Origin: an uncultured Bacteroidota bacterium | Lineage (GTDB): Bacteria; Bacteroidota; Bacteroidia; Bacteroidales; UBA12481 | Length of the DNA: 64,000 nt | NCBI GenBank assembly: GCA_903851365.1 | Contig: CAINOB010000002.1 | Coordinates: 76,051 to 140,050, forward strand | Direction of reading: 5' to 3' | Shown: positions 1 to 64,000 of the stretch, in pieces | Numbering within the stretch: the first letter of the stretch is position 1 | Layout: every line of letters begins with the position of its first letter | Notes under the pieces: model-generated | What the model was told of the DNA's origin: nothing | Seen by the model: only the letters and a program-made list of their open reading frames with translations | Databases searched by the model: none | Made by a program: the position numbers and the translations under genes

Positions 1-1
1 T

Positions 2-148
2 ATTGAACCTGAGGTTGAAGAATTGTATCATATCAGCCTGGATACTCAGGAATCAACAAACCTTGCCAAAGACCCAAAATATAAAGGCATCAGGGATCAA
101 ATGGCAGGTAGGTATGATTACTTTCTGAATAAGTTTTCAAAGCATTGA
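2..148 (+). CDS. Sulfatase, C-terminal end (partial)
   Basis: An open frame enters from the left edge and ends at TGA 146-148, giving 48 residues. The segment reads EELYHISLDTQESTNLA, which matches the ELYDLxxDPxExxNLA segment near the C-terminus of family S1 sulfatases; the expected DP is DT here. The catalytic part lies outside the window, so activity and formylglycine residue cannot be judged. It converges on the glycosidase ending at 168 and suits a sulfated-glycan locus that continues to the left. Confidence 0.75.
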   Translation: MEPEVEELYHISLDTQESTNLAKDPKYKGIRDQMAGRYDYFLNKFSKH

Positions 149-167
149 ACTTACCACCGTCCGAGGG

Positions 168-2138
168 CTAAAATTTAACCGAATATGTTTTTCCTGCCTC
201 ACCCGTGCCGGTGAAAACGATCTTTCCTCCGCTGCTGACGGTAATCTTCTGTTGAGCTCCAACCCGCTCCACCAACAGATCCCAGGTCTTGCCGAAAGTA
301 TGCAGGTCGCGCAGTGCCATACGCGGCCATTCCTTGGGTAACCAGGGCGTGCAGGTGAAGGATTTCAGGCCCGTTGGAACGATACCGAACATACCCTCGG
401 TGAAAACGCGGGGATACAGCGATCCGGGGCAAAGCATATCTATGGCATCTTCATCGGGATACGGGCCCTGGACCCCGAAAACCTGAGTTTTCACTACCCG
501 GCGGGTCAAATCGAGCGCTTCTTCCGTGCGACCAGCCTTGAACAATACCCTGAGTGCATAATAGGTTTCGCGTGCCCACTCCGTTGGCCGGGTTGATTCG
601 GCAAGGATATCCAGACCCTCCATCCGGCGTGGCCAGAGCTTGTCGGACAGCAGGGCGGCAACGGTTCCCTCCTGCCTGTCGTTGATGCCCATCGCGATTG
701 GCAACAGTATCCATCCACGCAAGGTGGTGTTCTCTTTAAAATACCGATACGTTTTATAACCTTCCATTTCGGCACCGAAGTTGACCTCGATGGCCTTACG
801 GAGAGCATCGGCACGCTTGTTAAAATCAATTTCAACCGATTTTTTCCCCAGGTCATGTGCCAGATGCGCTGCCTGGCGATAACCACTGTATGCCAGTGAA
901 GATGTGCTTAAATTGGCATCTCCGGTAGGATATCTGCCCTCCATTTCGTCAGTCTCGGAAGCGATGATGCCTTCTTTTGTAAGATGGCCCTTAAGCGATT
1001 GGGCGCTGAACTCGATGAGCGGCCACATTTCTGTTGCGGCTTTAGGATCGCCAAGGAATAACAGGAACTTCGACAGGCCGTAAAGTACCATGGCATCATC
1101 ACCACGTTCCTGCTGAACGAGTTTCAATGAGGCATATTCGAACGAACCGGGAAAGGGACGAATACCTTTCTCCTTGCAATAATCCATCCATATCCTGTAC
1201 ATGTTCAGGGAGGCATTGTTTAGCTGGTCATTGCCAAAAAACGGGAACACCGGACTGGAATATTCCACCGGGTCGTTGGCCCATATGCCCGGTGAGTATC
1301 TCAGACTCCCGTTATGGGTAATGATGCCTTTATATGTCTCTGCCGGGCATTCCAGTATATGAAATTTCTGCAGTGCAAAAGCGAGATCAAGAGCCGGGTC
1401 GGGGGTTTCCAGACGGCCCGGACCGTGCCATGCCGATTTTGCCAGGTCGATACGAGCCTGGTGTTCTTTGTCTACATCCGCAACTTTGTCGGTAGCCTTT
1501 ATCTCTTTGGCCTGAATAGAAACGTTGAATGAAAGTATTTCTCCGGCTGCCACTGAAACCGGTTCAATGCCGGTGCAGGCGCGGACAACCACTATTTCCT
1601 CATCGGTGTATTTTACCTGCCGGGTTGCCGACACCGACATCTTTATCGCTTTGTCGGATTGGTTCCGAACCTGCCACTCCTCGATAACCAGTGCATTGGT
1701 ATTAGAAGGATAGATTGTACGGCTGACGAGGATTCCTTTGTTTTCAGCATAGGTAAAAATGAGCATTCCATCGAAGGTGGCCGATACCGGGGATCCGATT
1801 TTCTGGATCAGGTTATTGATACGCAGTTCCGGATCCGAATCTGTTCCGGAATCGGTCATGATCTTGTTAAAATTATCAGGCTTCACATTAAAAAAACGGG
1901 AAGTATAACTCAACCCTTTGGTAAAAGAGGCTTGAAACTGCATCACCACCCGGAGTCCCTGCAGATTCATCACCAGGGCCTGATCCGGATCGTTGCCTGT
2001 CCAGGTATGTGTGATGGTGCCTGCCTCATTCCGGACCCAGAAATCGGGCTTGTCCTTACTTGCGGCAGTGAGGTATTGTGGAATTAAAACTATCGTAAAT
2101 AAAACCAGGGAACGAACGAGGTTCAAGATATGTTTCAT
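168..2138 (-). CDS. Secreted six-hairpin (alpha/alpha)6 glycosidase, GH78-like
   Basis: 656 residues with an N-terminal signal peptide (hydrophobic to about residue 25, ending LTAAS). A beta-rich domain to about residue 230 is followed by an (alpha/alpha)6-type region with SLRYSPGIWANDPVEYSSP (about 275-295) and a C-terminal beta-sandwich containing TEGMFGIVPTGLKSF and TPWLPKEWP. This order is known for alpha-L-rhamnosidase-like and related six-hairpin glycosidases. The exact GH family and substrate are not certain. Acidic residues in the barrel (for example DEMEGR about 395-400) could be catalytic, but this is inference. Its promoter region (2158-2220) carries the 63-bp element also found upstream of the acetylesterase operon at 12203, so it is probably co-regulated with that operon. 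Confidence 0.7.
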   Translation of the reverse strand: MKHILNLVRSLVLFTIVLIPQYLTAASKDKPDFWVRNEAGTITHTWTGNDPDQALVMNLQGLRVVMQFQASFTKGLSYTSRFFNVKPDNFNKIMTDSGTDSDPELRINNLIQKIGSPVSATFDGMLIFTYAENKGILVSRTIYPSNTNALVIEEWQVRNQSDKAIKMSVSATRQVKYTDEEIVVVRACTGIEPVSVAAGEILSFNVSIQAKEIKATDKVADVDKEHQARIDLAKSAWHGPGRLETPDPALDLAFALQKFHILECPAETYKGIITHNGSLRYSPGIWANDPVEYSSPVFPFFGNDQLNNASLNMYRIWMDYCKEKGIRPFPGSFEYASLKLVQQERGDDAMVLYGLSKFLLFLGDPKAATEMWPLIEFSAQSLKGHLTKEGIIASETDEMEGRYPTGDANLSTSSLAYSGYRQAAHLAHDLGKKSVEIDFNKRADALRKAIEVNFGAEMEGYKTYRYFKENTTLRGWILLPIAMGINDRQEGTVAALLSDKLWPRRMEGLDILAESTRPTEWARETYYALRVLFKAGRTEEALDLTRRVVKTQVFGVQGPYPDEDAIDMLCPGSLYPRVFTEGMFGIVPTGLKSFTCTPWLPKEWPRMALRDLHTFGKTWDLLVERVGAQQKITVSSGGKIVFTGTGEAGKTYSVKF

Positions 2139-2157
2139 AATTGGTTGATTACCGGGT

Positions 2158-2220
2158 TAAAGGTAACAGCCAAATTTGATATGGATGTATATCTGATTGG
2201 TAGGATCAGGTACTAACTTG
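2158..2220 (-). promoter_or_regulatory. Conserved 63-bp upstream element, copy 1
   Basis: The 63 bp just upstream of the glycosidase start (2138) align without gaps to 12240-12302 at 53 of 63 positions. The middle 21 positions (plus-strand alignment positions 24-44) are identical. On the minus strand the block ends in TACCTTTA, one base from the Bacteroidota -7 box TAnnTTTG, with no good TTTG -33 box at the right distance. That pattern fits an activator-dependent promoter whose regulator binds the conserved core. The regulator is not identified. Confidence 0.6.
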
Positions 2221-2267
2221 ACAAGCCTCTTAAAACCCAATATTCTATACCGCAGGTGTGTAGTTTT

Positions 2268-2324
2268 TTATTCGTCTATGCGGTTTTCAATGTCCATTTT
2301 CTGGTGTAAAACTCTTATTATTTC
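2268..2324 (-). pseudogene. ParE toxin remnant (last ~18 codons)
   Basis: Directly after the parD stop, in a different frame, the sequence encodes EIIRVLHQKMDIENRIDE and TAA (2268-2270). This is the characteristic C-terminal strand and tail of RelE/ParE-family toxins (xxIRVLHxxMDIExxL). Nothing resembling the first roughly 80 toxin residues lies between it and parD, and the remnant even overlaps the parD stop. The simplest reading is a deletion that removed almost all of parE and left parD intact. Confidence 0.75.
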
Positions 2325-2563
2325 AAGTGTTTAACATGAAGATTTTTAAGATTTTCTGAGCGGTTAAAGTCTTTAACAAATCCGCTCTTCTCTCCAATTT
2401 CAAGCTCGTTAATTAAGGCTTTATACCTATTCTCCTCATCCTCCATAAGACGAAGAGCTGTTCTAATAACCTCACTTACAGACGCAAACTTTCCGGTAGA
2501 GATTTTCTCATTAACAAAGTTTTCGAAATATTCTCCAAGTAGTATTGATGTATTCTTTGCCAT
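2318..2563 (-). CDS. parD: ParD-like ribbon-helix-helix antitoxin (orphan)
   Basis: 81 residues starting at ATG 2561-2563 (MAKNTSILLGEYFENFVNE). A longer frame back to 2749 exists, but its first 62 residues do not resemble the family and would run through the operator. The beta strand and helix pair (NTSILLGEYFENFV, then GKFASVSEVIRTALRLMEDEE) is the classic CopG/ParD DNA-binding fold. The C-terminal arm (ENLKNLHVKHL) that normally wraps the toxin is complete. Its toxin survives only as the scar at 2268-2324, so this is an orphan antitoxin. A 17-bp palindrome sits 11 bp upstream of the start codon, as expected for autoregulation. Confidence 0.8.
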   Translation of the reverse strand: MAKNTSILLGEYFENFVNEKISTGKFASVSEVIRTALRLMEDEENRYKALINELEIGEKSGFVKDFNRSENLKNLHVKHLK

Positions 2564-2573
2564 AACATAAAAA

Positions 2574-2590
2574 ATACCAATTCTTGGTAT
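2574..2590 (-). promoter_or_regulatory. parD operator palindrome
   Basis: ATACCAA-TTC-TTGGTAT is a perfect 7-bp inverted repeat with a 3-bp centre, 11 bp upstream of the parD start. RHH antitoxins bind such short palindromes to repress their own operon, so this is the likely operator. Its survival alongside an intact antitoxin suggests that DNA binding may still be under selection. Confidence 0.6.
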
Positions 2591-2761
2591 TAATTCAAAA
2601 TCTCGGAACGGTTTTTCGATAGAATTACACAACAAGTCGAAACCCGCAAATGCCTTGGCTGAAGTATTCTGGATTTTATTTTGAGTGCTGGCAAGGGTAG
2701 AGGATATATGCAGTAAGGGATTGCGGGCTACCTTCCTGTCTGCCGGCACCGGAGTTTTGCG

Positions 2762-2987
2762 TCATATTCTTCCATAGATTTGTTTTTGCCCTTCGCCGAT
2801 AGCTACTCTATCTTCCAACAGCATCCGCACCCAGCCATCCATAGTCAGTAAGTATTTGTTCAACCTTAATGAGATTGATGGAATCTTTGTCATTGACTAT
2901 TTGGCACATATCCTGTACCGCTTTAGAATCCCAACCGTATTTCTTTTCCAGGGCATCTAACTCGTCACGGCATTTTTGGTCTTTCTG
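2762..2987 (-). pseudogene. DUF6624-family gene remnant, internally deleted and frameshifted
   Basis: Minus-strand translation from 2987 gives QKDQKCRDELDALEKKYGWD... ending DYGWLGADAVGR at stop 2808. Another frame at 2824-2762 gives LLEDRVAIGEGQKQIYGRI. These are the start-to-middle and the end of DUF6624 proteins (RDELD..EKKYGWDS...DYGWLG... and LLEDRVAL.QGKKQIYG). About 40 codons normally between them are missing and the frames disagree. The 5' part is also lost where it runs into the Bro-N gene. Family recognition is from memory of conserved motifs. Confidence 0.65.
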
Positions 2988-3780
2988 GCAAATAGTTTTT
3001 AGAGTTTATAATTTCCTTTCCGGTTTCCTTTTCCAGTGCCAACCTGGCATCCCCTGCAATTTTCCCTCCTTTTCTGGCTGCCTTCCTGTTTTCCACAAAT
3101 CCTCTGGGATCAATTTCTCTGGTTATTTCGGTGGTTGATGCTTCTCCCAACATTGAGAAAATTAACTCTAAATCTGACATGTGATCTCTGAGGTTCTCTC
3201 TTTTAAGTCCTTTGATTTCTTTATATTGACCTGGTGTTAAACCAAAGGTAGCCTTGGAAATTTCTGCGGTTAGAATGGAATATTCTACTGGTTCCTTAAT
3301 TCCATGTTTTTGCCATTCATCTGTTAGTTCCTCTCTAATGGCAATGGACCTCATCCTTTTTTCGATCCAATCTTCGGGATATCCCTTTTGTTTATAGAGC
3401 TCTCTTGCTCGTTGACTGGCTAATTCAGGGTTCTCAATTTCATCCAACCTATCAGAACCCACTTTTGCTAACCACAATTTGAAAGGCTCTGCCTTGGCTG
3501 AAGGTATAGATTGTATTAATCTTAATAGGCCTTGAGCATTGGCGGCCTGAACTTTTCGTTTTCGACCATCTGCAGCAACCATTTCAACCAGGGGACAAAT
3601 TGTCCCCCAGTTGGCATTTAGGGTTCCATCCCTCTTTTTCATTTTTTTGATATAGTCCTTAACATCTGCGGCATCAGTTAATAACTGAACTACATCTTGA
3701 ACAGAAAAATACCACTTATGATCCGATTCATTCCATACAGTACGTATTTGCTTGCTTTCGAAGAGCTTTATGTTGCTCAT
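2965..3780 (-). CDS. Bro-N domain protein (phage antirepressor-like)
   Basis: From ATG 3778-3780 (MSNIKLFESKQIRTVWNESD) the protein has 271 residues. A start four codons upstream at 3792 is possible. Residues 1-105 form a BRO-N domain: KWYFSVQDVVQLLTD, an ANAQGLLRLIQSIPSAKAEPFK core and KLWLAKVG. The C-terminus has the GGKIAGDARLALEKETGKE segment common in chromosomal Bro-N/DinD-like proteins. The last residues (PERPKMP) are read through DUF6624 remnant DNA, so the natural C-terminus may have been altered by the deletion. Such genes are often in mobile or defence islands. Role unknown; DNA binding is likely. Confidence 0.75.
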   Translation of the reverse strand: MSNIKLFESKQIRTVWNESDHKWYFSVQDVVQLLTDAADVKDYIKKMKKRDGTLNANWGTICPLVEMVAADGRKRKVQAANAQGLLRLIQSIPSAKAEPFKLWLAKVGSDRLDEIENPELASQRARELYKQKGYPEDWIEKRMRSIAIREELTDEWQKHGIKEPVEYSILTAEISKATFGLTPGQYKEIKGLKRENLRDHMSDLELIFSMLGEASTTEITREIDPRGFVENRKAARKGGKIAGDARLALEKETGKEIINSKNYLPERPKMP

Positions 3781-3844
3781 AATACAATTCACTTAAAAAA
3801 ATAGAAATTAAAAATCAGACCCTATATAATTTGCCAAACGAACG

Positions 3845-4459
3845 TTAAATGCAGGTATCTTTATTTTTGTACTCGTTTTCTAAAAACTCGACTCCACTTC
3901 TAAAAGGGTCATTCTGTTTTTTTAGAAAATCTAAATTCGTTTTATATTGTTCTGGGAATTTCTCAAATTCTCTTGCCATTCGTTTTACTCCAGCTGGACA
4001 TAAATATGCAGGTGTATTTTGACCTTTAATGCCTAACGATGATATCGTTTCATCGAATAATTCTTCAGGTACATTTACATCAAATAAAGTTTTAACGGCT
4101 TTATTGGTCAGTTGTATAAAATACGGAATCCGCACCACTTCATATCCAAAGCTTTTGTATAATTCAGTAGTTTTTAAATCTTTTTCAATAATATCTGGCT
4201 TCGTATAATGCTGTAGTCCATCAAATTCGATTATAAGTTTTAACTTCTCACTTTTGTAATCGGGTCGACTTCTGTAAAGTGTGTCATTTACTATACCAAA
4301 TGTTTTGTCGTGTATCCAGTCGTCTATTTTTGGAAAAATCACTTTCAGATATTCTTCCAGCCCAGTCCTATGCAAACCTGTATCTTTATCAATGCCTGCC
4401 TTTTTGGCCAGAGCATCGGTTTCCCGTAAAAACCCCCATTTGTTCTTCATCTTATACAT
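3845..4459 (-). CDS. DUF559/Vsr-like PD-(D/E)xK nuclease-fold protein
   Basis: 204 residues, low GC. The centre reads RSRPDY (63-68) and then LIIEFDGLQHY (75-85), followed by EKDLKTTELYKSFGYEVVRIP. This is the D...ExDG.QH core and the 'K..ELk..Gy.vvRip' motif of Vsr/DUF559-type endonuclease folds. No signal peptide or other domain is visible. It lies 97 bp downstream of the Mrr gene on the same strand, so it may be a partner or an independent nuclease. Target unknown. Confidence 0.65.
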   Translation of the reverse strand: MYKMKNKWGFLRETDALAKKAGIDKDTGLHRTGLEEYLKVIFPKIDDWIHDKTFGIVNDTLYRSRPDYKSEKLKLIIEFDGLQHYTKPDIIEKDLKTTELYKSFGYEVVRIPYFIQLTNKAVKTLFDVNVPEELFDETISSLGIKGQNTPAYLCPAGVKRMAREFEKFPEQYKTNLDFLKKQNDPFRSGVEFLENEYKNKDTCI

Positions 4460-4556
4460 CTCACTTCTATGTTGTTACCGAGGTTTGCGCAGCGAATCGC
4501 TGTCGGCATTGCATTAAAACCGAAATCGACATCAAGTTTTTGTTGGCACCCGGCTT

Positions 4557-5462
4557 TTATTCATCCCCAAAGTAATCGTTATCAATTCGCTTGATCTCGA
4601 TAGTATTCACAATTGAAACAGCAAGATTATGGTCAATCATTAATTCCGCCAATTGTTCTCCATCAATCAATACGATTTTTGTCTCATTTCTTGGTTGATA
4701 ATCACGTGCTTCATTTGTATAACGCGAAGTTGTAATGAAAACTCCTTTTTTTGCTCCTTGGCCTGCCAAGGCTCCAACAAATTTGTGAATTTCTGGCCTA
4801 CCAACAACATTTTCCCACCTTTTTGCTTGAATATAAATTACATCAAGACCGAGTTTATCTTCTTTAATAATAATACCATCAATTCTTTCGTCCCCGGAAC
4901 GGCCAATTGACCTGCCAGCGTCTTTAATAGAACCACCGTAACCCATTTTAACCAATAATTCGACAACTAAAGTCTCAAAAAAAGCAGGACTACTACTTTT
5001 GATTTTGAAAAGTAATTCTTGTGCAAGATTCTTACGAATTGTCAAGTAACTATTTTCTATAATTTCTTCAGGTGTAGCGGATGTTTGAGAAACGTCAATG
5101 TCAACATTAGAATCCTCTCGGGCACGGCCGGTTCTTTCTTGGTAGGCCGAAATCGTTCTTAACACTTTTAAATTAATTTCAGCCGGATTTGTGTCAAGGA
5201 GTTGTTTCCCAGCTGGTGTAATTTTGAATGAACTTCTTTTAGTGTTCTCCAGAAGTCCAGCCATTTTAAAATGTGATTTCGCCCAAGCAACTCGATTCGG
5301 GAAAGTCTTTGCTGCTCCGCTCGGAAGAAATTCGTTTATTTCTTCATCTGTCAAGTTGAAGTGTATCGCCAACCTTTGGTTTGTCTCAATTGTAGTGTGC
5401 TCTTCCCCGTCTGAAAGAATCATTAAAAACGGAAGCATTATTGATTGAAAATCTGGTATCAT
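4557..5462 (-). CDS. mrr: Mrr-type restriction endonuclease
   Basis: 301 residues, the usual Mrr length. The N-terminal winged helix (about 5-95, ITPAGKQLLDTNP) is the Mrr_N specificity domain. The C-terminal PD-(D/E)xK domain shows E163, D195 in GRSGDERIDGII and QAK at 212-214 (YIQAKRW), followed by GRPEIHKFVGALAGQGAKKGVFITTSRY. Mrr family enzymes cut foreign DNA carrying particular methylation. The Mrr/DUF559-like/Bro-N cluster is AT-rich compared with the flanking glycan genes, which suggests horizontal acquisition. Confidence 0.85.
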   Translation of the reverse strand: MIPDFQSIMLPFLMILSDGEEHTTIETNQRLAIHFNLTDEEINEFLPSGAAKTFPNRVAWAKSHFKMAGLLENTKRSSFKITPAGKQLLDTNPAEINLKVLRTISAYQERTGRAREDSNVDIDVSQTSATPEEIIENSYLTIRKNLAQELLFKIKSSSPAFFETLVVELLVKMGYGGSIKDAGRSIGRSGDERIDGIIIKEDKLGLDVIYIQAKRWENVVGRPEIHKFVGALAGQGAKKGVFITTSRYTNEARDYQPRNETKIVLIDGEQLAELMIDHNLAVSIVNTIEIKRIDNDYFGDE

Positions 5463-5606
5463 TGTTTAAATGTGTCTGGTATTTTAAACTTGGTGGTAAC
5501 CTGTTGCGTTAACGGAAAATTTCCGGGTACTCGTGATATGGTATCCCGGCGATCATATTGCACATTCAGTGTCATATGAATTTCTGTCAGTAAATCTTGT
5601 TTTCAG

Positions 5607-5627
5607 TTGTCGACAAATTGTCGACAA
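5607..5627. repeat. Two adjacent copies of palindrome TTGTCGACAA
   Basis: TTGTCGACAA occurs at 5607-5616 and again at 5618-5627 with one A between, so the copies are phased 11 bp apart, one helical turn. Each is a perfect 10-bp palindrome. It lies in the 296-bp gene-free stretch 5463-5758, about 145 bp upstream of mrr. Nothing else is recognisable in that stretch. It could be a double operator or a relic; function unknown. Confidence 0.5.
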
Positions 5628-5758
5628 GACAATATCCTGTTCTCACTTTCCACCCATTTCGATCTGATATTCTTGTCTTGAAATAATTTTATGTTTGGCA
5701 TTGATAGTCCTTTTGCTAAAGATACTATTTGTTGTTTTCAAATCTCCGGGCTAAAAGT

Positions 5759-8581
5759 TTATTGTTTTCCCCAAGTTGACATCGTTACCGGCCCCAGTAA
5801 ACCTGCCGTCTGTAACCTGAATGGTTCATCGCCACCCGGCCAGACTTCTGATTTCATGTAGGTCATATTAGTTTTGCAAAAACGGTCTTTCGGGTCGGCT
5901 AACATATCACCAGTCAATCGGTTAACCCATAAATTTACAATTTCTATCTTCAGATCATTCTCACCTTCTTTAATTAATTTACTGACATCTGCCTGATACG
6001 GCTTCTTCCATAATATCCCGGCAGATTTTCCATTGATAAAAATCTCCGCAACATCGCGTACTTCTCCAAGGTCAATGATCATTCCGTTTTTAACCGATCC
6101 CTTCTCCACCTTGAATGAATTCTGATAGGTTGCTGTGCCCGAAAAGTATTTGATTCCGGGGACTTCAGATTCCGTCCAGGAAATTAACCGGTCGAATACA
6201 GCTGTTGGCGGAGCGCCCCAATTCGGAGGGAAATTCACTTTCCACGGGCCCGCAATTTCAGACCGAGTAGTATTCTTTTCATTAGAGGTTAATATCGACA
6301 GGCTTTTGCGAATTTCATTGTTGAAAACCACGAAGATCGACCCGTGAGCAGGTAGTTCGATTTCAAAGCTTGTCCCGGTTTTTTCTTTTGCAAAATCTGC
6401 GATACGCATTTCCGAACCGGTTGATGCATCCCAAAGTTCAGGGTATTTCCCAAAAACCCGAAAATGACACAACCCTTTTACCGGTTCTTCCCGGTCGTTT
6501 CGCAGAAAATATATTTCTCCGAATGCGGTGGTTCGATGGATATAATCAATTCCAAGATCTCCAGTAAAACTGAAATCCGCACCGATGCCGTTCTTTTGCA
6601 GCACCTCATCTGCGGACAAGCCACATATTATTTTCCCTTTACCGTATGCATTTTCAAAGATAGTTTTGCCGTCGGCTGCTCCCCATAATTCACAGGCGAG
6701 TTGATTGAGGGCCACATTTTCGGGTTCCCAATCTTTCAGCCCCGGAACTGTTGTTGGCCGCGGGCCCACCACGATGGCACCGGCTTTAACCAATTCGCTG
6801 ATCTTTTTCAATACTACCAGCGGCATTTGAACCTGATCGGGCAGCAACATGATGGCATAGCTCAACCCATCGGGCAATACCAGCCGGCCATTCTTAACCG
6901 ACATCCTGTTCAGGATAATATCAGAGTTAACAACATCATAATCATATCCCTTGCCTAAACCTTTCAATCTCGGTTTTTCCGGCACATCATGGAAAAATGG
7001 GAAAAAATTAGGGGTCTGGTCACCATAAAAATAACAGGCATCACCCACGAATAACCCTTGCTGCAGCAGGTAACTGCATCTGGCAAGGTAGTCCATAAAG
7101 GGTTTTGATTTTCCCCACCAGGTGGTACCCGGATTCATATCGTAACCGGCATGATAGGTGCGGCCCGGCAATCCGTCTTCAGGATTTGTACTGGCAAAAG
7201 TATGGAAAGTGATGTTGTTCAATCCTTCGCAAAATGCCCGGTCAACGATTTTTTTCATATCAAACGGAGAATCTTTCCATCTTCTCCAGGTGGTAAACGA
7301 CTCAGCATCCACTATTTTCTGACTATAAATATGCGAGGCGCTTGCTACTTCCTTGATCAGGAACATATTACGGTGCTTGATCCAAAATTCGCCGCGGGGA
7401 ACCGACACCGTACCCAGCGCCTTTAATGCATCAACCGGACAGGTATTCCACACCGGCGCACCCGGACCACCCGATTCAGAAACCAGCTTTGCATTGTATT
7501 TTTTCAGGAATTCAGTGCCAGTCTGATAATGACTGTAAATGAGCTGATCACTTACTGTTCGGTGGAAATCATATAGGAAGCGGTCTGTGATATCTTTGAT
7601 TTTCCAACCAGCAAGAATTGGCAGATATTTCTCGATATCGTATCCTATCCTCTGCTTGAAAATGGACGGGAATAAATCGGTCCAGGGGGTACCATCGGCA
7701 AGTTCCATGCTGTCGAACTCAAAATAGGCCAGTCCGGCTTCGGCTGAATTCTCCGGAGTTACACCCAGCCGGTCCATGAAATATTTCAGATGCCTTTTGG
7801 TGGCCTGTGGATCAAAAAAATCAATGAACAAACCATTTGAATTGGGTGAAGGAACAATCAGTTGCTGGCCATTATTTGAACACACAAATCTTAGGATTAT
7901 CCATTTCCCTGCCGGGACTTCCCACGTCAGTTTTCCATCTTTAAATTGCGGGGTCAGGCTCATCACATTGGAAAGGTTAGCAATGGTACTGTCGGCACTG
8001 AAGGGAACAGCAAGCACGGCCACATCCTTGTAAAAAACCGGGGTATTCTTGTCCTTCATCGGACACCCTTCCGGGAATTTTGGAAAGGGAAGATCCATAG
8101 CAATTGTCTGAGGACCTGTCACCTCAACTTTGGAGTAAAATAGATTTTTCGAGGCCCAGTCAGGAGTAACCCATGATCCGCCGGCATTCCATCCGCTGGA
8201 GGCAATAATGCCAATGCTCATTTTCAATCTTTTCCCTTCGGATATAGCATGTTTTATGAGGCTAACGGATTGATCCCCCAGAAATGCCCCTCCGGCAGGA
8301 ATGAACGACGGATTTTTAACCGCTGCCACGTCCCAGATTTCCGCCCTGTTGATCCCCTTGGATTTCATTGCCTCCAGGTCCCTGGTAATTGCCGTGGTTG
8401 ACATATTGCCATTCAGCCAGCACCAGAAAGCGCCTGGCCGGTACGAGGAGGTGGGATTTAAAAATTCATCCGAAAAATTCGGAGTGCTTTCAATATTTTT
8501 CACCGATTTATTGTTCTGACCCTGGGAAATTGAGCAGAGTGAGATCAACAGGCTTATTGCGATATATTTTTTCAGGTTCAT
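5759..8581 (-). CDS. GH106-like alpha-L-rhamnosidase
   Basis: 940 residues, signal peptide to about residue 21 (SQGQ). Early motif RPGAFWCWLNGNMSTTAITRD is the hallmark 'P..WWxWmNGNit..gI..Dle.mk' start of GH106 enzymes. A TIM-barrel region follows (AYFEFDSMELADGTPWTD, KLVSESGGPGAPVW), then a Rossmann-like segment (about 540-700) and a C-terminal galactose-binding-like beta-sandwich (VAEIFINGKSAGILWKKPY, LKIEIVNLWVNRL). Known members remove terminal alpha-L-rhamnose from pectin or sulfated ulvan-type chains. Its start overlaps the sulfatase stop by ATGA, so it is the last gene of a coupled operon with desulfation and deacetylation enzymes. Confidence 0.85.
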   Translation of the reverse strand: MNLKKYIAISLLISLCSISQGQNNKSVKNIESTPNFSDEFLNPTSSYRPGAFWCWLNGNMSTTAITRDLEAMKSKGINRAEIWDVAAVKNPSFIPAGGAFLGDQSVSLIKHAISEGKRLKMSIGIIASSGWNAGGSWVTPDWASKNLFYSKVEVTGPQTIAMDLPFPKFPEGCPMKDKNTPVFYKDVAVLAVPFSADSTIANLSNVMSLTPQFKDGKLTWEVPAGKWIILRFVCSNNGQQLIVPSPNSNGLFIDFFDPQATKRHLKYFMDRLGVTPENSAEAGLAYFEFDSMELADGTPWTDLFPSIFKQRIGYDIEKYLPILAGWKIKDITDRFLYDFHRTVSDQLIYSHYQTGTEFLKKYNAKLVSESGGPGAPVWNTCPVDALKALGTVSVPRGEFWIKHRNMFLIKEVASASHIYSQKIVDAESFTTWRRWKDSPFDMKKIVDRAFCEGLNNITFHTFASTNPEDGLPGRTYHAGYDMNPGTTWWGKSKPFMDYLARCSYLLQQGLFVGDACYFYGDQTPNFFPFFHDVPEKPRLKGLGKGYDYDVVNSDIILNRMSVKNGRLVLPDGLSYAIMLLPDQVQMPLVVLKKISELVKAGAIVVGPRPTTVPGLKDWEPENVALNQLACELWGAADGKTIFENAYGKGKIICGLSADEVLQKNGIGADFSFTGDLGIDYIHRTTAFGEIYFLRNDREEPVKGLCHFRVFGKYPELWDASTGSEMRIADFAKEKTGTSFEIELPAHGSIFVVFNNEIRKSLSILTSNEKNTTRSEIAGPWKVNFPPNWGAPPTAVFDRLISWTESEVPGIKYFSGTATYQNSFKVEKGSVKNGMIIDLGEVRDVAEIFINGKSAGILWKKPYQADVSKLIKEGENDLKIEIVNLWVNRLTGDMLADPKDRFCKTNMTYMKSEVWPGGDEPFRLQTAGLLGPVTMSTWGKQ

Positions 8582-10440
8582 ATTATTTGGTTGAGGTATA
8601 CATAATAAGCTCCCATCGAGAGATCAGCTCCGTTACTGAATTTAGCGTAAAGCCGGGTTTTCCCGATTGGAAGGGTTAAACTGAAAATGATGGATTTATC
8701 ATCCGGACCCACTTCACGGGACGCCTCCTGATTGCCTATTTTTACGGTAGCCTTTGTTATTTTCATCGCTTTGCCGGGACCAAAGGGTTTTCCACCGGGA
8801 ATGGGAATGACAGATGCCGGGAGGCCTCCGCAGATCTCCAGGTCGGCTTCCCTTGGCCATCGGCGCAGTTCAATGTTATATTCACCGGCTTTTCTGATAT
8901 CAATATCCCAGTACCCGTTCAATGGTGCCCCGTTCCTCACCTGCATCTGGTTCCATGCCGGCGTTTCCTCGGCATCTTCGTTAATAGCCGGTGACCCGTC
9001 GGGGTGAACGACCCCCATCCAGTCGTGCGAGGTTAATAAGGCTTCACCTGTGGAGGGATCGCCAAGCCTTACATAGGAGCGGGTTTTCCAATTGCTGAAA
9101 ACATCCGAAAACCAACTTTCATAGGAGCTGCGTAATTTCAGAACGACATCGGGATGATCCTTTGCAATGTCGGTCCTTTGCCCGGGATCGGTTTCCAGAT
9201 CATAGAGCTCAGTGCCATTGACCAACCTCCATCGGTCGGACATTACTGAACAAAGCCGCCATTTTTCGGGGACCTCCTTTCGTTGCGAATCCACAATAAG
9301 TGTGCGACCATCCAGATATTTTGAATCTCCGTGAAATGCCCTGACCAGGCTAACTCCATCTGAATGGTACCCTACCGGGATTTTCAACCGGCACATCTCG
9401 GCCAGGGTGGGCAGTATATCTATATGAGCTGTAAGACTCTTAAAATCAGCACCTTTTGTATAATTACCCTTTGGCCAGCGGATAAAGCAAGGTACACGGT
9501 GACCTCCTTCATAAGGGCTTCCTTTCAACCCGCGCATACCGGCATTGAATCCGATATCTGTCGGGTAGCTGTCCCTCCAGTGCCCGTCGAGCTGCACACC
9601 GGCAGCGGTGCCGTTATCGCTCATAAAAATCAGTATCGTATTATCGGCAATACCCATCTCTTCGAGCTGCTTCCTCAGTTTGCCCAGGTTTTCATCGAAA
9701 TTGGTAATCATCCCATAGAAATTGGGATTGGGAATTTTAGGGTTGTTTTTGTAAGGATCTGAATACTTATCTTCAACGTAATAAGGCCAGTGGGGGGCAT
9801 TGGTGGCCAGGTAGCAGAAGAACGGCTTATCCTTGTTGGTTCTGATAAACTTAAGCGCTTCGGTGAACCATACATCCGTGCAATAACCGGTAAAGGGCTG
9901 CGGATTGCCATTAACGAAATAGTGATCGTCGAAATAGTCATTATCCCAAAAATCCGGTGTATTTCCGATTCCGCCACCCCCATGGTAAACAGCTGTTTTA
10001 AATCCTTTATCCATGGGCCTCGCCGGGTAGGAAGAGCCGAGGTGCCATTTGCCGAACATGCCGGTTTCATATCCGTTAGCTAAAAATATCTGGGCCATGG
10101 TGGTTTCATCTTCACGGATCCGGCTTCTGCCGGTGACCGTATGCCACACCCCGGTGCGGTTATTATACCTTCCGGTCAGCAGCGCTGCCCGGGTGGGCGA
10201 GCAGGTCGGGCAAACGTGGTAATTGGTGAGCCGCATGCTCTCGCTGTAAAGACGATCGAGATTTGGGGTAGAAATATAAGGATTTCCATGTGCAGCAATA
10301 TCGCCATAACCCTGATCATCAGTGAGAATAAGAATAACATTCGGCTGTTTGGGTTCCTGAGCGGTGGCACCGGTTGATGGCAATAAAGTGCCGGATGCCA
10401 GGGTCAGAATCGCTGAATTCAGCAGTGCATTTGTGTTCAT
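8578..10440 (-). CDS. Family S1 sulfatase
   Basis: 620 residues. Signal peptide to about residue 28, then NVILILTDDQGYGDIA with metal-binding DD. The formylglycine motif is C80-S-P-T-R84 followed by AALLTG, so it is a cysteine-type sulfatase needing a maturase (anSME or FGE), which is not in the window. GKWHLG and the second metal site IFMSDNGTA are present. About 440 catalytic residues are followed by an unusual extra C-terminal region (about 460-620) resembling a carbohydrate-binding beta-sandwich (GYWDIDIRKAGEYNIELRRW). Overlaps both neighbours by 4 bp (ATGA), so translation is coupled. Predicted to strip sulfate ester from the glycan attacked by the GH106 enzyme. Confidence 0.9.
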   Translation of the reverse strand: MNTNALLNSAILTLASGTLLPSTGATAQEPKQPNVILILTDDQGYGDIAAHGNPYISTPNLDRLYSESMRLTNYHVCPTCSPTRAALLTGRYNNRTGVWHTVTGRSRIREDETTMAQIFLANGYETGMFGKWHLGSSYPARPMDKGFKTAVYHGGGGIGNTPDFWDNDYFDDHYFVNGNPQPFTGYCTDVWFTEALKFIRTNKDKPFFCYLATNAPHWPYYVEDKYSDPYKNNPKIPNPNFYGMITNFDENLGKLRKQLEEMGIADNTILIFMSDNGTAAGVQLDGHWRDSYPTDIGFNAGMRGLKGSPYEGGHRVPCFIRWPKGNYTKGADFKSLTAHIDILPTLAEMCRLKIPVGYHSDGVSLVRAFHGDSKYLDGRTLIVDSQRKEVPEKWRLCSVMSDRWRLVNGTELYDLETDPGQRTDIAKDHPDVVLKLRSSYESWFSDVFSNWKTRSYVRLGDPSTGEALLTSHDWMGVVHPDGSPAINEDAEETPAWNQMQVRNGAPLNGYWDIDIRKAGEYNIELRRWPREADLEICGGLPASVIPIPGGKPFGPGKAMKITKATVKIGNQEASREVGPDDKSIIFSLTLPIGKTRLYAKFSNGADLSMGAYYVYLNQII

Positions 10441-12203
10441 TTCTTCAATATCATTTCTGCCTCACTGATGATCCTGAGCCGGGCCATTTCCGTGGCTTGT
10501 TTCCGCAGAATTTTCAGATTGGCCCGGTGTGCCGCATATTCATCGGGTAAATAGGGTGCTTCGGGATAGTCCCAGTTATCAGTCCGAAACAGGGGAACGG
10601 GAATGATCGGGCAATCCAGATCAACGAGATTACCCAGCGGGTTGCGGGCCCAGGCATACCGAACCTCAATAGGATCAATGACCTGGCTGTTACTGATCTC
10701 GATCCTTTTTTTATCATCAACCGGCTTGCCTTTATCGTCGGTTGTTTTCACATACACCGCTTTTGCGGGATAAAAATGCCGATCGCTTCCGGCGATGCAA
10801 AAACCTTCGATCGGACGATCATCAGACGTTTTTACTTCCTTATCGAAGGTGACGATTATTTTGTCCTGAAGTCTTTCTATTCCGGTGCAGATTGCCGGTT
10901 TCCATATAAGATCAAATCCATATTGGGTGGCCAGAGCCCATCGGGCCATTCGTTCACCGGTTTCCACCTTTTTCTGGGGATGGTACCAGTTTACCTGCTG
11001 ATCGTAAGAGCAGGCATATCCCGTGTTTGGCAGATCCATGAAGGCTTTAAACTGCGCTTCACGAATAGATGGGGTGGGATCGATCATCCGGAGTTCGTAA
11101 TTATCCATTGTCTGCGGATCGCCACCCGCACTGGTTTCAATAATTCCGAATGGCAAATTTTTATCGTTGAAGGTAGTTCTCCAGTCTTTTATCAGTGCCT
11201 TAAAGTTTGATGAGTACTGTTTGGGCCGCGAATCTTCCAGGGCGTTATTGTATCCCTGATGAAACACAATCCCTTTAACGCTAAGTCCGGCAATTAACGC
11301 GACCATTCCGGTATACGATGATCCAGGAAAATTCCGGTCGAGAGAGGGTCCAGGAGCCGGTTTAATCGGTTTTCGTTCAGGCTTCTGGCCTTCCTTAATC
11401 CGGGCTGCACTATCTTTCTCCCAATTTCTGATCTGTGTTTTGAGGTTTTCAACCGGATCGTAGGCAGCCACCTTATCATTCCATTGTTTAAGCAAAGAAC
11501 TGTTTTCGGGCATTCCGGCCAGTGTCTGCGGAGTGAGCCAGGCTTCGACTGTGGTACCGCCCATGGATACATCAATCAACCCGATCGGTACCTGGCTGGC
11601 CATAAACAGGCGCCTGCCGAAAATATACCCCAATCCTGAAAAAGTCGGGACTGTTTCCGGGGAACAGATGAACCAGAATCCTTTTTTATCATAGCGTTCA
11701 TACCAGCCATCATACTCGTTGATCCGTTCAAAATCCTTCTGTGGTTTCAGGTCTGCCGAACAGGGGATGGTCATCAAACGGATATTCGGAAAGTGTGCCG
11801 ACAGGATTTCCGTGTCGCCATGGAAGATCCGGGCAAGGTCGAATTCCATATTGCTTTGCCCCCCAAGTACCCAGATATCTCCGACTAAAACATTGGTGAA
11901 AAGCACCGAACCGCCTTTGCCGGAGACTTTCATGTCCGCCGGCTGTGCGTTGGCAGGCATCGGATCGAGATAGACCGACCACTCTCCCTGTTGATTTGCG
12001 ACAACGGATTTGACCTGTCCGCCGAATTCAATTTTTACCTTTTCCTGCGGTGATGCCGATCCCCAGATTCTGACCGGCTTATCACGCTGCAGCACCATGT
12101 TGTTATCAAAAATATGGGCGGGACGAACCTGTGCAGTCAGCGTCAGGCTGATAAGTGAAACCGACAGTAGCAGAACGGTTTTCAGTATGGTTGCTTTTGA
12201 CAT
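10437..12203 (-). CDS. SGNH-type sialate O-acetylesterase-like carbohydrate esterase
   Basis: 588 residues, signal peptide to about residue 24 (LTLTAQ). The N-terminal beta domain contains NNMVLQRDKPVRIWGSA, typical of SASA-domain esterases. The nucleophile block is VLGGQSNMEFDL (Ser in GQSNM). GLIDVSMGGTTVEAWLTP and IVFHQGYNNA follow; most family members have HQGExN, so Tyr replaces Glu here. A VNWYHPQKK segment is a plausible Asp/His block. Known members remove O-acetyl groups from sugars. It is the first gene of the three-gene coupled operon, and the conserved 63-bp element lies 37 bp upstream. Confidence 0.85.
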   Translation of the reverse strand: MSKATILKTVLLLSVSLISLTLTAQVRPAHIFDNNMVLQRDKPVRIWGSASPQEKVKIEFGGQVKSVVANQQGEWSVYLDPMPANAQPADMKVSGKGGSVLFTNVLVGDIWVLGGQSNMEFDLARIFHGDTEILSAHFPNIRLMTIPCSADLKPQKDFERINEYDGWYERYDKKGFWFICSPETVPTFSGLGYIFGRRLFMASQVPIGLIDVSMGGTTVEAWLTPQTLAGMPENSSLLKQWNDKVAAYDPVENLKTQIRNWEKDSAARIKEGQKPERKPIKPAPGPSLDRNFPGSSYTGMVALIAGLSVKGIVFHQGYNNALEDSRPKQYSSNFKALIKDWRTTFNDKNLPFGIIETSAGGDPQTMDNYELRMIDPTPSIREAQFKAFMDLPNTGYACSYDQQVNWYHPQKKVETGERMARWALATQYGFDLIWKPAICTGIERLQDKIIVTFDKEVKTSDDRPIEGFCIAGSDRHFYPAKAVYVKTTDDKGKPVDDKKRIEISNSQVIDPIEVRYAWARNPLGNLVDLDCPIIPVPLFRTDNWDYPEAPYLPDEYAAHRANLKILRKQATEMARLRIISEAEMILKK

Positions 12204-12239
12204 ATTTCCCCTTTTTGCTCGATTTATTGAATATCGAGC

Positions 12240-12302
12240 TAAAGGTAATAGCCAAATTCGAAATGGATGTATATCTGATTGGTGGAACTGGTCACTAACT
12301 TG
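12240..12302 (-). promoter_or_regulatory. Conserved 63-bp upstream element, copy 2
   Basis: Gap-free match (53 of 63) to 2158-2220, here 37 bp upstream of the acetylesterase start at 12203. The minus strand again ends in TACCTTTA, a near -7 box, so the leader would be short. Differences cluster in the part furthest from the gene and at single positions, while the middle 21 positions are identical. This is what a conserved regulator site with a drifting flank would look like. Confidence 0.6.
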
Positions 12303-12323
12303 GCTGATCAGCGTGAATACCCA

Positions 12324-13013
12324 CTAATCCACGTGCTTTATTTCCCCGACACCATGTTGGCGGACATCCTTCAGGATTGCCTTGCCTGAGTAATGAATGT
12401 ACCCCACACCCGAATGCTTTATTGTGATTTCCTTTTCGGCCGTGAGAAGCACATTCCCCACTGAACTGTTCTGTATGGATACCCGGTCGGCAACCAGGTC
12501 TCTGGCATTGAAATCCCCGACGGCTTGATTTTTAACTATCAGGTTGTCGCATTTGCCTTTCAGCACAACATCGCCCACGGATTGGCATAGGATCTTGATG
12601 GCCGGAGCATTCATATCCAGTTCGACATTGCCGGCTGATTGAACTTTTATTTCGACCGGACCCGTCGCTGCGATCTGGTTGCCACAAATCAGGCTTGCGT
12701 TTTCATTCCTGATGAACATTACATCGATCTGCCGTAAGTAGATTTTGATCTTACAAAGCGTGAAAACCGGTTGTCGCAATTTCCCTTCCACCGAAACATA
12801 GAGGGTCCTTCCCGAATTTACGACACTGATGAATTCCTGTAAATTCTCATCAGTCTCCACAATCACTTTTTCTTCATCCGACTGATATAATTCAATCAGT
12901 CCTTTGCCGGAAACGTGCAGGCGAATAAACGAACTCACGCTGATTTCCCTCGATATGATGTTGCCATTTCCTTTGACTTCAATCATTTGCCGGAGTGGTT
13001 TAAAATTTACCAT
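12324..13013 (-). CDS. DUF2807 (head GIN domain) beta-helix protein without signal peptide
   Basis: 229 residues. ISREISVSSFIRLHVSGKG and the repeating short strands (SAGNVELDMNAP, SVGDVVLKGKC, AVGDFNARDLVADR, SSVGNVLLTAEK) are typical of DUF2807 'auto-transporter adhesin head GIN' proteins that form a right-handed beta-helix. Family members normally have a signal peptide or lipobox. This one starts MVNFKPLRQMIEV with neither, so it may be cytoplasmic. It is divergent from the AraC gene at 13143, and the 129-bp gap holds paired direct repeats. A link between the two genes is likely but unproven. Confidence 0.75.
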   Translation of the reverse strand: MVNFKPLRQMIEVKGNGNIISREISVSSFIRLHVSGKGLIELYQSDEEKVIVETDENLQEFISVVNSGRTLYVSVEGKLRQPVFTLCKIKIYLRQIDVMFIRNENASLICGNQIAATGPVEIKVQSAGNVELDMNAPAIKILCQSVGDVVLKGKCDNLIVKNQAVGDFNARDLVADRVSIQNSSVGNVLLTAEKEITIKHSGVGYIHYSGKAILKDVRQHGVGEIKHVD

Positions 13014-13077
13014 ATTATTGAGTGTTAATTTTATTTGTGTTTTACCGATGTAAAAGTAGAGCGGCGAAAGAATATCT

Positions 13078-13115
13078 ATTTATATTTACGGGATAAAAAT
13101 TTATATTTGCGGGAT
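13078..13115 (+). promoter_or_regulatory. Two 17-bp direct repeats with embedded -7 box (AraC promoter)
   Basis: ATTTATATTTACGGGAT (13078-13094) and ATTTATATTTGCGGGAT (13099-13115) differ at one base and are spaced 21 bp, two helical turns. The second copy contains TATATTTG (13102-13109), a perfect Bacteroidota -7 box, which places transcription start near 13116, about 27 bp before the AraC start. Direct repeats two turns apart are a standard AraC-type dimer site, so autoregulation is likely. The site could also affect the divergent DUF2807 gene. Confidence 0.65.
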
Positions 13116-13142
13116 TATTTTAAAAGGTAAACCGATAGGGAA

Positions 13143-13475
13143 ATGACCTATATCAAAAAGGAATATGACAGGGAAAGGATACGGTTTGCCCGTGATTACC
13201 TGTTAAAGCACATGGAAAATCCTCCAAGTCTTCCTGAATTGGCGAGGCTGGCAGGAATCAATGAGTTTAAGCTGAAAAATGGATTTAAAGAAATTTTCAA
13301 TCAGCCGGTCTTTGCCTGGCTGGCTGATGTGCGCCTGGAAACTGCTAAGGATGAGTTGATGAAAAGGAGCAAATCCCTCACTGAAATTGCCTTTGAGCTG
13401 GGTTTTTCCTCTCCACAGCATTTCAGTACTGCCTTTAAAAAGAAGTATGGAGTAGCTCCAAGGAAAATTATTTGA
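13143..13475 (+). CDS. Minimal AraC-family transcription regulator
   Basis: 110 residues consisting almost only of the two-helix-turn-helix AraC domain: first HTH PSLPELARLAGINEFKLKNGFKEIF (about 22-46), second SLTEIAFELGFSSPQHFSTAFKKKYGVAPRKI (about 78-110). There is no sensing domain, so it resembles MarA/SoxS-type or truncated PchR-type regulators acting through amount rather than ligand. Paired direct repeats directly upstream are the likely own operator. The divergent DUF2807 gene is a candidate target. Confidence 0.9.
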   Translation: MTYIKKEYDRERIRFARDYLLKHMENPPSLPELARLAGINEFKLKNGFKEIFNQPVFAWLADVRLETAKDELMKRSKSLTEIAFELGFSSPQHFSTAFKKKYGVAPRKII

Positions 13476-13530
13476 AGCAGTTAATTTTTCAGATGAGCTC
13501 CTTTTTCTATTTCAGGTCATTCAGAGCGCA

Positions 13531-13555
13531 CTCACCTTTTGGTTTTAAAGGTGAG
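13531..13555. terminator. Hairpin between convergent genes
   Basis: CTCACCTTT (13531-13539) and AAAGGTGAG (13547-13555) form a 9-bp stem with a 7-nt loop, starting at the stop codon of the lipoprotein at 13532. It lies 55 bp past the convergent AraC stop. There is no strong T-run on either side, so a terminator role is only plausible. Confidence 0.35.
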
Positions 13556-15073
13556 CTGGTTGCCGTAACTCGTGCCAATCTCATTGACTGCGTAAGCCCT
13601 GATGTAATAGGTAGTATTCGGTGACAAGGGGCTTATGGAACTGGTAAAGGCATTATTTCCACTGCCATCAGTGGTTCGATCATTCTCAATTGTTGGATAT
13701 TGGGAGGTACTCCAGCAAACTCCCCGCAGCGTTACTATTGATCCTCCGTCATCGGTTATTCCTCCGCCAGACTGTGCCGAGGTACTGGTAATCAGGTCGA
13801 TGTTCTGGGTCCAGACAGATGCAAGCACCTTCGGTTTGGTACTGACCGGCACCTCATAGCTGTAGGCTGTTCCCATGATGTTGGTGGCATAGGCACGGAG
13901 GTAATATTCCCAACCCGGTTCCAGACCCTCAATTTTACTCGATAGGAAACCTGCAGATAATTCATCGGAGGTTTTAGAATCCGAGGTGGTGGGATTATGA
14001 TTCAGGCTCCAGCATACTCCGCGCGCCAAAATACTCTCACCGCCATTAGAATAGATGTCGCTGTATGCCATAACCGTTGTTCTGGTTATCTCCCCAATGG
14101 CTGAAAATTCAACAGTGGGCACCGTTGAGGTGGTTTTGAAAGTTTGGATTTCCCCGTAGGAGGTTCCCACACCGTTGATGGCATATGCCCTAACATAATA
14201 GGTAGTTCCCGCGATCAGGCTGTGCACCCGACTTTCGAAATCTCCTGGTTCCCTACCATCCATGGTCTTGGTATCATTTATTTGAGGGGGTCTTTGAGTG
14301 CTCCAGCAGACTCCTTTGTATCGTAGCGGTGATCCTCCATCAAGGATATTGTTGCCCCCGGTCATTGCCGAGTTAATCGTGATATTCACTATTGGGTTGG
14401 TATGGATGATCGCCAGGCCCGGCGTGGTCAGGGTAAGCTGTTCTCCGTAAGAAGTTCCCCTTGAATTTGTAGCATAAGTCCTTATATAATAAACCATTCC
14501 GGCCAGTAGATTATCTGCCGTCACATGAAAAGCGCCTTGCAAGTTTTCACTACGCATGGAATGATCATTTATCATTGGAAGATCATGCGTACTCCAGCAG
14601 GCGCCGCAGGCGGTGATCTGACTTCCTCCATCCTTGAGAATTTCTCCAAGAATTTGTATCGAGCGAATATTAATCGATTCGATTTTTCGGGTTTTAACCA
14701 CTGGAAAACTGGATGAAATGCGGATTGCTTTTCTGGCGGTACCCACCATCCCCTTTTGATCCTTTACTTCCAGAACAATCGTATAATCCCTTAATTCCTG
14801 AAATTGATGAGTGATAATCTTGCCGGTTGAAAAGTTAGTATCCCAGGAGCCATCATTATTCCAATCCCAGCGAACCTGCAAGGTTTGGGATTCATCTTCC
14901 AAATCGTGACTTGCTGATGCATCGAAAGTGATCAGGCTATCCGTATTTCCAACGACAGGAGTAAAAGTAAAAGCCGGAACAGGTGGGGTATTGGGCTTTT
15001 CACAACCCGCAATGGTTATAATAATCGCCAATAATGCAATGCAGTAGGACCTGAAAGGAATGAAGGATCGCAT
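13532..15073 (-). CDS. Surface lipoprotein with PKD domain and four FN3-like repeats
   Basis: 513 residues. Lipoprotein signal MRSFIPFRSYCIALLAIIIT... with lipobox TIAGC, so it is probably membrane-anchored. A PKD-like domain covers about 33-120 (DWNNDGSWDTNFSTGK, THQFQELRDYTIVLEV). Four repeats of about 95 residues follow (about 125-513), each with GG..I...GxCWSt..P, an acidic loop, YYiRaYA.N..GTsYGe and F.T. These repeats are common in Bacteroidota surface lipoproteins. No catalytic motif; likely an adhesion or binding scaffold. Confidence 0.85.
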   Translation of the reverse strand: MRSFIPFRSYCIALLAIIITIAGCEKPNTPPVPAFTFTPVVGNTDSLITFDASASHDLEDESQTLQVRWDWNNDGSWDTNFSTGKIITHQFQELRDYTIVLEVKDQKGMVGTARKAIRISSSFPVVKTRKIESINIRSIQILGEILKDGGSQITACGACWSTHDLPMINDHSMRSENLQGAFHVTADNLLAGMVYYIRTYATNSRGTSYGEQLTLTTPGLAIIHTNPIVNITINSAMTGGNNILDGGSPLRYKGVCWSTQRPPQINDTKTMDGREPGDFESRVHSLIAGTTYYVRAYAINGVGTSYGEIQTFKTTSTVPTVEFSAIGEITRTTVMAYSDIYSNGGESILARGVCWSLNHNPTTSDSKTSDELSAGFLSSKIEGLEPGWEYYLRAYATNIMGTAYSYEVPVSTKPKVLASVWTQNIDLITSTSAQSGGGITDDGGSIVTLRGVCWSTSQYPTIENDRTTDGSGNNAFTSSISPLSPNTTYYIRAYAVNEIGTSYGNQLTFKTKR

Positions 15074-15157
15074 GGACAGATTGAAATATCCATATAAAGT
15101 TACGGAATAAATTGCATAGGCAACAGAAAGAAAAAATCAGCAAGGTTTAATCCATTT

Positions 15158-15778
15158 TCAATTTGTCAGGTTGTCGATGGTTCCATCTGGCTGAACCTGA
15201 ATTTTGGTACTCTTTTTTATGATTTTCCCGCGATAGGAAAATGATCCTGATAATTTACAGGATTTTAGATGGCCATTCTCATAAAAGCTTACGGGGAAAA
15301 ACAGGCTGTTACTGCATGGAATCCCGTCAACGATAATATCATGGACCGGATAACATCCCTTCAGCCGGCCGGAGGGATAAAACCCGGCATATACCCCGGA
15401 TTCTCCGCCTCCTCCACGGCATTCGATCCCCTGGACCACCTGATTTTTGGGAAGTACGCAATTTATACAGGTCTTGAGCGAGTCGAAGCTAATCCATGTT
15501 TTGGCCGGTAGTGTGAATTCCTTAAGCTTTACCGGACGGGATGTTTGGAAGGTCCGGAGTTCCCAGTCAGGATAAAAATGGACCCACCCTTTTTCAACCT
15601 CGAACGAATCCTGCTGAAAGGCTTTGGCAGTAAAGCCGATCATGATGCCAGAGCGCTTGTCCTGCCTTAGTTTGGTAAAGCGAATCCCGTGTTTCTCCAC
15701 ATTCCTTTCCCAGTGAAAGGGCGTGCAGGATCCCAGGATTATCAAGAGGCAAAAGGCTGCTGTTTTTATAAACTTCAT
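15158..15778 (-). CDS. Lipoprotein with MORN-like C-terminal strands
   Basis: 206 residues, signal peptide with lipobox LGSC at about residue 18. The C-terminal half has repeated short hairpins such as GFYPSGRLKGCYPVHD, VSFYENGHLKSCKLSG and IQVQPDGTI, which resemble MORN-variant repeats. Several Cys (C115, C118, C125 region and later) could form disulfides or bind metal. It overlaps the ceramidase-like gene by ATGA and is the last gene of that operon. Function unknown. Confidence 0.7.
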   Translation of the reverse strand: MKFIKTAAFCLLIILGSCTPFHWERNVEKHGIRFTKLRQDKRSGIMIGFTAKAFQQDSFEVEKGWVHFYPDWELRTFQTSRPVKLKEFTLPAKTWISFDSLKTCINCVLPKNQVVQGIECRGGGGESGVYAGFYPSGRLKGCYPVHDIIVDGIPCSNSLFFPVSFYENGHLKSCKLSGSFSYRGKIIKKSTKIQVQPDGTIDNLTN

Positions 15779-17103
15779 TTTTTGGCACCCGTCCCTTTCA
15801 TTACCTTATGGATCGCAGCGGTAACCAGGTCTTCAACATTATCGGAAAATGGACCCGGGAGCCCGTAAAAGATCATGCTTGAATTGGCTTCATATCCGCC
15901 CTCTTTCAGGATGCGGAGCGACGGGATATAGCAGGTCACTTCGCTGCAATATCCGGCCACGAAAAGATTTTCATCAGGGTATTGCTTTTTCATATTCAGC
16001 GAATAATCAACCACCACCTCACCGCCCATCCCAAGAATTGTCAGATCCTTATTGAAACGGATGGCTTGCACGGGATAAGGAAACCGGGTGATATCCCACC
16101 CTTTGTTAAAGGCCTCGAGTATCAGCTTGGCCCGGTTCCGTACATAGAAATCATCGCTGAGGATATCTTTCTGGTATTGATCGAGATCCATCGGGGGGAA
16201 TTCCAGATTGGCGGTAGTAAAATCGGTGCGGATGGGTGGCCGAACTTTGTGCAGGTTTCCGGCTAAAGCCTTTTGAACAGCATCGGCCAGTGTTTTTCCG
16301 TTCTGCTCGGCGAGTTCAATGGTCCCGCCGGGAACAGGACCCTGATCGGCTCCGCAGCCGGTAATGAAAAATGCCGTCGATCCCGGAAAAACCTTCTCCA
16401 GTTCGATCATGGCATAGCCCGAATAATCTCCGTTTACCAGCGTATTATCTGGCCCCAGCGTGGTGTTATGGCAGGCGTATCCACACAGGATAGCCTGGAT
16501 TTTACCGGCGGGTGTCGAAAACCGTATGATCGGAACATCCGGATCGCTGACGGTGACAGCAGTTCCCCTGCGGTTCATTCCAAAACCAGCAGTTCCGTGG
16601 CCACATTCAATTTCCATCGGTACAAGCCCGGCTACAGCCATATCAATTACCGTGACGATGTCGTCGGTTAGCTGATGATTATAACGAATAACCGCCTGGA
16701 ATTCTGCAGGTGTGAAATTGAACATGCCGCTCAGGGCAGGCCAGATCACAGGCGCAGCATGCGTATGAGATGAATTGAACAGCAATTGCGACCTCGTGAT
16801 GCCATATTTTTTGAAAACCCGGTCAGAGACCTGGGAGGTTATCTCGCGCGAAAGTCCAAGTACATCAACAGTAACAATGACGACCTTACTATGAGGATTC
16901 TCCTCGATCACCAATGCCTTGGCCCATAGGTCATACGACTTACCTTCCGATGCTGTTTGTCGGGCGGCATACCCGTTCAGCCAGATCGGGAATTCCGGGG
17001 TGATGGTCTTACGCCCGATTCCAACCCGGAAATCCGAACCCCACGACGTTAGGGCGACCAGAAGCAAGGGCAGAAACAGGAAATTTCTTAAAATGCGGCT
17101 CAT
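15775..17103 (-). CDS. Neutral/alkaline ceramidase-like secreted hydrolase
   Basis: 442 residues, signal peptide to about residue 22 (TSWG). RVGIGRKTITPEFPIWLNGYA and VVIVTVDVLGLSREI, then LFNSSHTHAAPVIWP (HTH zinc-ligand motif), CGYACHNTTLGPDN and GDYSGYAMIELEKVFPG match the neutral ceramidase N-terminal domain. It lacks the C-terminal Ig-like domain of full ceramidases. Many genes of this type in glycan loci are annotated only by this domain and the substrate is open; amide bond cleavage is inference. It follows the esterase gene by 9 bp and overlaps the next lipoprotein. Confidence 0.75.
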   Translation of the reverse strand: MSRILRNFLFLPLLLVALTSWGSDFRVGIGRKTITPEFPIWLNGYAARQTASEGKSYDLWAKALVIEENPHSKVVIVTVDVLGLSREITSQVSDRVFKKYGITRSQLLFNSSHTHAAPVIWPALSGMFNFTPAEFQAVIRYNHQLTDDIVTVIDMAVAGLVPMEIECGHGTAGFGMNRRGTAVTVSDPDVPIIRFSTPAGKIQAILCGYACHNTTLGPDNTLVNGDYSGYAMIELEKVFPGSTAFFITGCGADQGPVPGGTIELAEQNGKTLADAVQKALAGNLHKVRPPIRTDFTTANLEFPPMDLDQYQKDILSDDFYVRNRAKLILEAFNKGWDITRFPYPVQAIRFNKDLTILGMGGEVVVDYSLNMKKQYPDENLFVAGYCSEVTCYIPSLRILKEGGYEANSSMIFYGLPGPFSDNVEDLVTAAIHKVMKGTGAKK

Positions 17104-17112
17104 CTTTTTTAA

Positions 17113-19554
17113 TTATTTTGAAGTTTCCAGCTTCCAGTTGTTGTTATAAAAGCCACAATATTTTATTGCTTTTACGCCATCTTTGGCCAGGTCGGAGGTG
17201 AAAATCATGTAATCTGGAAATCCACTTCCTCCGGAAAAATACTGGTTGGCATCAGCAGCATGCATTCCGGGTAAACCGGTTCCGGTAACCGCTGCAACAG
17301 AAGCAATTTTGCTGTCGGGGCGCGGAAACATAACGTAAGCGCCATAATTGTCACCATCGATCTGTTCCTTACCGTACAAAATACTGCCCCGCTGAACCTG
17401 AACCGGGCATCCCGAGAGCAGCATTGTCCAGGCACTGTTTGTAGTGGCATTTCCATAAATGATCACTCCGCGGTCAGGGAAACTTGCAGGAACAAAATTC
17501 TTGTCCGCTACCAGGTCAACGGCTCCATTGCCCCGGTAATACCATGCTTCGGCATCGAATTTTGCTTTGGCCACCGACCAGTCATTTTCGGCTTTGGTGC
17601 CCGTGGTTCCATAAACAAAAACCATACGATGATTAAACGGTTCCTTAAAAGTGCCATTGCGCACACTCCCTTTATCCAATGCACCAGGGGTTTCTCCCAA
17701 GGTCCACCGGTCTTTCCGTGATAAGTAAACCAAGGTGCCGGACGCCGGTTTTTTAACTTTGATATCTCCGCCATCCAACTGAATGGTTACGGAATCGGCC
17801 TTCAAATCGGAAACATTCAAGGCTAAAACGGAAACATTTTCGGTAACTCCCGATAATGAACTTTTCTCTCTGTTACGAGTGATTTTCAGGGTGCTGTATT
17901 TGAGCGGTTCTTTTTGCTGAATGATGGAAGCCCAGTAGCAGGTGGAAGAAATAGCCGGATTGGCAGTGGTGAAATCTATTTTATTGACCGTACTGTCGGG
18001 ATTGATTTTATGCCACTTGAAGTATTCGAAAAGTGGAGGCCAGTCAACGCTCTCATTGCTCCACCAGTGACTTCCGCCCGGATATTCATAATAGCTGAAA
18101 TCGGGATGGAATTTCCCTAATATTTCCCGCATCTGACGGGCATAATTCACTGATACGGTTTCGTCTTTGTCGCCATGGAGAACATACACACCGGCAGCAC
18201 CGTAATTGTTTGCCAGTTCAGGAACATTACTGCCATTGCTTGCCTGCCACAGTGCTTTCTCGACTGGAGTATCTCCGGCTAAAGGAATTTTCCCATCAGC
18301 CGAGCCATAGCCTATCAGGGTAGGATAGCCGGAACAGGGCGCAATGGCTGCCCATTTACCCGGATAAGTTGCTCCCAGGTACCAGGTTCCGTGGCCCCCC
18401 ATGGAATGGCCGGTGAGATAGATTCTCGAAGGATCGGGATTGAATTGTTTTACTGCAATACCCAGCACTTCAAGTGCATCGAGCCTTCCCCAGTCCTCCC
18501 AGTTAAAGCCACGTCCCCGGCGGTTGGTTGCTGCAACCAGCACCCCCCAGTCCTTCGGTTTGTAGGCTCGTGCCTGGCCAATAGCCTCTACACCCGCACC
18601 ATGAACTGACAAAAACAGCGCCGGTGGCACTTTACTGTTTCCGCTTTGGGGATTGACTGCATAATATTGAACACTGCCGTCGATGTCGCTGATAAAGGTG
18701 CAGCTGTAGGGTTCGCCTGCTGCAACCGATTCAACTTTCAGGGTAGATTTAGCAATGGCTTTGCCTTTGGATTCCAGGGTTAGCATAGCATTTGCCTGCC
18801 CTTTCTCCGTTATCCCGGATCCATTAAACCGGAAGGCCACCTTGCGGCTGGTGAAAGGCAGGATGGAGGGAATATCCACGGTAATTTCTTTACCCGTTAC
18901 CTCCGATTTTAGCTTTAAGCCGCTCACTAATTGTGATGAGGTATTTATAATTACCACACCACCCAACAAGGCATCATTCTTTTGACCAGGCACGATATGA
19001 GGCAAGGTTGCATCATCGGTCTGAAAAGTAACCGATGTTGCCGGGAAAGTAATTTTTGCTTTCACTCCCTGTCTGCCCAGAAATCCGGTACGGATATAAA
19101 ATTCGTTCAATCCCTTTTTAAGCCTGACAGGAACATTCATCCAACCCAGTTCATAGGGGTCGCCGGCATGAGGTTCGCCATTCAGATAAAACATGGAGTT
19201 TGCGGTTACATTGATTATCGCGCCCTGATCCTTTGGGGATTGGTAGGTCAGGTATAAATAGCCGTTTGAGCCATCGCGACCGGTGAACCGGCCTGCCGTA
19301 TCGGCTTTGATTTCTTTCCATTTCACCTCCTGCCCTTTGCTATCGGTAAACAGGGTTAATCCGGCTTTAGGAGTCTGATATCCGGGTGCGAACAACCGGA
19401 AGGCAAACTGGTCGGTAAACATCGCCTGACGGCCGTACTGGTGAACGTTACCAATCGCCAGCCCTTCTCGTAAAACAACCTCTGTCTGCGCGCCTGCCGG
19501 AATAAACAGCAGCAGTAGGGAAATCTGTAAATAAAAACTCCGTAGTGAAACCAT
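17113..19554 (-). CDS. Secreted alpha/beta-hydrolase (prolyl oligopeptidase/PHB-depolymerase-like esterase)
   Basis: Start chosen at 19554, where MVSLRSFYLQISLLLLFIPAGA gives a clean signal peptide; an in-frame start at 19611 would add 19 non-signal residues. 813 residues. An N-terminal beta domain is followed by an alpha/beta-hydrolase: nucleophile Ser384 in LTGHSMGGHGTWYLG, oxyanion-region SVHGAGVEA, acid in VLHGDKDETV and His in YPGGSHWW. An insertion-rich C-terminal part (about 530-813) is of unknown fold. First gene of a three-gene operon with the ceramidase-like protein. Probably removes acyl groups from glycans or cleaves peptides. Confidence 0.75.
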   Translation of the reverse strand: MVSLRSFYLQISLLLLFIPAGAQTEVVLREGLAIGNVHQYGRQAMFTDQFAFRLFAPGYQTPKAGLTLFTDSKGQEVKWKEIKADTAGRFTGRDGSNGYLYLTYQSPKDQGAIINVTANSMFYLNGEPHAGDPYELGWMNVPVRLKKGLNEFYIRTGFLGRQGVKAKITFPATSVTFQTDDATLPHIVPGQKNDALLGGVVIINTSSQLVSGLKLKSEVTGKEITVDIPSILPFTSRKVAFRFNGSGITEKGQANAMLTLESKGKAIAKSTLKVESVAAGEPYSCTFISDIDGSVQYYAVNPQSGNSKVPPALFLSVHGAGVEAIGQARAYKPKDWGVLVAATNRRGRGFNWEDWGRLDALEVLGIAVKQFNPDPSRIYLTGHSMGGHGTWYLGATYPGKWAAIAPCSGYPTLIGYGSADGKIPLAGDTPVEKALWQASNGSNVPELANNYGAAGVYVLHGDKDETVSVNYARQMREILGKFHPDFSYYEYPGGSHWWSNESVDWPPLFEYFKWHKINPDSTVNKIDFTTANPAISSTCYWASIIQQKEPLKYSTLKITRNREKSSLSGVTENVSVLALNVSDLKADSVTIQLDGGDIKVKKPASGTLVYLSRKDRWTLGETPGALDKGSVRNGTFKEPFNHRMVFVYGTTGTKAENDWSVAKAKFDAEAWYYRGNGAVDLVADKNFVPASFPDRGVIIYGNATTNSAWTMLLSGCPVQVQRGSILYGKEQIDGDNYGAYVMFPRPDSKIASVAAVTGTGLPGMHAADANQYFSGGSGFPDYMIFTSDLAKDGVKAIKYCGFYNNNWKLETSK

Positions 19555-19579
19555 GGGTGTGATTCTTTTTGTAAACGCG

Positions 19580-20026
19580 TTATTTATTTTTAGTATAAGT
19601 TTTATCTCCAATTGTCAAGGTATTCCCATCCTCGGAGACCTGGTATTTACTTTGCGGAAATAATTCACCATCCATCGCTAAAAATCCCTTTTCTGCAGGT
19701 CGGTACATGAAAATTTTGCCCTGATCCGTATAATAGTAATAATCAAAATGCCAATCATTAAATGCTTTACCATTACGATACATTCTTACTCTTTTAATTC
19801 CCTGGGCATCAAAAGAAACGTTATCCTTAATCGACAAGGTTGAATTATCTGTCCATTCCCCGATTATGGTTACATCGTGATTTTTAGCCTTGGTGTAGGT
19901 TTCAACAATTTGTGCCTCTTTCGTTGTCAGTTTATTCCCCGAACAAGAAATCAGATTATTCAAGGAGATTATAACAATTCCTACTAAAATAAGTATTCTG
20001 ATATAACTTTTATTCTTTGCTTTCAT
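19580..20026 (-). CDS. Small lipoprotein, lipocalin-like
   Basis: 148 residues with a lipoprotein signal (LNNLISC, Cys28). After the lipid anchor it alternates short beta strands: TIIGEWTDNSTLSIKDNVSF, RVRMYRNGKAFNDWHFDYYYY, GKIFMYRPAEKG, NTLTIGDKTYTK. The GEW start and terminal DGNTLTI...YTK strand are typical of small Bacteroidota lipocalin-like lipoproteins. It is the last gene after the DUF4153 protein (17-bp gap), so part of the wHTH operon. Role unknown. Confidence 0.65.
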   Translation of the reverse strand: MKAKNKSYIRILILVGIVIISLNNLISCSGNKLTTKEAQIVETYTKAKNHDVTIIGEWTDNSTLSIKDNVSFDAQGIKRVRMYRNGKAFNDWHFDYYYYTDQGKIFMYRPAEKGFLAMDGELFPQSKYQVSEDGNTLTIGDKTYTKNK

Positions 20027-20043
20027 AATCTTAAATGTTTGAT

Positions 20044-21159
20044 TTACCGGAATCCAAAGATCACCGGCACAATAAATATCGCAATGACTGTCCAGGCGGC
20101 ATATACGTTAAGGTAATTTGCCACCGATTTTTCAATGATTTCTGAGGTGGCGCCTTTAAAACTGACACGGTAGAGTTTTACGGCTATCATTATCAGGTTG
20201 ATGAAAACGAGGATATTGGTGATTAAAACGACTGTCCGGTTAGGAGTTAATCCGTCCAAAACTCTCGAAACAATGGCAGCCAAAGCAATAGAGTTAATGA
20301 TTATAGCGATGGCCGATAGAAGTAATAAGGCTATCAGGCTATTCTTGCCCGTTTTTTCCCTGTTGATTTCGGAAATGGAAAACACGATCAGGCACAGTAC
20401 TCCAAGGAGCATCACATTAAAAACAATAAGCAGTTCCCGGTTTTCCAGGATTTTATTTTTGGAAAATATCAGTGAAAACAAGAAAACAGTAAGGGTGATC
20501 AGTACCACCGGAGTGAAGATCCGTGCGATCACCGGGGCAATTTTACTGGTGATTCCGGGATAGTTCCGGATCAGGTACCAGGCAATGACTGGTGCTGCAA
20601 CGCCACCCGGAATGGCAATGAAATCGGCATAGGTCTGCGAAATATTCATTCCGATAACACTGAACAGGCCCATAGTGACTACAGTCAGCACTCCGCCGGC
20701 GAGCAGGATTAGTCCGGTCATGATGATCAATTCGCCGCTGAAGCGGATGAAACTCATCCGGCCGGTCAGACTGCGATAGTCGAACTGCACAAAAGTTAAT
20801 CCGGAGAAGCACCATAACATCAATGGAACATGCAACTCAGCTAATGTTATCGAATCGCTGGTTCCGGTTGGCAACAGATTGATATATAGCCCTGTGATAA
20901 CTAATATGGCTCCGTACAGTGCCCATTTTTTAATTACAGTTACTTTATTTATCCGCATAGAATAAATAATGAGGCCGTTAAAGGCAATGAGTGCAATATC
21001 CCTGAGATAAAAGAACTCCCGGTTGACGCCGATAAACAGGGCGGGGATTAAAACCAGAATTGCCGTGAATAAGGCTATCGCGAGTACCTCAAAAAGATCG
21101 TGGAGCTGTAAGGCGGGCTGGTTAGGATCATTAGTACTTTCTGTAATTTGCTGGTTCAT
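20044..21159 (-). CDS. Polytopic membrane protein, DUF4153-like
   Basis: 371 residues with about ten hydrophobic segments starting near residue 25 (FEVLAIALFTAILVLIPALF). REFFYLRDIALIAF and the long hydrophobic pairing match DUF4153 proteins. No catalytic motif. Its start overlaps the wHTH regulator stop by ATGA, giving tight coupling. Such pairs of small wHTH regulator and DUF4153 membrane protein occur together in Bacteroidota; their job is not established. Confidence 0.7.
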   Translation of the reverse strand: MNQQITESTNDPNQPALQLHDLFEVLAIALFTAILVLIPALFIGVNREFFYLRDIALIAFNGLIIYSMRINKVTVIKKWALYGAILVITGLYINLLPTGTSDSITLAELHVPLMLWCFSGLTFVQFDYRSLTGRMSFIRFSGELIIMTGLILLAGGVLTVVTMGLFSVIGMNISQTYADFIAIPGGVAAPVIAWYLIRNYPGITSKIAPVIARIFTPVVLITLTVFLFSLIFSKNKILENRELLIVFNVMLLGVLCLIVFSISEINREKTGKNSLIALLLLSAIAIIINSIALAAIVSRVLDGLTPNRTVVLITNILVFINLIMIAVKLYRVSFKGATSEIIEKSVANYLNVYAAWTVIAIFIVPVIFGFR

Positions 21160-21464
21160 GGCTGATTTTTTTGTGTTTCGATTAGCTTTTCCAACGCTTT
21201 AAGATGATCAGCAAAGGCTGTTTTGCCCTCTTTGGTCAAAGAATATTTAGTGTTCGGTTTTTTGCCGACAAAGGATTTTTCCACCATAATGAATTCTTCC
21301 TTTTCCAATGCTTTTAAGTGACTGGCCAGATTGCCATCAGTCACTTCCAGATATTCCTTCAGTGAATTAAAGTCGATCCTGTCATTTACAGCCAGGATTG
21401 ACATGAGAACCAGTCGTATTCGACTATCGAAAGCCTTGTGGAAGCCGTTGACAGATATTTTCAC
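21156..21464 (-). CDS. Winged-helix transcription regulator (HTH_34 type)
   Basis: 102 residues. A winged helix with IRLVLMSILAVNDRIDFNSLKEYLEVTDGNLASHLKALE and the wing FVGKKPNTKYSLTKEGKTAF is diagnostic of the small 'transcriptional regulator' family related to ArsR/PadR. It sits third from last in an operon of membrane proteins, 2 bp after the preceding gene and overlapping the next by 4 bp. A palindrome covering the operon promoter (22087-22105) is the likely binding site. Confidence 0.9.
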   Translation of the reverse strand: MKISVNGFHKAFDSRIRLVLMSILAVNDRIDFNSLKEYLEVTDGNLASHLKALEKEEFIMVEKSFVGKKPNTKYSLTKEGKTAFADHLKALEKLIETQKNQP

Positions 21465-21466
21465 AG

Positions 21467-22078
21467 CTAGTGCTTATAATGCATGTAAATACCATAGACA
21501 ATATGGGCCAATCCAAAACCAACTGCCCAGATCAGTAATCCGTATTGAATCATGTGGAGGCTGATCAGCCCTAAAGTAATTTGGACAATCCCCAGGATCC
21601 TTACCTCATTGAAAGTGAAATTGCCGGCGTTATAAAGGGCCAGTCCGTAAAAAATGAGGGTTAATGGCGCAACGAGTCCGATAAGGCCATAGGCGATTAA
21701 AACCAGTATCAAAATTCCCCCGGATACCAATGGTGCTGACATATTGGCTATCAGTCTCCTTGATAGGACATTCCATGCTTTTTCGCCTCTTTTTTTAGCT
21801 CTGAGAAAGGAATCGAAAATGGAGGTTGCCAGGGCCAGCACCAATATCAGCCCTGACAAAAGAAAAACATTCCGAAAGCCGGATCCCGGACCGGGGTTTT
21901 TGTAAAACAGTTCATCAGGGTTGAAATCGAAAACTTTCCAGGCAATCAGCGCTCCGGCTAAAGCATAAATGCCAGCCATGATCCCTGCCCAACCGGAGAG
22001 GGACATAAATTTGGAGGAGCGCTCCATCATGGAGCGGATCTCAGCAATGTCCCGGGTATAATCTTTTTCTGCTTCCAT
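21467..22078 (-). CDS. Membrane protein of the wHTH operon
   Basis: Start set at 22078 (MEAEKDYTRDIAEIRSMMER). The frame is open back to 22129, but those codons lie in the promoter palindrome. 203 residues; the N-terminal amphipathic helix DIAEIRSMMERSSKFMSLSGWAG is followed by about six hydrophobic segments. The family is a recurring companion of the small wHTH regulator. No enzymatic motif is visible. Confidence 0.75.
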   Translation of the reverse strand: MEAEKDYTRDIAEIRSMMERSSKFMSLSGWAGIMAGIYALAGALIAWKVFDFNPDELFYKNPGPGSGFRNVFLLSGLILVLALATSIFDSFLRAKKRGEKAWNVLSRRLIANMSAPLVSGGILILVLIAYGLIGLVAPLTLIFYGLALYNAGNFTFNEVRILGIVQITLGLISLHMIQYGLLIWAVGFGLAHIVYGIYMHYKH

Positions 22079-22086
22079 ATTAAAAG

Positions 22087-22105
22087 TACTTTGAATTACA
22101 AAGTA
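22087..22105 (-). promoter_or_regulatory. Palindromic operator at the wHTH operon promoter
   Basis: TACTTTG-AATTA-CAAAGTA is a perfect 7-bp inverted repeat with a 5-bp centre, ending 9 bp upstream of the first gene's ATG. Read on the minus strand it contains TTACTTTG, one base off the -7 box TAnnTTTG. A repressor bound here would cover the promoter, so autoregulation by the wHTH protein is the obvious reading. Confidence 0.55.
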
Positions 22106-22292
22106 AATAGATATCAGGGAATAAAGCAAGAGATTTCAGAAAATATTTTTTTTGTGTAAAGATGGTTTTACCAATTTCATTAAAAATATCTGACAAGATG
22201 CCTGCATACACCAGACCGGCCATTATTCGTAAATTGCCAGTGGTGGCCTGATCGTTGCCGGCGCTCCTGTTGAATGAAGAAATCTTCCTGTT

Positions 22293-24533
22293 ATGGTATT
22301 TGAAACAAAGAACTTAATTCCAAAATTGTCCCTTCTGGCTATTCTGGGTTTACTGATTTCCTGTCATCCTGAACCTATGAATCTAACCAAATATGTTGAT
22401 CCGCTCATTGGAACCGGCGATCATGGCCATGTGTTTATCGGGGCAAATGTCCCCTTTGGAACTGTCCAGCTGGGCCCTGTTCAGTTTTCAGAAGGCTGGG
22501 ACTGGTGCTCAGGTTATCATTACAGCGATTCAACAATTATCGGATTTGCGCATACTCACCTGAGCGGTGCGGGAAGTGCGGATATGGGCGATATCTCGCT
22601 GATGCCTTCCATCGGAGAGGTGAAGCTGACCCGTGGAAACCTGGCTGACGCGCAGTCGGGGATCTGGTCGAAATTCTCGCATAAAAATGAAACAGCGCAG
22701 GCCGGTTATTATAAGGTTCATCTCGACCGATTCAATATCGATGTGGAGTTGACGGCGACGGTAAGGGTGGGGTTTCATAAGTACACTTTTCCGGCATCAT
22801 CTGAAGCCAGCGTAATTATCGACCTGGAACATGGGCTCGACGATACACCAACGGAAACCTATGTGATACAGGAAGATGAATCAACCATATCCGGATATCG
22901 GACCTCCACCGGATGGGCTCAAAATCATACAATGTATTTTACCGCCCGCTTTTCAAAACCAATGATTGCCTTTACGTCCTCCGCAGCTCATCTGGTAAAT
23001 AAAGTGGATACCATGGTGTTACCCAATGCCTATGGGGTGGCGCATTTTAAAACCGCAGACCGGGAAACCATTTTGGTGAAGGTGGCTTTATCACCCGCAA
23101 GCATCGAAAATGCCAAAATGAATTTGCAGGCGGAATTGCCCGGATGGGATTTCGATAGAACCCGTGCCAATGCAGACCAGTCCTGGAATCAGGCTTTAAA
23201 CCGGATTGTAATTTCCTCTAAGGATTCCCATATTCTGCGCACTTTTTACACCGCATTTTATCATACCATGATTGCCCCTTCGGTTTATTGCGATGTGAAC
23301 GGCGATTATTTCGGGACCGACAGAAAGGTTCATTTGCACAATGATTTCGTAAATTATTCCACCTTTTCCCTGTGGGATACCTATCGGGCGGCCCACCCGC
23401 TCATGAACCTGGTTCAACCTCAAATGGTACCTGATATTGCCAAAACGATGATCCACATTTACAGGGAGCAGGGTAAGCTGCCGGTCTGGCACATGATGTC
23501 GAATGAAACCAATGCCATGGTAGGCAATCCGGGTGCGGTGGTACTGGCGGATATTGTCCTCAAAGGATATAACGTTGATAATCAGATTGCCTATAAAGCG
23601 ATGAAGACATCGGCAATGCTCGACGAAAGGGGAATGAAATGGCTGAAGGAGTATGGATATATTCCTTACGACAAGGAGTCTTCCTCGGTTGCCAAGGCAT
23701 TGGAATATGGCCTTGCCGACTGGTCGATCGCCCAGGTTGCGAAGAAGGTGGGCGCCATGGATGACTATAATTATTTCATCAAAAGAAGTCAGGCTTACCG
23801 GTATTATTTCGATCCTCAAACGAGGCTCTTGCGGCCGAAAAATTCAGAAGGAATATTCCGAACACCATTTAACCCGATAGGCCTGGCTGATTATCGCGAG
23901 GGCAATGCCTGGCAGTATACCTGGCTCGTGCCGCATGATGTGAACGGATTGATTTCGCTCTTTGGATCGAAAGAAGCCTTTATCGCCCGGCTGGATTCCC
24001 TGTTTCTGGTGAAAGGGGAGTTGAAAAATGCGCTCGACGTAACCGGTCTGATCGGACAATATGCTCATGGAAACGAGCCCAGCCATCACATTTTATACTT
24101 GTACAATTATGTGGGTCAGCCATGGAAAACGGCCGAAAAAGTGCGACAGGTAATGACCACGCTGTATAGTGATCAGCCGGCGGGCCTGGCGGGGAATGAG
24201 GATGTGGGACAGATGTCGGCCTGGTATATTCTCTCAGCTCTTGGGATGTATCAGGTGGCTCCGGCCGGGGGAGATTTCGTGTTCGGAAGTCCGCTGATTG
24301 ATGAAGCGATTCTCAAACTGGCAAATAACAGGCAGCTTAAAATTGTTGCCAGTAACAACAGTCTCGCCAATAAATACATTCAAAGCGTAAGGCTGAACGG
24401 ACAGGCTTACGCAAAATCTTACATCAGTTTTGAAGATATAAAAGCTGGCGGGACGCTTGAATTTGTCATGGGGCCTGCACCGTCAGCTACTTTTGGAGTG
24501 GCAGCTGCTGTACGGCCATTTTCACGGAATTAA
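22293..24533 (+). CDS. GH92 alpha-mannosidase lipoprotein
   Basis: 746 residues; lipoprotein signal with LLISC at about residue 25. The N-terminal beta domain starts YVDPLIGTGDHGHVFIGANVP and contains GFAHTHLSGAG. The (alpha/alpha)6 domain includes TFSLWDTYRAAHPLM, GNEPSHHILYLYNYVGQPW and AGNEDVGQMSAWYILSALG. These are textbook GH92 motifs; the family removes alpha-linked mannose with calcium. The protein is probably periplasmic or surface-anchored. It heads an operon with a DPP IV-like peptidase (43-bp gap), fitting glycoprotein breakdown. Divergent from the wHTH operon across 163-214 bp. Confidence 0.93.
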   Translation: MVFETKNLIPKLSLLAILGLLISCHPEPMNLTKYVDPLIGTGDHGHVFIGANVPFGTVQLGPVQFSEGWDWCSGYHYSDSTIIGFAHTHLSGAGSADMGDISLMPSIGEVKLTRGNLADAQSGIWSKFSHKNETAQAGYYKVHLDRFNIDVELTATVRVGFHKYTFPASSEASVIIDLEHGLDDTPTETYVIQEDESTISGYRTSTGWAQNHTMYFTARFSKPMIAFTSSAAHLVNKVDTMVLPNAYGVAHFKTADRETILVKVALSPASIENAKMNLQAELPGWDFDRTRANADQSWNQALNRIVISSKDSHILRTFYTAFYHTMIAPSVYCDVNGDYFGTDRKVHLHNDFVNYSTFSLWDTYRAAHPLMNLVQPQMVPDIAKTMIHIYREQGKLPVWHMMSNETNAMVGNPGAVVLADIVLKGYNVDNQIAYKAMKTSAMLDERGMKWLKEYGYIPYDKESSSVAKALEYGLADWSIAQVAKKVGAMDDYNYFIKRSQAYRYYFDPQTRLLRPKNSEGIFRTPFNPIGLADYREGNAWQYTWLVPHDVNGLISLFGSKEAFIARLDSLFLVKGELKNALDVTGLIGQYAHGNEPSHHILYLYNYVGQPWKTAEKVRQVMTTLYSDQPAGLAGNEDVGQMSAWYILSALGMYQVAPAGGDFVFGSPLIDEAILKLANNRQLKIVASNNSLANKYIQSVRLNGQAYAKSYISFEDIKAGGTLEFVMGPAPSATFGVAAAVRPFSRN

Positions 24534-24576
24534 AATTGTTTACCTTCACATGGTATTTTATTAAAACTAAGCCGAT

Positions 24577-26757
24577 ATGAAAGTTTTCACTCGTTTCGCC
24601 GGATTTTTTGCCGTCCTGGTATTAGCGGCAAATAGCCTGAATGCACAGGTGCCATATATGCCTAAAGTGCTTACCGACAAGGATTACAAGCAGGCCGAAA
24701 AGTTTATGGACCGTAAGTGGTCGTCGCTGGTTTACGGAGCCGGTGTACAGGCCAATTGGAAAGATAATGATCAGTTTACCTATCGGACCACCACCGCAGC
24801 CGGATCGGTAACCTATCTGGTGAACGCAAAGAAAAAAAGCAAAACCTTATCCACAACAGCAGAAACGCAGCCGGCACCACAGGCTGGCCAGCGACCGATG
24901 GGCCGCTCCCGGAGCATGGGGAGCGTATCTCCGGATGGGAAAAAAGAGGCCTTTATCAAGAATTATAATCTCTGGGTGAGGGATGTGGAAACCAAGGTTG
25001 AAACACAGCTCACCAAGGATGGTATCGAGGATTTTGGCTATGCTACCGACAACGCCGGCTGGACCAAAAGCGACCGCCCGATCCTGCTGTGGTCGCCCGA
25101 TTCAAAAAAGATTGCCACCTTCCAGCACGACGGACGCGGAGTGGGCATGATGTATATGGTTTCGACCAATGTGGGACACCCGAAACTGGAAGCATGGAAA
25201 TATCCTATGCCAGGAGATTCAGTGATCTTCAGGGTGGAAAGGGTGGTTATACATCTCGACGGACCAAAAGTGGTACGCCTTAAAATGGAACCCGATCAGC
25301 ACCGCGGTTCTGTCACCGACCACATCGCTGATGGCGGCGTTCTCGGGGATGCCGAATGGAGCGAGGATGGCTCGAAGCTCGCCTTCCTTTCCATTTCGCG
25401 GGATCATAAAGATGCCACCCTCAGAGTAGCGAATCCGGAGACTGGCGAGGTACGTACGGTACTTAAGGAAAGTGAAAAAACCTTTTTTGAATCCGGATAT
25501 AATAAGATCAACTGGCATATGCTGGCTAAAACGAATGAGGCCATCTGGTTTTCGCAAAGGACCAATTGGGGACATCTCTACCTGTATGATCTGGGTACAG
25601 GAACACTTAAAAAACAAATTACCACTGGCGACTGGCGCGTGCTGCAAGTGCTGCGCGTTGATCAGGCAGCGAGAAAGCTGCTGTTTACCGGTTCGTGCCG
25701 GGAGCCGGGCGACCCCTATTTCACCTATCTCTACAGCGTTAATTTCGACGGAACGGATCTTAAGCTTCTGACCCCTGACAGCGCCAACCATTCAGTATCT
25801 TTTTCACCGGGATATGATTACTTCGTGGATACTCACTCCACACCTACTACGCCACCGGTATCGGAGCTCAGGGCCATCAGTGGGAAAAAGATTCTTGATC
25901 TGGAGAAAGCCGATATTTCTGCTCTGGCAGCTACCGGCTGGAAAGCTCCTATCCCGATAAAAATGAAGGCCCGCGACGGTGTCACCGATATTTACGGATT
26001 AATGTACACGCCTTCAAATCTTGATGTAAACAAAAAATATCCGATCATAAATTCCATCTATCCAGGACCTCAAACCGGGAGCACCGGCTCACGAAGTTTT
26101 AGTGCCGTTCATGGTGATCTGCAGGCGATGGCCGAGCTTGGATTCATCGTGGTGACCATCGATGCCATGGGCACTCCCGGAAGATCAAAATCGTTTCATG
26201 AAGCCTACTATGGCAATATGGGCGACAACGGTTTGCCAGATCAGATAACGGGGATGAAACAGCTGGCCGAGCGCTATCACTGGATTGATATCGACCGGGT
26301 AGGAATATGCGGTCATTCGGGTGGAGGCTTTGCTTCGACCGATGCCATCCTCAGGTATCCCGACTTTTTCAAAGTAGCCGTAAGTGAATCAGGCAACCAT
26401 GAAAACCGCAGTTACGAAGATGACTGGGGGGAGAAATGGCAGGGCCTGGTGACCAAAAATCCTGATGGCACAACCAGTTATGACAATCAGGCAAATGAGG
26501 CGCTGGCAAAAAATCTGAAGGGTAAACTTATGATCACTCACGGCACGATGGATGGCAATGTTCCATTGTCGAATACCATGCTCGTGGTTCAGGCGCTTAT
26601 TAATGCCAACAAGGATTTCGACCTGATATTATTCCCGAACGCTGGACACGGATATGGCTCACCCGGATCAACTTACATGATGCGCCGGAAATGGGATTAC
26701 TTTGTGAAAAACCTATTGGGAGCTGAGCCCCCGAAAGAGTTTGAGTTTGGGAAGTAA
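24577..26757 (+). CDS. Dipeptidyl peptidase IV-like S9 peptidase
   Basis: 726 residues, signal peptide to about residue 23 (SLNAQ). The N-terminal part is a DPP IV beta-propeller (SVSPDGKKEAFIKNYNLWVRD; WSPDSKKIATFQHD). The catalytic domain has Ser581 in GHSGGGFAS, Asp659 in HGTMDGNVP and His691 in NAGHGY. Ends EPPKEFEFGK, like many Bacteroidota S9B enzymes. It cleaves dipeptides from peptide N-termini in the periplasm. The propeller contains an odd low-complexity insert rich in Gln/Ala/Pro (about 92-110). The stop overlaps the next start (TAATG). Confidence 0.93.
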   Translation: MKVFTRFAGFFAVLVLAANSLNAQVPYMPKVLTDKDYKQAEKFMDRKWSSLVYGAGVQANWKDNDQFTYRTTTAAGSVTYLVNAKKKSKTLSTTAETQPAPQAGQRPMGRSRSMGSVSPDGKKEAFIKNYNLWVRDVETKVETQLTKDGIEDFGYATDNAGWTKSDRPILLWSPDSKKIATFQHDGRGVGMMYMVSTNVGHPKLEAWKYPMPGDSVIFRVERVVIHLDGPKVVRLKMEPDQHRGSVTDHIADGGVLGDAEWSEDGSKLAFLSISRDHKDATLRVANPETGEVRTVLKESEKTFFESGYNKINWHMLAKTNEAIWFSQRTNWGHLYLYDLGTGTLKKQITTGDWRVLQVLRVDQAARKLLFTGSCREPGDPYFTYLYSVNFDGTDLKLLTPDSANHSVSFSPGYDYFVDTHSTPTTPPVSELRAISGKKILDLEKADISALAATGWKAPIPIKMKARDGVTDIYGLMYTPSNLDVNKKYPIINSIYPGPQTGSTGSRSFSAVHGDLQAMAELGFIVVTIDAMGTPGRSKSFHEAYYGNMGDNGLPDQITGMKQLAERYHWIDIDRVGICGHSGGGFASTDAILRYPDFFKVAVSESGNHENRSYEDDWGEKWQGLVTKNPDGTTSYDNQANEALAKNLKGKLMITHGTMDGNVPLSNTMLVVQALINANKDFDLILFPNAGHGYGSPGSTYMMRRKWDYFVKNLLGAEPPKEFEFGK

Positions 26758-27935
26758 TGATCAATCCGGTCTCGTCACGCGAAAGGATCAGTAGTCTCGA
26801 TATTCTCCGTGGATTTGCCCTGTTGGGCATCGTATTGGTGAATACCCTGGGTTTCAATGCGTCGTTTTTTAATTTCGGCGGATTCTACAGTAGGCTGCCT
26901 GATCCTTTCCAGCAGAAATTCTACAATATTTTTATCAGCCTGACAGCAGATAAATTCATTTTTCTGTTCAGCTTTCTGTTCGGATATGGCATCTTTTTAC
27001 AGTTCAGGCGATTTCGCGAGGAGGGAGCGGGTTATACCGGCTTCATGAGCCGACGAATGGGTGTACTGGCACTTTTTGGCCTGGCCCATATATTCTTTCT
27101 TTGGGCCGGCGATATCCTGCTGATGTATGCGATTGCCGGTATGTTAATTCTCGCCGTACGCAATCTGTCCACCCGAGGACAATTAATCCTTGCATTCATT
27201 TTTTATTTCTTTATTGCCATCTGGTTGGCAATGAGTGTCTTTATAACACTGCCTGATGCCATGTCCTCCACTTGTACCGGTTGCCTGGAGCAGGCAAAAA
27301 GTGTATATCCGCATGGGAGTTATCTGGATTGCCTGAGGCTGCGCCTGCACGAGTATTGGGATTTCAGGAACATCAATCTGTTCTATTACTTACCCAAGAT
27401 CATTGGTATCTCCCTTTTTGGATTCGTCGCTTCAAAATATGAATTGCACCTGAGGGTGGCTGATCAGGTAAAAAATTGGTTCGGCATCTGGTTGTTCGTA
27501 GTGATTATCGCAGTGGCAGCTTACTTTAATTATGCCGGCATTGCCGATCCAAAAAGCCGGTTTGCCCCGGCCCTGACCATGTGGGGCTACGAATTCATGA
27601 ATATGTCGGTGGCCGCGGGTTATATGTTGTTTATCTTCCTCATCACCACCAATCTTTCGGTGACTAGAGCGCTTGGGCCTTTTGCCCTGATGGGCAGAAT
27701 GTCACTGACCAACTACCTTATGCAGTCGTTGTTTTTATCGATCCTTTTTTACGGCTGGGGCCTGGGGCTGTTCGGACAAACTAAAATCCCCCTGCTGATA
27801 ATAATAGCACTGGGAGTTTATTTTCTCCAGATGGTGATGAATATTTTCTGGTTCCGATACCGGAATCAGGGGCCGGTGGAATGGGTGTGGCGCTGGGTTG
27901 CCTATAACGGCGCCAGGCAGAAGCAGGGCAAATAA
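26757..27935 (+). CDS. DUF418 membrane protein
   Basis: 392 residues starting with the hallmark RISSLDILRGFALLGIVLVNT and then about eight to ten transmembrane segments. LFSFLFGYGIFLQFRRF, MSRRMGVLALFGLAHIFFLWAGDIL and FALMGRMSLTNYLMQS are conserved DUF418 features. Related to acyltransferase-3-like membrane proteins, but the reaction is unknown. Starts with the TAATG overlap of the S9 peptidase, so it is translationally coupled to it. Confidence 0.88.
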   Translation: MINPVSSRERISSLDILRGFALLGIVLVNTLGFNASFFNFGGFYSRLPDPFQQKFYNIFISLTADKFIFLFSFLFGYGIFLQFRRFREEGAGYTGFMSRRMGVLALFGLAHIFFLWAGDILLMYAIAGMLILAVRNLSTRGQLILAFIFYFFIAIWLAMSVFITLPDAMSSTCTGCLEQAKSVYPHGSYLDCLRLRLHEYWDFRNINLFYYLPKIIGISLFGFVASKYELHLRVADQVKNWFGIWLFVVIIAVAAYFNYAGIADPKSRFAPALTMWGYEFMNMSVAAGYMLFIFLITTNLSVTRALGPFALMGRMSLTNYLMQSLFLSILFYGWGLGLFGQTKIPLLIIIALGVYFLQMVMNIFWFRYRNQGPVEWVWRWVAYNGARQKQGK

Positions 27936-27954
27936 ACATTTATAATGGACCCTT

Positions 27955-29802
27955 TTAAATAACGACCAGCTTATAAGTTTTCCGGTTGGTAAAGGTTTTT
28001 ATCGTGATAAAATATAACCCCGGTTGCAGCAGGCCCGCGATGCCAAGAGTGAGATCGGTTCTTACTGAATTCCGATAGATCAGCTGACCCCGGGCATCAT
28101 TGATTTCAATGGTTCGCTCCTCTTTATCCTGATTCAGGAATTTGATATTCAGAATCCCATTATGACTCTCGACCGGGTTGGGAAAGAGGAGGACATCATC
28201 GGTGGTAGCAGCATAAGTATCTGTTCCTGAAATAATGTCTTTCAGATCTTTTACCCAGTCGTACCATTTAACATAGATATTTGCCGCCCTGACGGCGCCT
28301 TTCACCAATTGCAGACGGTAGTCATAATGGGCCTTGCGTGTGCTTTCGCCCCGATATACATAATCCGTATTGCTGATCACGGCAAAAACCACACTGTTAG
28401 CCGGTTTCTTATCCAGCCGGAGGATGCAGTCGCCTCCGGTTACCGGCTGACTGTACACGGTGGTTCCATCCTTGGTGCGGTAACAAAGCTGGCAGGTCAT
28501 GTTGGGTCCAAGGGGTTGAAAATTCACCACCACGGTGTCGCCCGATATGAACAGCGGAATCTGATTTGCGCCCGACCATCCCGGGGTGGTCCGGAACTCC
28601 GGGGTCAGAAGCCCGTTGCCGTCGTTGGTGGTTTTTGCATAGGGTGTGGCCACCCAGACGGGCGGATTAAGCCAGGAAGGCTGCCACTCTGCTTTTATGC
28701 TTAACTTGAAGTTGTCGTCGATCAGCTTTTTAATGGCGCCGGTCCATTCCTTCATATCCAATAGTGCCTGTTTGGCCCGGTATTCCATGATCAGCCTGCG
28801 GATTTGCGAATCGCCCAAAGAGTCGGCCATGCCATCGAGAACACGGTTAGGACAATACCTCCAGATCCAGGCGATACTGCCTGTTCCCAGTGCCTGCCCG
28901 AGAAAAACAGGGAACGTATTTCCATACTGGTTGCCTCCGAGTAAATTCCGCCAGGTACACAGCTGCTGGTTGCCATTGTAACGGTTTACCCCTTCGGCCG
29001 AAGGACCGCCAAAGGTATCGTCCTGCAGCCATCCACTGTAACATTCGATGGGCATGAACGGGGCGATGTACGGGCAGGCATTGAGAAATCCCATGCTGCT
29101 GTAATCACCCGACCGTCGCGATTCGGCTTCCTGCTGCAGCCAGGTGTTACCGCCTTCCTGAAACCAGGCCGCATTTTTACAACCCGGCAGATCGGCCAGT
29201 ATCGAATGAATTCCTTCGTGTACCATGGCTCCCATCTGATAATCCCGGTCATTGTATTTGCAGGCCGGATCGAAACAATATACCGGGTAATAGGAGGCTA
29301 ATACCATCGGCCAGCTCTCCCCCTGATAATAGATAGCGCTTTGCCAGCCACCGAGTTCAGTGTTGGAGGCGTCGTCAGTGCACAAACCTGATCCAAAAAG
29401 ATAGATGGCGCTCCGGTATCCCCGTTTGGCCCGCTTATCCGGCGGCCATCCCATCGTATCGCGGAAGTAGGCAAAATCTTTATTCATCCGTTCCAGCATC
29501 GGGGTGATGGCGGCGGCGGTGACCAGAGGGTTGGCCCGGGGTCCCCAGCGGAAGGTCCACCATCCGGAGGATTGCGATCCTACCACCTGCGGGCAATCAT
29601 TCAGGTCGCGGGCCGGTGCCTGAAGGGCCGGAAACTCATTCCTGAAATTATAATTCAATGTCGGATGATAAGCAGGCCATTCATAGGCATCCCCAATCGT
29701 TATTTTCGACGAGGATTTGGTCTGGGCAGCTGCAGGCAGTGCCCATGAAAAACAGGCCACGGCCAGGGCAAGAGGGAGGAAAGATCGGACTGAAAAATTC
29801 AT
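27955..29802 (-). CDS. T9SS-exported gluzincin-type zinc peptidase-like protein
   Basis: 615 residues, signal peptide to about 26. The zinc motif is H195-E-G-I-H199 with E216 in WFQEGGNTWLQQE, giving HExxH-16-E, a gluzincin pattern. A Cys-rich middle (C208 and others), two beta-sandwich regions and a C-terminal type A sorting domain (LFPNPVESHNG ... LLQPGLYFITIKT) follow. It should leave through the type IX system to the cell surface. I could not place it in a named peptidase family. Its start overlaps the CPBP protease stop by ATGA, so the two are coupled. Confidence 0.75.
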   Translation of the reverse strand: MNFSVRSFLPLALAVACFSWALPAAAQTKSSSKITIGDAYEWPAYHPTLNYNFRNEFPALQAPARDLNDCPQVVGSQSSGWWTFRWGPRANPLVTAAAITPMLERMNKDFAYFRDTMGWPPDKRAKRGYRSAIYLFGSGLCTDDASNTELGGWQSAIYYQGESWPMVLASYYPVYCFDPACKYNDRDYQMGAMVHEGIHSILADLPGCKNAAWFQEGGNTWLQQEAESRRSGDYSSMGFLNACPYIAPFMPIECYSGWLQDDTFGGPSAEGVNRYNGNQQLCTWRNLLGGNQYGNTFPVFLGQALGTGSIAWIWRYCPNRVLDGMADSLGDSQIRRLIMEYRAKQALLDMKEWTGAIKKLIDDNFKLSIKAEWQPSWLNPPVWVATPYAKTTNDGNGLLTPEFRTTPGWSGANQIPLFISGDTVVVNFQPLGPNMTCQLCYRTKDGTTVYSQPVTGGDCILRLDKKPANSVVFAVISNTDYVYRGESTRKAHYDYRLQLVKGAVRAANIYVKWYDWVKDLKDIISGTDTYAATTDDVLLFPNPVESHNGILNIKFLNQDKEERTIEINDARGQLIYRNSVRTDLTLGIAGLLQPGLYFITIKTFTNRKTYKLVVI

Positions 29803-30527
29803 TCAGAAATCTCTTGTTTTAAATTGACATTATTCGCAGGATCGGTCCAATTTTTATTAATCCATAAATTGTTTCTGGTAATTTTCAATCCTGCCTTATT
29901 ATGCTTTTTGTACAAAAGTGTTCCAACAATGGTAAAAGCGATGGTTATGGCTCTAAATATATTTGCATAAGCATCACCTAACGCATTATCTCCGACTGAA
30001 AACAGCATCCAATGCAAATTCATAAACAAATGCAAACCAATAGGAACCCATAAATTATTATTCCATTCAATATAAGTCCATGCAAAAAACAGTGCACCAA
30101 GAAAAGTTGTGGCAAAAATTCCAACTAAAACAGATAAGTCTGAACTTTGCCATAAATGTCCGGAAGCAAACAGCAAGGCACATAATAAAATTGAAGGTAT
30201 AAATCCGATTTTGGCATAACGAAATAATTGCCCAAAAAATACACCTCGAAAATACAACTCTTCAAAAAATGCTGCGAATATTACTCCGGTAAGAAATCCC
30301 TTATTAATCCCCAGACTTTTTGTGATATTTATAGGTTTATGAATTAAAAATAATCCTATAAATAAAGGCATTCCTGTTATTAAATAGGTTAGAAGATAGG
30401 AAATAATCTTAATGGAAATAAAATTGCATAAATAATCGTAAATATTTTTGAAATAAAATTTACTCGAAAAATAATATAATGCAAAAGCAATTATTGTGAT
30501 CAATGTAATTTTTACAGTCTGTTTCAT
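29799..30527 (-). CDS. CPBP-family intramembrane metalloprotease
   Basis: 242 residues, seven or eight hydrophobic segments. The CPBP signature is complete: FFEELYFRGVFF (EExxxR), LFASGHLW (first His) and GLHLFMNLHW (His and Asn). Members are integral-membrane proteases related to Rce1. The gene is clearly more AT-rich than its neighbour and ends in a 4-bp overlap with the T9SS peptidase gene, so the pair may have been brought together by transfer. A processing partnership is only a guess. Confidence 0.9.
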   Translation of the reverse strand: MKQTVKITLITIIAFALYYFSSKFYFKNIYDYLCNFISIKIISYLLTYLITGMPLFIGLFLIHKPINITKSLGINKGFLTGVIFAAFFEELYFRGVFFGQLFRYAKIGFIPSILLCALLFASGHLWQSSDLSVLVGIFATTFLGALFFAWTYIEWNNNLWVPIGLHLFMNLHWMLFSVGDNALGDAYANIFRAITIAFTIVGTLLYKKHNKAGLKITRNNLWINKNWTDPANNVNLKQEISE

Positions 30528-30588
30528 TTTGCGTCAAATTATTCTGCAATACATTAAAGCCCTTAACGACAGAGAATCTAACCATTGT

Positions 30589-33500
30589 TTAATTGCCTGA
30601 TATCTCGTATTTTACAGTAACCGTATTTGCCGGGTCGCTTTCGGAAGTGGCCGTAAGTTTTACCGTGGCACTTTTGGAACTAGTTTTTTCATGGGCCACA
30701 AATACAGGCACACTCTGAGGCTTGCCTGATTCAACGGCAGCCAGTTCATTGGCCAGCTGGGCCGACCATCCTTCTCCTGCTATAGTGACCGTGAGCCGGT
30801 AAATATCCCACCCTTTTCCGGTGTTGCCCAAGCTGAAATCACAGCGCTGATAACCTTCCGATTTTTGGATTGAATTTGGCGAGCTGAGATGTACGCCACG
30901 GGCCTGGGGACCTGAACCATCGAGGGAGCGGATGCCTACCGTATACGAAATTATTCCGTCGGCGCTGGTCTGCTTATCGAGGATGTAAAAATGCAGGCGG
31001 TTAGGCGTATCCACCCATTCCGACTTGCTTCCGGAGTTGGTGCCGGCATGAAACAGTGCATCATTCAGCTGACGGTAATCAGCCGGGGTGCGCATCACCG
31101 GGGTTCCGTCGCCAGGCTGTAAATAATCGACCTTGTTAATATCCTCCGGATGTGCGTCGATCACCCAGTTGAAACAATTAAAACCATTGATCCCGCCGGT
31201 ATTCCCTTCCTTGTCCTTGTTTTTCGCGATCAGCACCCCGTTGTCGGGAGTATAGGAGTCGTAACCGATCTGCTGAACCACCTCCACCGAGTAGAAATTA
31301 TAGGTTGATTTGCCCGGAGAAAGGGGATCGAGTGCCGGATCCGATTCAGGAGTTCGATCCTGGGGAGCTTCCCCATCGAGCCTGACAACCACGCCGGCTA
31401 CCGTGCCGGGTAATGGATCTGCCGCCCGCGCGGTTATGGTTGTTACCACTAATCCCGATTTTGCCAGATCGTTTCGGTTGAGTGTCAAAACCTGATCTTC
31501 GGTGACAAACTTAAAATTCATTTTCTGTCGAAGCATGAGACCGGCCGGCATGGCGGCTCCGGCAATGGCAGGCACCTTCCAGCGGCTGTGGGGCCCCTCC
31601 GGACCATTAAAGCTGCCACGGTCCATCATGTCCCAGGTACCCGATCCAACACGCCGGTAAGGCTGCACATAAGGGTTATTATTGTTGTCGCCGGTGTGAA
31701 ACAGGTAATGTCCGATCTCATGGGTGATGGTTCCCGAATTTTCGCCCTGGCGCATCGACGAAAGTCCCCACTGCTGTGCGCCTGCTTTCCAGGAGGTCCA
31801 GTCGACATACCTGGTTTTTATCCAACGGGGTTTCGTGGGATCCGGATTGCCCCATTCAGCCGGGATATCCTCTTTTGAGCGAAATTTCATCTCCCCGAAC
31901 TCCTGCCAGATACCGGTCTCGTCATATCCGGCATAAATCCGCAAAATGGCATCGTAATTCCTGAGAAGATCCCCGGCTTCTTTTTTCCAGACCGAATCAC
32001 AATCTTTTTCCATGCGGCCGCGCGCGGGAATGCCAGTCGGGGTAGCGTTGGCCTGCCCCCATTCATTACAGCCATATTCCCATAGATTTTTGGGCATCCG
32101 GTACGGTCCGAACGCATCAATCTTTGCTACTCCCACCTGGCCCCTCGACTGCTCCATCCAGTATCCGTTGATGGTTTGACCATGGCGCACTTCGCCCGGG
32201 GTGTTTAAAAAATCGGCATAGAATTGTGCCACCTTTTCCCTCGGTATGGGATCTATCTGTGGATTTCCAAAGGGATCGGAATATTTGGGCAGGGTAACCA
32301 CGAACGGCTGGTCCGGGAAGTCGATGGCCACCAGGGCAATCCTGATCTGCCTTGCAGGCTTGAGCGAAGGATCGGCCCAATTTTTCCCCGGTATCGGATG
32401 ATAATCGTTCCAGGTCATATCGTCCTGATCATGAACTATCTGGAGATCAATGGGCGGAACGATTCCGGTACCTTTTTTCTGAACCTGACTTATTTTATAC
32501 AGACCCGAAGCATGCGCGGCAATTTTCTGAGCAAAGGTGCCGCTGAAAGCCCCTGTTTGCTCTCCATTCCAGAGATTGGTAACTTTTACCTCACTGGTAA
32601 AGCCCAGATCAGCCAGGCTTACTTTCACTTCAACATCCGGCGTTTCCGAAATATTAAACAGGGCGAGGTAAGTTTCCTGTGTTTTTTTATTTTTTGAAGT
32701 AATCGCAACTTTTCCATCCTGCTGAAAAAGCAGACGGGTATCGGAGCTTTCCTGATGCATCCTGTATACCTCTTCATTGGTCAGCAATGAAAGGGTGAAC
32801 GCATCATTGCTGGGCAAATCGCCACCAAAAAACAGCGGTGAGCGGAAAATGGAGAACAGGGTCATGAGGGTATATTGCTCATCCTTTGTTAAACGGGTAG
32901 GGCGGTCCTTCCCAACTTCACCCCGGATGGAAAGGCGTCCCAGCGGGATCATATCACAATCGGGCCAGGCACCCGGGCTAATGTAGGGGTACCACTTCCG
33001 GCAGACCTCAAACAGGTTGCGAATGTGCGGCCAGGTATCCCAAACGTCATTCACCATCCGCCACATATTGGCGTTTTTTCCAACATGTTCAGCATCTTCT
33101 ATCGGTGTGGGTCCCGGCGATGTGCTCAGCACGATCGGACGTCCGCACTGATCTATCGCCTTACGGATCATCTCAATTTCATCTTTATGATAGAAAGGCG
33201 CAGAAAGGTCATCAACCTTGATAAAATCCACTCCCCATTGCGCATACAGGTCAAATATCGAGTTGTAATATTCCTGCGATCCCGGCTTGCCGGCTGCCAC
33301 GGTATAATTATCGCTCAACCACTGGCAGAGGTTCTCTTTTGAGCACACCTGATCGGCTGTAATGCCTTTAGTTCCTTTGACCGGAAGTTTCCGGTCCACC
33401 GCAATTTTCGGAATTCCGCGCATGATATGAATACCGAATTTCAACCCTTTCTGATGTATATAATCTGCCAAATCCCTGAATCCTTTTCCATTTGCAGCGG

Positions 33501-33819
33501 ATGGAAAACGGTTAACGGCGGGCTGATACCGGCCGAATTCATCAATGACATACCGGGGGTCCTTTTCGTTATAGCCGCCCGCTTTATCATTTTCAACAAA
33601 CCAGCGGATATCCACGACAATATATTCCCATCCGAATTTTTTCAGATATTTTGCCATGTAATCGGCATTGGCTTTTACTTCATGCTCTTCCACGGTAGGG
33701 CCATAGCAATCCCAGCTATTCCAGCCCATGGGCGGTGTTTGCGCCCATTTATTTTTATCGGTAAATGCAAACAGCGCAGTGACTGCCATGACAATAGCCA
33801 TTGATTTTACTAGTTTCAT
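30589..33819 (-). CDS. GH27 alpha-galactosidase fused to M6-like metallopeptidase
   Basis: One 1076-residue frame. Signal peptide to about 20. Residues about 25-450 are GH27: TPPMGWNSWDCYG, nucleophile Asp203 in FIKVDDLSAP, acid/base Asp258 in WRMVNDVWDTW, and the Greek-key C-terminal sandwich ending SGLYKIS. After a short linker, about 485-800 form an M6-like peptidase: IRIALVAIDFPDQPF, and zinc motif H700-E-I-G-H704 in GTITHEIGHYLFHTGD, then GTWDMMDRGSFNGPEGPH. The C-terminal 250 residues are beta-rich. No stop or frame change separates the parts. Both active sites look intact. Coupled to the LamG gene 11 bp upstream. Confidence 0.85.
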   Translation of the reverse strand: MKLVKSMAIVMAVTALFAFTDKNKWAQTPPMGWNSWDCYGPTVEEHEVKANADYMAKYLKKFGWEYIVVDIRWFVENDKAGGYNEKDPRYVIDEFGRYQPAVNRFPSAANGKGFRDLADYIHQKGLKFGIHIMRGIPKIAVDRKLPVKGTKGITADQVCSKENLCQWLSDNYTVAAGKPGSQEYYNSIFDLYAQWGVDFIKVDDLSAPFYHKDEIEMIRKAIDQCGRPIVLSTSPGPTPIEDAEHVGKNANMWRMVNDVWDTWPHIRNLFEVCRKWYPYISPGAWPDCDMIPLGRLSIRGEVGKDRPTRLTKDEQYTLMTLFSIFRSPLFFGGDLPSNDAFTLSLLTNEEVYRMHQESSDTRLLFQQDGKVAITSKNKKTQETYLALFNISETPDVEVKVSLADLGFTSEVKVTNLWNGEQTGAFSGTFAQKIAAHASGLYKISQVQKKGTGIVPPIDLQIVHDQDDMTWNDYHPIPGKNWADPSLKPARQIRIALVAIDFPDQPFVVTLPKYSDPFGNPQIDPIPREKVAQFYADFLNTPGEVRHGQTINGYWMEQSRGQVGVAKIDAFGPYRMPKNLWEYGCNEWGQANATPTGIPARGRMEKDCDSVWKKEAGDLLRNYDAILRIYAGYDETGIWQEFGEMKFRSKEDIPAEWGNPDPTKPRWIKTRYVDWTSWKAGAQQWGLSSMRQGENSGTITHEIGHYLFHTGDNNNNPYVQPYRRVGSGTWDMMDRGSFNGPEGPHSRWKVPAIAGAAMPAGLMLRQKMNFKFVTEDQVLTLNRNDLAKSGLVVTTITARAADPLPGTVAGVVVRLDGEAPQDRTPESDPALDPLSPGKSTYNFYSVEVVQQIGYDSYTPDNGVLIAKNKDKEGNTGGINGFNCFNWVIDAHPEDINKVDYLQPGDGTPVMRTPADYRQLNDALFHAGTNSGSKSEWVDTPNRLHFYILDKQTSADGIISYTVGIRSLDGSGPQARGVHLSSPNSIQKSEGYQRCDFSLGNTGKGWDIYRLTVTIAGEGWSAQLANELAAVESGKPQSVPVFVAHEKTSSKSATVKLTATSESDPANTVTVKYEISGN

Positions 33820-33830
33820 TTTTTGGTTTT

Positions 33831-35942
33831 TCAGTGATTAATTATCGAAATCCCGATGGGCTTTTCGCTGTCAAGCCGGAGCCAGATAATCAGGTCATCC
33901 GAGTCGGAATTGGAAACGATGCCCTGCCTGAAGTTTTTTCCCTCTCCAATTTTTTGACCGTTAATCCTGATTTCAGCGTGCTGTTTCCCCCAGTTTCTGA
34001 CAATAATTGCCGGATTCAATAAGGGGGATTCTTTGCTGGCCTCAAGGGTAAAATCAAGAGAAGCTTTAGCGGCTGCAGTTTTCTTTACGATAACATAGGC
34101 TCGCTCTGATTGGTCGTAAGCGCCTCCCTGATACGCACTTGATTTAATTGTGAGATTTGGAGCCTGTAACCACGATTTTGCCATCGGCACTAAATCTTTG
34201 GCCCCTTTGGCAGTCATACCCTGTAACATGATCCGGGTTCGGGTGGTTTTCGTATGGGTATAATCATTCCATTGAACAAAGGTGGTGAGGTTAAAGTGGC
34301 TGGGATGATCGGCTTTAACTACCCAGCGCCCGTCGCCCGGAATCTGAACCACCGGCCAGTGATTCCACCAACCATAGGCCGAGGGGGAAGGATCTTCCCG
34401 ATAGCCTTGTGCCATATTGGCCGCATAGGTCCTGAAATAGGGTGAAGCCCATTTCCCTTCCACCGTTTCAACCGGATTTGGTGAAATGATAAAGAAGGGT
34501 TTATAGGTTGATTTGAAGTTTACGTAAGACATATTGGCTCCTTTGGGATCAGGCATATCCACCTGCAACTTGTCATCCCAGGTATAATCAGCTGTCTCTC
34601 CCTTCATATTTACCAGGGTGACACTCTTTTTATCGATCACCTCCTCCGGATGTTTTCCAGGGGGCAAAAGAACGATTTGTTCCTCCCAATCGTGCTTTCG
34701 TTCAGGCATGGTGTAATGAAGCTCCATTTTGCGCACTCCAACCTGATCAGGATAAATAATATAAAACTCGTCGCACCATTCCCCCCTCGGATTTTCCTTG
34801 TGTCCGGCGATGACATCAAAAGCATCGCTGAGGGCATACCGCCAGTGAACGACCACCCGGGCATCGGTATTCTCAATGATCCTGACATGGGAAAATTTGC
34901 ACATCCGGTCCATCAGCGGTTCCGCACAACTGGAGACATCGCTGCCCCAGGTTTCCAGCCATTCGTTCGTATACCAGGTACGGTTTTCACTCACCCAGCA
35001 GGGAACATAGCTGGTTCCCCGCCAAAAAACAAACTGCACGGGTGATTCGTCGAACCTCACAAATACGTCGGGAACATCGCTTACCCTCCATAAATCATCC
35101 CATTCCTTATAGTAATCGAGCTTCGTATAAAAGGCGCCAAAATTGCCCGTACCATGGGCTCCGATTGGGAAAAGCTTTCGATCACTAAGAGCCGGAGCCG
35201 GCAAGTTTCCAGCTGATGCAAATTCTTTTCGGATTTCCTCCCAGCTTTTTATGCGGTCATAAATTTTCACTTCATCCAGAATTCCGTCCAAAAAGAAAAA
35301 GCTGTTTTCGGTGGTCAGCTGCCTCTCAACCCAGGTCTTTGACTGGGCATTCCTTCCAATCGTAAGTGATCCATATAAAGTGGGAATGAAATTTCCTTTA
35401 ATTTTCCGGGATACTGCCTCTTCCCCATTGATATAAATAGTGACTTTTTCTCCGGGAATAAATACAGCAGCAACATGTGTCCATTTACCCAGTGGCAGTG
35501 ATGTTTCCGTTTCAAGTTCCTGCCACGAATTTCCTGAGGCGATTTTCATGCCGAGATGGCCCTCATTGCTGATCCCGAAAAAGAAGCCGGTCAGTTCATC
35601 CTGCGAACAGTCGACGATGGGTGACCAGGCCCACGGGTAGGCTGCCAGCGCTATCCAGGATTCAACCGTCAGGGCGCCGACGGGTTTTTTGACATTGTTA
35701 AGTTTACGCTCGATACAAGTGGTAAATCCATCAAACTTGAGTGCCATGCCGTGAACTCCGGGCACCCCTTCAAGATTTCCGATAAACGAGTCGGTTCCCT
35801 TTTCCAGGGGCTTATCGAAGGACCAGTAATAAACCAGTCCAGGATCTGCTGTTTGAGGGGTTTGGGATGATGCAGATTGGGCGAATAAAAGTAGCTGGCA
35901 AACAGAGCCAAGTGTAACCAGCCAATTCACAATTGATTTCAT
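33831..35942 (-). CDS. Secreted LamG-domain protein, putative carbohydrate-active
   Basis: Start set at 35942 (MKSIVNWLVTLGSVC), giving a normal signal peptide; six extra codons exist upstream. 703 residues. A LamG/concanavalin-like domain covers about 35-235 (YYWSFDKPLE, ALTVESWIALAAYPWAW, GKWTHVAAVFIPGEKVTIYING). The following 450 residues (SYVPCWVSENRTWYTNEW ... YGWWNHWPVVQIPGDGRW) resemble uncharacterised 'LamG-like jellyroll' proteins of glycan loci. Catalytic residues unknown. Operonic with the GH27-peptidase fusion. Confidence 0.75.
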   Translation of the reverse strand: MKSIVNWLVTLGSVCQLLLFAQSASSQTPQTADPGLVYYWSFDKPLEKGTDSFIGNLEGVPGVHGMALKFDGFTTCIERKLNNVKKPVGALTVESWIALAAYPWAWSPIVDCSQDELTGFFFGISNEGHLGMKIASGNSWQELETETSLPLGKWTHVAAVFIPGEKVTIYINGEEAVSRKIKGNFIPTLYGSLTIGRNAQSKTWVERQLTTENSFFFLDGILDEVKIYDRIKSWEEIRKEFASAGNLPAPALSDRKLFPIGAHGTGNFGAFYTKLDYYKEWDDLWRVSDVPDVFVRFDESPVQFVFWRGTSYVPCWVSENRTWYTNEWLETWGSDVSSCAEPLMDRMCKFSHVRIIENTDARVVVHWRYALSDAFDVIAGHKENPRGEWCDEFYIIYPDQVGVRKMELHYTMPERKHDWEEQIVLLPPGKHPEEVIDKKSVTLVNMKGETADYTWDDKLQVDMPDPKGANMSYVNFKSTYKPFFIISPNPVETVEGKWASPYFRTYAANMAQGYREDPSPSAYGWWNHWPVVQIPGDGRWVVKADHPSHFNLTTFVQWNDYTHTKTTRTRIMLQGMTAKGAKDLVPMAKSWLQAPNLTIKSSAYQGGAYDQSERAYVIVKKTAAAKASLDFTLEASKESPLLNPAIIVRNWGKQHAEIRINGQKIGEGKNFRQGIVSNSDSDDLIIWLRLDSEKPIGISIINH

Positions 35943-36118
35943 AAACCGAGTTTTGAACAAAGCTAACCATATTCAGGAATGCAGAATATGTTGCTTTCCG
36001 GTATAATAGAATTATCAGAAAGATAGATGGCTGTACTTCTGGAATATTAACTCATCTGTCTGCTGGTTAAACAATTCGCCGGGTTAGTTTGTATTATTTA
36101 AAATTTAATAAACAAACC

Positions 36119-36676
36119 ATGAAAAAATTATCCATTAGTACTTTAGCGGTTATCGCGCTGATGGCGGTAAGCAGTTGTTCCAAAATCGCAGATATCCTTA
36201 CGGTGGATGTTCCAACAGATGTCTCCGTTGACCTTAAGATTCCTGGAGGCTCAAGTGAACTTAAATCATCCGGGGGTATGGCGCCTTTTGATGTGTCTGA
36301 AACATTGGATATCGCTACGAATCCAACGGTTATCCAATACCAGGCAAAGATTAAATCGATTGCTGCAAACGGTGGAACAGTAACAGTTAAATTACCGGGA
36401 ACCACTCCTCCAGTAATGCTTAAGGACGCTAAATTGGAAATAACCAATCTTGATACACAAGTGATTCTGGGGACTTGGTCCCTTGAATCGAAATTGTACC
36501 CGAATGGTGGAGAGGTGACGATCGGTGCACCTACTTCAGGAAGCTTCGCGGATATTTCTGCCGCTTTAGACGCTAAAGCCAAAGTAAAAATCCGGCTAAC
36601 GGGTTCTACCGATTTTTTTACCGCATGGATTATGACAGTAACATTGCAAACCGTTGTAAAGGCTAAGGTTCTTTAA
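36119..36676 (+). CDS. Small beta-rich lipoprotein, unknown function
   Basis: Start at 36119 (MKKLSISTLAVIALMAVSSC), a perfect lipoprotein signal with Cys20; ten upstream codons are not needed. 185 residues. The mature part is made of Val/Thr/Lys-rich strands (VDVPTDVSVDLKIPGG, GGTVTVKLPGTTPPVML, DAKAKVKIRLTGSTDFF). No known domain recognised. Monocistronic, with its own terminator at 36718-36753. Confidence 0.75.
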   Translation: MKKLSISTLAVIALMAVSSCSKIADILTVDVPTDVSVDLKIPGGSSELKSSGGMAPFDVSETLDIATNPTVIQYQAKIKSIAANGGTVTVKLPGTTPPVMLKDAKLEITNLDTQVILGTWSLESKLYPNGGEVTIGAPTSGSFADISAALDAKAKVKIRLTGSTDFFTAWIMTVTLQTVVKAKVL

Positions 36677-36717
36677 AGCACAGCCTGAGCTGAGTGACTG
36701 CTTTCAGGGTCACCGGA

Positions 36718-36753
36718 AACCACCTGTCGGATTAAACCGGCAGGTGGTTTTTT
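36718..36753 (+). terminator. Rho-independent terminator
   Basis: AACCACCTGTCGG and CCGGCAGGTGGTT pair in an 11-13 bp stem (one G-T) with loop ATTAAA, followed by TTTTTT. It stands 42 bp after the lipoprotein stop at 36676, in the 248-bp stretch between genes. Confidence 0.9.
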
Positions 36754-36810
36754 GTTGAGCCACAACGATTGATTTCATGAAAATTACCTATTTTCGAAGA
36801 AGAACATTCC

Positions 36811-36885
36811 GGGACAATAGCTGAGTCGGTTCAGAGCGCTTGCTTCACACGCAAGAGTTCGGCGGGTTGAACCCTGTATGTTACA
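36811..36885 (+). pseudogene. Degenerate tRNA-Val (anticodon CAC)
   Basis: The 5' half looks like a tRNA: acceptor start GGGACAA, D-arm GCTGAGTCGGTTCAGAGC, and anticodon arm CTTGC-TTCACAC-GCAAG with anticodon CAC at 36846-36848 (Val). The 3' half has decayed: the T-loop TTCRA is broken to TTGAACC, the T-stem does not pair, and no 3' strand complements GGGACAA. So it should not be a working tRNA. It lies in the gap before the Kelch gene at 36925. Confidence 0.55.
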
Positions 36886-36924
36886 CTGAACCAGGTTTTA
36901 AGGAACCAAAAACTATTAACCAAG

Positions 36925-38088
36925 ATGAAGAAAAACCAAAGGATTTATCCTATTATTTTCTTGACTGTAATCCTGCTGATAACCTCCTGTGAGCCAATCT
37001 CAATAAAGGATTACCAGATGGCGCCCTATTCGGGTGCATTTACCTGGACAGAGGTTACCAAACAGGCAGCATGGAGTAATCGATATGATCATGCAGCAGT
37101 GGTGTTTAAAGGCAAAATGTGGATTTTCGGAGGCTATGACAGCGGTCGGATGAAGGGTGATACCTATCTGGAGGATATCTGGAATTCGGCCAACGGAAAA
37201 GACTGGACCCTGGTAACGGATTCGGCACCCTGGAAAGGAAGGCGCGGACATACCGTTACCGTATTTAACGATGGTACCGGTGACGCGCTTTATTTGATCG
37301 GAGGTTTTGAAGTTGATGAAGCAACTGGTTACCGGCAGTACACCAATGATTGCTGGAAATCAACTGACGGAATTACCTGGACCCAGATAAAAAAACGCAC
37401 TTACCCTCTTAATGATATGAATTCCGATTTCATGCCGCGGTTTAATCATGTCTGCCTTGCAGTCACTCACGGAGGGAAGAATTATTTGTACCTGATCGGG
37501 GGAGCAACCATGCTGGAAAATGCGGTTGCAGAGTATTCCTTTTTATATTTTCATGATGTGTGGCGCTCGGAAAACGGCATCAGCTGGGTAAAGCTTGACA
37601 ACAATGATTTTGGCCAGCGCAGCGAGCAGGCGGCTTGTGTTGATCCTTTAACCGGAAGAATTTATATGCAGGGCGGCAATCACAGCATTGCATTTGATAA
37701 CGATAGCCTGTATAATCAGCCTGGTAAAAATTATTACGATTTATGGTATTCCGATGATGGAATCAAATGGATTGCGGATACCACTTTTTCGCTGATCAGA
37801 GCCGGTCATTCCATCGTTTTGTATGATCATTCACTATGGTTGTTGCCTGGTAAAGTGGATAATTACGAGCATCTGCGATATGCCGAATATGAGGTCCCCG
37901 GCGATCTCTATTTTACCTATCGGAAAGAAGAGGGCCAGGCTTGGGCACTCGATTCCAAAGGTTCAGCCTTTAGTGGCAGACACTCGTATGCAACCCTGCA
38001 ATTTGACAATAAAGTCTGGGTGCTGGGAGGTGAAACCGGTGATAATGGCCCGAACAATGATGTTTGGTGCGGATCTATCGGACAATAA
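36925..38088 (+). CDS. Kelch beta-propeller lipoprotein
   Basis: 387 residues with lipobox LLITSC. The mature part has about six Kelch-type blades (RYDHAAVVFKGKMWIFGGYD, RRGHTVTVFNDG...LYLIGGFE, RFNHVCLAVTHGG, RHSYATLQFDNKVWVLGGE), each pairing a Gly-Gly with a W-S-x-[ND]G-x-W type motif (WNSANGKDW, WKSTDGITW). Probably a surface-anchored binding protein; no catalytic motif. Followed by the DUF1207 gene after 21 bp, so one operon. Confidence 0.85.
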   Translation: MKKNQRIYPIIFLTVILLITSCEPISIKDYQMAPYSGAFTWTEVTKQAAWSNRYDHAAVVFKGKMWIFGGYDSGRMKGDTYLEDIWNSANGKDWTLVTDSAPWKGRRGHTVTVFNDGTGDALYLIGGFEVDEATGYRQYTNDCWKSTDGITWTQIKKRTYPLNDMNSDFMPRFNHVCLAVTHGGKNYLYLIGGATMLENAVAEYSFLYFHDVWRSENGISWVKLDNNDFGQRSEQAACVDPLTGRIYMQGGNHSIAFDNDSLYNQPGKNYYDLWYSDDGIKWIADTTFSLIRAGHSIVLYDHSLWLLPGKVDNYEHLRYAEYEVPGDLYFTYRKEEGQAWALDSKGSAFSGRHSYATLQFDNKVWVLGGETGDNGPNNDVWCGSIGQ

Positions 38089-38109
38089 TAAATCAGAAAA
38101 AATAAAGAA

Positions 38110-39078
38110 ATGAAGAAATATATATTACTGATCCTTTGCTTGGTAAGTGTTGTACCCTTAAAAGCTCAGGACTCAACATTTCTGATTCCTCTGAAGAAGT
38201 GGAACCTTAAAATTGTCGGGTTCGATCATATGTACCGGACCTATCTGGCCGACCCTCTGGGCAATCGGTTTTATGCGGCGGTCCAGTTTATGCAGTATTC
38301 CGATTATGATTATACTGATGCTATAAATCAGGGAGGAAAATATACGGGTCACGTCGAAGTTTACCCTGCGGCCCGATTTTCTTTATTTCAATTCAGGCCC
38401 AAGAGCAACCCGAAACTTGGGATCGAAGGTGAAGTTGGTGTTATGACCCCTTGCCACATGCGTGATGACAATAACGATTTTATCGGGCTCGACGGGGTTT
38501 ATTATTTTGCAGTGGCGGCAAATCCCACAGAATGGTTATCCCTGCGTTTTTCGAAGCATCATATCTGCACGCATATCGGCGATGAATATCCAAAACGTAT
38601 CACCACCTCGGTTACCGATCGGGATCCTACCTTTAAGCAAGGGCCTGTACTGGATGATTTCCGGTGGGCAATCTCAGCCCGCCCGCTCTGGTTTCTCCAT
38701 CGCCCCAATCTGGATATTATGAGGATTTATGCGGAAGTAGGGTATTTTGATCCGGGTGGCGACTTTTTGGGATTGAGAAAATCTTGGCCCAATTCCTATG
38801 CCTACATGAATTACATGGGTGGCCTGGAGCTGGAATACTATTTTACCCAGAAACTGCGATGGTTGGGTGGTGTATTTGCCGCTGCCAACGTAAGCACCTA
38901 TCAGCAAAATGGTTTCGGGAAAAACCTGAATATTACTGCCGGATATATTCTTCCGCAGGAAAGGAACAAATTACGGTTTCGGCTGGGCATCCAGTTTTAT
39001 AACGGCAGAAGCCTGGTTAATGAGTTCTATAACCGGAAGGAGAAGTTTATTGCTGCCTATTTTGCGTTTGACGTTTAA
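38110..39078 (+). CDS. DUF1207-like outer-membrane beta-barrel protein
   Basis: 322 residues, signal peptide to about 20 (LKAQ). TYLADPLGNRFYAAVQF, the LRFSKHHICTHIGDEYPKR segment and the repeated amphipathic strands ending FAFDV match DUF1207 proteins, which resemble outer-membrane barrels. The last codons and TAA overlap the first arm of the inverted repeat 39076-39142. Role unknown. Confidence 0.7.
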   Translation: MKKYILLILCLVSVVPLKAQDSTFLIPLKKWNLKIVGFDHMYRTYLADPLGNRFYAAVQFMQYSDYDYTDAINQGGKYTGHVEVYPAARFSLFQFRPKSNPKLGIEGEVGVMTPCHMRDDNNDFIGLDGVYYFAVAANPTEWLSLRFSKHHICTHIGDEYPKRITTSVTDRDPTFKQGPVLDDFRWAISARPLWFLHRPNLDIMRIYAEVGYFDPGGDFLGLRKSWPNSYAYMNYMGGLELEYYFTQKLRWLGGVFAAANVSTYQQNGFGKNLNITAGYILPQERNKLRFRLGIQFYNGRSLVNEFYNRKEKFIAAYFAFDV

Positions 39079-39142
39079 AGTTGCCAACTTTAACCAGGAT
39101 GTCATACTTGGCACTGCCTTCTGCTTAAAGTTGGCAACTTTA
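39076..39142. repeat. 18-bp perfect inverted repeat spanning both stop codons of convergent genes
   Basis: TAAAGTTGCCAACTTTAA (39076-39093) is the exact reverse complement of TTAAAGTTGGCAACTTTA (39125-39142); the spacer is 31 bp. Each arm is itself nearly palindromic. Arm 1 supplies the TAA of the DUF1207 gene, and arm 2 supplies the TAA of the minus-strand ATPase gene. It could act as a bidirectional terminator, although no T-run follows, or mark the edge of an inserted ATPase cassette. Confidence 0.6.
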
Positions 39143-40459
39143 TTCTTTTGGCAACTCTAATCCAAATTTTGCAAATGCACCTGCAAGGTAAAGTGGCAGG
39201 AAGGCAATTTTTTCCTTCTTCAGAATTCCCTTTGGACCGGAATGAAAAACAACTGAGTAGGGCGGTTGGTAAGTTTCGCGGTAAAGATGCAAACTTCGAA
39301 GCTTACCTGAAGGGCCATCTTTAACTTCAACCGGAACGACCTTTCCTTCCAACACGACTAAATAATCAACTTCGGCGTTACTGTTTTTGGCATCCCTTGC
39401 CCAATAATATAGTTGATTGTTGGTTGATGTGGCAAATTCCTGTCCCACAAATTGTTCTGCCAGTTGTCCGCGGTAAATAGCCAGTAAATTTTTATGGTTC
39501 AGCGCTTCATTATAATCTATTCCCATCACCCTGTTCATCAATCCGATATCAAGAAAGATGTTCTTAAATCTTTTATCTGAAGCATGTACTTCTAACGGTA
39601 TCCCAATGCTGCTTAACGATTTTACCTTTTTTGCTATTCTGGCCAAAACCAAGCTTTCGTAAGCTTTTCTGATCGTTGGGATCGTGAAATCAACAGCCAA
39701 ACCTGTGTATTTTATTTGTCGGCCAACATTGGCTGCTACAGCTGAAAAAACAGCATTCAGGCAAGTAATATCTGTTTTCGGTTTGTATTTATTGAAATCC
39801 AACCGGTAGGTTTCACAAATCTCATCCTGCACTTCTAAGGCTTGCTTCAGGGATTTCGTCTTCACATATTCGTTGATGCACTCAGGCATCCCGCCAACCA
39901 GCCAATAAATTCTTAGCTGGTCCAAAAGAAAGTTATGAACGGAGTCCGGGACTTCCGTGATCTGCTTGTTACAAATTTCAGCCGCCTTTTTATAATCTGA
40001 TGCCAGAAGAAATTCTGAAAAAATCAATGGATGAACTTCCAGCGATTGGATACGACCAACAGGGAATGATATCTCACTATAAGCGAATTCTAAGAGTGAT
40101 CCTGCGGCAACAACATGTAAATCAGGCATTTTTTCATAAAAATAGCGAAGAGCCGTAATGGCTTTCGGACATACCTGGATTTCATCAAAAAAAAGTAAAG
40201 TTTTTCCCGCAATGACATCTATACCTGTCCTTAGCTCCAGTTCAGAACATATCTTCTGAGGATTTAAGTCGCCGCTGAACAACGAAACCAATTCAGAATT
40301 TTCTTCAAAATCAACTTTTAGATAATATTCAAATCGTTCGCGTGCAAGTTTTTCAATAAGCCATGTTTTACCAACCTGCCTCGCACCGCGCAATAACAAA
40401 GGTTTTCGTCTTTGCCTGTCTACCCAGTCGGTCAGATTTGAGAATACATATCTCTCCAT
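39140..40459 (-). CDS. AAA ATPase with DUF4143 domain
   Basis: 439 residues. Walker A is GARQVGKT (25-32), Walker B LLFFDEIQ, and sensor region VVAAGSLLEFA. The C-terminal half has a winged helix (SLVLARIAKKVKSL) and a DUF4143 nuclease-like core with EVDYLV and VPVEVKDG (D...ExK pattern). This is a common, often mobile, Bacteroidota family (AAA_14-DUF4143) of unknown function. The promoter is at 40480-40510. The gene stands alone, opposite the DUF1207 gene, and is flanked by the inverted repeat. Confidence 0.92.
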   Translation of the reverse strand: MERYVFSNLTDWVDRQRRKPLLLRGARQVGKTWLIEKLARERFEYYLKVDFEENSELVSLFSGDLNPQKICSELELRTGIDVIAGKTLLFFDEIQVCPKAITALRYFYEKMPDLHVVAAGSLLEFAYSEISFPVGRIQSLEVHPLIFSEFLLASDYKKAAEICNKQITEVPDSVHNFLLDQLRIYWLVGGMPECINEYVKTKSLKQALEVQDEICETYRLDFNKYKPKTDITCLNAVFSAVAANVGRQIKYTGLAVDFTIPTIRKAYESLVLARIAKKVKSLSSIGIPLEVHASDKRFKNIFLDIGLMNRVMGIDYNEALNHKNLLAIYRGQLAEQFVGQEFATSTNNQLYYWARDAKNSNAEVDYLVVLEGKVVPVEVKDGPSGKLRSLHLYRETYQPPYSVVFHSGPKGILKKEKIAFLPLYLAGAFAKFGLELPKE

Positions 40460-40479
40460 AAGGATTTAGATTATCAAGG

Positions 40480-40510
40480 CAAATGTACGTATAAATATTT
40501 AGAAAACCAA
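40480..40510 (-). promoter_or_regulatory. Bacteroidota promoter of the DUF4143 ATPase
   Basis: On the minus strand, TTGG (40510-40507) is followed by 19 bp and then TACATTTG (40487-40480), a perfect TAnnTTTG -7 box. Transcription should start near 40473, about 14 nt before ATG 40459. Confidence 0.65.
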
Positions 40511-40557
40511 GGTAAAAATATATGATGTGATTTAGTTAACCAATGCAACTCTATAAG

Positions 40558-42069
40558 TTACCCCCTCCACGGCCTGGTCCGATGCACTTTTGCCAGGGAA
40601 TCCAGTACGATGTTGCAGTCTTCGACGATCTGGAAATCGTACATGCCAACGCAGATGAAATCGGCGCCATTATTGAACCCATATGGAATACCCTCGGTGG
40701 GCTGAATGGCGCCAGCGGCCAGTAGCTTGAACCCGATCCAGGGCTCCTCCAGTGTGCTCATGAACCGGATGGTTTCCTCGGGGCTGAAATCGAATATATT
40801 GTCTTTGAAATCCTTGTCAATAGTGCTCTGGCGCTCGAGATCAACCTTTGCCGACCAATAATTATGGTGATGCATCGTTTTGACCCAGAAATCGGGCTTG
40901 ATACCATGCTCAACGCATCCTTTTACCGTTTCTATGCGGTGTGCGCCGATGCCGGCAGGTTTGCCATAGGAGCGTATCAGGGCAAGGTTTTTCGCAATAT
41001 CCTCAAACTTGCCATCGTTCGTTGTGCGGTCGGCAACCCCACCATGGAAATAGATGGCAGAGGCACCGCCCTCCAATGATTTTTCAATAGACTCCTTCGA
41101 GTTTCCCCCATCGGATATGAACTGCATTTTACCGCCGGTTTCGTGCCAGTATTTATTGATGATCCTGCATAGCTGCGGGTTGGTGATGAGGGCATTGATG
41201 CCGCATTTTTCGGCCAGCTGCATGGTCATCATGATCCGCTCGTCGCTGTGGTAGGTTTTCACCAGCTTATCCGTGTAGATCAGGTCGCGCGCATGCGACC
41301 AGCCCCCGATCAGGTTGCCGCCCATGATCATCCGGCTGATTTCGAGATTTCCGATCTTTCCTTTTGGTATTTGCCCCTTCAGATCGCCCAGCGTGGAAAA
41401 CGAGAAAGTTTTCATCGTGGCGCCCGAGGTTGCATCGGTCTGGTCGGCCAGGAATTTTTTCTCAAAACTGTCCCACCGCTTCTTCTTGTACACCGCATAG
41501 GCAAAGGCGCCCAGCAGGGGTACTGAAATCATGTCGCGCAATAATTCACGCCGCTGCAATGAGGTGCCTTCCTTATTTTCGGAGGGGATAGGCTGATGTG
41601 GTTTTTCCTCTTTCCAGCGTTTTATAATGCGGTCGGCTCCGAAGAAAAAGTCTAATGGCAGGGCGGTAAAAACAAGCAAAATCAGCAGTTCAATCAGGGT
41701 TTTATTTACCCAGATATAATTGCCTTCCACCACGGCTCCGAAAGTGTGGCCGGGAATGGGAGGATAAGCCATGAAATAAAACAGGAGCAGCAGGGCGCCG
41801 GCAGCAGACGACCATCGGACCAGCAATCCAATGAACAGCGAGAGGCCAATCAGGATCAGGCCCCAGGTATTCAGAAAGTCTACGGCATGGATTACACCGG
41901 GGGAAGCGGCCATCGAATGAAAGATATTGGAAAATACCCAGTTCGAGCCCATCAGGAAAATTTTGGAACTCCACGCGGGGTTCATCAACTTGACAATCCC
42001 CTCATACAGAAAATGCCATCCCACCAGGATCCGCAATCCGGTAAGGACGTAAACTGCATACTTCTTCAT
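40558..42069 (-). CDS. DoxX membrane domain fused to aldo-keto-reductase-like TIM barrel
   Basis: 503 residues. About 1-150 form a DoxX-type four-helix membrane domain (LRILVGWHFLYEGIVKLMN, GLLVRWSSAAGALLLLFYF). A Tat-like stretch follows, QRRELLRD (172-179), then ISVPLLGAFAYAVY. Residues about 230-503 are a TIM barrel starting GNLEISRMIMGGNLIGGW, with LAEKCGINALITNP, IYFHGGVADRT and IGFKLLAAGAIQP, close to aldo/keto-reductase-like predicted oxidoreductases. The fusion implies a membrane-tethered enzyme fed by the DoxX (quinone or sulfur-redox) domain. Substrate unknown. The -7 box TATCTTTG is at 42101-42108. Confidence 0.75.
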   Translation of the reverse strand: MKKYAVYVLTGLRILVGWHFLYEGIVKLMNPAWSSKIFLMGSNWVFSNIFHSMAASPGVIHAVDFLNTWGLILIGLSLFIGLLVRWSSAAGALLLLFYFMAYPPIPGHTFGAVVEGNYIWVNKTLIELLILLVFTALPLDFFFGADRIIKRWKEEKPHQPIPSENKEGTSLQRRELLRDMISVPLLGAFAYAVYKKKRWDSFEKKFLADQTDATSGATMKTFSFSTLGDLKGQIPKGKIGNLEISRMIMGGNLIGGWSHARDLIYTDKLVKTYHSDERIMMTMQLAEKCGINALITNPQLCRIINKYWHETGGKMQFISDGGNSKESIEKSLEGGASAIYFHGGVADRTTNDGKFEDIAKNLALIRSYGKPAGIGAHRIETVKGCVEHGIKPDFWVKTMHHHNYWSAKVDLERQSTIDKDFKDNIFDFSPEETIRFMSTLEEPWIGFKLLAAGAIQPTEGIPYGFNNGADFICVGMYDFQIVEDCNIVLDSLAKVHRTRPWRG

Positions 42070-42100
42070 GGCGATAACTGTTTGTATGGTACAAGCTTAT

Positions 42101-42137
42101 CAAAGATACCTTTTCTCCCTCTCTTTCCCTACCTTTG
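42101..42137. promoter_or_regulatory. Divergent, back-to-back -7 boxes for doxX-fusion and hsdM
   Basis: Minus strand: TATCTTTG (42108-42101) is a perfect -7 box for the DoxX gene. Plus strand: TACCTTTG (42130-42137) is a perfect -7 box for hsdM, 26 bp before its start. They are separated by 21 bp. The -33 region of each would fall on or near the -7 box of the other, so polymerase on one promoter should exclude the other. No good TTTG -33 boxes are seen. Confidence 0.55.
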
Positions 42138-42162
42138 AAACACAATCAAACCGAATCTGGTA

Positions 42163-44643
42163 ATGGCGATTAAGAAATCTGAACTCTATTCTTCTCTTTG
42201 GGCGAGTTGCGATGAATTGCGTGGTGGCATGGATGCCAGCGAATATAAGGACTATGTGCTGCTGATGTTGTTTATCAAGTATATCAGCGACAGGTATGCC
42301 GGTTTGCCTTATGCTCCTATAACTGTTCCCGAGGGCGCCAGTTTTGCAGATATGGTGGCGCTGAAGGGCAATCCTAATATCGGCGACCTGATCAACAAAA
42401 AGATTATCGGCCCGATTGAGCAAGCCAATAAATCACTGGGTTCCATCAAGGTTGATTTTGATAATCCGGAGAAGCTGGGTACCGGCGATGAAAAGGTTAA
42501 ACGTCTGTCGAATCTGATTGCCATTTTTGAGAAACCCGAACTCAATTTCAGCAAAAATAAAACTGAGGGCGACGATATCCTGGGTGATGCTTATGAATAC
42601 CTGATGCGGAATTTTGCCACGGAAAGCGGCAAAAGCAAAGGGCAATTTTATACCCCGGCTGAGGTGAGCCGTATCATGTCAAAGATCATCGGCATCAACA
42701 GTACTAATTCCAATCCCAATACCACTATTTATGATCCCACCTGCGGATCGGGTTCGCTGCTGCTGAAAGTAGCCGATGAAGCCGAAAGGAAGATCACCAT
42801 ATACGGACAGGAAAAGGAGAGTGCCACGGCTGGTCTGGCACGTATGAACATGGTACTGCACGATTGCCCCACAGCATTGATCCGGTGCACCGGAAACAGC
42901 ACCCTATCTGATCCCCAGTTTCTGGAAGATAACGGTGGACTTAAGTTGTTCGATTACATTGTTGCCAATCCGCCATTTTCCTCAAAAAACTGGGCCAACG
43001 GACTGGATATATCCTCTAAAACGGCAGACAAATACGGTCGATTTGAGAGTTTTGGCATTCCTCCGGATAAAAATGGCGATTATGCTTTTCTATTGCACAT
43101 GATCCGCTCGTTAAAGAGCAAGGGAAAAGCAGCAGTAATTCTACCTCATGGAGTTTTATTTCGCGGAAATGCAGAGGCTGAAATCCGGAAAAACCTGATT
43201 CGCAAAGGATATATCAAGGGCATTATTGGATTGCCGGCCAACCTGTTTTATGGCACCGGCATCCCTGCCTGCCTCATCGTTATTGACAAAGAAAATGCCG
43301 GTAACCGGAAAGCCATTTTCATGATCGATGCCGGTAAGGGATTCACCAAGGATGGCCCTAAAAACCGCTTGCGCGATCAGGACATACACCGGATTGTGGA
43401 CGTATTCAATAAGCAGCTGGAAACACCGAAATATAGCCGGATAGTTCCCATCACCGAAATTGAAGAAAAGGAATTCAATCTCAATATCCCCCGTTACATT
43501 GATAGTCAGGAGGAGGAGGACATTCAGGATATCGAAGCTCACCTGAAAGGGGGAATCCCCAATGCCGATATCGATGCTTTGAATAATTACTGGGAGGTAT
43601 ATCCCGGATTACGAACTGTCCTTTTTGCTCCTCATGAGAGGCCGGGATACAGTCAGCAGAAAATCGATAAAACAACTATAAAAAGCGCCATTTTCGCGCA
43701 TCCGGAATTTACGAGCTACAGCAAAAAGGTTTTTGAGGTATTCGAAAACTGGAAGCAAAAAACCATTCCGGTTCTCAGGAACCTTGGCATGGGTGTGAAA
43801 CCCAAAAAACTGATACACGATATTTCGGAAAAATTACTGGAGAGTTTTTCCAATCTGAGTCTGATCGACCGGTACGATGTGTACCAGCATCTGATGGCTT
43901 ATTGGAATGAAACCATGCAGGACGATGTGTTCGTTATTTCGGACGACGGATGGAAAGCCGGGCGCGAGGTGTACCGGATTACGAAATCGACCAAAGGTAA
44001 AAGCGATAAAACCCGGGTAAAGGAAGTGGAAGGCATGGAAGGAATCGAAAGCAAACTGATCCGGCCAAATTTGATTATCGACCGGTATTTTGCTGCTGAA
44101 AAATCGAATATCGAAACCCTCGAAAGCCAGCGGGATTCCTTGGTGGCGCAAATGGAGGAAATGGAAGAAGAGCATGGCGGTGAAGATGGTATGCTGGCGG
44201 AATGCCGGAATGATAAAGACAAAATCACGGCTGTTGGTGTGAAGGACCGGGTGAAAAAAATTACGTCGGGCTCCTTGTGGAAAAAAGAGGACGAAGATGA
44301 AATAAAGGTTCTTAAGGCTTATGTAAAACTCGCCGATAATCAGGCTGATTTGAATAAGAAAATCAAGGATCAGCAAAAGGCTTTGGAGACAAAAGTCTGG
44401 AACAAATACAGGGAGCTATCTGATGATGACATTAAGTCGATAGTGGTGGATGCCAAATGGATGAAAACCATGGATACTGCTGTTTACACTGAGATGCAGC
44501 GTATCAGCCAGCGGCTTACGCAACGGATCAAAGAACTGGCTGAACGTTATGAAATTCCGCTTCCACAGCAATTGAAAGAATTAAAATTATTGGAAGATAA
44601 AGTAAATGCGCACCTGTCTAAAATGGGGTTTGTATGGAATTAG
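42163..44643 (+). CDS. hsdM: Type I restriction-modification methyltransferase subunit HsdM
   Basis: 826 residues, longer than the usual 500-550. The HsdM N-terminal domain (ELYSSLWASCDELRGGMDAS) precedes the methylase core: motif I D191-PTCGSGS and catalytic N269-PPF. Downstream of about residue 500 there is a long mostly helical extension rich in coiled-coil-like heptads (about 610-826: ESQRDSLVAQMEEMEEEHGG, LKAYVKLADNQADLNKKIKD). It should methylate adenine with HsdS and supply the DNA-modification half of the system. It overlaps the DUF1016 gene by 10 bp. Confidence 0.95.
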   Translation: MAIKKSELYSSLWASCDELRGGMDASEYKDYVLLMLFIKYISDRYAGLPYAPITVPEGASFADMVALKGNPNIGDLINKKIIGPIEQANKSLGSIKVDFDNPEKLGTGDEKVKRLSNLIAIFEKPELNFSKNKTEGDDILGDAYEYLMRNFATESGKSKGQFYTPAEVSRIMSKIIGINSTNSNPNTTIYDPTCGSGSLLLKVADEAERKITIYGQEKESATAGLARMNMVLHDCPTALIRCTGNSTLSDPQFLEDNGGLKLFDYIVANPPFSSKNWANGLDISSKTADKYGRFESFGIPPDKNGDYAFLLHMIRSLKSKGKAAVILPHGVLFRGNAEAEIRKNLIRKGYIKGIIGLPANLFYGTGIPACLIVIDKENAGNRKAIFMIDAGKGFTKDGPKNRLRDQDIHRIVDVFNKQLETPKYSRIVPITEIEEKEFNLNIPRYIDSQEEEDIQDIEAHLKGGIPNADIDALNNYWEVYPGLRTVLFAPHERPGYSQQKIDKTTIKSAIFAHPEFTSYSKKVFEVFENWKQKTIPVLRNLGMGVKPKKLIHDISEKLLESFSNLSLIDRYDVYQHLMAYWNETMQDDVFVISDDGWKAGREVYRITKSTKGKSDKTRVKEVEGMEGIESKLIRPNLIIDRYFAAEKSNIETLESQRDSLVAQMEEMEEEHGGEDGMLAECRNDKDKITAVGVKDRVKKITSGSLWKKEDEDEIKVLKAYVKLADNQADLNKKIKDQQKALETKVWNKYRELSDDDIKSIVVDAKWMKTMDTAVYTEMQRISQRLTQRIKELAERYEIPLPQQLKELKLLEDKVNAHLSKMGFVWN

Positions 44644-45692
44644 CAAATAAGGATACTCACTTAATGCAAGAATTGGTTGCATTAATCGAAGAAGGAAGGA
44701 AACAATTGTCTTTTGCTGCCAATGCTACTACAACCTTAACCTATTGGCACATTGGCAAGCGGGTAAATGATGATATTTTAGAAAACCAACGAGCTGAATA
44801 TGGAAAGCAGATTGTCGTATCAGTGGCACGACAATTGGCATCACAATACGGTAAGAGTTTTGAAGAGAAGAATTTGCGAAGAATGATGCAGTTTGCTGAG
44901 ATTTTCAACGATGAACAGATTGTCGTATCGCTGATACGACATTTGAGCTGGACGCACTTTATAGCACTTATTCCTTTAAAAAGCTCCCTTCAGCGTGATT
45001 TCTATGCGCAAATATGCAGAGTTGAGGGCTGGACTGTAAAAACGTTACGGGGAAAAATTGATAGTATGCTTTTTGAACGCACTGCCATCAGCAAAAAGCC
45101 TGAAGAATTAATAAAGCAGGAATTGAAAGCCTTAAATGACAATGATATATTAACACCTGACCTTGTTTTCAGAGACCCTTATTTCCTCGATTTTATTGGA
45201 TTAAAAAACACCTTTTCCGAAAAGTCGCTCGAGGATGCTATTCTGCATGAACTTGAACAGTTTATATTAGAAATGGGCAACGGCTTTACTTTTGTAGGAC
45301 GCCAGAAACGAATGATAATCGATGGTGAGGATTTTTATCTCGATCTTTTGTTTTACCACCGAAAACTCAAACGATTGGTAGCAATTGAACTGAAATTGGG
45401 CAAATTTAAAGCCGCATACAAAGGGCAAATGGAACTCTATTTAAGATGGCTTGAAAAATATGATATGCAATCCGGTGAAGAAACGCCGATTGGACTTATA
45501 CTTTGCTCAGAAGGCAACAATGAGCAAGTTGAACTACTGCAATTGGAACGCTCAGGTATAAAAGTTGCGGAATACCTCACTGAGCTACCCGATCGGCAAT
45601 TGCTTAAACAAAAGCTACATACATCTATTGAGCTAAGCAAAAAACGCTTGAGCCAAACCGGGGATATTTTTGAAGGAGGTTCTGATGAATAA
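44634..45692 (+). CDS. DUF1016 (YhcG-type) PD-(D/E)xK nuclease
   Basis: 352 residues. The N-terminal domain has LTYWHIGKRVNDDILENQRAEYG and QIVVSVARQLASQYGKSFEEKNLRRM, which is DUF1016_N. The C-terminal PD-(D/E)xK nuclease shows FVGRQKRMIIDGEDFYLDLLFYHRKL and VAIELKLG. DUF1016 nucleases are often near type I RM loci and other defence genes. Starts inside the hsdM 3' end (10-bp overlap), so it is transcribed with hsdM and probably translated in a coupled way. Its body is AT-richer than hsdM, which suggests a separate origin. Confidence 0.92.
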   Translation: MELANKDTHLMQELVALIEEGRKQLSFAANATTTLTYWHIGKRVNDDILENQRAEYGKQIVVSVARQLASQYGKSFEEKNLRRMMQFAEIFNDEQIVVSLIRHLSWTHFIALIPLKSSLQRDFYAQICRVEGWTVKTLRGKIDSMLFERTAISKKPEELIKQELKALNDNDILTPDLVFRDPYFLDFIGLKNTFSEKSLEDAILHELEQFILEMGNGFTFVGRQKRMIIDGEDFYLDLLFYHRKLKRLVAIELKLGKFKAAYKGQMELYLRWLEKYDMQSGEETPIGLILCSEGNNEQVELLQLERSGIKVAEYLTELPDRQLLKQKLHTSIELSKKRLSQTGDIFEGGSDE

Positions 45693-45739
45693 TCTTTGTG
45701 GAGTTATTAGTCAAACAGGTATCGGTCTTATGGTCATTT

Positions 45740-45848
45740 TCGATGCCGGAAACACAAGTGTGAAAGAAAGATCCAGGAATTGCAGAAAGAAACCCGACTC
45801 ATCAGAATTGGAAGCAAAAAATCAGGATATTGGAGAATTCCGCAATGA
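45740..45848 (+). pseudogene. Degraded winged-helix C-terminal fragment
   Basis: In one frame from about 45762 to stop 45846-45848 the sequence reads KIQELQKETRLIRIGSKKSG then YWRIPQ, the C-terminal wing pattern of wHTH tails in AlbA_2/Fic-type regulators. A frame shift of one base upstream (NTSVKE) would continue the recognition helix. The first part of any such protein is absent. A 62-codon open frame overlaps it, but is not convincing. It sits between the DUF1016 nuclease and hsdS, so an older gene was lost here. A short tandem TGTCAGGATAA repeat follows at about 45861. Confidence 0.45.
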
Positions 45849-45921
45849 ACTTCGCTGATGTCAGGATAAATGTCAGGATAATTGATCCAGCAGAGTAAAT
45901 GACCAAATCACCAAAACTTAA

Positions 45922-47118
45922 ATGACAACAGCAATAGTAAGACCGGGATATAAACAGACTGAGGTTGGGGTGATACCGGAAGACTGGGTGGTAATCCGAT
46001 TAGGGGATATTTCAGATGTTAAAACTGGACCATTTGGTACAGCTCTGCATCAAAAGGATTATGTAGAGGACGGTACTCCCATAATTACTGTTGAACATTT
46101 AGGAGAACAAGGAGTTGTTCACCAAAACTTGCCAATGGTTTCTAACACAGATAAAAAAAGGTTGAGTTCCTATACTCTTCAAACTGGCGATATTGTGTTC
46201 AGCCGTGTTGGATCAGTCGATAGAAATTCCCTAATTCGGGAGACGGAAAATGGATGGCTTTTTTCAGGAAGATTACTAAGAATACGCCATGATCTGAAGC
46301 ATGTTTATTCTGCATATTTGAGTTATTATTTTCAACAAGAGCTTGTCAAGCAACGTATTAGAAACGTTGCTGTTGGGCAAACCATGGCCTCATTGAATAC
46401 ACAAATACTCAAAAATGTCGATATTGCCCTTCCTTCTAAGGTACCCGAACAAACCGCCATCGCCACCGTCCTTTCTGATACCGATTCCCTCATCACCAAT
46501 CTTGAAAAACTCATCGAAAAAAAGCGGGCAATCAAGCAGGGGGCAATGCAGCAATTGCTGAGGCCGAAAGAGGGATGGAAGATAAAGATGTTGGGGGAGA
46601 TTGCCAATGTAACAATGGGCCAATCACCGCTTTCCAAGTTTTATAATAAATTAGGAATTGGCCTACCGCTAATTCAAGGGAATGCTGACATAGCAGACAG
46701 AAAAACAATAATTAGGGCTTTTACTTCAAATGTTACAAAACGAGGTAACATTGGTGACATTGTTATGTCAGTTAGAGCACCTGTAGGAGAGATTTCTAAG
46801 ACTGCATTTGATTGCTGCTTAGGTAGAGGAGTTTGTGCTATCTCATTTAGAAATGATTACTTATATCACTTCCTTATATATTTTGAAAAATCATGGGCTC
46901 AACTTTCAACAGGATCGACTTTTGATAGTGTTAATTCTAAGCAAGTAAAAGAGTTGGAAATTCCAATTCCATCACCGGTTGAACAAGTCCGAATTGCTCA
47001 AATTCTTACTGACATGGACACCGAAATCTCTGTACTTGAGCAAAAGCTCTCCAAATACAAACTCTTGAAACAGGGCATGATGCAAGAATTGTTAACCGGT
47101 AAAACGCGATTGGTATGA
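45922..47118 (+). CDS. hsdS: Type I restriction-modification specificity subunit HsdS
   Basis: 398 residues with two target-recognition domains. TRD1 (about 20-165) starts EVGVIPEDWVVIRLGDIS; conserved central helix region VPEQTAIATVLSDTDSLITNLEKLIEKK. TRD2 (about 215-350) starts IKMLGEIANVTMGQSP; closing helix VEQVRIAQILTDMDTEISVLEQK. Full-length, so two half-sites are recognised. The TRDs are lower in GC than the conserved helices, as usual for exchanged TRDs. The stop overlaps the DUF4062 gene by ATGA. Confidence 0.95.
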   Translation: MTTAIVRPGYKQTEVGVIPEDWVVIRLGDISDVKTGPFGTALHQKDYVEDGTPIITVEHLGEQGVVHQNLPMVSNTDKKRLSSYTLQTGDIVFSRVGSVDRNSLIRETENGWLFSGRLLRIRHDLKHVYSAYLSYYFQQELVKQRIRNVAVGQTMASLNTQILKNVDIALPSKVPEQTAIATVLSDTDSLITNLEKLIEKKRAIKQGAMQQLLRPKEGWKIKMLGEIANVTMGQSPLSKFYNKLGIGLPLIQGNADIADRKTIIRAFTSNVTKRGNIGDIVMSVRAPVGEISKTAFDCCLGRGVCAISFRNDYLYHFLIYFEKSWAQLSTGSTFDSVNSKQVKELEIPIPSPVEQVRIAQILTDMDTEISVLEQKLSKYKLLKQGMMQELLTGKTRLV

Positions 47119-48737
47119 AAAGGATAAAGGTTTTCATAAGCAGTGTGCAAAGCGAGTTCGTCGCAGAACGCCGGGCACTGTATGAATATCTGACCACCGA
47201 TGCTTTGTTTGGCCGATTTTTTGAGCCGTTTGTTTTCGAAAACCTTCCGGCGGTCGATTATCGGGCTGATAGGGTATATCTGGACGAAGTGAACAAGTGT
47301 GACATCTATCTGGGTATTTTCGGGAAAATGTATGGGTTCGAAGATCAGGAGGGTATTTCGCCTACAGAACGGGAATTCGATCAGGCCACAATTCTGCATA
47401 AAACCCGACTGGTTTTTCTGACTCAGCACAAAACTGCCGAAAGGGATCCGAAAGAGTTGGCACTGATCCGAAAGGCTGAAAATGCCGTGGTAAGGAAGAA
47501 GTTTACGTCACCTGACGATCTGAAATTTGCCGTGTATGCCGCATTGATCCGTTACCTCGAGGATAAAGATTTCATCCGCACAGGTCCGTATGATGCCGCT
47601 ATTTGTAAAGGCGCAACCTTAGAAGATCTTGATAATGAACAAATTTCTGAGTTTGTGCGACTGGCGCGGGCAAAACGGGGATTTCCCTTAACCATAGATG
47701 CAGCACCGCTGAAGATCCTGACGCATCTGAATCTGGTTCGGGAAAATGGTTTAACCCATGCGGCCGTTCTGCTTTTTGGAAAGCAGCCGCAGCGGTTTTT
47801 GATTAGTTCAGAGGTTAAGTGCGCCCAGTTTCACGGAAATGAAGTGCGCAAACCCATTCCTTCCTATCATGTATACAAAGGTGATCTCTTTCAGTTGGTG
47901 AACCAAGCGGTTGACTTTGTCCTATCCCGGATCGACCTCTCTGTTGGTACCCGTGCCGAAAGCGTTGATGTACCGATTGAGTACGAAATTCCCCGGCCTG
48001 CAGTAACCGAAGCCATTGTGAATGCTGTTGCCCACCGCGATTACACCGGCAACGGAAGCGTTCAGGTCATGCTGTTCCGGAACCGTCTGGAAATATGGAA
48101 TCCCGGTCAATTGCCTCATGATCTTACCTTTGAAAAATTAAGGCAGCCCCACCGTTCGGAACCCCATAATCCCCTGATCGCGGAGCCATTGTACCTGACC
48201 GGTTTGATCGAACGGCTTGGAACCGGTATTCCTGACATGATTGAGCTGTGCAAAACGGTTGGTTTACGTGAGCCGGAATTTACCCAGGAGGATAGTTTTC
48301 GGACTGTTTTATGGCGGAAAGAGGCTCCCAGTGGGGAAGTTGGTGGGGAAGCTATCCTACAACCCACCCTACAAGCTATAGACCAAACCGAACAAGGCGA
48401 AAAATCAGATATTCAGCAAGTTAACAACGAACTGCCAGAATTCACCGGACAAGTTACCCCACAAGCTACCCTACAAGCTGAGGGCGAAATTTTAGAATCT
48501 GTTCAAAGGATTGCATTAGTTTTGGAAAACGAAATGAAACGTTCCGAAATCCAGGAGAGTCTTGGATTAAACGACCGGGCAAATTTCATAAACAGCTATT
48601 TGGTTCCAGCATTGGAAGCCGGTTACATCACATTGACATATCCTGAAAGTCCGAATCATCCCAACCAAAAATACAGGTTGACAGACAAAGGCATGGCGTT
48701 GAAAAATCTGCTTAAACAATTGAGAAGGAAAAAATGA
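47115..48737 (+). CDS. DUF4062-GHKL ATPase-wHTH protein inside the type I RM operon
   Basis: 540 residues. Residues 3-95 are a DUF4062 domain (IKVFISSVQSEFVAERRALY, CDIYLGIFGKMYGFEDQEG, SPTEREFDQA). About 185-400 are an ATP-binding AAA_4/HATPase_c_4 type domain, with PRPAVTEAIVNAVAHRDYTG (GHKL N-box: N and HRDY), RNRLEIWNPGQLP and ERLGTGIPDMIELC. A Gln/Pro-rich linker follows (about 420-465, with two QATLQA/QPTLQA-type units), then a winged-helix C-terminus (about 470-540). It overlaps hsdS by 4 bp and hsdR by 4 bp (ATGA both times), so it is made as part of the RM complex operon. Function unknown; sensing or control of restriction is inference. Confidence 0.85.
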   Translation: MKRIKVFISSVQSEFVAERRALYEYLTTDALFGRFFEPFVFENLPAVDYRADRVYLDEVNKCDIYLGIFGKMYGFEDQEGISPTEREFDQATILHKTRLVFLTQHKTAERDPKELALIRKAENAVVRKKFTSPDDLKFAVYAALIRYLEDKDFIRTGPYDAAICKGATLEDLDNEQISEFVRLARAKRGFPLTIDAAPLKILTHLNLVRENGLTHAAVLLFGKQPQRFLISSEVKCAQFHGNEVRKPIPSYHVYKGDLFQLVNQAVDFVLSRIDLSVGTRAESVDVPIEYEIPRPAVTEAIVNAVAHRDYTGNGSVQVMLFRNRLEIWNPGQLPHDLTFEKLRQPHRSEPHNPLIAEPLYLTGLIERLGTGIPDMIELCKTVGLREPEFTQEDSFRTVLWRKEAPSGEVGGEAILQPTLQAIDQTEQGEKSDIQQVNNELPEFTGQVTPQATLQAEGEILESVQRIALVLENEMKRSEIQESLGLNDRANFINSYLVPALEAGYITLTYPESPNHPNQKYRLTDKGMALKNLLKQLRRKK

Positions 48738-51700
48738 GCACCATTGGCCAAATTGAACGTTTAACCCAAAACCGGATAGTCAAGCTGTTCTGTGAGCAAC
48801 TGGGTTACCAATACCTCGGGAATTGGGAAGATCGTTTGAATAACAGCAATATTGAGGTGTTTCTGCTGCGTAAATATTTATTCATCAAGGCCGGATACGA
48901 CGGGAATTTGGTTGAAAGGGCGATATATAAGCTACAAAAAGAGGCTGGGAATTACGATCGCAGCCTGTATGGCAATAACCATGAAGTATATAAACTGCTT
49001 CGGTACGGAGCTGAAGTGACAGCCAATCCGGGCGACAAATATCAAAGAATTCATTTCATAAATTGGGACGAACCGGAAAAGAATGATTTTGCCATTGCAG
49101 AGGAGGTAACGGTGCAGGGCAACCGGGAAAAAAGGCCTGATATTGTGCTATATATTAATGGAATAGCGGTTGGATTACTTGAGCTTAAAAGGAGTACCGT
49201 TTCCATCGGCGATGGTATTCGCCAGAACCTCGTTAATCAGCAGCCTGATTTTATTCAATCTTTTTTCTCTACCATCCAGCTGGTGATGGCCGGTAATGAT
49301 ACAGAAGGGCTGAGTTATGGAACTATCGGCACACCTGAGAAATTCTTTCTGCGCTGGAAAGAGGATATCGGCGATACCAGCATGCTGCAGGTGGATAAGT
49401 ACCTGATCAAACTGTGCAATAAGAAGCGGCTGCTTGAATTGATTTATGATTTTGTGCTGTTCGATGGTGGTCAGAAAAAGCTGCCCCGTCATCATCAGTA
49501 CTTCAGCATTAAAGCTGCCCAGGAGTATATCCGCCGGCGTGAAGGCGGCATAATCTGGCATACCCAGGGAAGCGGCAAGAGCATTGTTATGGTGATCCTG
49601 GCCAAGTGGATATTGGAAAATAATTCGCATGCACGGGTTGTTATACTTACCGACCGCACGGAGCTTGACAAACAGATTGAACGGGTATTCAATGATGCCG
49701 GCGTGGAGCTTAAAAGGACATCCAGCGGTAAAGAACTGATGGACCAACTGAGCCAGCCTTCCCCGAGGCTTTTATGCTCTCTGATCCACAAATTTGGCAA
49801 AAGGGATGTGGACGATTTCGACAAGTTTATTGAGGAGGTCAAAAATGGCCCGACGCAAACTGTGGGTGAGATTTTTGTGTTTGTGGATGAATGTCACCGT
49901 ACCCAAAGCGGCAAGCTGCATAAGGTGATGAAAGCTATGCTGCAAAATGCCGTATTCATTGGTTTTACAGGCACACCGCTGTTAAAGGCCGATAAGCAAA
50001 CCAGTCTGGAAGTGTTCGGCGGATATATCCATACCTATAAATTCAATGAAGGGGTTGAAGATCAGGTTATCCTGGATTTAGTTTATGAAGCCAGGGATAT
50101 CGACCAGCGATTATCATCGACAGAAAAAGTGGATGCCTGGTTTGATGCCAAAACAAAGGGGCTGAACGATTTTCAGAAATCAGCCCTGAAAATGAAATGG
50201 GGAACCATGCAGGTGGTATTAAGTTCCCGTTCCCGGATGGACAAGGTGATTAGCGATATCGTCTTTGATTTTAGCGTGAAACCCCGGCTTAGTTCTCACG
50301 TGGGAAATGCCATTCTGGTGGCAGGCAGCATTTATGAAGCCACCAAATACTTCGACCTTTTTCAGAAAACGGAATTCAAAAACCGTTGTGCGATTGTTAC
50401 CTCTTATAATCCCTCAGTACAGGATATAACTACCGAAGATACCGGCGCCAATACAGAAACGGATAAGGAGTTTATTTACAAAATTTACAACGATCTGCTG
50501 CAGGATGTTGTGGCCACAGGTGGCAAAACCAAGACAGAGACTTATGAAGATTTGGCAAAAACTAAATTCGTTAAGGAACCGGCCAATATGCGGTTACTGA
50601 TTGTGGTTGATAAACTGCTGACCGGTTTTGATGCTCCTCCATGCACCTTTCTGTATATCGATAAAAGTATGCAGGACCATGGTTTGTTTCAGGCGATATG
50701 CCGGGTAAACCGATTGGATACAGAGGACAAACAGTTTGGATATATTGTTGACTATAAGGATCTTTTCACAAAGGTGGAGGATGCTGTTGCAGTTTATACT
50801 TCCGAATTGGATTATGAAGAATTTAAGAAGGAAGATTGCGATATTCTTCTGCAGGATCGGTTGAAGAAGGGCAGGGAGAGGCTCGATAATGCGCTTGAGG
50901 AGATCGCTCTGCTGTGTGAACCTGTTCCATCACCTAAACTGGAAATTGATTATCAGCATTATTTCTGTGGCAATACTGAAATAGCGGAAGATCTTAAGAA
51001 CACCGAGGTCCGACGCACAGCACTGTATAAATCAACGGTTGCTTTGGTGAGGGCGTTTGCTAATTTATCGGCTGAAATGGCTGAAGCTGGTTATTCAGCT
51101 TCAGAACAGGTTGAAATATCGAGGAAGGTGGATTTTTATTTAAAGTTGAGAGAAGAAATCAGGATGGCCAGTGGAGAAACGCTGGATATGAAAGCTTACG
51201 AAGCAGATATGCGTCATCTGATTGATAATTACATACAAGCCGATGAACCCAGAAAAATTTCCCCTTTTGGTGATATGACACTGATAGAATTGCTGGTCAA
51301 ATCGGGAATTACGGAAACGATCAATAGTTTACCGAAATCAATCAGGGGCAACCAGCAGGCAGTTGCAGAAACCATCGAAAATAATGTGAGGCAGAAAATC
51401 ATCCGCGAGCATTTGATCGATCCGGCATTTTTTGAGGAAATGAGTACCCTTTTGAATGAGGTGATCAGGGAACGTAAAGCAAATGCAATCAGTTATGAGG
51501 AATATCTGAAGAAAATTGCGGAGCTGGCTGGTCAGGTGATGGATGGCAAGAAAGATACCACCCCGGTAACTTTAAGAACTCCCGCATTAAGGGCACTTTA
51601 TAATAATCTGGGTGCCGACGAAGAGCTTGCGCTTAAGGTGCATGAAAGTATAATTCTATATAAACCTAATGGTTGGCGGGGAATCGATACCCGCGAAAAG

Positions 51701-51790
51701 GTAGTGAAAAAGGCCATTTATGATATTCTTGGAAATGTTGAGGATACCGAGCGGATATTTGAAATTGTGAAAAAGCAAGCGGAGTATTGA
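48734..51790 (+). CDS. hsdR: Type I restriction-modification endonuclease/translocase HsdR
   Basis: 1018 residues. The N-terminal nuclease domain has GNREKRPDIVLYINGIAVGLLELKRS (D...ExK). The SF2 motor has Walker A TQGSGKS (277-283), DECH at 385-388 and FTGTPLL, and the second RecA lobe ends QAICRVNRL (motif VI). Then a long C-terminal helical domain. It cuts unmodified DNA after translocation in complex with HsdM and HsdS. It starts within the stop of the DUF4062 gene and ends 1 bp before the metallopeptidase start. Confidence 0.96.
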   Translation: MSTIGQIERLTQNRIVKLFCEQLGYQYLGNWEDRLNNSNIEVFLLRKYLFIKAGYDGNLVERAIYKLQKEAGNYDRSLYGNNHEVYKLLRYGAEVTANPGDKYQRIHFINWDEPEKNDFAIAEEVTVQGNREKRPDIVLYINGIAVGLLELKRSTVSIGDGIRQNLVNQQPDFIQSFFSTIQLVMAGNDTEGLSYGTIGTPEKFFLRWKEDIGDTSMLQVDKYLIKLCNKKRLLELIYDFVLFDGGQKKLPRHHQYFSIKAAQEYIRRREGGIIWHTQGSGKSIVMVILAKWILENNSHARVVILTDRTELDKQIERVFNDAGVELKRTSSGKELMDQLSQPSPRLLCSLIHKFGKRDVDDFDKFIEEVKNGPTQTVGEIFVFVDECHRTQSGKLHKVMKAMLQNAVFIGFTGTPLLKADKQTSLEVFGGYIHTYKFNEGVEDQVILDLVYEARDIDQRLSSTEKVDAWFDAKTKGLNDFQKSALKMKWGTMQVVLSSRSRMDKVISDIVFDFSVKPRLSSHVGNAILVAGSIYEATKYFDLFQKTEFKNRCAIVTSYNPSVQDITTEDTGANTETDKEFIYKIYNDLLQDVVATGGKTKTETYEDLAKTKFVKEPANMRLLIVVDKLLTGFDAPPCTFLYIDKSMQDHGLFQAICRVNRLDTEDKQFGYIVDYKDLFTKVEDAVAVYTSELDYEEFKKEDCDILLQDRLKKGRERLDNALEEIALLCEPVPSPKLEIDYQHYFCGNTEIAEDLKNTEVRRTALYKSTVALVRAFANLSAEMAEAGYSASEQVEISRKVDFYLKLREEIRMASGETLDMKAYEADMRHLIDNYIQADEPRKISPFGDMTLIELLVKSGITETINSLPKSIRGNQQAVAETIENNVRQKIIREHLIDPAFFEEMSTLLNEVIRERKANAISYEEYLKKIAELAGQVMDGKKDTTPVTLRTPALRALYNNLGADEELALKVHESIILYKPNGWRGIDTREKVVKKAIYDILGNVEDTERIFEIVKKQAEY

Positions 51791-51791
51791 G

Positions 51792-52505
51792 ATGGATCAA
51801 CTGAATTTAGGCGATATTACTGTTGAGGTGGAGTTGAAAGACATTAAAAATATCCACCTGAGTGTTTATCCACCTTCCGGCAGAGTGAGGATAGCGGCTC
51901 CCTTGCGCATGAATCTTGATACCATCAGGATTTATGCCATCTCAAAATTGGGCTGGATAAAAAAGCAGCAGCAAAAATTCAGGTCGCAGGTTAGGGAGGC
52001 GCCCCGGGAATATCTTAATAAAGAGGGTCACTATTATTTAGGGAAGAGGTATTTGCTGAAGATAGTGGAATGTGATGCACCGCCGGTAGTCAGAATTAAG
52101 CACCACACCATCGAGTTGCAGGTCCGGCCAGGTTCAGGTTTGTCGAAGAAACAGGAGGTCATGGAGGAATGGTACCGGGAGCAATTAAGGGATTTAGCTC
52201 AACCATTAATTGAAAAGTGGGAAAAAACGCTGAAGGTATCGCTGAATGAGTTAGGAATCCGGAAGATGAAAACCAAATGGGGAACCTGCAATCGTGAAGC
52301 CGGGCGAATCTGGTTAAACCTCGAGTTGGCCAAAAAACCGATTCACTGCATCGAATATATCATCGTCCACGAGCTGGTTCATCTTTTGGAACGCAACCAT
52401 AACAGCATCTTCATTGCTTATATGGATAATTTCCTGCCCGACTGGAAACACCTGAAAAATGAGCTGAATCAATTGCCGGTGAGTCATCGGGATTGGGGGT
52501 ACTAA
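51792..52505 (+). CDS. YgjP-like (DUF45) zinc metallopeptidase
   Basis: 237 residues. Zinc motif H193-E-L-V-H197 with H203 (LLERNHN), matching the HExxH-x5-H pattern of YgjP/DUF45 proteases. WGTCNREAGRIWLNLELAKKP precedes it, as in other members. Placement directly after hsdR (1-bp gap) is a known association of this family with type I RM. The peptidase's substrate is unknown; proteolysis of an HsdR complex component is only a hypothesis. Confidence 0.9.
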   Translation: MDQLNLGDITVEVELKDIKNIHLSVYPPSGRVRIAAPLRMNLDTIRIYAISKLGWIKKQQQKFRSQVREAPREYLNKEGHYYLGKRYLLKIVECDAPPVVRIKHHTIELQVRPGSGLSKKQEVMEEWYREQLRDLAQPLIEKWEKTLKVSLNELGIRKMKTKWGTCNREAGRIWLNLELAKKPIHCIEYIIVHELVHLLERNHNSIFIAYMDNFLPDWKHLKNELNQLPVSHRDWGY

Positions 52506-52678
52506 AATGAATTAAAATGCCCGTAATTTTTTTCAGAATTTTGGTAACCAATTGAACGATAACGAATAAAAAGCAACTAAAAACAGAAATCGGACCGTTT
52601 TTATTTAAAATTGAATGGTTTCGGTTTAGGGTTAATAGAATTAACCAGTGGCTAAAGAATCACGAACATTATTTAAGC

Positions 52679-53446
52679 TTGTTCCAGACTTTGTTATCAG
52701 TTGGAGCTATTTTAATTGCAGTTTATGCCCTCTTAAGTGACAATAAGATAGATGTGGAAACAAGTCGAAGGTATGCTCAAAGTGTAAGGCAGGACAGCAG
52801 TCAACATCAAGAAGCGATGGGAATGTATTTGATTCAAAATCGATTAATGGAACAATACACCGAAAATGCTGATTCGATGTTAAGCCAATTAAAACTTCAA
52901 GGGAAAATAGCTCAGCAACAATATGAAAGTCAGGTTATTTTGAATCAATCTGGAATTATTTTGGATGTAATTACTATTCATGATACGCTAAAATCTGATA
53001 TAATTCATGACGGTCACAAAGCAGTGTTACCCGAGATGTTTTTGTCATTAGATAATTATGGTAAGCGAAAGGCTCTTGATGTTAAAGTTGATATTAATTT
53101 TTACTCTCCTGTAGAGCGTTTTGTTCAGCATCAGTCTATACTTACAAAAATTATTGAACCTTCAGCCCACCAAGAACAGCGTTATTATCCTGTAATCTTG
53201 TTTAATGATGCAAAATTGTTTTACTCGGAGATCTGTATCCACTGGAGAGATGAACTAACCAACAAGTTAGACAGCGTTCGGCATAATCTTGAATGGACAA
53301 GGAGTATAGATTATAAATACTTTTACCATATAATGGCGCCTGAACAATTATCACGAGTTAAAAAAAACATGAATACTTGGGTTAAAATTCCCGATGCCTC
53401 CACATACCTTGATGCTGTACAGTGGCGTATTTATGAAAAGAAGTAA
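52679..53446 (+). CDS. Single-pass membrane protein, no clear start codon
   Basis: Using the first TTG (52679) gives 255 residues: a transmembrane helix FQTLLSVGAILIAVYALL at the N-terminus and a hydrophilic, mostly helical middle, no known domain. The frame is open back to 52556 with no ATG, GTG or TTG in between. The extra 41 codons encode plausible sequence (FLFKIEWFRFRVNRINQW), so the true start may be an ATT or ATA upstream. It is the AT-rich last gene of the defence island, on the same strand as the RM operon but 173 bp after it. Unknown function. Confidence 0.55.
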   Translation: MFQTLLSVGAILIAVYALLSDNKIDVETSRRYAQSVRQDSSQHQEAMGMYLIQNRLMEQYTENADSMLSQLKLQGKIAQQQYESQVILNQSGIILDVITIHDTLKSDIIHDGHKAVLPEMFLSLDNYGKRKALDVKVDINFYSPVERFVQHQSILTKIIEPSAHQEQRYYPVILFNDAKLFYSEICIHWRDELTNKLDSVRHNLEWTRSIDYKYFYHIMAPEQLSRVKKNMNTWVKIPDASTYLDAVQWRIYEKK

Positions 53447-53548
53447 TGGAAGAAACATTGCAGATGAGATGAAAATATTTAATACTTCCGTTTCTTTCAC
53501 GATGGGATTTGAATCGTAACTTTACTCCAATCCACAATACCAAACAAA

Positions 53549-53779
53549 ATGGAATCGAGCATGAACAATCAGGAATCACAGGAATGCTGCACGCCTTCGA
53601 GAAGAGGGACCCATGTAAACAGCGGTACGTCAGGGGCAGTATATGGTCTCGGACTTATCGGCGCCGCCATCTATTTTATCGGACAGGCAGGGACTTTCTG
53701 GGCTGGAGTGCTGGGTTTTCTGAAAGCAATTGTATGGCCGGTATTTCTGGTCCTTAAAGCTTTTCAGGCACTGGATTAA
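53549..53779 (+). CDS. Small two-helix membrane protein
   Basis: 76 residues: a hydrophilic start with CC, then GAVYGLGLIGAAIYFIGQAGT and FWAGVLGFLKAIVWPVFLVLKAF, two transmembrane stretches. This small conserved type is widespread in Bacteroidota and elsewhere with unknown role. ATG 53549 is chosen because it lies close to the conserved membrane part. Confidence 0.7.
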   Translation: MESSMNNQESQECCTPSRRGTHVNSGTSGAVYGLGLIGAAIYFIGQAGTFWAGVLGFLKAIVWPVFLVLKAFQALD

Positions 53780-53781
53780 TC

Positions 53782-53807
53782 GAATAAAAGACTGGCTCCT
53801 TTTATTC
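53782..53807. terminator. Bidirectional hairpin terminator
   Basis: GAATAAAAG (53782-53790) and CTTTTATTC (53799-53807) form a perfect 9-bp stem with an 8-nt loop. It lies between the small membrane protein and the T9SS gene, both of which end here, and includes the stop of the latter. Confidence 0.75.
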
Positions 53808-55271
53808 CAGGTATATCTTTTTATTAATAACCGATCCGCCCAGTTTCAGGCTCAAAAGGTAAATCCCTTTCGGACTTTGGGGCAAATCTATAGTGACAGT
53901 TGAAGTTGTCCGGATGGTTTCCGAAAAAATCTGCTTACCCGATAAATCGGTGATAATAACAGTTGCCTGCTGATTATCGGGGTTTCCGAACGATAGATGT
54001 ATCCTGTCTCTTGCCGGATTTGGATAAATCACGACATCCCGTTCCATACTTTCCACAGAAATCCCTGATGAATTATTGATTTTTAAGGTGAAGGTGGTGG
54101 AAACTGATGCCTCCTCTGAATCGATTGCCAGTACTGTCACCGTGAATGTTCCGGCTTCGGAGGGAGTCCCTGAAAAGGTTCTGGTATCAGAATCAAAATT
54201 CAGTCCGTTTGGCAGACGGCTCGTGACATATACCGATAGTGTATTATTTCCGTCATCATCGATAAACGTGCTGTCAGGAATGACCTGATTAAATGCTTCA
54301 CCTACTTTTCCTGTCTGATTTTTTAGCTTGGTTTTCACATAGGGAACAAAATTGCTGTTTCTGAGCCTGTCAATAAAACCAGCAGATATCCAGTATAATG
54401 TCTTGTTAGAGCTAAAAGTCATGTACTTGCCATCCGGAGTGATATCCCCGGCAGTTTCATCATACCGGGTGTTTATTTTGGCACCCAGATTTTTGGGATT
54501 TGTCCACATTCCATCAGCCTTTTTATAAGTTATATAGATATCATTCAACCCATAACCGCCGGCCCGGTTCGATTTGAAAATCAGGTAGCTCTCGTCGGGC
54601 GCCACATAAGGATCACCCCAGGTTTGACTGATATTGGCGTAATTAACCGGAAACGGCAGGAGCACCCTCGGCTTGTACGATCCGTTCTGATATTGGCAGC
54701 GGGCGATCTCACCATTGCTGGTTGAGAAATACACCGAAGTATCTGCAACAATGCAGGGATGATATTGATCCTGGGCCAGATTGGGCGGACTGCCCATGCT
54801 TTTGGGATTGCTCCAGGTGGAGCCGGTCTTCTCGCAATAAGACAAATCAGCGGTTCCAACCTGATTCTGAACTCCGGTAGCGTACAGATAGATCCGGTTC
54901 CCATCCAATGAAAAAATGGGCTCAGCGGTCACCCGTCCGGTCGTGAACGATGCCAGGGCAGGAGCCTGCCATCTGCCATTCTTATATTCGGTGATCATGG
55001 AATAGGGGTTACCCGCCTCGGGCCAGAAACCGACATAAAAAACAGCTGATTTCCCGTCGGGCGAGAAACTGATGCATGGGACATTCCGTCCGGTCAGGTT
55101 AACTAAACCGGGGGCAAAAACAACGGCTGAATCTCCCGGTATTTTTTGTCCGAGATACAGGCTATCGGCTGGAATAGTCTGCGCATTTCCGGTGTTTATT
55201 ATCAGAAAAAACAAGATTGGAACGACCAGGGTTTTGGCTTTAATCGACAGATTTTTGAATTTCATTTCCAA
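53802..55271 (-). CDS. T9SS-exported beta-propeller (PD40) protein with Ig-like domain
   Basis: 489 residues, signal peptide to about 30 (NTGNAQ). PD40-type propeller blades (CISFSPDGKSAVFYVG, APDESYLIFKSNRAGGYGL, TPDGKYMTFSSNK) cover about 60-300. Then an Ig-like He_PIG repeat (NGLNFDSDTRTFSGTPSEAG, about 345-405). C-terminal type A sorting domain: IYPNPARDRIHLSFG ... SPKGIYLLSLKLGG. Predicted surface-attached after type IX secretion. No enzymatic residues evident. Confidence 0.87.
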   Translation of the reverse strand: MEMKFKNLSIKAKTLVVPILFFLIINTGNAQTIPADSLYLGQKIPGDSAVVFAPGLVNLTGRNVPCISFSPDGKSAVFYVGFWPEAGNPYSMITEYKNGRWQAPALASFTTGRVTAEPIFSLDGNRIYLYATGVQNQVGTADLSYCEKTGSTWSNPKSMGSPPNLAQDQYHPCIVADTSVYFSTSNGEIARCQYQNGSYKPRVLLPFPVNYANISQTWGDPYVAPDESYLIFKSNRAGGYGLNDIYITYKKADGMWTNPKNLGAKINTRYDETAGDITPDGKYMTFSSNKTLYWISAGFIDRLRNSNFVPYVKTKLKNQTGKVGEAFNQVIPDSTFIDDDGNNTLSVYVTSRLPNGLNFDSDTRTFSGTPSEAGTFTVTVLAIDSEEASVSTTFTLKINNSSGISVESMERDVVIYPNPARDRIHLSFGNPDNQQATVIITDLSGKQIFSETIRTTSTVTIDLPQSPKGIYLLSLKLGGSVINKKIYLE

Positions 55272-55293
55272 GAGGTTTTACTAATAATTGCCT

Positions 55294-55324
55294 CAAAGGA
55301 AATGATCTGCAGATCCTCATCAAA
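55294..55324 (-). promoter_or_regulatory. Bacteroidota promoter of the T9SS propeller gene
   Basis: Minus strand TTTG (55324-55321), 19 bp, then TTCCTTTG (55301-55294), one base from TAnnTTTG. Start of transcription near 55287, 16 nt before the ATG at 55271. Confidence 0.6.
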
Positions 55325-55388
55325 GGAGAAAATGATAAGCGGAAGAATATTGTGATAAGCGGTTGCAGGCTGAGATTTTCTGGGATGC

Positions 55389-56111
55389 CTACTTCATATC
55401 CTTCAGTTTTCCGGCAAACCTGCGGCTGATTTCAAGGGGTTCGGATAGGTTTTTCAGATGAACCAGATGATGGTTGCCGGGGTGCTTTTCTATGCGTTCA
55501 ACATGATCGGTATTAATGATGAACGACCGGTGAATCCTTATAAAGTGATTGGCGGGAAGTTCTTCCAGCCATTTTTTCATCGTTTTTAAAACCAGGCACT
55601 GCTTGCCTTCCAGGGTAACAAGCCTGGAGTAATTCCCGACCGGTGAAATGCGGACAATAGAGCTTATCTTAATAAATGTTGAGGTGGAATTTGTCAGCTG
55701 CACATGAATGCTGTCATTATATTCAAAGACTTTTGCGACCTCCTTTTGTCCGGTTTTATTATTCATTATCCTCTCAACGGATATTTTCAGCCGCTCGGGA
55801 CTAACCGGTTTTAACAGGTAATCCGCTGCATTGACCTCAAAGGCATGCACGGCATATTCGTCATAGGCGGTAACAAAAATGACCGGGATGGAACTATCGA
55901 TCAGCTCCAGCAAGTCGAAGCCTGTTTCTCCGCCAAGCTGAATATCGAGAAAAATCAAATCTGGCTTTAGCTCCCTGATCACCTCAACCGCTTGATTACA
56001 GGAGCCTGCTTCTCCAATAATGGTGATTCCCGGATGCGACTCGAGTAACTTTTTCAGGTTAACCCTTGCCAGCCTTTCATCATCAACAATAATTGCCCTT
56101 AATGCAGCCAT
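55389..56111 (-). CDS. LytTR-family response regulator
   Basis: Start set at 56111 (MAALRAIIVDDERLARVN), 1 nt after the kinase stop; an in-frame start 12 codons upstream overlaps the kinase gene. 240 residues. Receiver domain 1-125 with phosphoacceptor Asp56 (DLIFLDIQLG), DDE at 10-12 and Lys in LLKPV. LytTR DNA-binding domain about 140-240 (IVRISPVGNYSRLVTLEG, HFIRIHRSFIINTDHVERIEKH). Partner of the adjacent histidine kinase. Confidence 0.93.
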   Translation of the reverse strand: MAALRAIIVDDERLARVNLKKLLESHPGITIIGEAGSCNQAVEVIRELKPDLIFLDIQLGGETGFDLLELIDSSIPVIFVTAYDEYAVHAFEVNAADYLLKPVSPERLKISVERIMNNKTGQKEVAKVFEYNDSIHVQLTNSTSTFIKISSIVRISPVGNYSRLVTLEGKQCLVLKTMKKWLEELPANHFIRIHRSFIINTDHVERIEKHPGNHHLVHLKNLSEPLEISRRFAGKLKDMK

Positions 56112-56112
56112 T

Positions 56113-57183
56113 TTATATTCTGATGTTTCGGAGCTCAATCGAGGCAATCACCCAGCCATCTTCCTCTGTGAGCGAGAAGGAATAATTATCGCCATATAAT
56201 AAGGCGAGCCTGTTTTTAATGTTTTCAATTCCATTGCCGGTGCCATCTGCATTCTTCTGATCGGGAGCCGTTGCCTTCACTAACTTGCCGGTATTGGAAA
56301 CTTTAATTAAAAGCACCTTGTTGAACCATTTAGCTGATAGACGGATAATCAATTTTTGATCCCTGGTTTTCATGCCGAACTTCACGGCGTTTTCAACCAG
56401 AAGGTGGATCACAAAGGAAGGGATCATCACCTGGCTGATGGCGGGGTCGGCAGAAATTTCAAATTCAAACTCCTCCTCGAACCGTATTTTCTGGATTTCC
56501 AGATATTTTACTACCGCCTGGATCTCCTTTTCGATGGTTATTGTTTGCTCCTGTTTGTTCAATGTGTAGCGATAATAATCCGACATTTCCACGATCAGTT
56601 TCTTTGCTTTATCAGCATTTTCGTCGACTAAAGCATGGATGGAATTAAGCACATTAAATAAAAAATGCGGATTGATCTGGTACTGGAGCATTTTCAACTG
56701 CACCTCCTTGGTTAAAGTCTCCGCTTTGTGCACAGCTTCCCTTTGTATGTTGTATTGAATCCAGAGGCGGGTAAGGTAAAATGTGGCACTCAGAAATAAC
56801 AGGGCGGCAGCGCATGCGGGGGTGTATTTTTCAATCACATCCAGGGTAACCGGGGCAATTTTTTTGTTCCAGAGCGTGGTTTCAAGCCAGGTGGTTAAAA
56901 GCTTGATCAGGGTGGGACCAAAAACCGCAAAAACGATCATCAATAATATTAGCAGGACGGTCTGTTTCCTTTCTATGGCCCACCGATAGCTGTATATAAT
57001 CAGGAAAACCATCGGCAGGAAAGAGATGAATTCAAACAGATGACTAAACAGGATATTGTTTGTTTTTTCAAGAGACGGCGGCGTCCAGGCAAACCAATCC
57101 AGCATCCTCGTTAAGATCAGTAAAACCAGAACTCCGGTCAGGTTGAAAAAATAGGGGTATTTGTAGTAAATCCTTTTGAGCAT
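56113..57183 (-). CDS. LytS-like sensor histidine kinase
   Basis: 356 residues. Four membrane helices in about the first 140 residues, then His_kinase domain with phosphorylated His173 in QINPHFLFNVLNSIHALVDE and ATP-binding HLLVENAVKFGM (N-box) and NGIENIKNRLALLYG. No extra sensor domain, so the membrane part is probably the input. It is directly upstream of the LytTR regulator, and tandem palindromes lie about 65 bp upstream of its start. Confidence 0.93.
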   Translation of the reverse strand: MLKRIYYKYPYFFNLTGVLVLLILTRMLDWFAWTPPSLEKTNNILFSHLFEFISFLPMVFLIIYSYRWAIERKQTVLLILLMIVFAVFGPTLIKLLTTWLETTLWNKKIAPVTLDVIEKYTPACAAALLFLSATFYLTRLWIQYNIQREAVHKAETLTKEVQLKMLQYQINPHFLFNVLNSIHALVDENADKAKKLIVEMSDYYRYTLNKQEQTITIEKEIQAVVKYLEIQKIRFEEEFEFEISADPAISQVMIPSFVIHLLVENAVKFGMKTRDQKLIIRLSAKWFNKVLLIKVSNTGKLVKATAPDQKNADGTGNGIENIKNRLALLYGDNYSFSLTEEDGWVIASIELRNIRI

Positions 57184-57246
57184 CTTTTGGTCTCTGAATC
57201 AAAATTAATCATTCAGCCTCCCCGATCAAATATTTATATGATTAGC

Positions 57247-57277
57247 GGTTAATTAACCTGATAAAAGGTTAATTAAC
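57247..57277. repeat. Tandem GTTAATTAAC palindromes between fucosidase and kinase genes
   Basis: GGTTAATTAACC (57247-57258) and GGTTAATTAAC (57267-57277) are two copies of the palindrome GTTAATTAAC with starts spaced 20 bp, close to two helical turns. They lie about 65 bp upstream of the kinase start and cover the TAA (57269-57271) of the fucosidase. A candidate operator for the LytTR pair. Confidence 0.5.
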
Positions 57278-58633
57278 TATCTGGGCTATCAGGGCAATAT
57301 CAGCAGCTGAACCTTTGATCGTCAGCTCGATGATTACGTCATTTTCATTCAGGTAATCAGCCGGGACTTGAAAAGTATATTTTTCCTTATTTCTTTCGAT
57401 TTTAACTACTTGAGCTGTTGGAAATATTTTCGCTGAAACTATCTCATTTTTAATAGCCGGAAGAACTATATTTTTTTGTCCGTTCAGCAGGTGTAGAAAG
57501 ATTTTATTTCCTTTTCGTGTGCTCGCAAATTCACCTTTTACCGGCAAAAATGGTCCGCCCTGAGTTCCATATATACTGCCACCATAGGTCTTTACCCAAT
57601 CACCTATTTGTTTGAAAAGATTGATCTGTACCTGCTCAACACTTCCGTCGGGCGAAGGGGCCATATCCAATAAATAGTTGCCGTTTCGACCTGCTATTTT
57701 TACCAGTGTTTGAATACATTCTTTAGCTGATTTAAATTCCATTTTGGAATTATAGGAGTAGTTCGGATAGGCAACGCTTGAACAAAACTCCCAGGGACCT
57801 TTGTAATATAAGTTTTCCCATTCTTTACCTCCGTGATCCTCACGGCTGTGATAGTCGCCTACGTTTTTTTCAAAATCCCAGCCGTCATCCCACTGCCCAC
57901 CCACAGGCTTGAACGGCATCTGCAGCCGCGACATGATAATATTGGCATCAAGGGATTTCAGATAATCAGATAATTGCTTGCGATATTTTGGATTATCGTA
58001 CCACTCTGAATGCCAGAATCCATCGAACCAGAAATTCTTGGTATGATATTTTTGAATCAGTTCGGCGCATTGTTTTTTCACAAATTCAAAATAGGAATCC
58101 ATTCCCCCTTTAACCAGGGGGATATCTTTTGCTCCAACCCCATACATATGAGGCCAGGCGTTTTCATGGAGATCAGCAATGGAATAGTAGGTGCAGAAAG
58201 TGATGCCATTTTTCTCACATGCCTCCGATAATTGTTTGCAGATATCGCGGCCATAGGGAGTATTCATGATATTAAAATCGGTTGCTTTTGTATCCCACAG
58301 ACAGAAACCGTCGTGATGTTTAGGCACAAAAACGATATACTTCATGCCCGCATTTTTCGCAATGCGAACCCAGGCTTCTGCGTCGAACTTTGTAGGATTA
58401 AATTCCTTACACAGCTTAATGTATTTTTCAGCCGGTACCTCACCTCCCCAGCTCCAGCCAATTTCCTGATCAATGGCACCGAGTGGGGTCCAATGAATGA
58501 ACATACCAAACCGCGCGTCGGTGAACCATTTTACCTCATTTTTAAGCGGGTAGTTCATTTCCCCGGATTGGGAAAAGGTCACTGAAAAGCTTGTGATCAG
58601 GACCCCAAAAATAGTCAGGATAGATTTATTCAT
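57269..58633 (-). CDS. GH29 alpha-L-fucosidase
   Basis: 454 residues, signal peptide to about 21. WFTDARFGMFIHWTPLGAI and MKYIVFVPKHHDGFCLWDTK are GH29 signatures; the nucleophile is Asp204 in FWFDGFWHSEW. A C-terminal beta-sandwich (about 360-454) completes the fold. Retaining enzymes that remove alpha-L-fucose. It lies 22 bp after the ferredoxin gene in an operon with the PSD-like lipoprotein. Confidence 0.93.
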   Translation of the reverse strand: MNKSILTIFGVLITSFSVTFSQSGEMNYPLKNEVKWFTDARFGMFIHWTPLGAIDQEIGWSWGGEVPAEKYIKLCKEFNPTKFDAEAWVRIAKNAGMKYIVFVPKHHDGFCLWDTKATDFNIMNTPYGRDICKQLSEACEKNGITFCTYYSIADLHENAWPHMYGVGAKDIPLVKGGMDSYFEFVKKQCAELIQKYHTKNFWFDGFWHSEWYDNPKYRKQLSDYLKSLDANIIMSRLQMPFKPVGGQWDDGWDFEKNVGDYHSREDHGGKEWENLYYKGPWEFCSSVAYPNYSYNSKMEFKSAKECIQTLVKIAGRNGNYLLDMAPSPDGSVEQVQINLFKQIGDWVKTYGGSIYGTQGGPFLPVKGEFASTRKGNKIFLHLLNGQKNIVLPAIKNEIVSAKIFPTAQVVKIERNKEKYTFQVPADYLNENDVIIELTIKGSAADIALIAQIVN

Positions 58634-58655
58634 GTAAGTAAAGATTTGATAGGGT

Positions 58656-59252
58656 TCACTTCATATTAATTATCGGTGGAAATATATACGCCGGATGGAT
58701 TCTATCGCGCATTTTTTTTATCAGCGGTTTTTCTCCGAATTTCTTAAATATTTGGAACGTGCTGAAAAAATAGACTAATTTCTCAAATATAAATACCGCA
58801 GGAGCATAGCCGATTCCCCATATTAGAAGTGATATTATGGATTTTACGATCTTAATATCGGGAATGAAATTGATTGAAAAAAGTTTAATTATCCAATCAT
58901 CATAGGGTAGAAAAAGCAATATAATTGCCCCAATCAGACTGATCACCGGCAACTCAAAAACTCTCGCCGGGCAAGAGTAAACACACCGTAAACATCCTTT
59001 GCAATGCCTGTTTCTGCGGGGATTATTCTTCATCACGGTGATGGCTTTGTTTGGGCATAATTCCACGCAAATATTACACCCGTTACACTGACTGGAACTC
59101 ACGAGTGACCGGGCTATTATTTTCCGGCCGATTAACTGATAGGCGAAGGCCAGTATTTTAGTCAGAACAGGCGCATTTTGCAAAGGCTGAGTTTGCGATT
59201 CCAGCTGATACTGCTGAAACTTATGCGAGATCCTGGATTTGATTCTGTTCAT
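58656..59252 (-). CDS. EFR1-like 4Fe-4S ferredoxin with membrane segments
   Basis: 198 residues. Two 4Fe-4S motifs: CNGCNICVELCP and CKGCLRCVYSCP. Downstream are two hydrophobic segments (SLIGAIILLFLPYDDWII and SIISLLIWGIGYAPAVFIF), so it is probably membrane-bound. The flavodoxin domain usual in EFR1 proteins is missing. Sits 11 bp after the PSD-like gene. A redox partner is not visible here. Confidence 0.85.
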   Translation of the reverse strand: MNRIKSRISHKFQQYQLESQTQPLQNAPVLTKILAFAYQLIGRKIIARSLVSSSQCNGCNICVELCPNKAITVMKNNPRRNRHCKGCLRCVYSCPARVFELPVISLIGAIILLFLPYDDWIIKLFSINFIPDIKIVKSIISLLIWGIGYAPAVFIFEKLVYFFSTFQIFKKFGEKPLIKKMRDRIHPAYIFPPIINMK

Positions 59253-59263
59253 TCAGCCTGTAA

Positions 59264-60553
59264 TTAAAATGAAGCACCCGATCCGGTCATTGCGCCGTAT
59301 TTTTCTCCCATAAGTATATGTTTATAGGATTGTGGGTTATTGTCTTCCGTAGCTGCCTGCAATGCAAATCCCGCTTTTTTCTGAAAAATCATTACAATAT
59401 CGGATCCTCCAAACAAAAAACAACCTAACATATCTCCCTTTTTTACTCTCGTACCTACCTGAACATTCTTCTCAAAATTCACCGAGCATATCTGCGACAT
59501 ACCAAGGGGAAGGATGGCTACCAAACCAAATTCCTCCGTATCGATAATTACACACCCCCTGGTTTCAATCGCCTGCCAGCCAGGAACGGTGGCATCAAAC
59601 ATATATCTTTCAATGGTTTTATCCCAGGTAAGAATTCCCCCGACAGCCTCTTCATCGGCAATGTTCCGGACTTCCTTTATTACTCCGCTTACCGGAAAAT
59701 GGTACCGGTGATAATCCTGAACATCAAGAAAGGTGTGAGTCATTATTCCATCAGCAAATGCATTTTTGTAATTGCTGTCTTCCCCGATTAATTTTACAAT
59801 CGAGGTTAGTGTTCCGGATTTAATTGGCACCCCCTCCTTTAATACAATATGCGAAGTGGAATCTATCTGCCATACTCCCTGCGGCTTTGCATCTGCCGGT
59901 GATGTTACCACACGAGAATCATCAGGAGAATCAATCGGGCGCATATCCGGAGACTTAAGATATCTGGCAAAAAACTGATTGAATGATTTCCATTTCGAAG
60001 GATCCTCATACCAACCGCTACTTAACCCGAATTTATTGTCAGCCAGGGCCATTTGATAATACTCCTCTTTCCACGACTCGGGTTTATCCAGATATAAGCC
60101 CCAGGCTTTATTGAAACTGATCAGCCAATCGCTATAAGGTTTTACATATTGAAGGGAATTATTGTAAAATCCCTGGCCTTCCAACTCGGTAAGTGGCTGG
60201 TCATTGATAAAGTAGAAATAGTCTAAACTCTGATCTATTTTATCGTACAATGAAGAGTATTTCGGTGTTGGAATAATACTAAAGGGCATGGCTGTCTCGG
60301 CCCAGGTAACAAACTCATAATATTCGTCAAGCGTTTGCGCCGGATTGGTAATTTTATCCGGATTGATAATCTTTGCCTGGTCTATCGACTTGATCAGCAT
60401 AGATTTAATATTTGGATTGCTATTAACAATGCTCACAAGGGCTGCTGTTTGTTCACCATACTTATCGGCCGGATCATCGCGACGACAGGATATCTGAACC
60501 CCTGTAATGAATATAAATCCCAGGGTAATTAAAAGCGTTGTCCTTTTTCTCAT
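59264..60553 (-). CDS. Phosphatidylserine decarboxylase-like lipoprotein
   Basis: 429 residues. Lipoprotein signal with QISC (Cys23). The C-terminal half is PSD-like: MTHTFLDVQDYHRYHFPVSG with the conserved His, CVIIDTEEFGLVAILPLGM, and KKGDMLGCFLFGGSDIVMIF. In PSDs the chain is cut between Gly and Ser of GGS(T) to form a pyruvoyl group; GGSD keeps the Gly-Ser pair. The N-terminal 200 residues are an added helical domain (ESWKEEYYQMALADNKFGL). A surface or periplasmic enzyme acting on a non-phospholipid substrate is possible. First gene of the ferredoxin-fucosidase operon. Confidence 0.75.
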   Translation of the reverse strand: MRKRTTLLITLGFIFITGVQISCRRDDPADKYGEQTAALVSIVNSNPNIKSMLIKSIDQAKIINPDKITNPAQTLDEYYEFVTWAETAMPFSIIPTPKYSSLYDKIDQSLDYFYFINDQPLTELEGQGFYNNSLQYVKPYSDWLISFNKAWGLYLDKPESWKEEYYQMALADNKFGLSSGWYEDPSKWKSFNQFFARYLKSPDMRPIDSPDDSRVVTSPADAKPQGVWQIDSTSHIVLKEGVPIKSGTLTSIVKLIGEDSNYKNAFADGIMTHTFLDVQDYHRYHFPVSGVIKEVRNIADEEAVGGILTWDKTIERYMFDATVPGWQAIETRGCVIIDTEEFGLVAILPLGMSQICSVNFEKNVQVGTRVKKGDMLGCFLFGGSDIVMIFQKKAGFALQAATEDNNPQSYKHILMGEKYGAMTGSGASF

Positions 60554-60642
60554 CTTATATCAGTTTGATTTTGACCTTACGAAGTTAAAGTAATGATTAG
60601 TTTTAGAATGTTATTCGACTAGTAAACCAGAGATACTGTCAA

Positions 60643-63525
60643 ATGAAATCAAATCTTCAAAAAGTAATGGCACTCGGCATTTTGCTGGGCATAAACTGTT
60701 TACTGAGTTTTTCGGTAGCTCAGACCGCCGAAAATAAAATCAGGATTTACAACCATCCGATGAATCCGCGCGAGCATCCCGATGATAGCCGCCGATCGGT
60801 AAAACCTCCGGATGCCGCAACTTTTGGAAACAAGATCCAGTTTATGGCCTTGCGCAGCCTGGATGATAATTATGTAAAACAGCTCGACCAGTATACCATA
60901 AAATATGGCCTCGGTGATATCATATGGCCCTCGTGGCCCCTGGTTTTCCGGAAAGATGTTGCCGAAATAACACAGGAACTGAAAAGAAGGAATCTTTATC
61001 TTTTTGATATCTGGGGATACGTGCCGGGTTCAGGTCCGGGTGGTTACTGGCAGCAATTTGCGGTACCCAAAAAAACACTTGGCATCTTTGAGCGTGAACT
61101 GGGCGACCACTGGCTGGGGATGGATAATGGTGAACAGGATGGCCGTTATGTTGGAGGATTTGCCGGACAGATGGTTCCGGTGGGCGGGAGCCGTGAAAAG
61201 CAATATCTGAATTTTCAGAACCATTTTCAGGGATTGACCGACAGGCTCGGCAACAAAATGGCGACGCTGGTTTCATTGAATTTCGGACATTATTTTCTGA
61301 AAGAAGGGGTATACACGATGATCGGGGCCGAGACTGCCCAGGGACTTCCCAATGATCAGGTCTATTATTCGTTTATCCGGGGGGCCGGCAAACAATACGG
61401 TGTTCCCTGGTTTGGGAATGCGTCGGTATGGAACCGGTGGGGATATAAAAATTATGTCGGAAATACGGCGGATAACGGAGGCGAAAAGGAAGGAACCAGT
61501 CTGAGTTTATTAAAACGGCTGATGTACAGTCAGATCATGTATGATTGCGTGGCAGTGGGTTTTGAATCATCATTCCTCAATAAAAAGGAAGAGCTGAGTC
61601 CGATAGGAAAGATTCAGCAATCCGCGGTTCAATGGGTGAAAAAGAACGGCGATCCCGGAAGCCTTTATACTCCGGTGGCTGTGATGGCTGATTTCTTTTC
61701 GGGATGGTCATTCCCAAGGCACCTGTATTCAGGAAATATTTATCGGGTTTGGGGCAACCTTCCCTATGATCAGGGGGATTACCTGACCGATAATATTCTG
61801 GAACTGTTTTATCCGGGTTATCAGGATGCTTCCTATTTCCATGATGAAACCGGATTTGTTGTTCCCACTCCGTATGGCGATGTTGTGGATTGCATTTTAA
61901 GCGATTGCCCTCTCTGGCTGCTGAAACAATATCCGGTTCTGGTGATTGGCGGTCAGTTGAAAGGGGGGATGGAGATCAGGGACAAACTCGAAAATTATAT
62001 GAAATCGGGAGGTCATCTGGTTATCACCGCCGGCAGCCTCGAAAGTTTGCCCGGTGGATTGTCGGGATTAATTGCTGGCAAAGGTGGCTTCAATGTGGAG
62101 GTCAATTCATTAGTAAAAGTTAATGGTACCGATTTGAAAGAATCTTCTGCTTTTCAGGTGAAGGAACTCGTTTTGCCGGCAGGTACAAGAACTCTGGCAT
62201 CCTCCGGTAACAGGCCACTGGTGGTTGAACTGGGGGTGGGACAAGGAAAAATTACTGTTTTTGCATCGCCTTTCGGACTGGGCCAAAACCCTGTTGGCCT
62301 GCCTAAATCCACTGTTGACGTCGCACTAAAAACCCCGTTTCCTCTACTGAACCATGTAAGATTCATTCTCGATGATATATTCAGCACGGTCAAAATATTT
62401 GAAGCCGGGGCCGATCTGAGTGTAATAACCGACCGAAAGGGAGTAGGTGAATTTACCGTTTCCCTAACGAATAATTCCTGGCTTGAGAAACCTTTTCAGA
62501 TCACCTCAAAAGCTGGCAAAATTCTGAGAATTACCGAACTGCCCCTGGATTGTTCAGAACAGAAAGCTATCGGATTTCAGCCAAAAAGTGTATCAACTGT
62601 GGCCGGAAGGAATACGGGTAAAACGATAGCTGGCGGTGATATCCGGATCTTCAATATCAAAATGGAAGAGAAAGATATCGAGGATATGCCTTATATCCGT
62701 CCAGAGCCCAATCCGGTGAACCAGGGGTTAACCCTCAGGAATATTTCATCGGTGAAAGAGGAGATCCTGCTACGTCCTACTTTTTCCCAACATTTCGACA
62801 GGGTACTCATCGACTGGAAATATCTGCAGCAAAAGGACGACTCGACTCTGGCCATTGAAGCAGGATGGATCAAGCGGCAGGGCTTAAAGATAGCGGTGGA
62901 TTTTTCATCCGGATTGAACCTTTTTCCTGATCTGCGGCTGGTGAAAAACGATACGCTGGAGTATGACCGGAGTATGGAGATCATCAGATCGGTAATTGAT
63001 AAAATGGCCCTGCTGAGTGTTAGCGATTTGGTTTTAACCACCCATCGCGGCATAGAAAATAATTTCACTGGCGAGCAATTCAGTGAATCCATGAATCAAA
63101 CCCTCAGGGATCTTTGTCGGTATGCAGCTAAGCTGAACATCAATGTTAACCTTAAAATGACCACCGGCAGGAACTCCATGAATCTGGAAAAATCAGCAGC
63201 GCTGGCAAAATCTGTCGGTGAGCCCAACCTGTTTGTCGCCCCGTCGGCAGCAATTATTTTAAGCAATCCCGACCAGGTGAGTAAGGATCTCGCCATACTG
63301 AAAGGGTTGAAATACAGGATGCTGTTCGTTGCTGCACCTGAAAGGGATCTATACGGAAGCCTCTGGAACGTCAACAACCCTATAACAGGTTGGTCCGATT
63401 TAAAAACCCTTAAATTGCTGCTTTCAGCGAATCCGGAAAGCTCGCTCATTTTGGATGGCATTTACAACAGTCAGGATGAGGAATATCTGGATGTGACTGC
63501 TATCGATAATATTCAAAACAAATGA
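60643..63525 (+). CDS. Large secreted protein, putative glycoside hydrolase of unassigned family
   Basis: 960 residues, signal peptide to about 27 (SVAQ). About 30-340 look like a TIM barrel (DIIWPSWPLVFRKDVAEITQEL, LYLFDIWGYVPGSGPGGYWQQ, HWLGMDNGEQDGRY). A Rossmann/GATase-like segment follows at about 400-480 (YPVLVIGGQLKGGMEIRDKLE, GGHLVITAGSLESLPGG), as in the trimerisation domain of GH42-like enzymes. A beta domain and a second alpha/beta region end the chain. Candidate catalytic acids are DNGEQD and GAETAQG. I do not recognise the family. Coupled by ATGA to the EamA transporter. Confidence 0.6.
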   Translation: MKSNLQKVMALGILLGINCLLSFSVAQTAENKIRIYNHPMNPREHPDDSRRSVKPPDAATFGNKIQFMALRSLDDNYVKQLDQYTIKYGLGDIIWPSWPLVFRKDVAEITQELKRRNLYLFDIWGYVPGSGPGGYWQQFAVPKKTLGIFERELGDHWLGMDNGEQDGRYVGGFAGQMVPVGGSREKQYLNFQNHFQGLTDRLGNKMATLVSLNFGHYFLKEGVYTMIGAETAQGLPNDQVYYSFIRGAGKQYGVPWFGNASVWNRWGYKNYVGNTADNGGEKEGTSLSLLKRLMYSQIMYDCVAVGFESSFLNKKEELSPIGKIQQSAVQWVKKNGDPGSLYTPVAVMADFFSGWSFPRHLYSGNIYRVWGNLPYDQGDYLTDNILELFYPGYQDASYFHDETGFVVPTPYGDVVDCILSDCPLWLLKQYPVLVIGGQLKGGMEIRDKLENYMKSGGHLVITAGSLESLPGGLSGLIAGKGGFNVEVNSLVKVNGTDLKESSAFQVKELVLPAGTRTLASSGNRPLVVELGVGQGKITVFASPFGLGQNPVGLPKSTVDVALKTPFPLLNHVRFILDDIFSTVKIFEAGADLSVITDRKGVGEFTVSLTNNSWLEKPFQITSKAGKILRITELPLDCSEQKAIGFQPKSVSTVAGRNTGKTIAGGDIRIFNIKMEEKDIEDMPYIRPEPNPVNQGLTLRNISSVKEEILLRPTFSQHFDRVLIDWKYLQQKDDSTLAIEAGWIKRQGLKIAVDFSSGLNLFPDLRLVKNDTLEYDRSMEIIRSVIDKMALLSVSDLVLTTHRGIENNFTGEQFSESMNQTLRDLCRYAAKLNINVNLKMTTGRNSMNLEKSAALAKSVGEPNLFVAPSAAIILSNPDQVSKDLAILKGLKYRMLFVAAPERDLYGSLWNVNNPITGWSDLKTLKLLLSANPESSLILDGIYNSQDEEYLDVTAIDNIQNK

Positions 63526-64000
63526 TCTGGAAGAAGCGCAGGTTTCAGTTTTTCATCTTATTTCTCCTGGCCTTTATCTGGGGAAGTTCCTATATCCTGA
63601 TGAAAACCGGTTTAAAAAGTTTCTCGCACAATCAGGCGGCGGCGGTAAGGATTGTGCTGGCTTCCAGCGTGCTGATGCCAATATCGATAAAAAACCTTAA
63701 GTTTCTGAAAAAGAAGGATGTGCCTGGATTGCTCATTGCAGGGTTTTGCGGAAGCTTCATTCCGGCTTTCCTTTTCACTCTGGCTCAAACCCGTATCGAA
63801 AGTTCCCTGGCTGGCATGCTCAATTCACTCACCCCGGTGTTTACTATGTTGGTCGGGATACTTTTTTTCAAGGCCAAAACCGGATGGATGCAAATCCTTG
63901 GTCTCCTGCTGGGACTGTCGGGAGCGGTTTGGCTGATCTCGCTCGGTGAAGGGGTATCACTGGGAAACATCAATCCATATGCCTTGTTTATCGTTTTGGC
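63522..64000 (+). CDS. EamA/DMT-family transporter (N-terminal part)
   Basis: Starts at ATG 63522 in the ATGA overlap with the preceding stop and runs off the right edge. Visible: FILFLLAFIWGSSYILMK, NQAAAVRIVLASSVLMP, SSLAGMLNSLTPVFTMLVG (the conserved EamA helix) and LGLLLGLSGAVWLISLGEG, about five transmembrane helices. Family members export metabolites. Coupling to the large glycan-type gene may mean transport of its product, but this is inference. Confidence 0.9.
   Translation, partial: MIWKKRRFQFFILFLLAFIWGSSYILMKTGLKSFSHNQAAAVRIVLASSVLMPISIKNLKFLKKKDVPGLLIAGFCGSFIPAFLFTLAQTRIESSLAGMLNSLTPVFTMLVGILFFKAKTGWMQILGLLLGLSGAVWLISLGEGVSLGNINPYALFIVL

What the first reader, a model, noticed from the sequence alone, without database searches (positions are those of the whole stretch)
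42101..53446. Type I RM operon with embedded DUF1016 nuclease, DUF4062-GHKL-wHTH protein and YgjP protease
Seen: hsdM, DUF1016, hsdS, DUF4062-AAA_4, hsdR and YgjP are all plus-strand, joined by overlaps of 10, 4, 4 bp and a 1-bp gap (the only larger gap holds a gene fragment). Known: DUF1016 and DUF45 proteins are often found near type I RM, and DUF4062 occurs in NLR-like and defence proteins. Inference: the DUF4062-GHKL gene, coupled on both sides to hsdS and hsdR, may sense invasion or self-damage and license HsdR or the second nuclease, making a composite defence system rather than plain RM.
Basis: partly seen in the sequence, partly recalled or inferred. Interest (0 to 1): 0.85.

Follow-up and report, generated by a model that had tools for sequence, protein, structure and literature searches.

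The report
NADase gene inside a restriction operon
A bacterial DNA-restriction operon carries, neatly placed between two of its core genes, a probable cell-suicide enzyme that would destroy the cofactor NAD, and the same kind of gene turns up in other, different restriction operons, which suggests a layered defence against viruses.

Summary
The DUF4062 gene is not an oddity of this genome. Of 47 loci with both domains (the window's included), 23 have a same-strand hsd gene within 6 kb and 14 directly adjacent, in several slots (S|R, M|S, R|M, before R) of different type I systems. The rest are not near hsd genes. The S|R slot looks filled independently at least twice. Close relatives of this operon have nothing there, or PARIS (AriAB), a GmrSD-type gene, or AbiEii. 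The slot is a place for defence cargo, and the DUF4062 gene is accessory. DUF4062 was reported in May 2026 as a TIR-like NADase (Swarozyc). The window protein has a compatible fold and keeps the likely catalytic Glu (E87); DUF4062 takes the place of AlbA_2 in an AlbA_2-GHKL-wHTH architecture. Best reading: an NADase abortive-infection effector, probably co-translated, backing up restriction. That Hsd subunits license it (PrrC-like) is possible but untested. New variant of a known kind.

The parts
42163..44643 (+). hsdM, N6-adenine methyltransferase subunit (826 aa)
   Evidence: Pfam N6_Mtase E 5e-103 and HsdM_N; NPPF and DPTCGSG motifs
44634..45692 (+). DUF1016/YhcG PD-(D/E)XK nuclease (352 aa), cargo at the M|S junction
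   Evidence: Pfam YhcG_C E 4e-47, DUF1016_N E 1e-41; D...ExK motif; absent from the M|S junction of G006, which has the same 10-bp overlap
45693..45921 (+). gap with a remnant of the C-terminal end of a GHKL-family gene (frame 1 of the stretch)
   Evidence: about 26 residues, best 61% identity, E 0.001 in the local set
45922..47118 (+). hsdS, specificity subunit (398 aa)
   Evidence: Pfam Methylase_S E 2e-37, two stretches
47115..48737 (+). DUF4062 (about 1-151) - middle/GHKL (156-404) - linker - wHTH (458-532) protein, 540 aa; predicted TIR-like NADase effector with candidate catalytic E87
   Evidence: Pfam; KpSwz alignment; fold; conservation
48734..51790 (+). hsdR, translocase/nuclease subunit (1018 aa)
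   Evidence: TIGR00348 E 3e-148; PD..ExK, GSGKS and DECH motifs
51792..52505 (+). YgjP-like metallopeptidase (237 aa), general companion of this HsdR lineage
   Evidence: Pfam YgjP-like E 1e-59; HELVH; next to hsdR in 10 of 11 other loci of the lineage

Best explanation
This is an intact-looking type I restriction-modification operon that carries accessory defence genes at its gene junctions. At the hsdS|hsdR junction it carries a self-contained abortive-infection effector: an N-terminal DUF4062 (TIR-like NADase) joined to a GHKL ATPase module and a C-terminal winged helix. The gene sits exactly at the ATGA stop-start overlap, so it is probably co-translated with hsdS and hsdR. Most likely mechanism (inferred): the NADase is held off by the GHKL/wHTH part. 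If a phage survives or disables restriction, the GHKL/wHTH part detects a phage component or the resulting state, the DUF4062 domains come together, NAD+ is destroyed, and the cell dies or stops growing before phages are released. Shown here: gene order, overlaps, domain make-up, predicted fold, conservation of the candidate catalytic and ATP-binding residues, recurrence in several RM slots, dispensability in sister operons. Inferred: NADase activity, trigger, and cooperation with restriction.
For: DUF4062 in P0001; phmmer match of its first 183 residues to KpSwz 10wc (E 0.0008), with P0001 E87 aligned to an Ala in a chain that is probably the E97A mutant (PMC13174449, parts 1 and 2 of 6 read). 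E87 is kept in 45 of 46 ungapped rows of 48; GHKL residues E299, N303, H307, N329 and G371 in 48 of 48 (the window protein is in that alignment twice). Model residues 1-151 take the DNPH1/NDT/TIR-type fold (DNPH1 Z 14.2, RPS4 TIR Z 12.2, SPARTA TIR Z 12.0, SARM1 Z 11.7), 156-404 match 3lmm (Z 22.9), 458-532 match the 4rgl winged helix (Z 12.7, rmsd 1.1). Association with hsd genes: 23 of 47 within 6 kb and 14 of 47 adjacent, against 4 of 43 and 2 of 43 for GHKL genes without DUF4062 (Fisher p 6e-5 and 0.002); against an expectation from HsdM density, 17 v 0.94 and 11 v 0.034 of 42. Several slots and clades. Single clade of the S|R copies rejected, p 0.003. The same slot holds PARIS AriAB, GmrSD or AbiEii in sister operons, or nothing. 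Junction DNA shows precise exchange.
Against: No activity was measured. In PMC13174449 only TEP1 of four purified human DUF4062 proteins (TEP1, NWD1, NWD2, NPHP3) hydrolysed NAD+, so the domain does not guarantee the activity. The top structural neighbours are nucleotide N-hydrolases (DNPH1, MilB), and unrelated IF2 GTPase chains reach the same Z (11.7) as SARM1, so the fold comparison alone does not single out TIR. KpSwz shows no GHKL part, so its trigger (phage portal) cannot be carried over. 24 of 47 homologues are not near hsd genes, so cooperation with RM is not needed everywhere. One divergent row (L119) has Ala at the catalytic position.
Confidence: 0.6

Rival explanations
1. PrrC-like guard: the DUF4062-GHKL protein physically docks on the HsdM/S/R complex, which keeps the NADase off; phage anti-restriction proteins that disable the complex release it, and the cell dies.
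For: PrrC is embedded in the type I locus ecoprrI, silenced by EcoprrI and freed by T4 Stp (PMC2610378 and PMC12707154, passages); that prrC lies between hsdS and hsdR is my recall. A sister operon holds PARIS AriAB in the very same slot; PARIS senses the anti-restriction protein Ocr (PMC9122126, passages). 4-bp overlaps with both hsdS and hsdR; presence in different type I systems. [quoted passage not shown]
Against: 24 of 47 homologues are not near hsd genes, two Legionella plasmid copies lie beside partition genes. RM slots differ (S|R, M|S, R|M), so no fixed neighbour. The slot also holds cargo with no known link to anti-restriction, such as GmrSD and AbiEii.
Confidence: 0.25
2. Nucleotide-hydrolase effector: the DUF4062 domain cleaves (d)NMPs, perhaps modified phage nucleotides, like DNPH1 or MilB, instead of NAD+.
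For: Best structural neighbours of residues 1-151 are DNPH1 (Z 14.2) and CMP N-glycosidases (Z about 13), slightly above TIR domains (Z about 12).
Against: Two DUF4062 proteins tested by others, KpSwz and TEP1, hydrolyse NAD+ (PMC13174449), and KpSwz is the one solved structure that the DUF4062 domain matches by sequence with E under 0.01. A shared fold does not fix the substrate.
Confidence: 0.08
3. Regulator: the wHTH protein controls expression of the RM operon, as a control protein would, and has no toxic role.
For: C-terminal winged helix; overlap with hsdS and hsdR.
Against: Candidate catalytic Glu kept in 45 of 46 ungapped rows; sister operons do without the gene; wHTH type and copy number vary (one to three Fic-like_C copies, or HTH_24, among the DUF4062 proteins).
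Confidence: 0.07

Closest known systems
Swarozyc (KpSwz; DUF4062 TIR-like NADase), PMC13174449, preprint May 2026
   Same: DUF4062 domain with the conserved Glu; C-terminal winged-HTH part
   Different: KpSwz (326-residue chain) shows no GHKL part; a term search of the paper's main text found 'restriction', 'HATPase' and 'GHKL' 0 times; its supplements, which show operon contexts, could not be read
PrrC in EcoprrI (hsd operon with embedded anticodon nuclease)
   Same: Suicide effector gene embedded in a type I operon
   Different: Different enzyme (no ABC ATPase found by Pfam in P0001); often not linked to RM; no evidence yet of silencing by Hsd subunits
PARIS (AriA/AriB)
   Same: Found in the same S|R slot of a sister operon (L228)
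   Different: AAA + DUF4435 proteins; neither matched in P0001
TgvAB in a V. cholerae type I operon (PMC11411939, passages) and DarTG2 between hsdS and hsdR in EPEC (PMC12255303, passages)
   Same: Defence genes embedded in a type I operon; DarTG2 is at the same S|R junction
   Different: Type IV restriction and toxin-antitoxin cargo, not DUF4062; Gammaproteobacteria
AlbA_2-GHKL(-wHTH) proteins (Schlafen AlbA_2 + HATPase_c_4)
   Same: Residues 156-404 and, in some, the Fic-like_C winged helix; two also lie in M|S (L168) or next to hsdR (L157) with overlaps
   Different: N-terminal AlbA_2 in place of DUF4062

Membership tests
Type I restriction-modification | HsdM, HsdS and HsdR present, enzyme motifs intact | tested here: met
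Swarozyc / DUF4062 TIR-like NADase | DUF4062 domain with TIR-like fold | tested here: met
   Pfam E 1e-19; KpSwz match; TIR/NDT-type fold, though IF2 GTPases reach the Z of SARM1
Swarozyc / DUF4062 TIR-like NADase | Conserved catalytic Glu | tested here: met
   E87 in 45 of 46 ungapped rows of 48; equivalence to KpSwz E97 inferred from the alignment
Swarozyc / DUF4062 TIR-like NADase | C-terminal auxiliary HTH/winged domain of the KpSwz type | tested here: inconclusive
   A winged helix is there (Fic-like_C), but the KpSwz match ends at residue 149 with the domain as query and at 182 with the whole protein, and a GHKL part is added
Swarozyc / DUF4062 TIR-like NADase | NAD+ hydrolysis and activation by phage portal | not testable with these tools
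   needs biochemistry
PrrC / EcoprrI-type guard | Effector gene embedded in the hsd operon | tested here: met
   S|R junction, 4-bp overlaps
PrrC / EcoprrI-type guard | ABC ATPase plus anticodon-nuclease triad | tested here: not met
   Pfam gives only DUF4062, HATPase_c_4 and Fic-like_C; the triad itself was not searched for
PrrC / EcoprrI-type guard | Orthologues invariably linked to type I RM | tested here: not met
   24 of 47 have no same-strand hsd gene within 6 kb; some of these sit near contig ends
PrrC / EcoprrI-type guard | Silenced by Hsd complex, released by anti-restriction protein | not testable with these tools
   needs experiment
PARIS | AAA + DUF4435 | tested here: not met
   no such match for P0001
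AlbA_2-GHKL family | HATPase_c_4 GHKL part | tested here: met
   3lmm Z 22.9
AlbA_2-GHKL family | N-terminal SLFN_AlbA_2 | tested here: not met
   absent in P0001, DUF4062 in its place

The most novel reading that the evidence does not exclude
A PrrC-like guard built with a TIR-like NADase: the DUF4062-GHKL-wHTH protein monitors the type I enzyme (or its inhibition by phage anti-restriction proteins) through its GHKL ATPase part and destroys NAD+ when restriction is disabled. The same core module, with either DUF4062 or AlbA_2 in front, would be a plug-in 'RM guard' that restriction operons acquire again and again.
Probability: 0.22. Interest if true: 0.85.

Novelty: new variant of a known kind. 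Interest (0 to 1): 0.57.

Why it matters
If true, it joins two defence layers, sequence-specific restriction and NAD+-depletion suicide, in one operon. It makes the question 'are genes embedded in type I operons guards or mere passengers?' testable on a natural series: sister operons with an empty slot, DUF4062, PARIS, GmrSD or AbiEii at the same junction. It also gives an RM context to the newly described DUF4062 NADases.

Tried and rejected
Rejected: 'DUF4062 found only here'. Rejected: one fixed six-gene system, since DUF1016 is near hsd in only 3 of 30 sampled loci (flanks of about 1.5 kb, home-made profiles), YgjP follows HsdR with or without DUF4062, and DUF4062 is absent from close relatives. 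Rejected: AlbA_2 in the window protein. Rejected: a single clade of the S|R copies (AU p 0.003). The four rows were grouped by gene order, but after identities and a first tree had been seen, and the L225 branch is long, so the p-value is somewhat optimistic; replacement of an older copy would look the same as a second capture.

Led nowhere: a viral-contig scan found no relative. The paper searches showed no text linking DUF4062 or a TIR-like NADase with an embedded type I position. Of these, searches listed only 15 of 206, 12 of 373 and 15 of 141 papers; the library is open-licence PMC only; the supplements of PMC13174449 could not be read, and its text says that some DUF4062 genes are in operons with known defence genes. 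KpSwz does not appear among the 50 Foldseek and 50 VIA-align rows shown (library ends April 2026), which says nothing about its fold.

Weak points told: the control of 43 GHKL genes without DUF4062 comes from other genomes than most DUF4062 loci, and only 3 of the 43 were Pfam-scanned (all three AlbA_2). Group g188 genomes are rich in type I systems; therefore uses each genome's own HsdM count, entered by hand, with a spacing model of my own. In one search five loci with only fragmentary or doubtful hsdM pieces (L105, L111, L115, L118, L140) were counted as not associated; they count among the 23 (L118 and L140 also among the 14). L036, L037, L041 and L043 (no genome handle) and L144 (HsdM not counted) were left out. 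Loci where DUF4062 or GHKL is broken or not found on one ORF (such as L120-L123, L138, L141-L143, L145) were left out of both; so were L042 and L044, which lie next to hsdR but whose DUF4062 part was cut off by start trimming or a split frame. L225, found through HsdR, is in no count. Many of the 47 loci share a genus (g188), so they are not independent. 'Not near hsd' is not the same as alone: L107 lies beside a ResIII-type gene, L043 beside a UvrD-PDDEXK gene, L113 beside a helicase-like fragment. In the structure alignment 5 of 15 rows are GHKL proteins without DUF4062, so residues 1-150 rest on at most 10 useful rows.
Full report
OBSERVATION. Family searches agree. Motifs are intact: HsdM NPPF and DPTCGSG, HsdR PD..ELK, GSGKS and DECH, DUF1016 D..ELK, YgjP HELVH. 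The ORF at 52679-53446 has no family match and is separated by 173 bp; I leave it out. The DUF1016-hsdS gap holds about 26 residues like the C-terminal end of GHKL-family genes; the best hits are genes without DUF4062.

WHAT THE DUF4062 GENE IS. Pfam gives DUF4062 (5-91), HATPase_c_4 (315-397) and Fic-like_C (462-523). There is no AlbA_2 domain. Of the relatives of residues 156-404 that lack DUF4062, 7 were Pfam-scanned and 7 of 7 have an N-terminal AlbA_2 (L132, L133, L134, L147, L157, L168, L169). DUF4062 therefore takes the place of AlbA_2. A preprint of May 2026 (PMC13174449; parts 1 and 2 of 6 read, plus a term search) reports that DUF4062 is a TIR-like NADase, that K. pneumoniae Swarozyc causes abortive infection with E97 as the active site, and that its winged auxiliary domain binds the phage portal; of four human DUF4062 proteins only TEP1 was active. 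A sequence search of solved structures finds KpSwz (10wc) with E 0.0008 for residues 1-183; the KpSwz residue facing window E87 is Ala, which fits the E97A construct of that paper (inference). E87 is kept in 45 of 46 ungapped rows of a 48-row alignment (47 relatives plus P0001; the window protein is present twice); the neighbouring E85 is His in 11 rows; the GHKL positions E299, N303, H307, N329 and G371 are kept in 48 of 48. The AlphaFold model (15 sequences, mean pLDDT 76.9, pTM 0.49) matches DNPH1 (Z 14.2) and TIR domains (RPS4 Z 12.2, SPARTA Z 12.0, SARM1 Z 11.7) over 1-151, with unrelated IF2 GTPase chains at Z 11.7; the AlbA_2-GHKL structure 3lmm (Z 22.9) over 156-404; and the Fic-protein winged helix 4rgl (Z 12.7, rmsd 1.1) over 458-532 (Foldseek). 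Residues 405-457 have pLDDT under 50.

IS THE RM LINK REAL? Relatives were collected by the DUF4062 protein alone: 149 genomes of relatives (58 with some match at E 1e-20, many of them covering only the GHKL part), 27 loci in the species collection, and 395 genomes of the phylum (37 with E 1e-45). Of 47 ORFs with both DUF4062 and GHKL, 23 have a same-strand hsd gene within 6 kb and 14 within 60 bp; of 43 GHKL genes without DUF4062 the numbers are 4 and 2 (Fisher p 6e-5 and 0.002). Because many DUF4062 loci come from genomes rich in type I systems (up to 17 HsdM), I also compared with each genome's own HsdM density: 17 of 42 near against 0.94 expected, 11 of 42 adjacent against 0.034 expected. 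Slots: hsdS-D-hsdR with 4-bp overlaps on both sides (window, L035, L225) or with two small genes after hsdS (L036); hsdM-D-hsdS with 4-bp overlaps on both sides (L093, L101, L103, L104, L106); hsdR-D-hsdM (L097, L126); D-hsdR of a different HsdR family (L042, L127; L044 with a split DUF4062 frame). Others lie beside an aminotransferase or NeuB gene (L128, L130), beside other restriction or helicase genes (L107, L043, L113), or on two Legionella plasmids. On the gene tree, RM-embedded and other copies interleave, with at least 9 changes of state, gains and losses not told apart and the doubtful loci counted as not embedded.

ONE HSD LINEAGE, ONE SLOT, MANY CARGOES. The window's HsdR has close relatives (E 1e-180) in 12 of 247 genomes, the window's own included. 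In the other 11, the S|R junction is unreadable in one (G016, contig end). In the other ten it is empty in three (G006, G031, G606), holds a DUF4062-GHKL gene in two (G005, G615), GmrSD in G018, DUF6577 + AbiEii in G560, an AriAB PARIS fusion in G033 (PADLOC E 1e-151), five genes in G037 of which two were scanned (AAA_5 and McrBC by Pfam; the McrBC one has no PADLOC match), and a 188-aa gene without Pfam match in G064. G006 is 84% identical in HsdR and 88% in HsdM and has plain M-S-R-YgjP. Its hsdS ends ...CGATTGGTATGA, where ATG starts hsdR; in the window the same ...CGATTGGTATGA starts the DUF4062 gene, and hsdR again starts in an ATGA overlap. The cargo thus sits scar-free at the overlap. 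Likewise the 10-bp M|S overlap of G006 corresponds to the 10-bp M|DUF1016 overlap of the window. Holding the S|R copies of the window, L035 and L036 and that of G615 (L225) together as one clade is rejected (p 0.003), so the slot looks filled by this family at least twice.

MECHANISM. I commit to a back-up abortive-infection effector: restriction first, NAD+ depletion if the phage gets through, with the GHKL-wHTH part as sensor and switch. Overlaps, architecture and recurrence are shown; NADase activity, trigger and cooperation are inferred. A PrrC-like guard released when the Hsd enzyme is inhibited is the main rival: PrrC is embedded in ecoprrI and freed by T4 Stp (PMC2610378 and PMC12707154, passages), and PARIS, which senses the anti-restriction protein Ocr (PMC9122126, passages), occupies the same slot in G033. 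Against it stand the copies away from hsd genes and the mix of cargo in the slot; but PrrC's homologue RloC is also mostly unlinked (8 of 72 at a type I or III locus, PMC2610378, passage).

RELATION TO WHAT IS KNOWN. Defence genes embedded in type I operons are known: PrrC; TgvAB in V. cholerae (PMC11411939, passages, which also mention RloF between hsdR and hsdS); DarTG2 between hsdS and hsdR in EPEC, whose authors call the site a potential recombination hotspot (PMC12255303, passages). What seems new here, as far as the listings of my paper searches go, is a DUF4062 TIR-like domain in that position, its joining to the GHKL-wHTH module, its presence in different type I systems, and the series of sister operons that shows the slot empty, with DUF4062 and with PARIS. 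I therefore rate it a new variant of a known kind.

Noticed in passing
   Followed up: partly
own genome G000:C35 (L134:1-5274): A 1198-aa Eco57I-type restriction-methylase gene is followed after 6 bp by an AlbA_2-GHKL-Fic-like_C gene: the same module with AlbA_2 in front, beside another kind of RM enzyme.
   Followed up: partly
   Followed up: partly
window 45693-45921: Remnant of the C-terminal end of a GHKL-family gene between DUF1016 and hsdS; in L045 the same gap holds a Bro-N gene, so M|S looks like a second cargo slot.
   Followed up: partly
L149 and L150 (Legionella hackeliae and L. anisa plasmids): DUF4062-GHKL genes about 51% identical to the window protein beside plasmid partition genes; the L. 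hackeliae copy is split into two ORFs.
   Followed up: partly
L135:4872-7064, L126:8891-10735: The C-terminal winged helix is repeated (3 and 2 Fic-like_C copies), so the family's C-terminal end varies in copy number.
   Followed up: no
window 47115-48737, residues 158-379: The middle/GHKL part matches PADLOC models of argonaute-associated SIR2 proteins (E 6e-15): a second case of this part next to an NADase-type domain.
   Followed up: no
   Followed up: no
window 39140-40459 (minus strand): AAA_14-DUF4143 ATPase (PADLOC candidate PDC-S01) upstream of the operon on the opposite strand.
   Followed up: no
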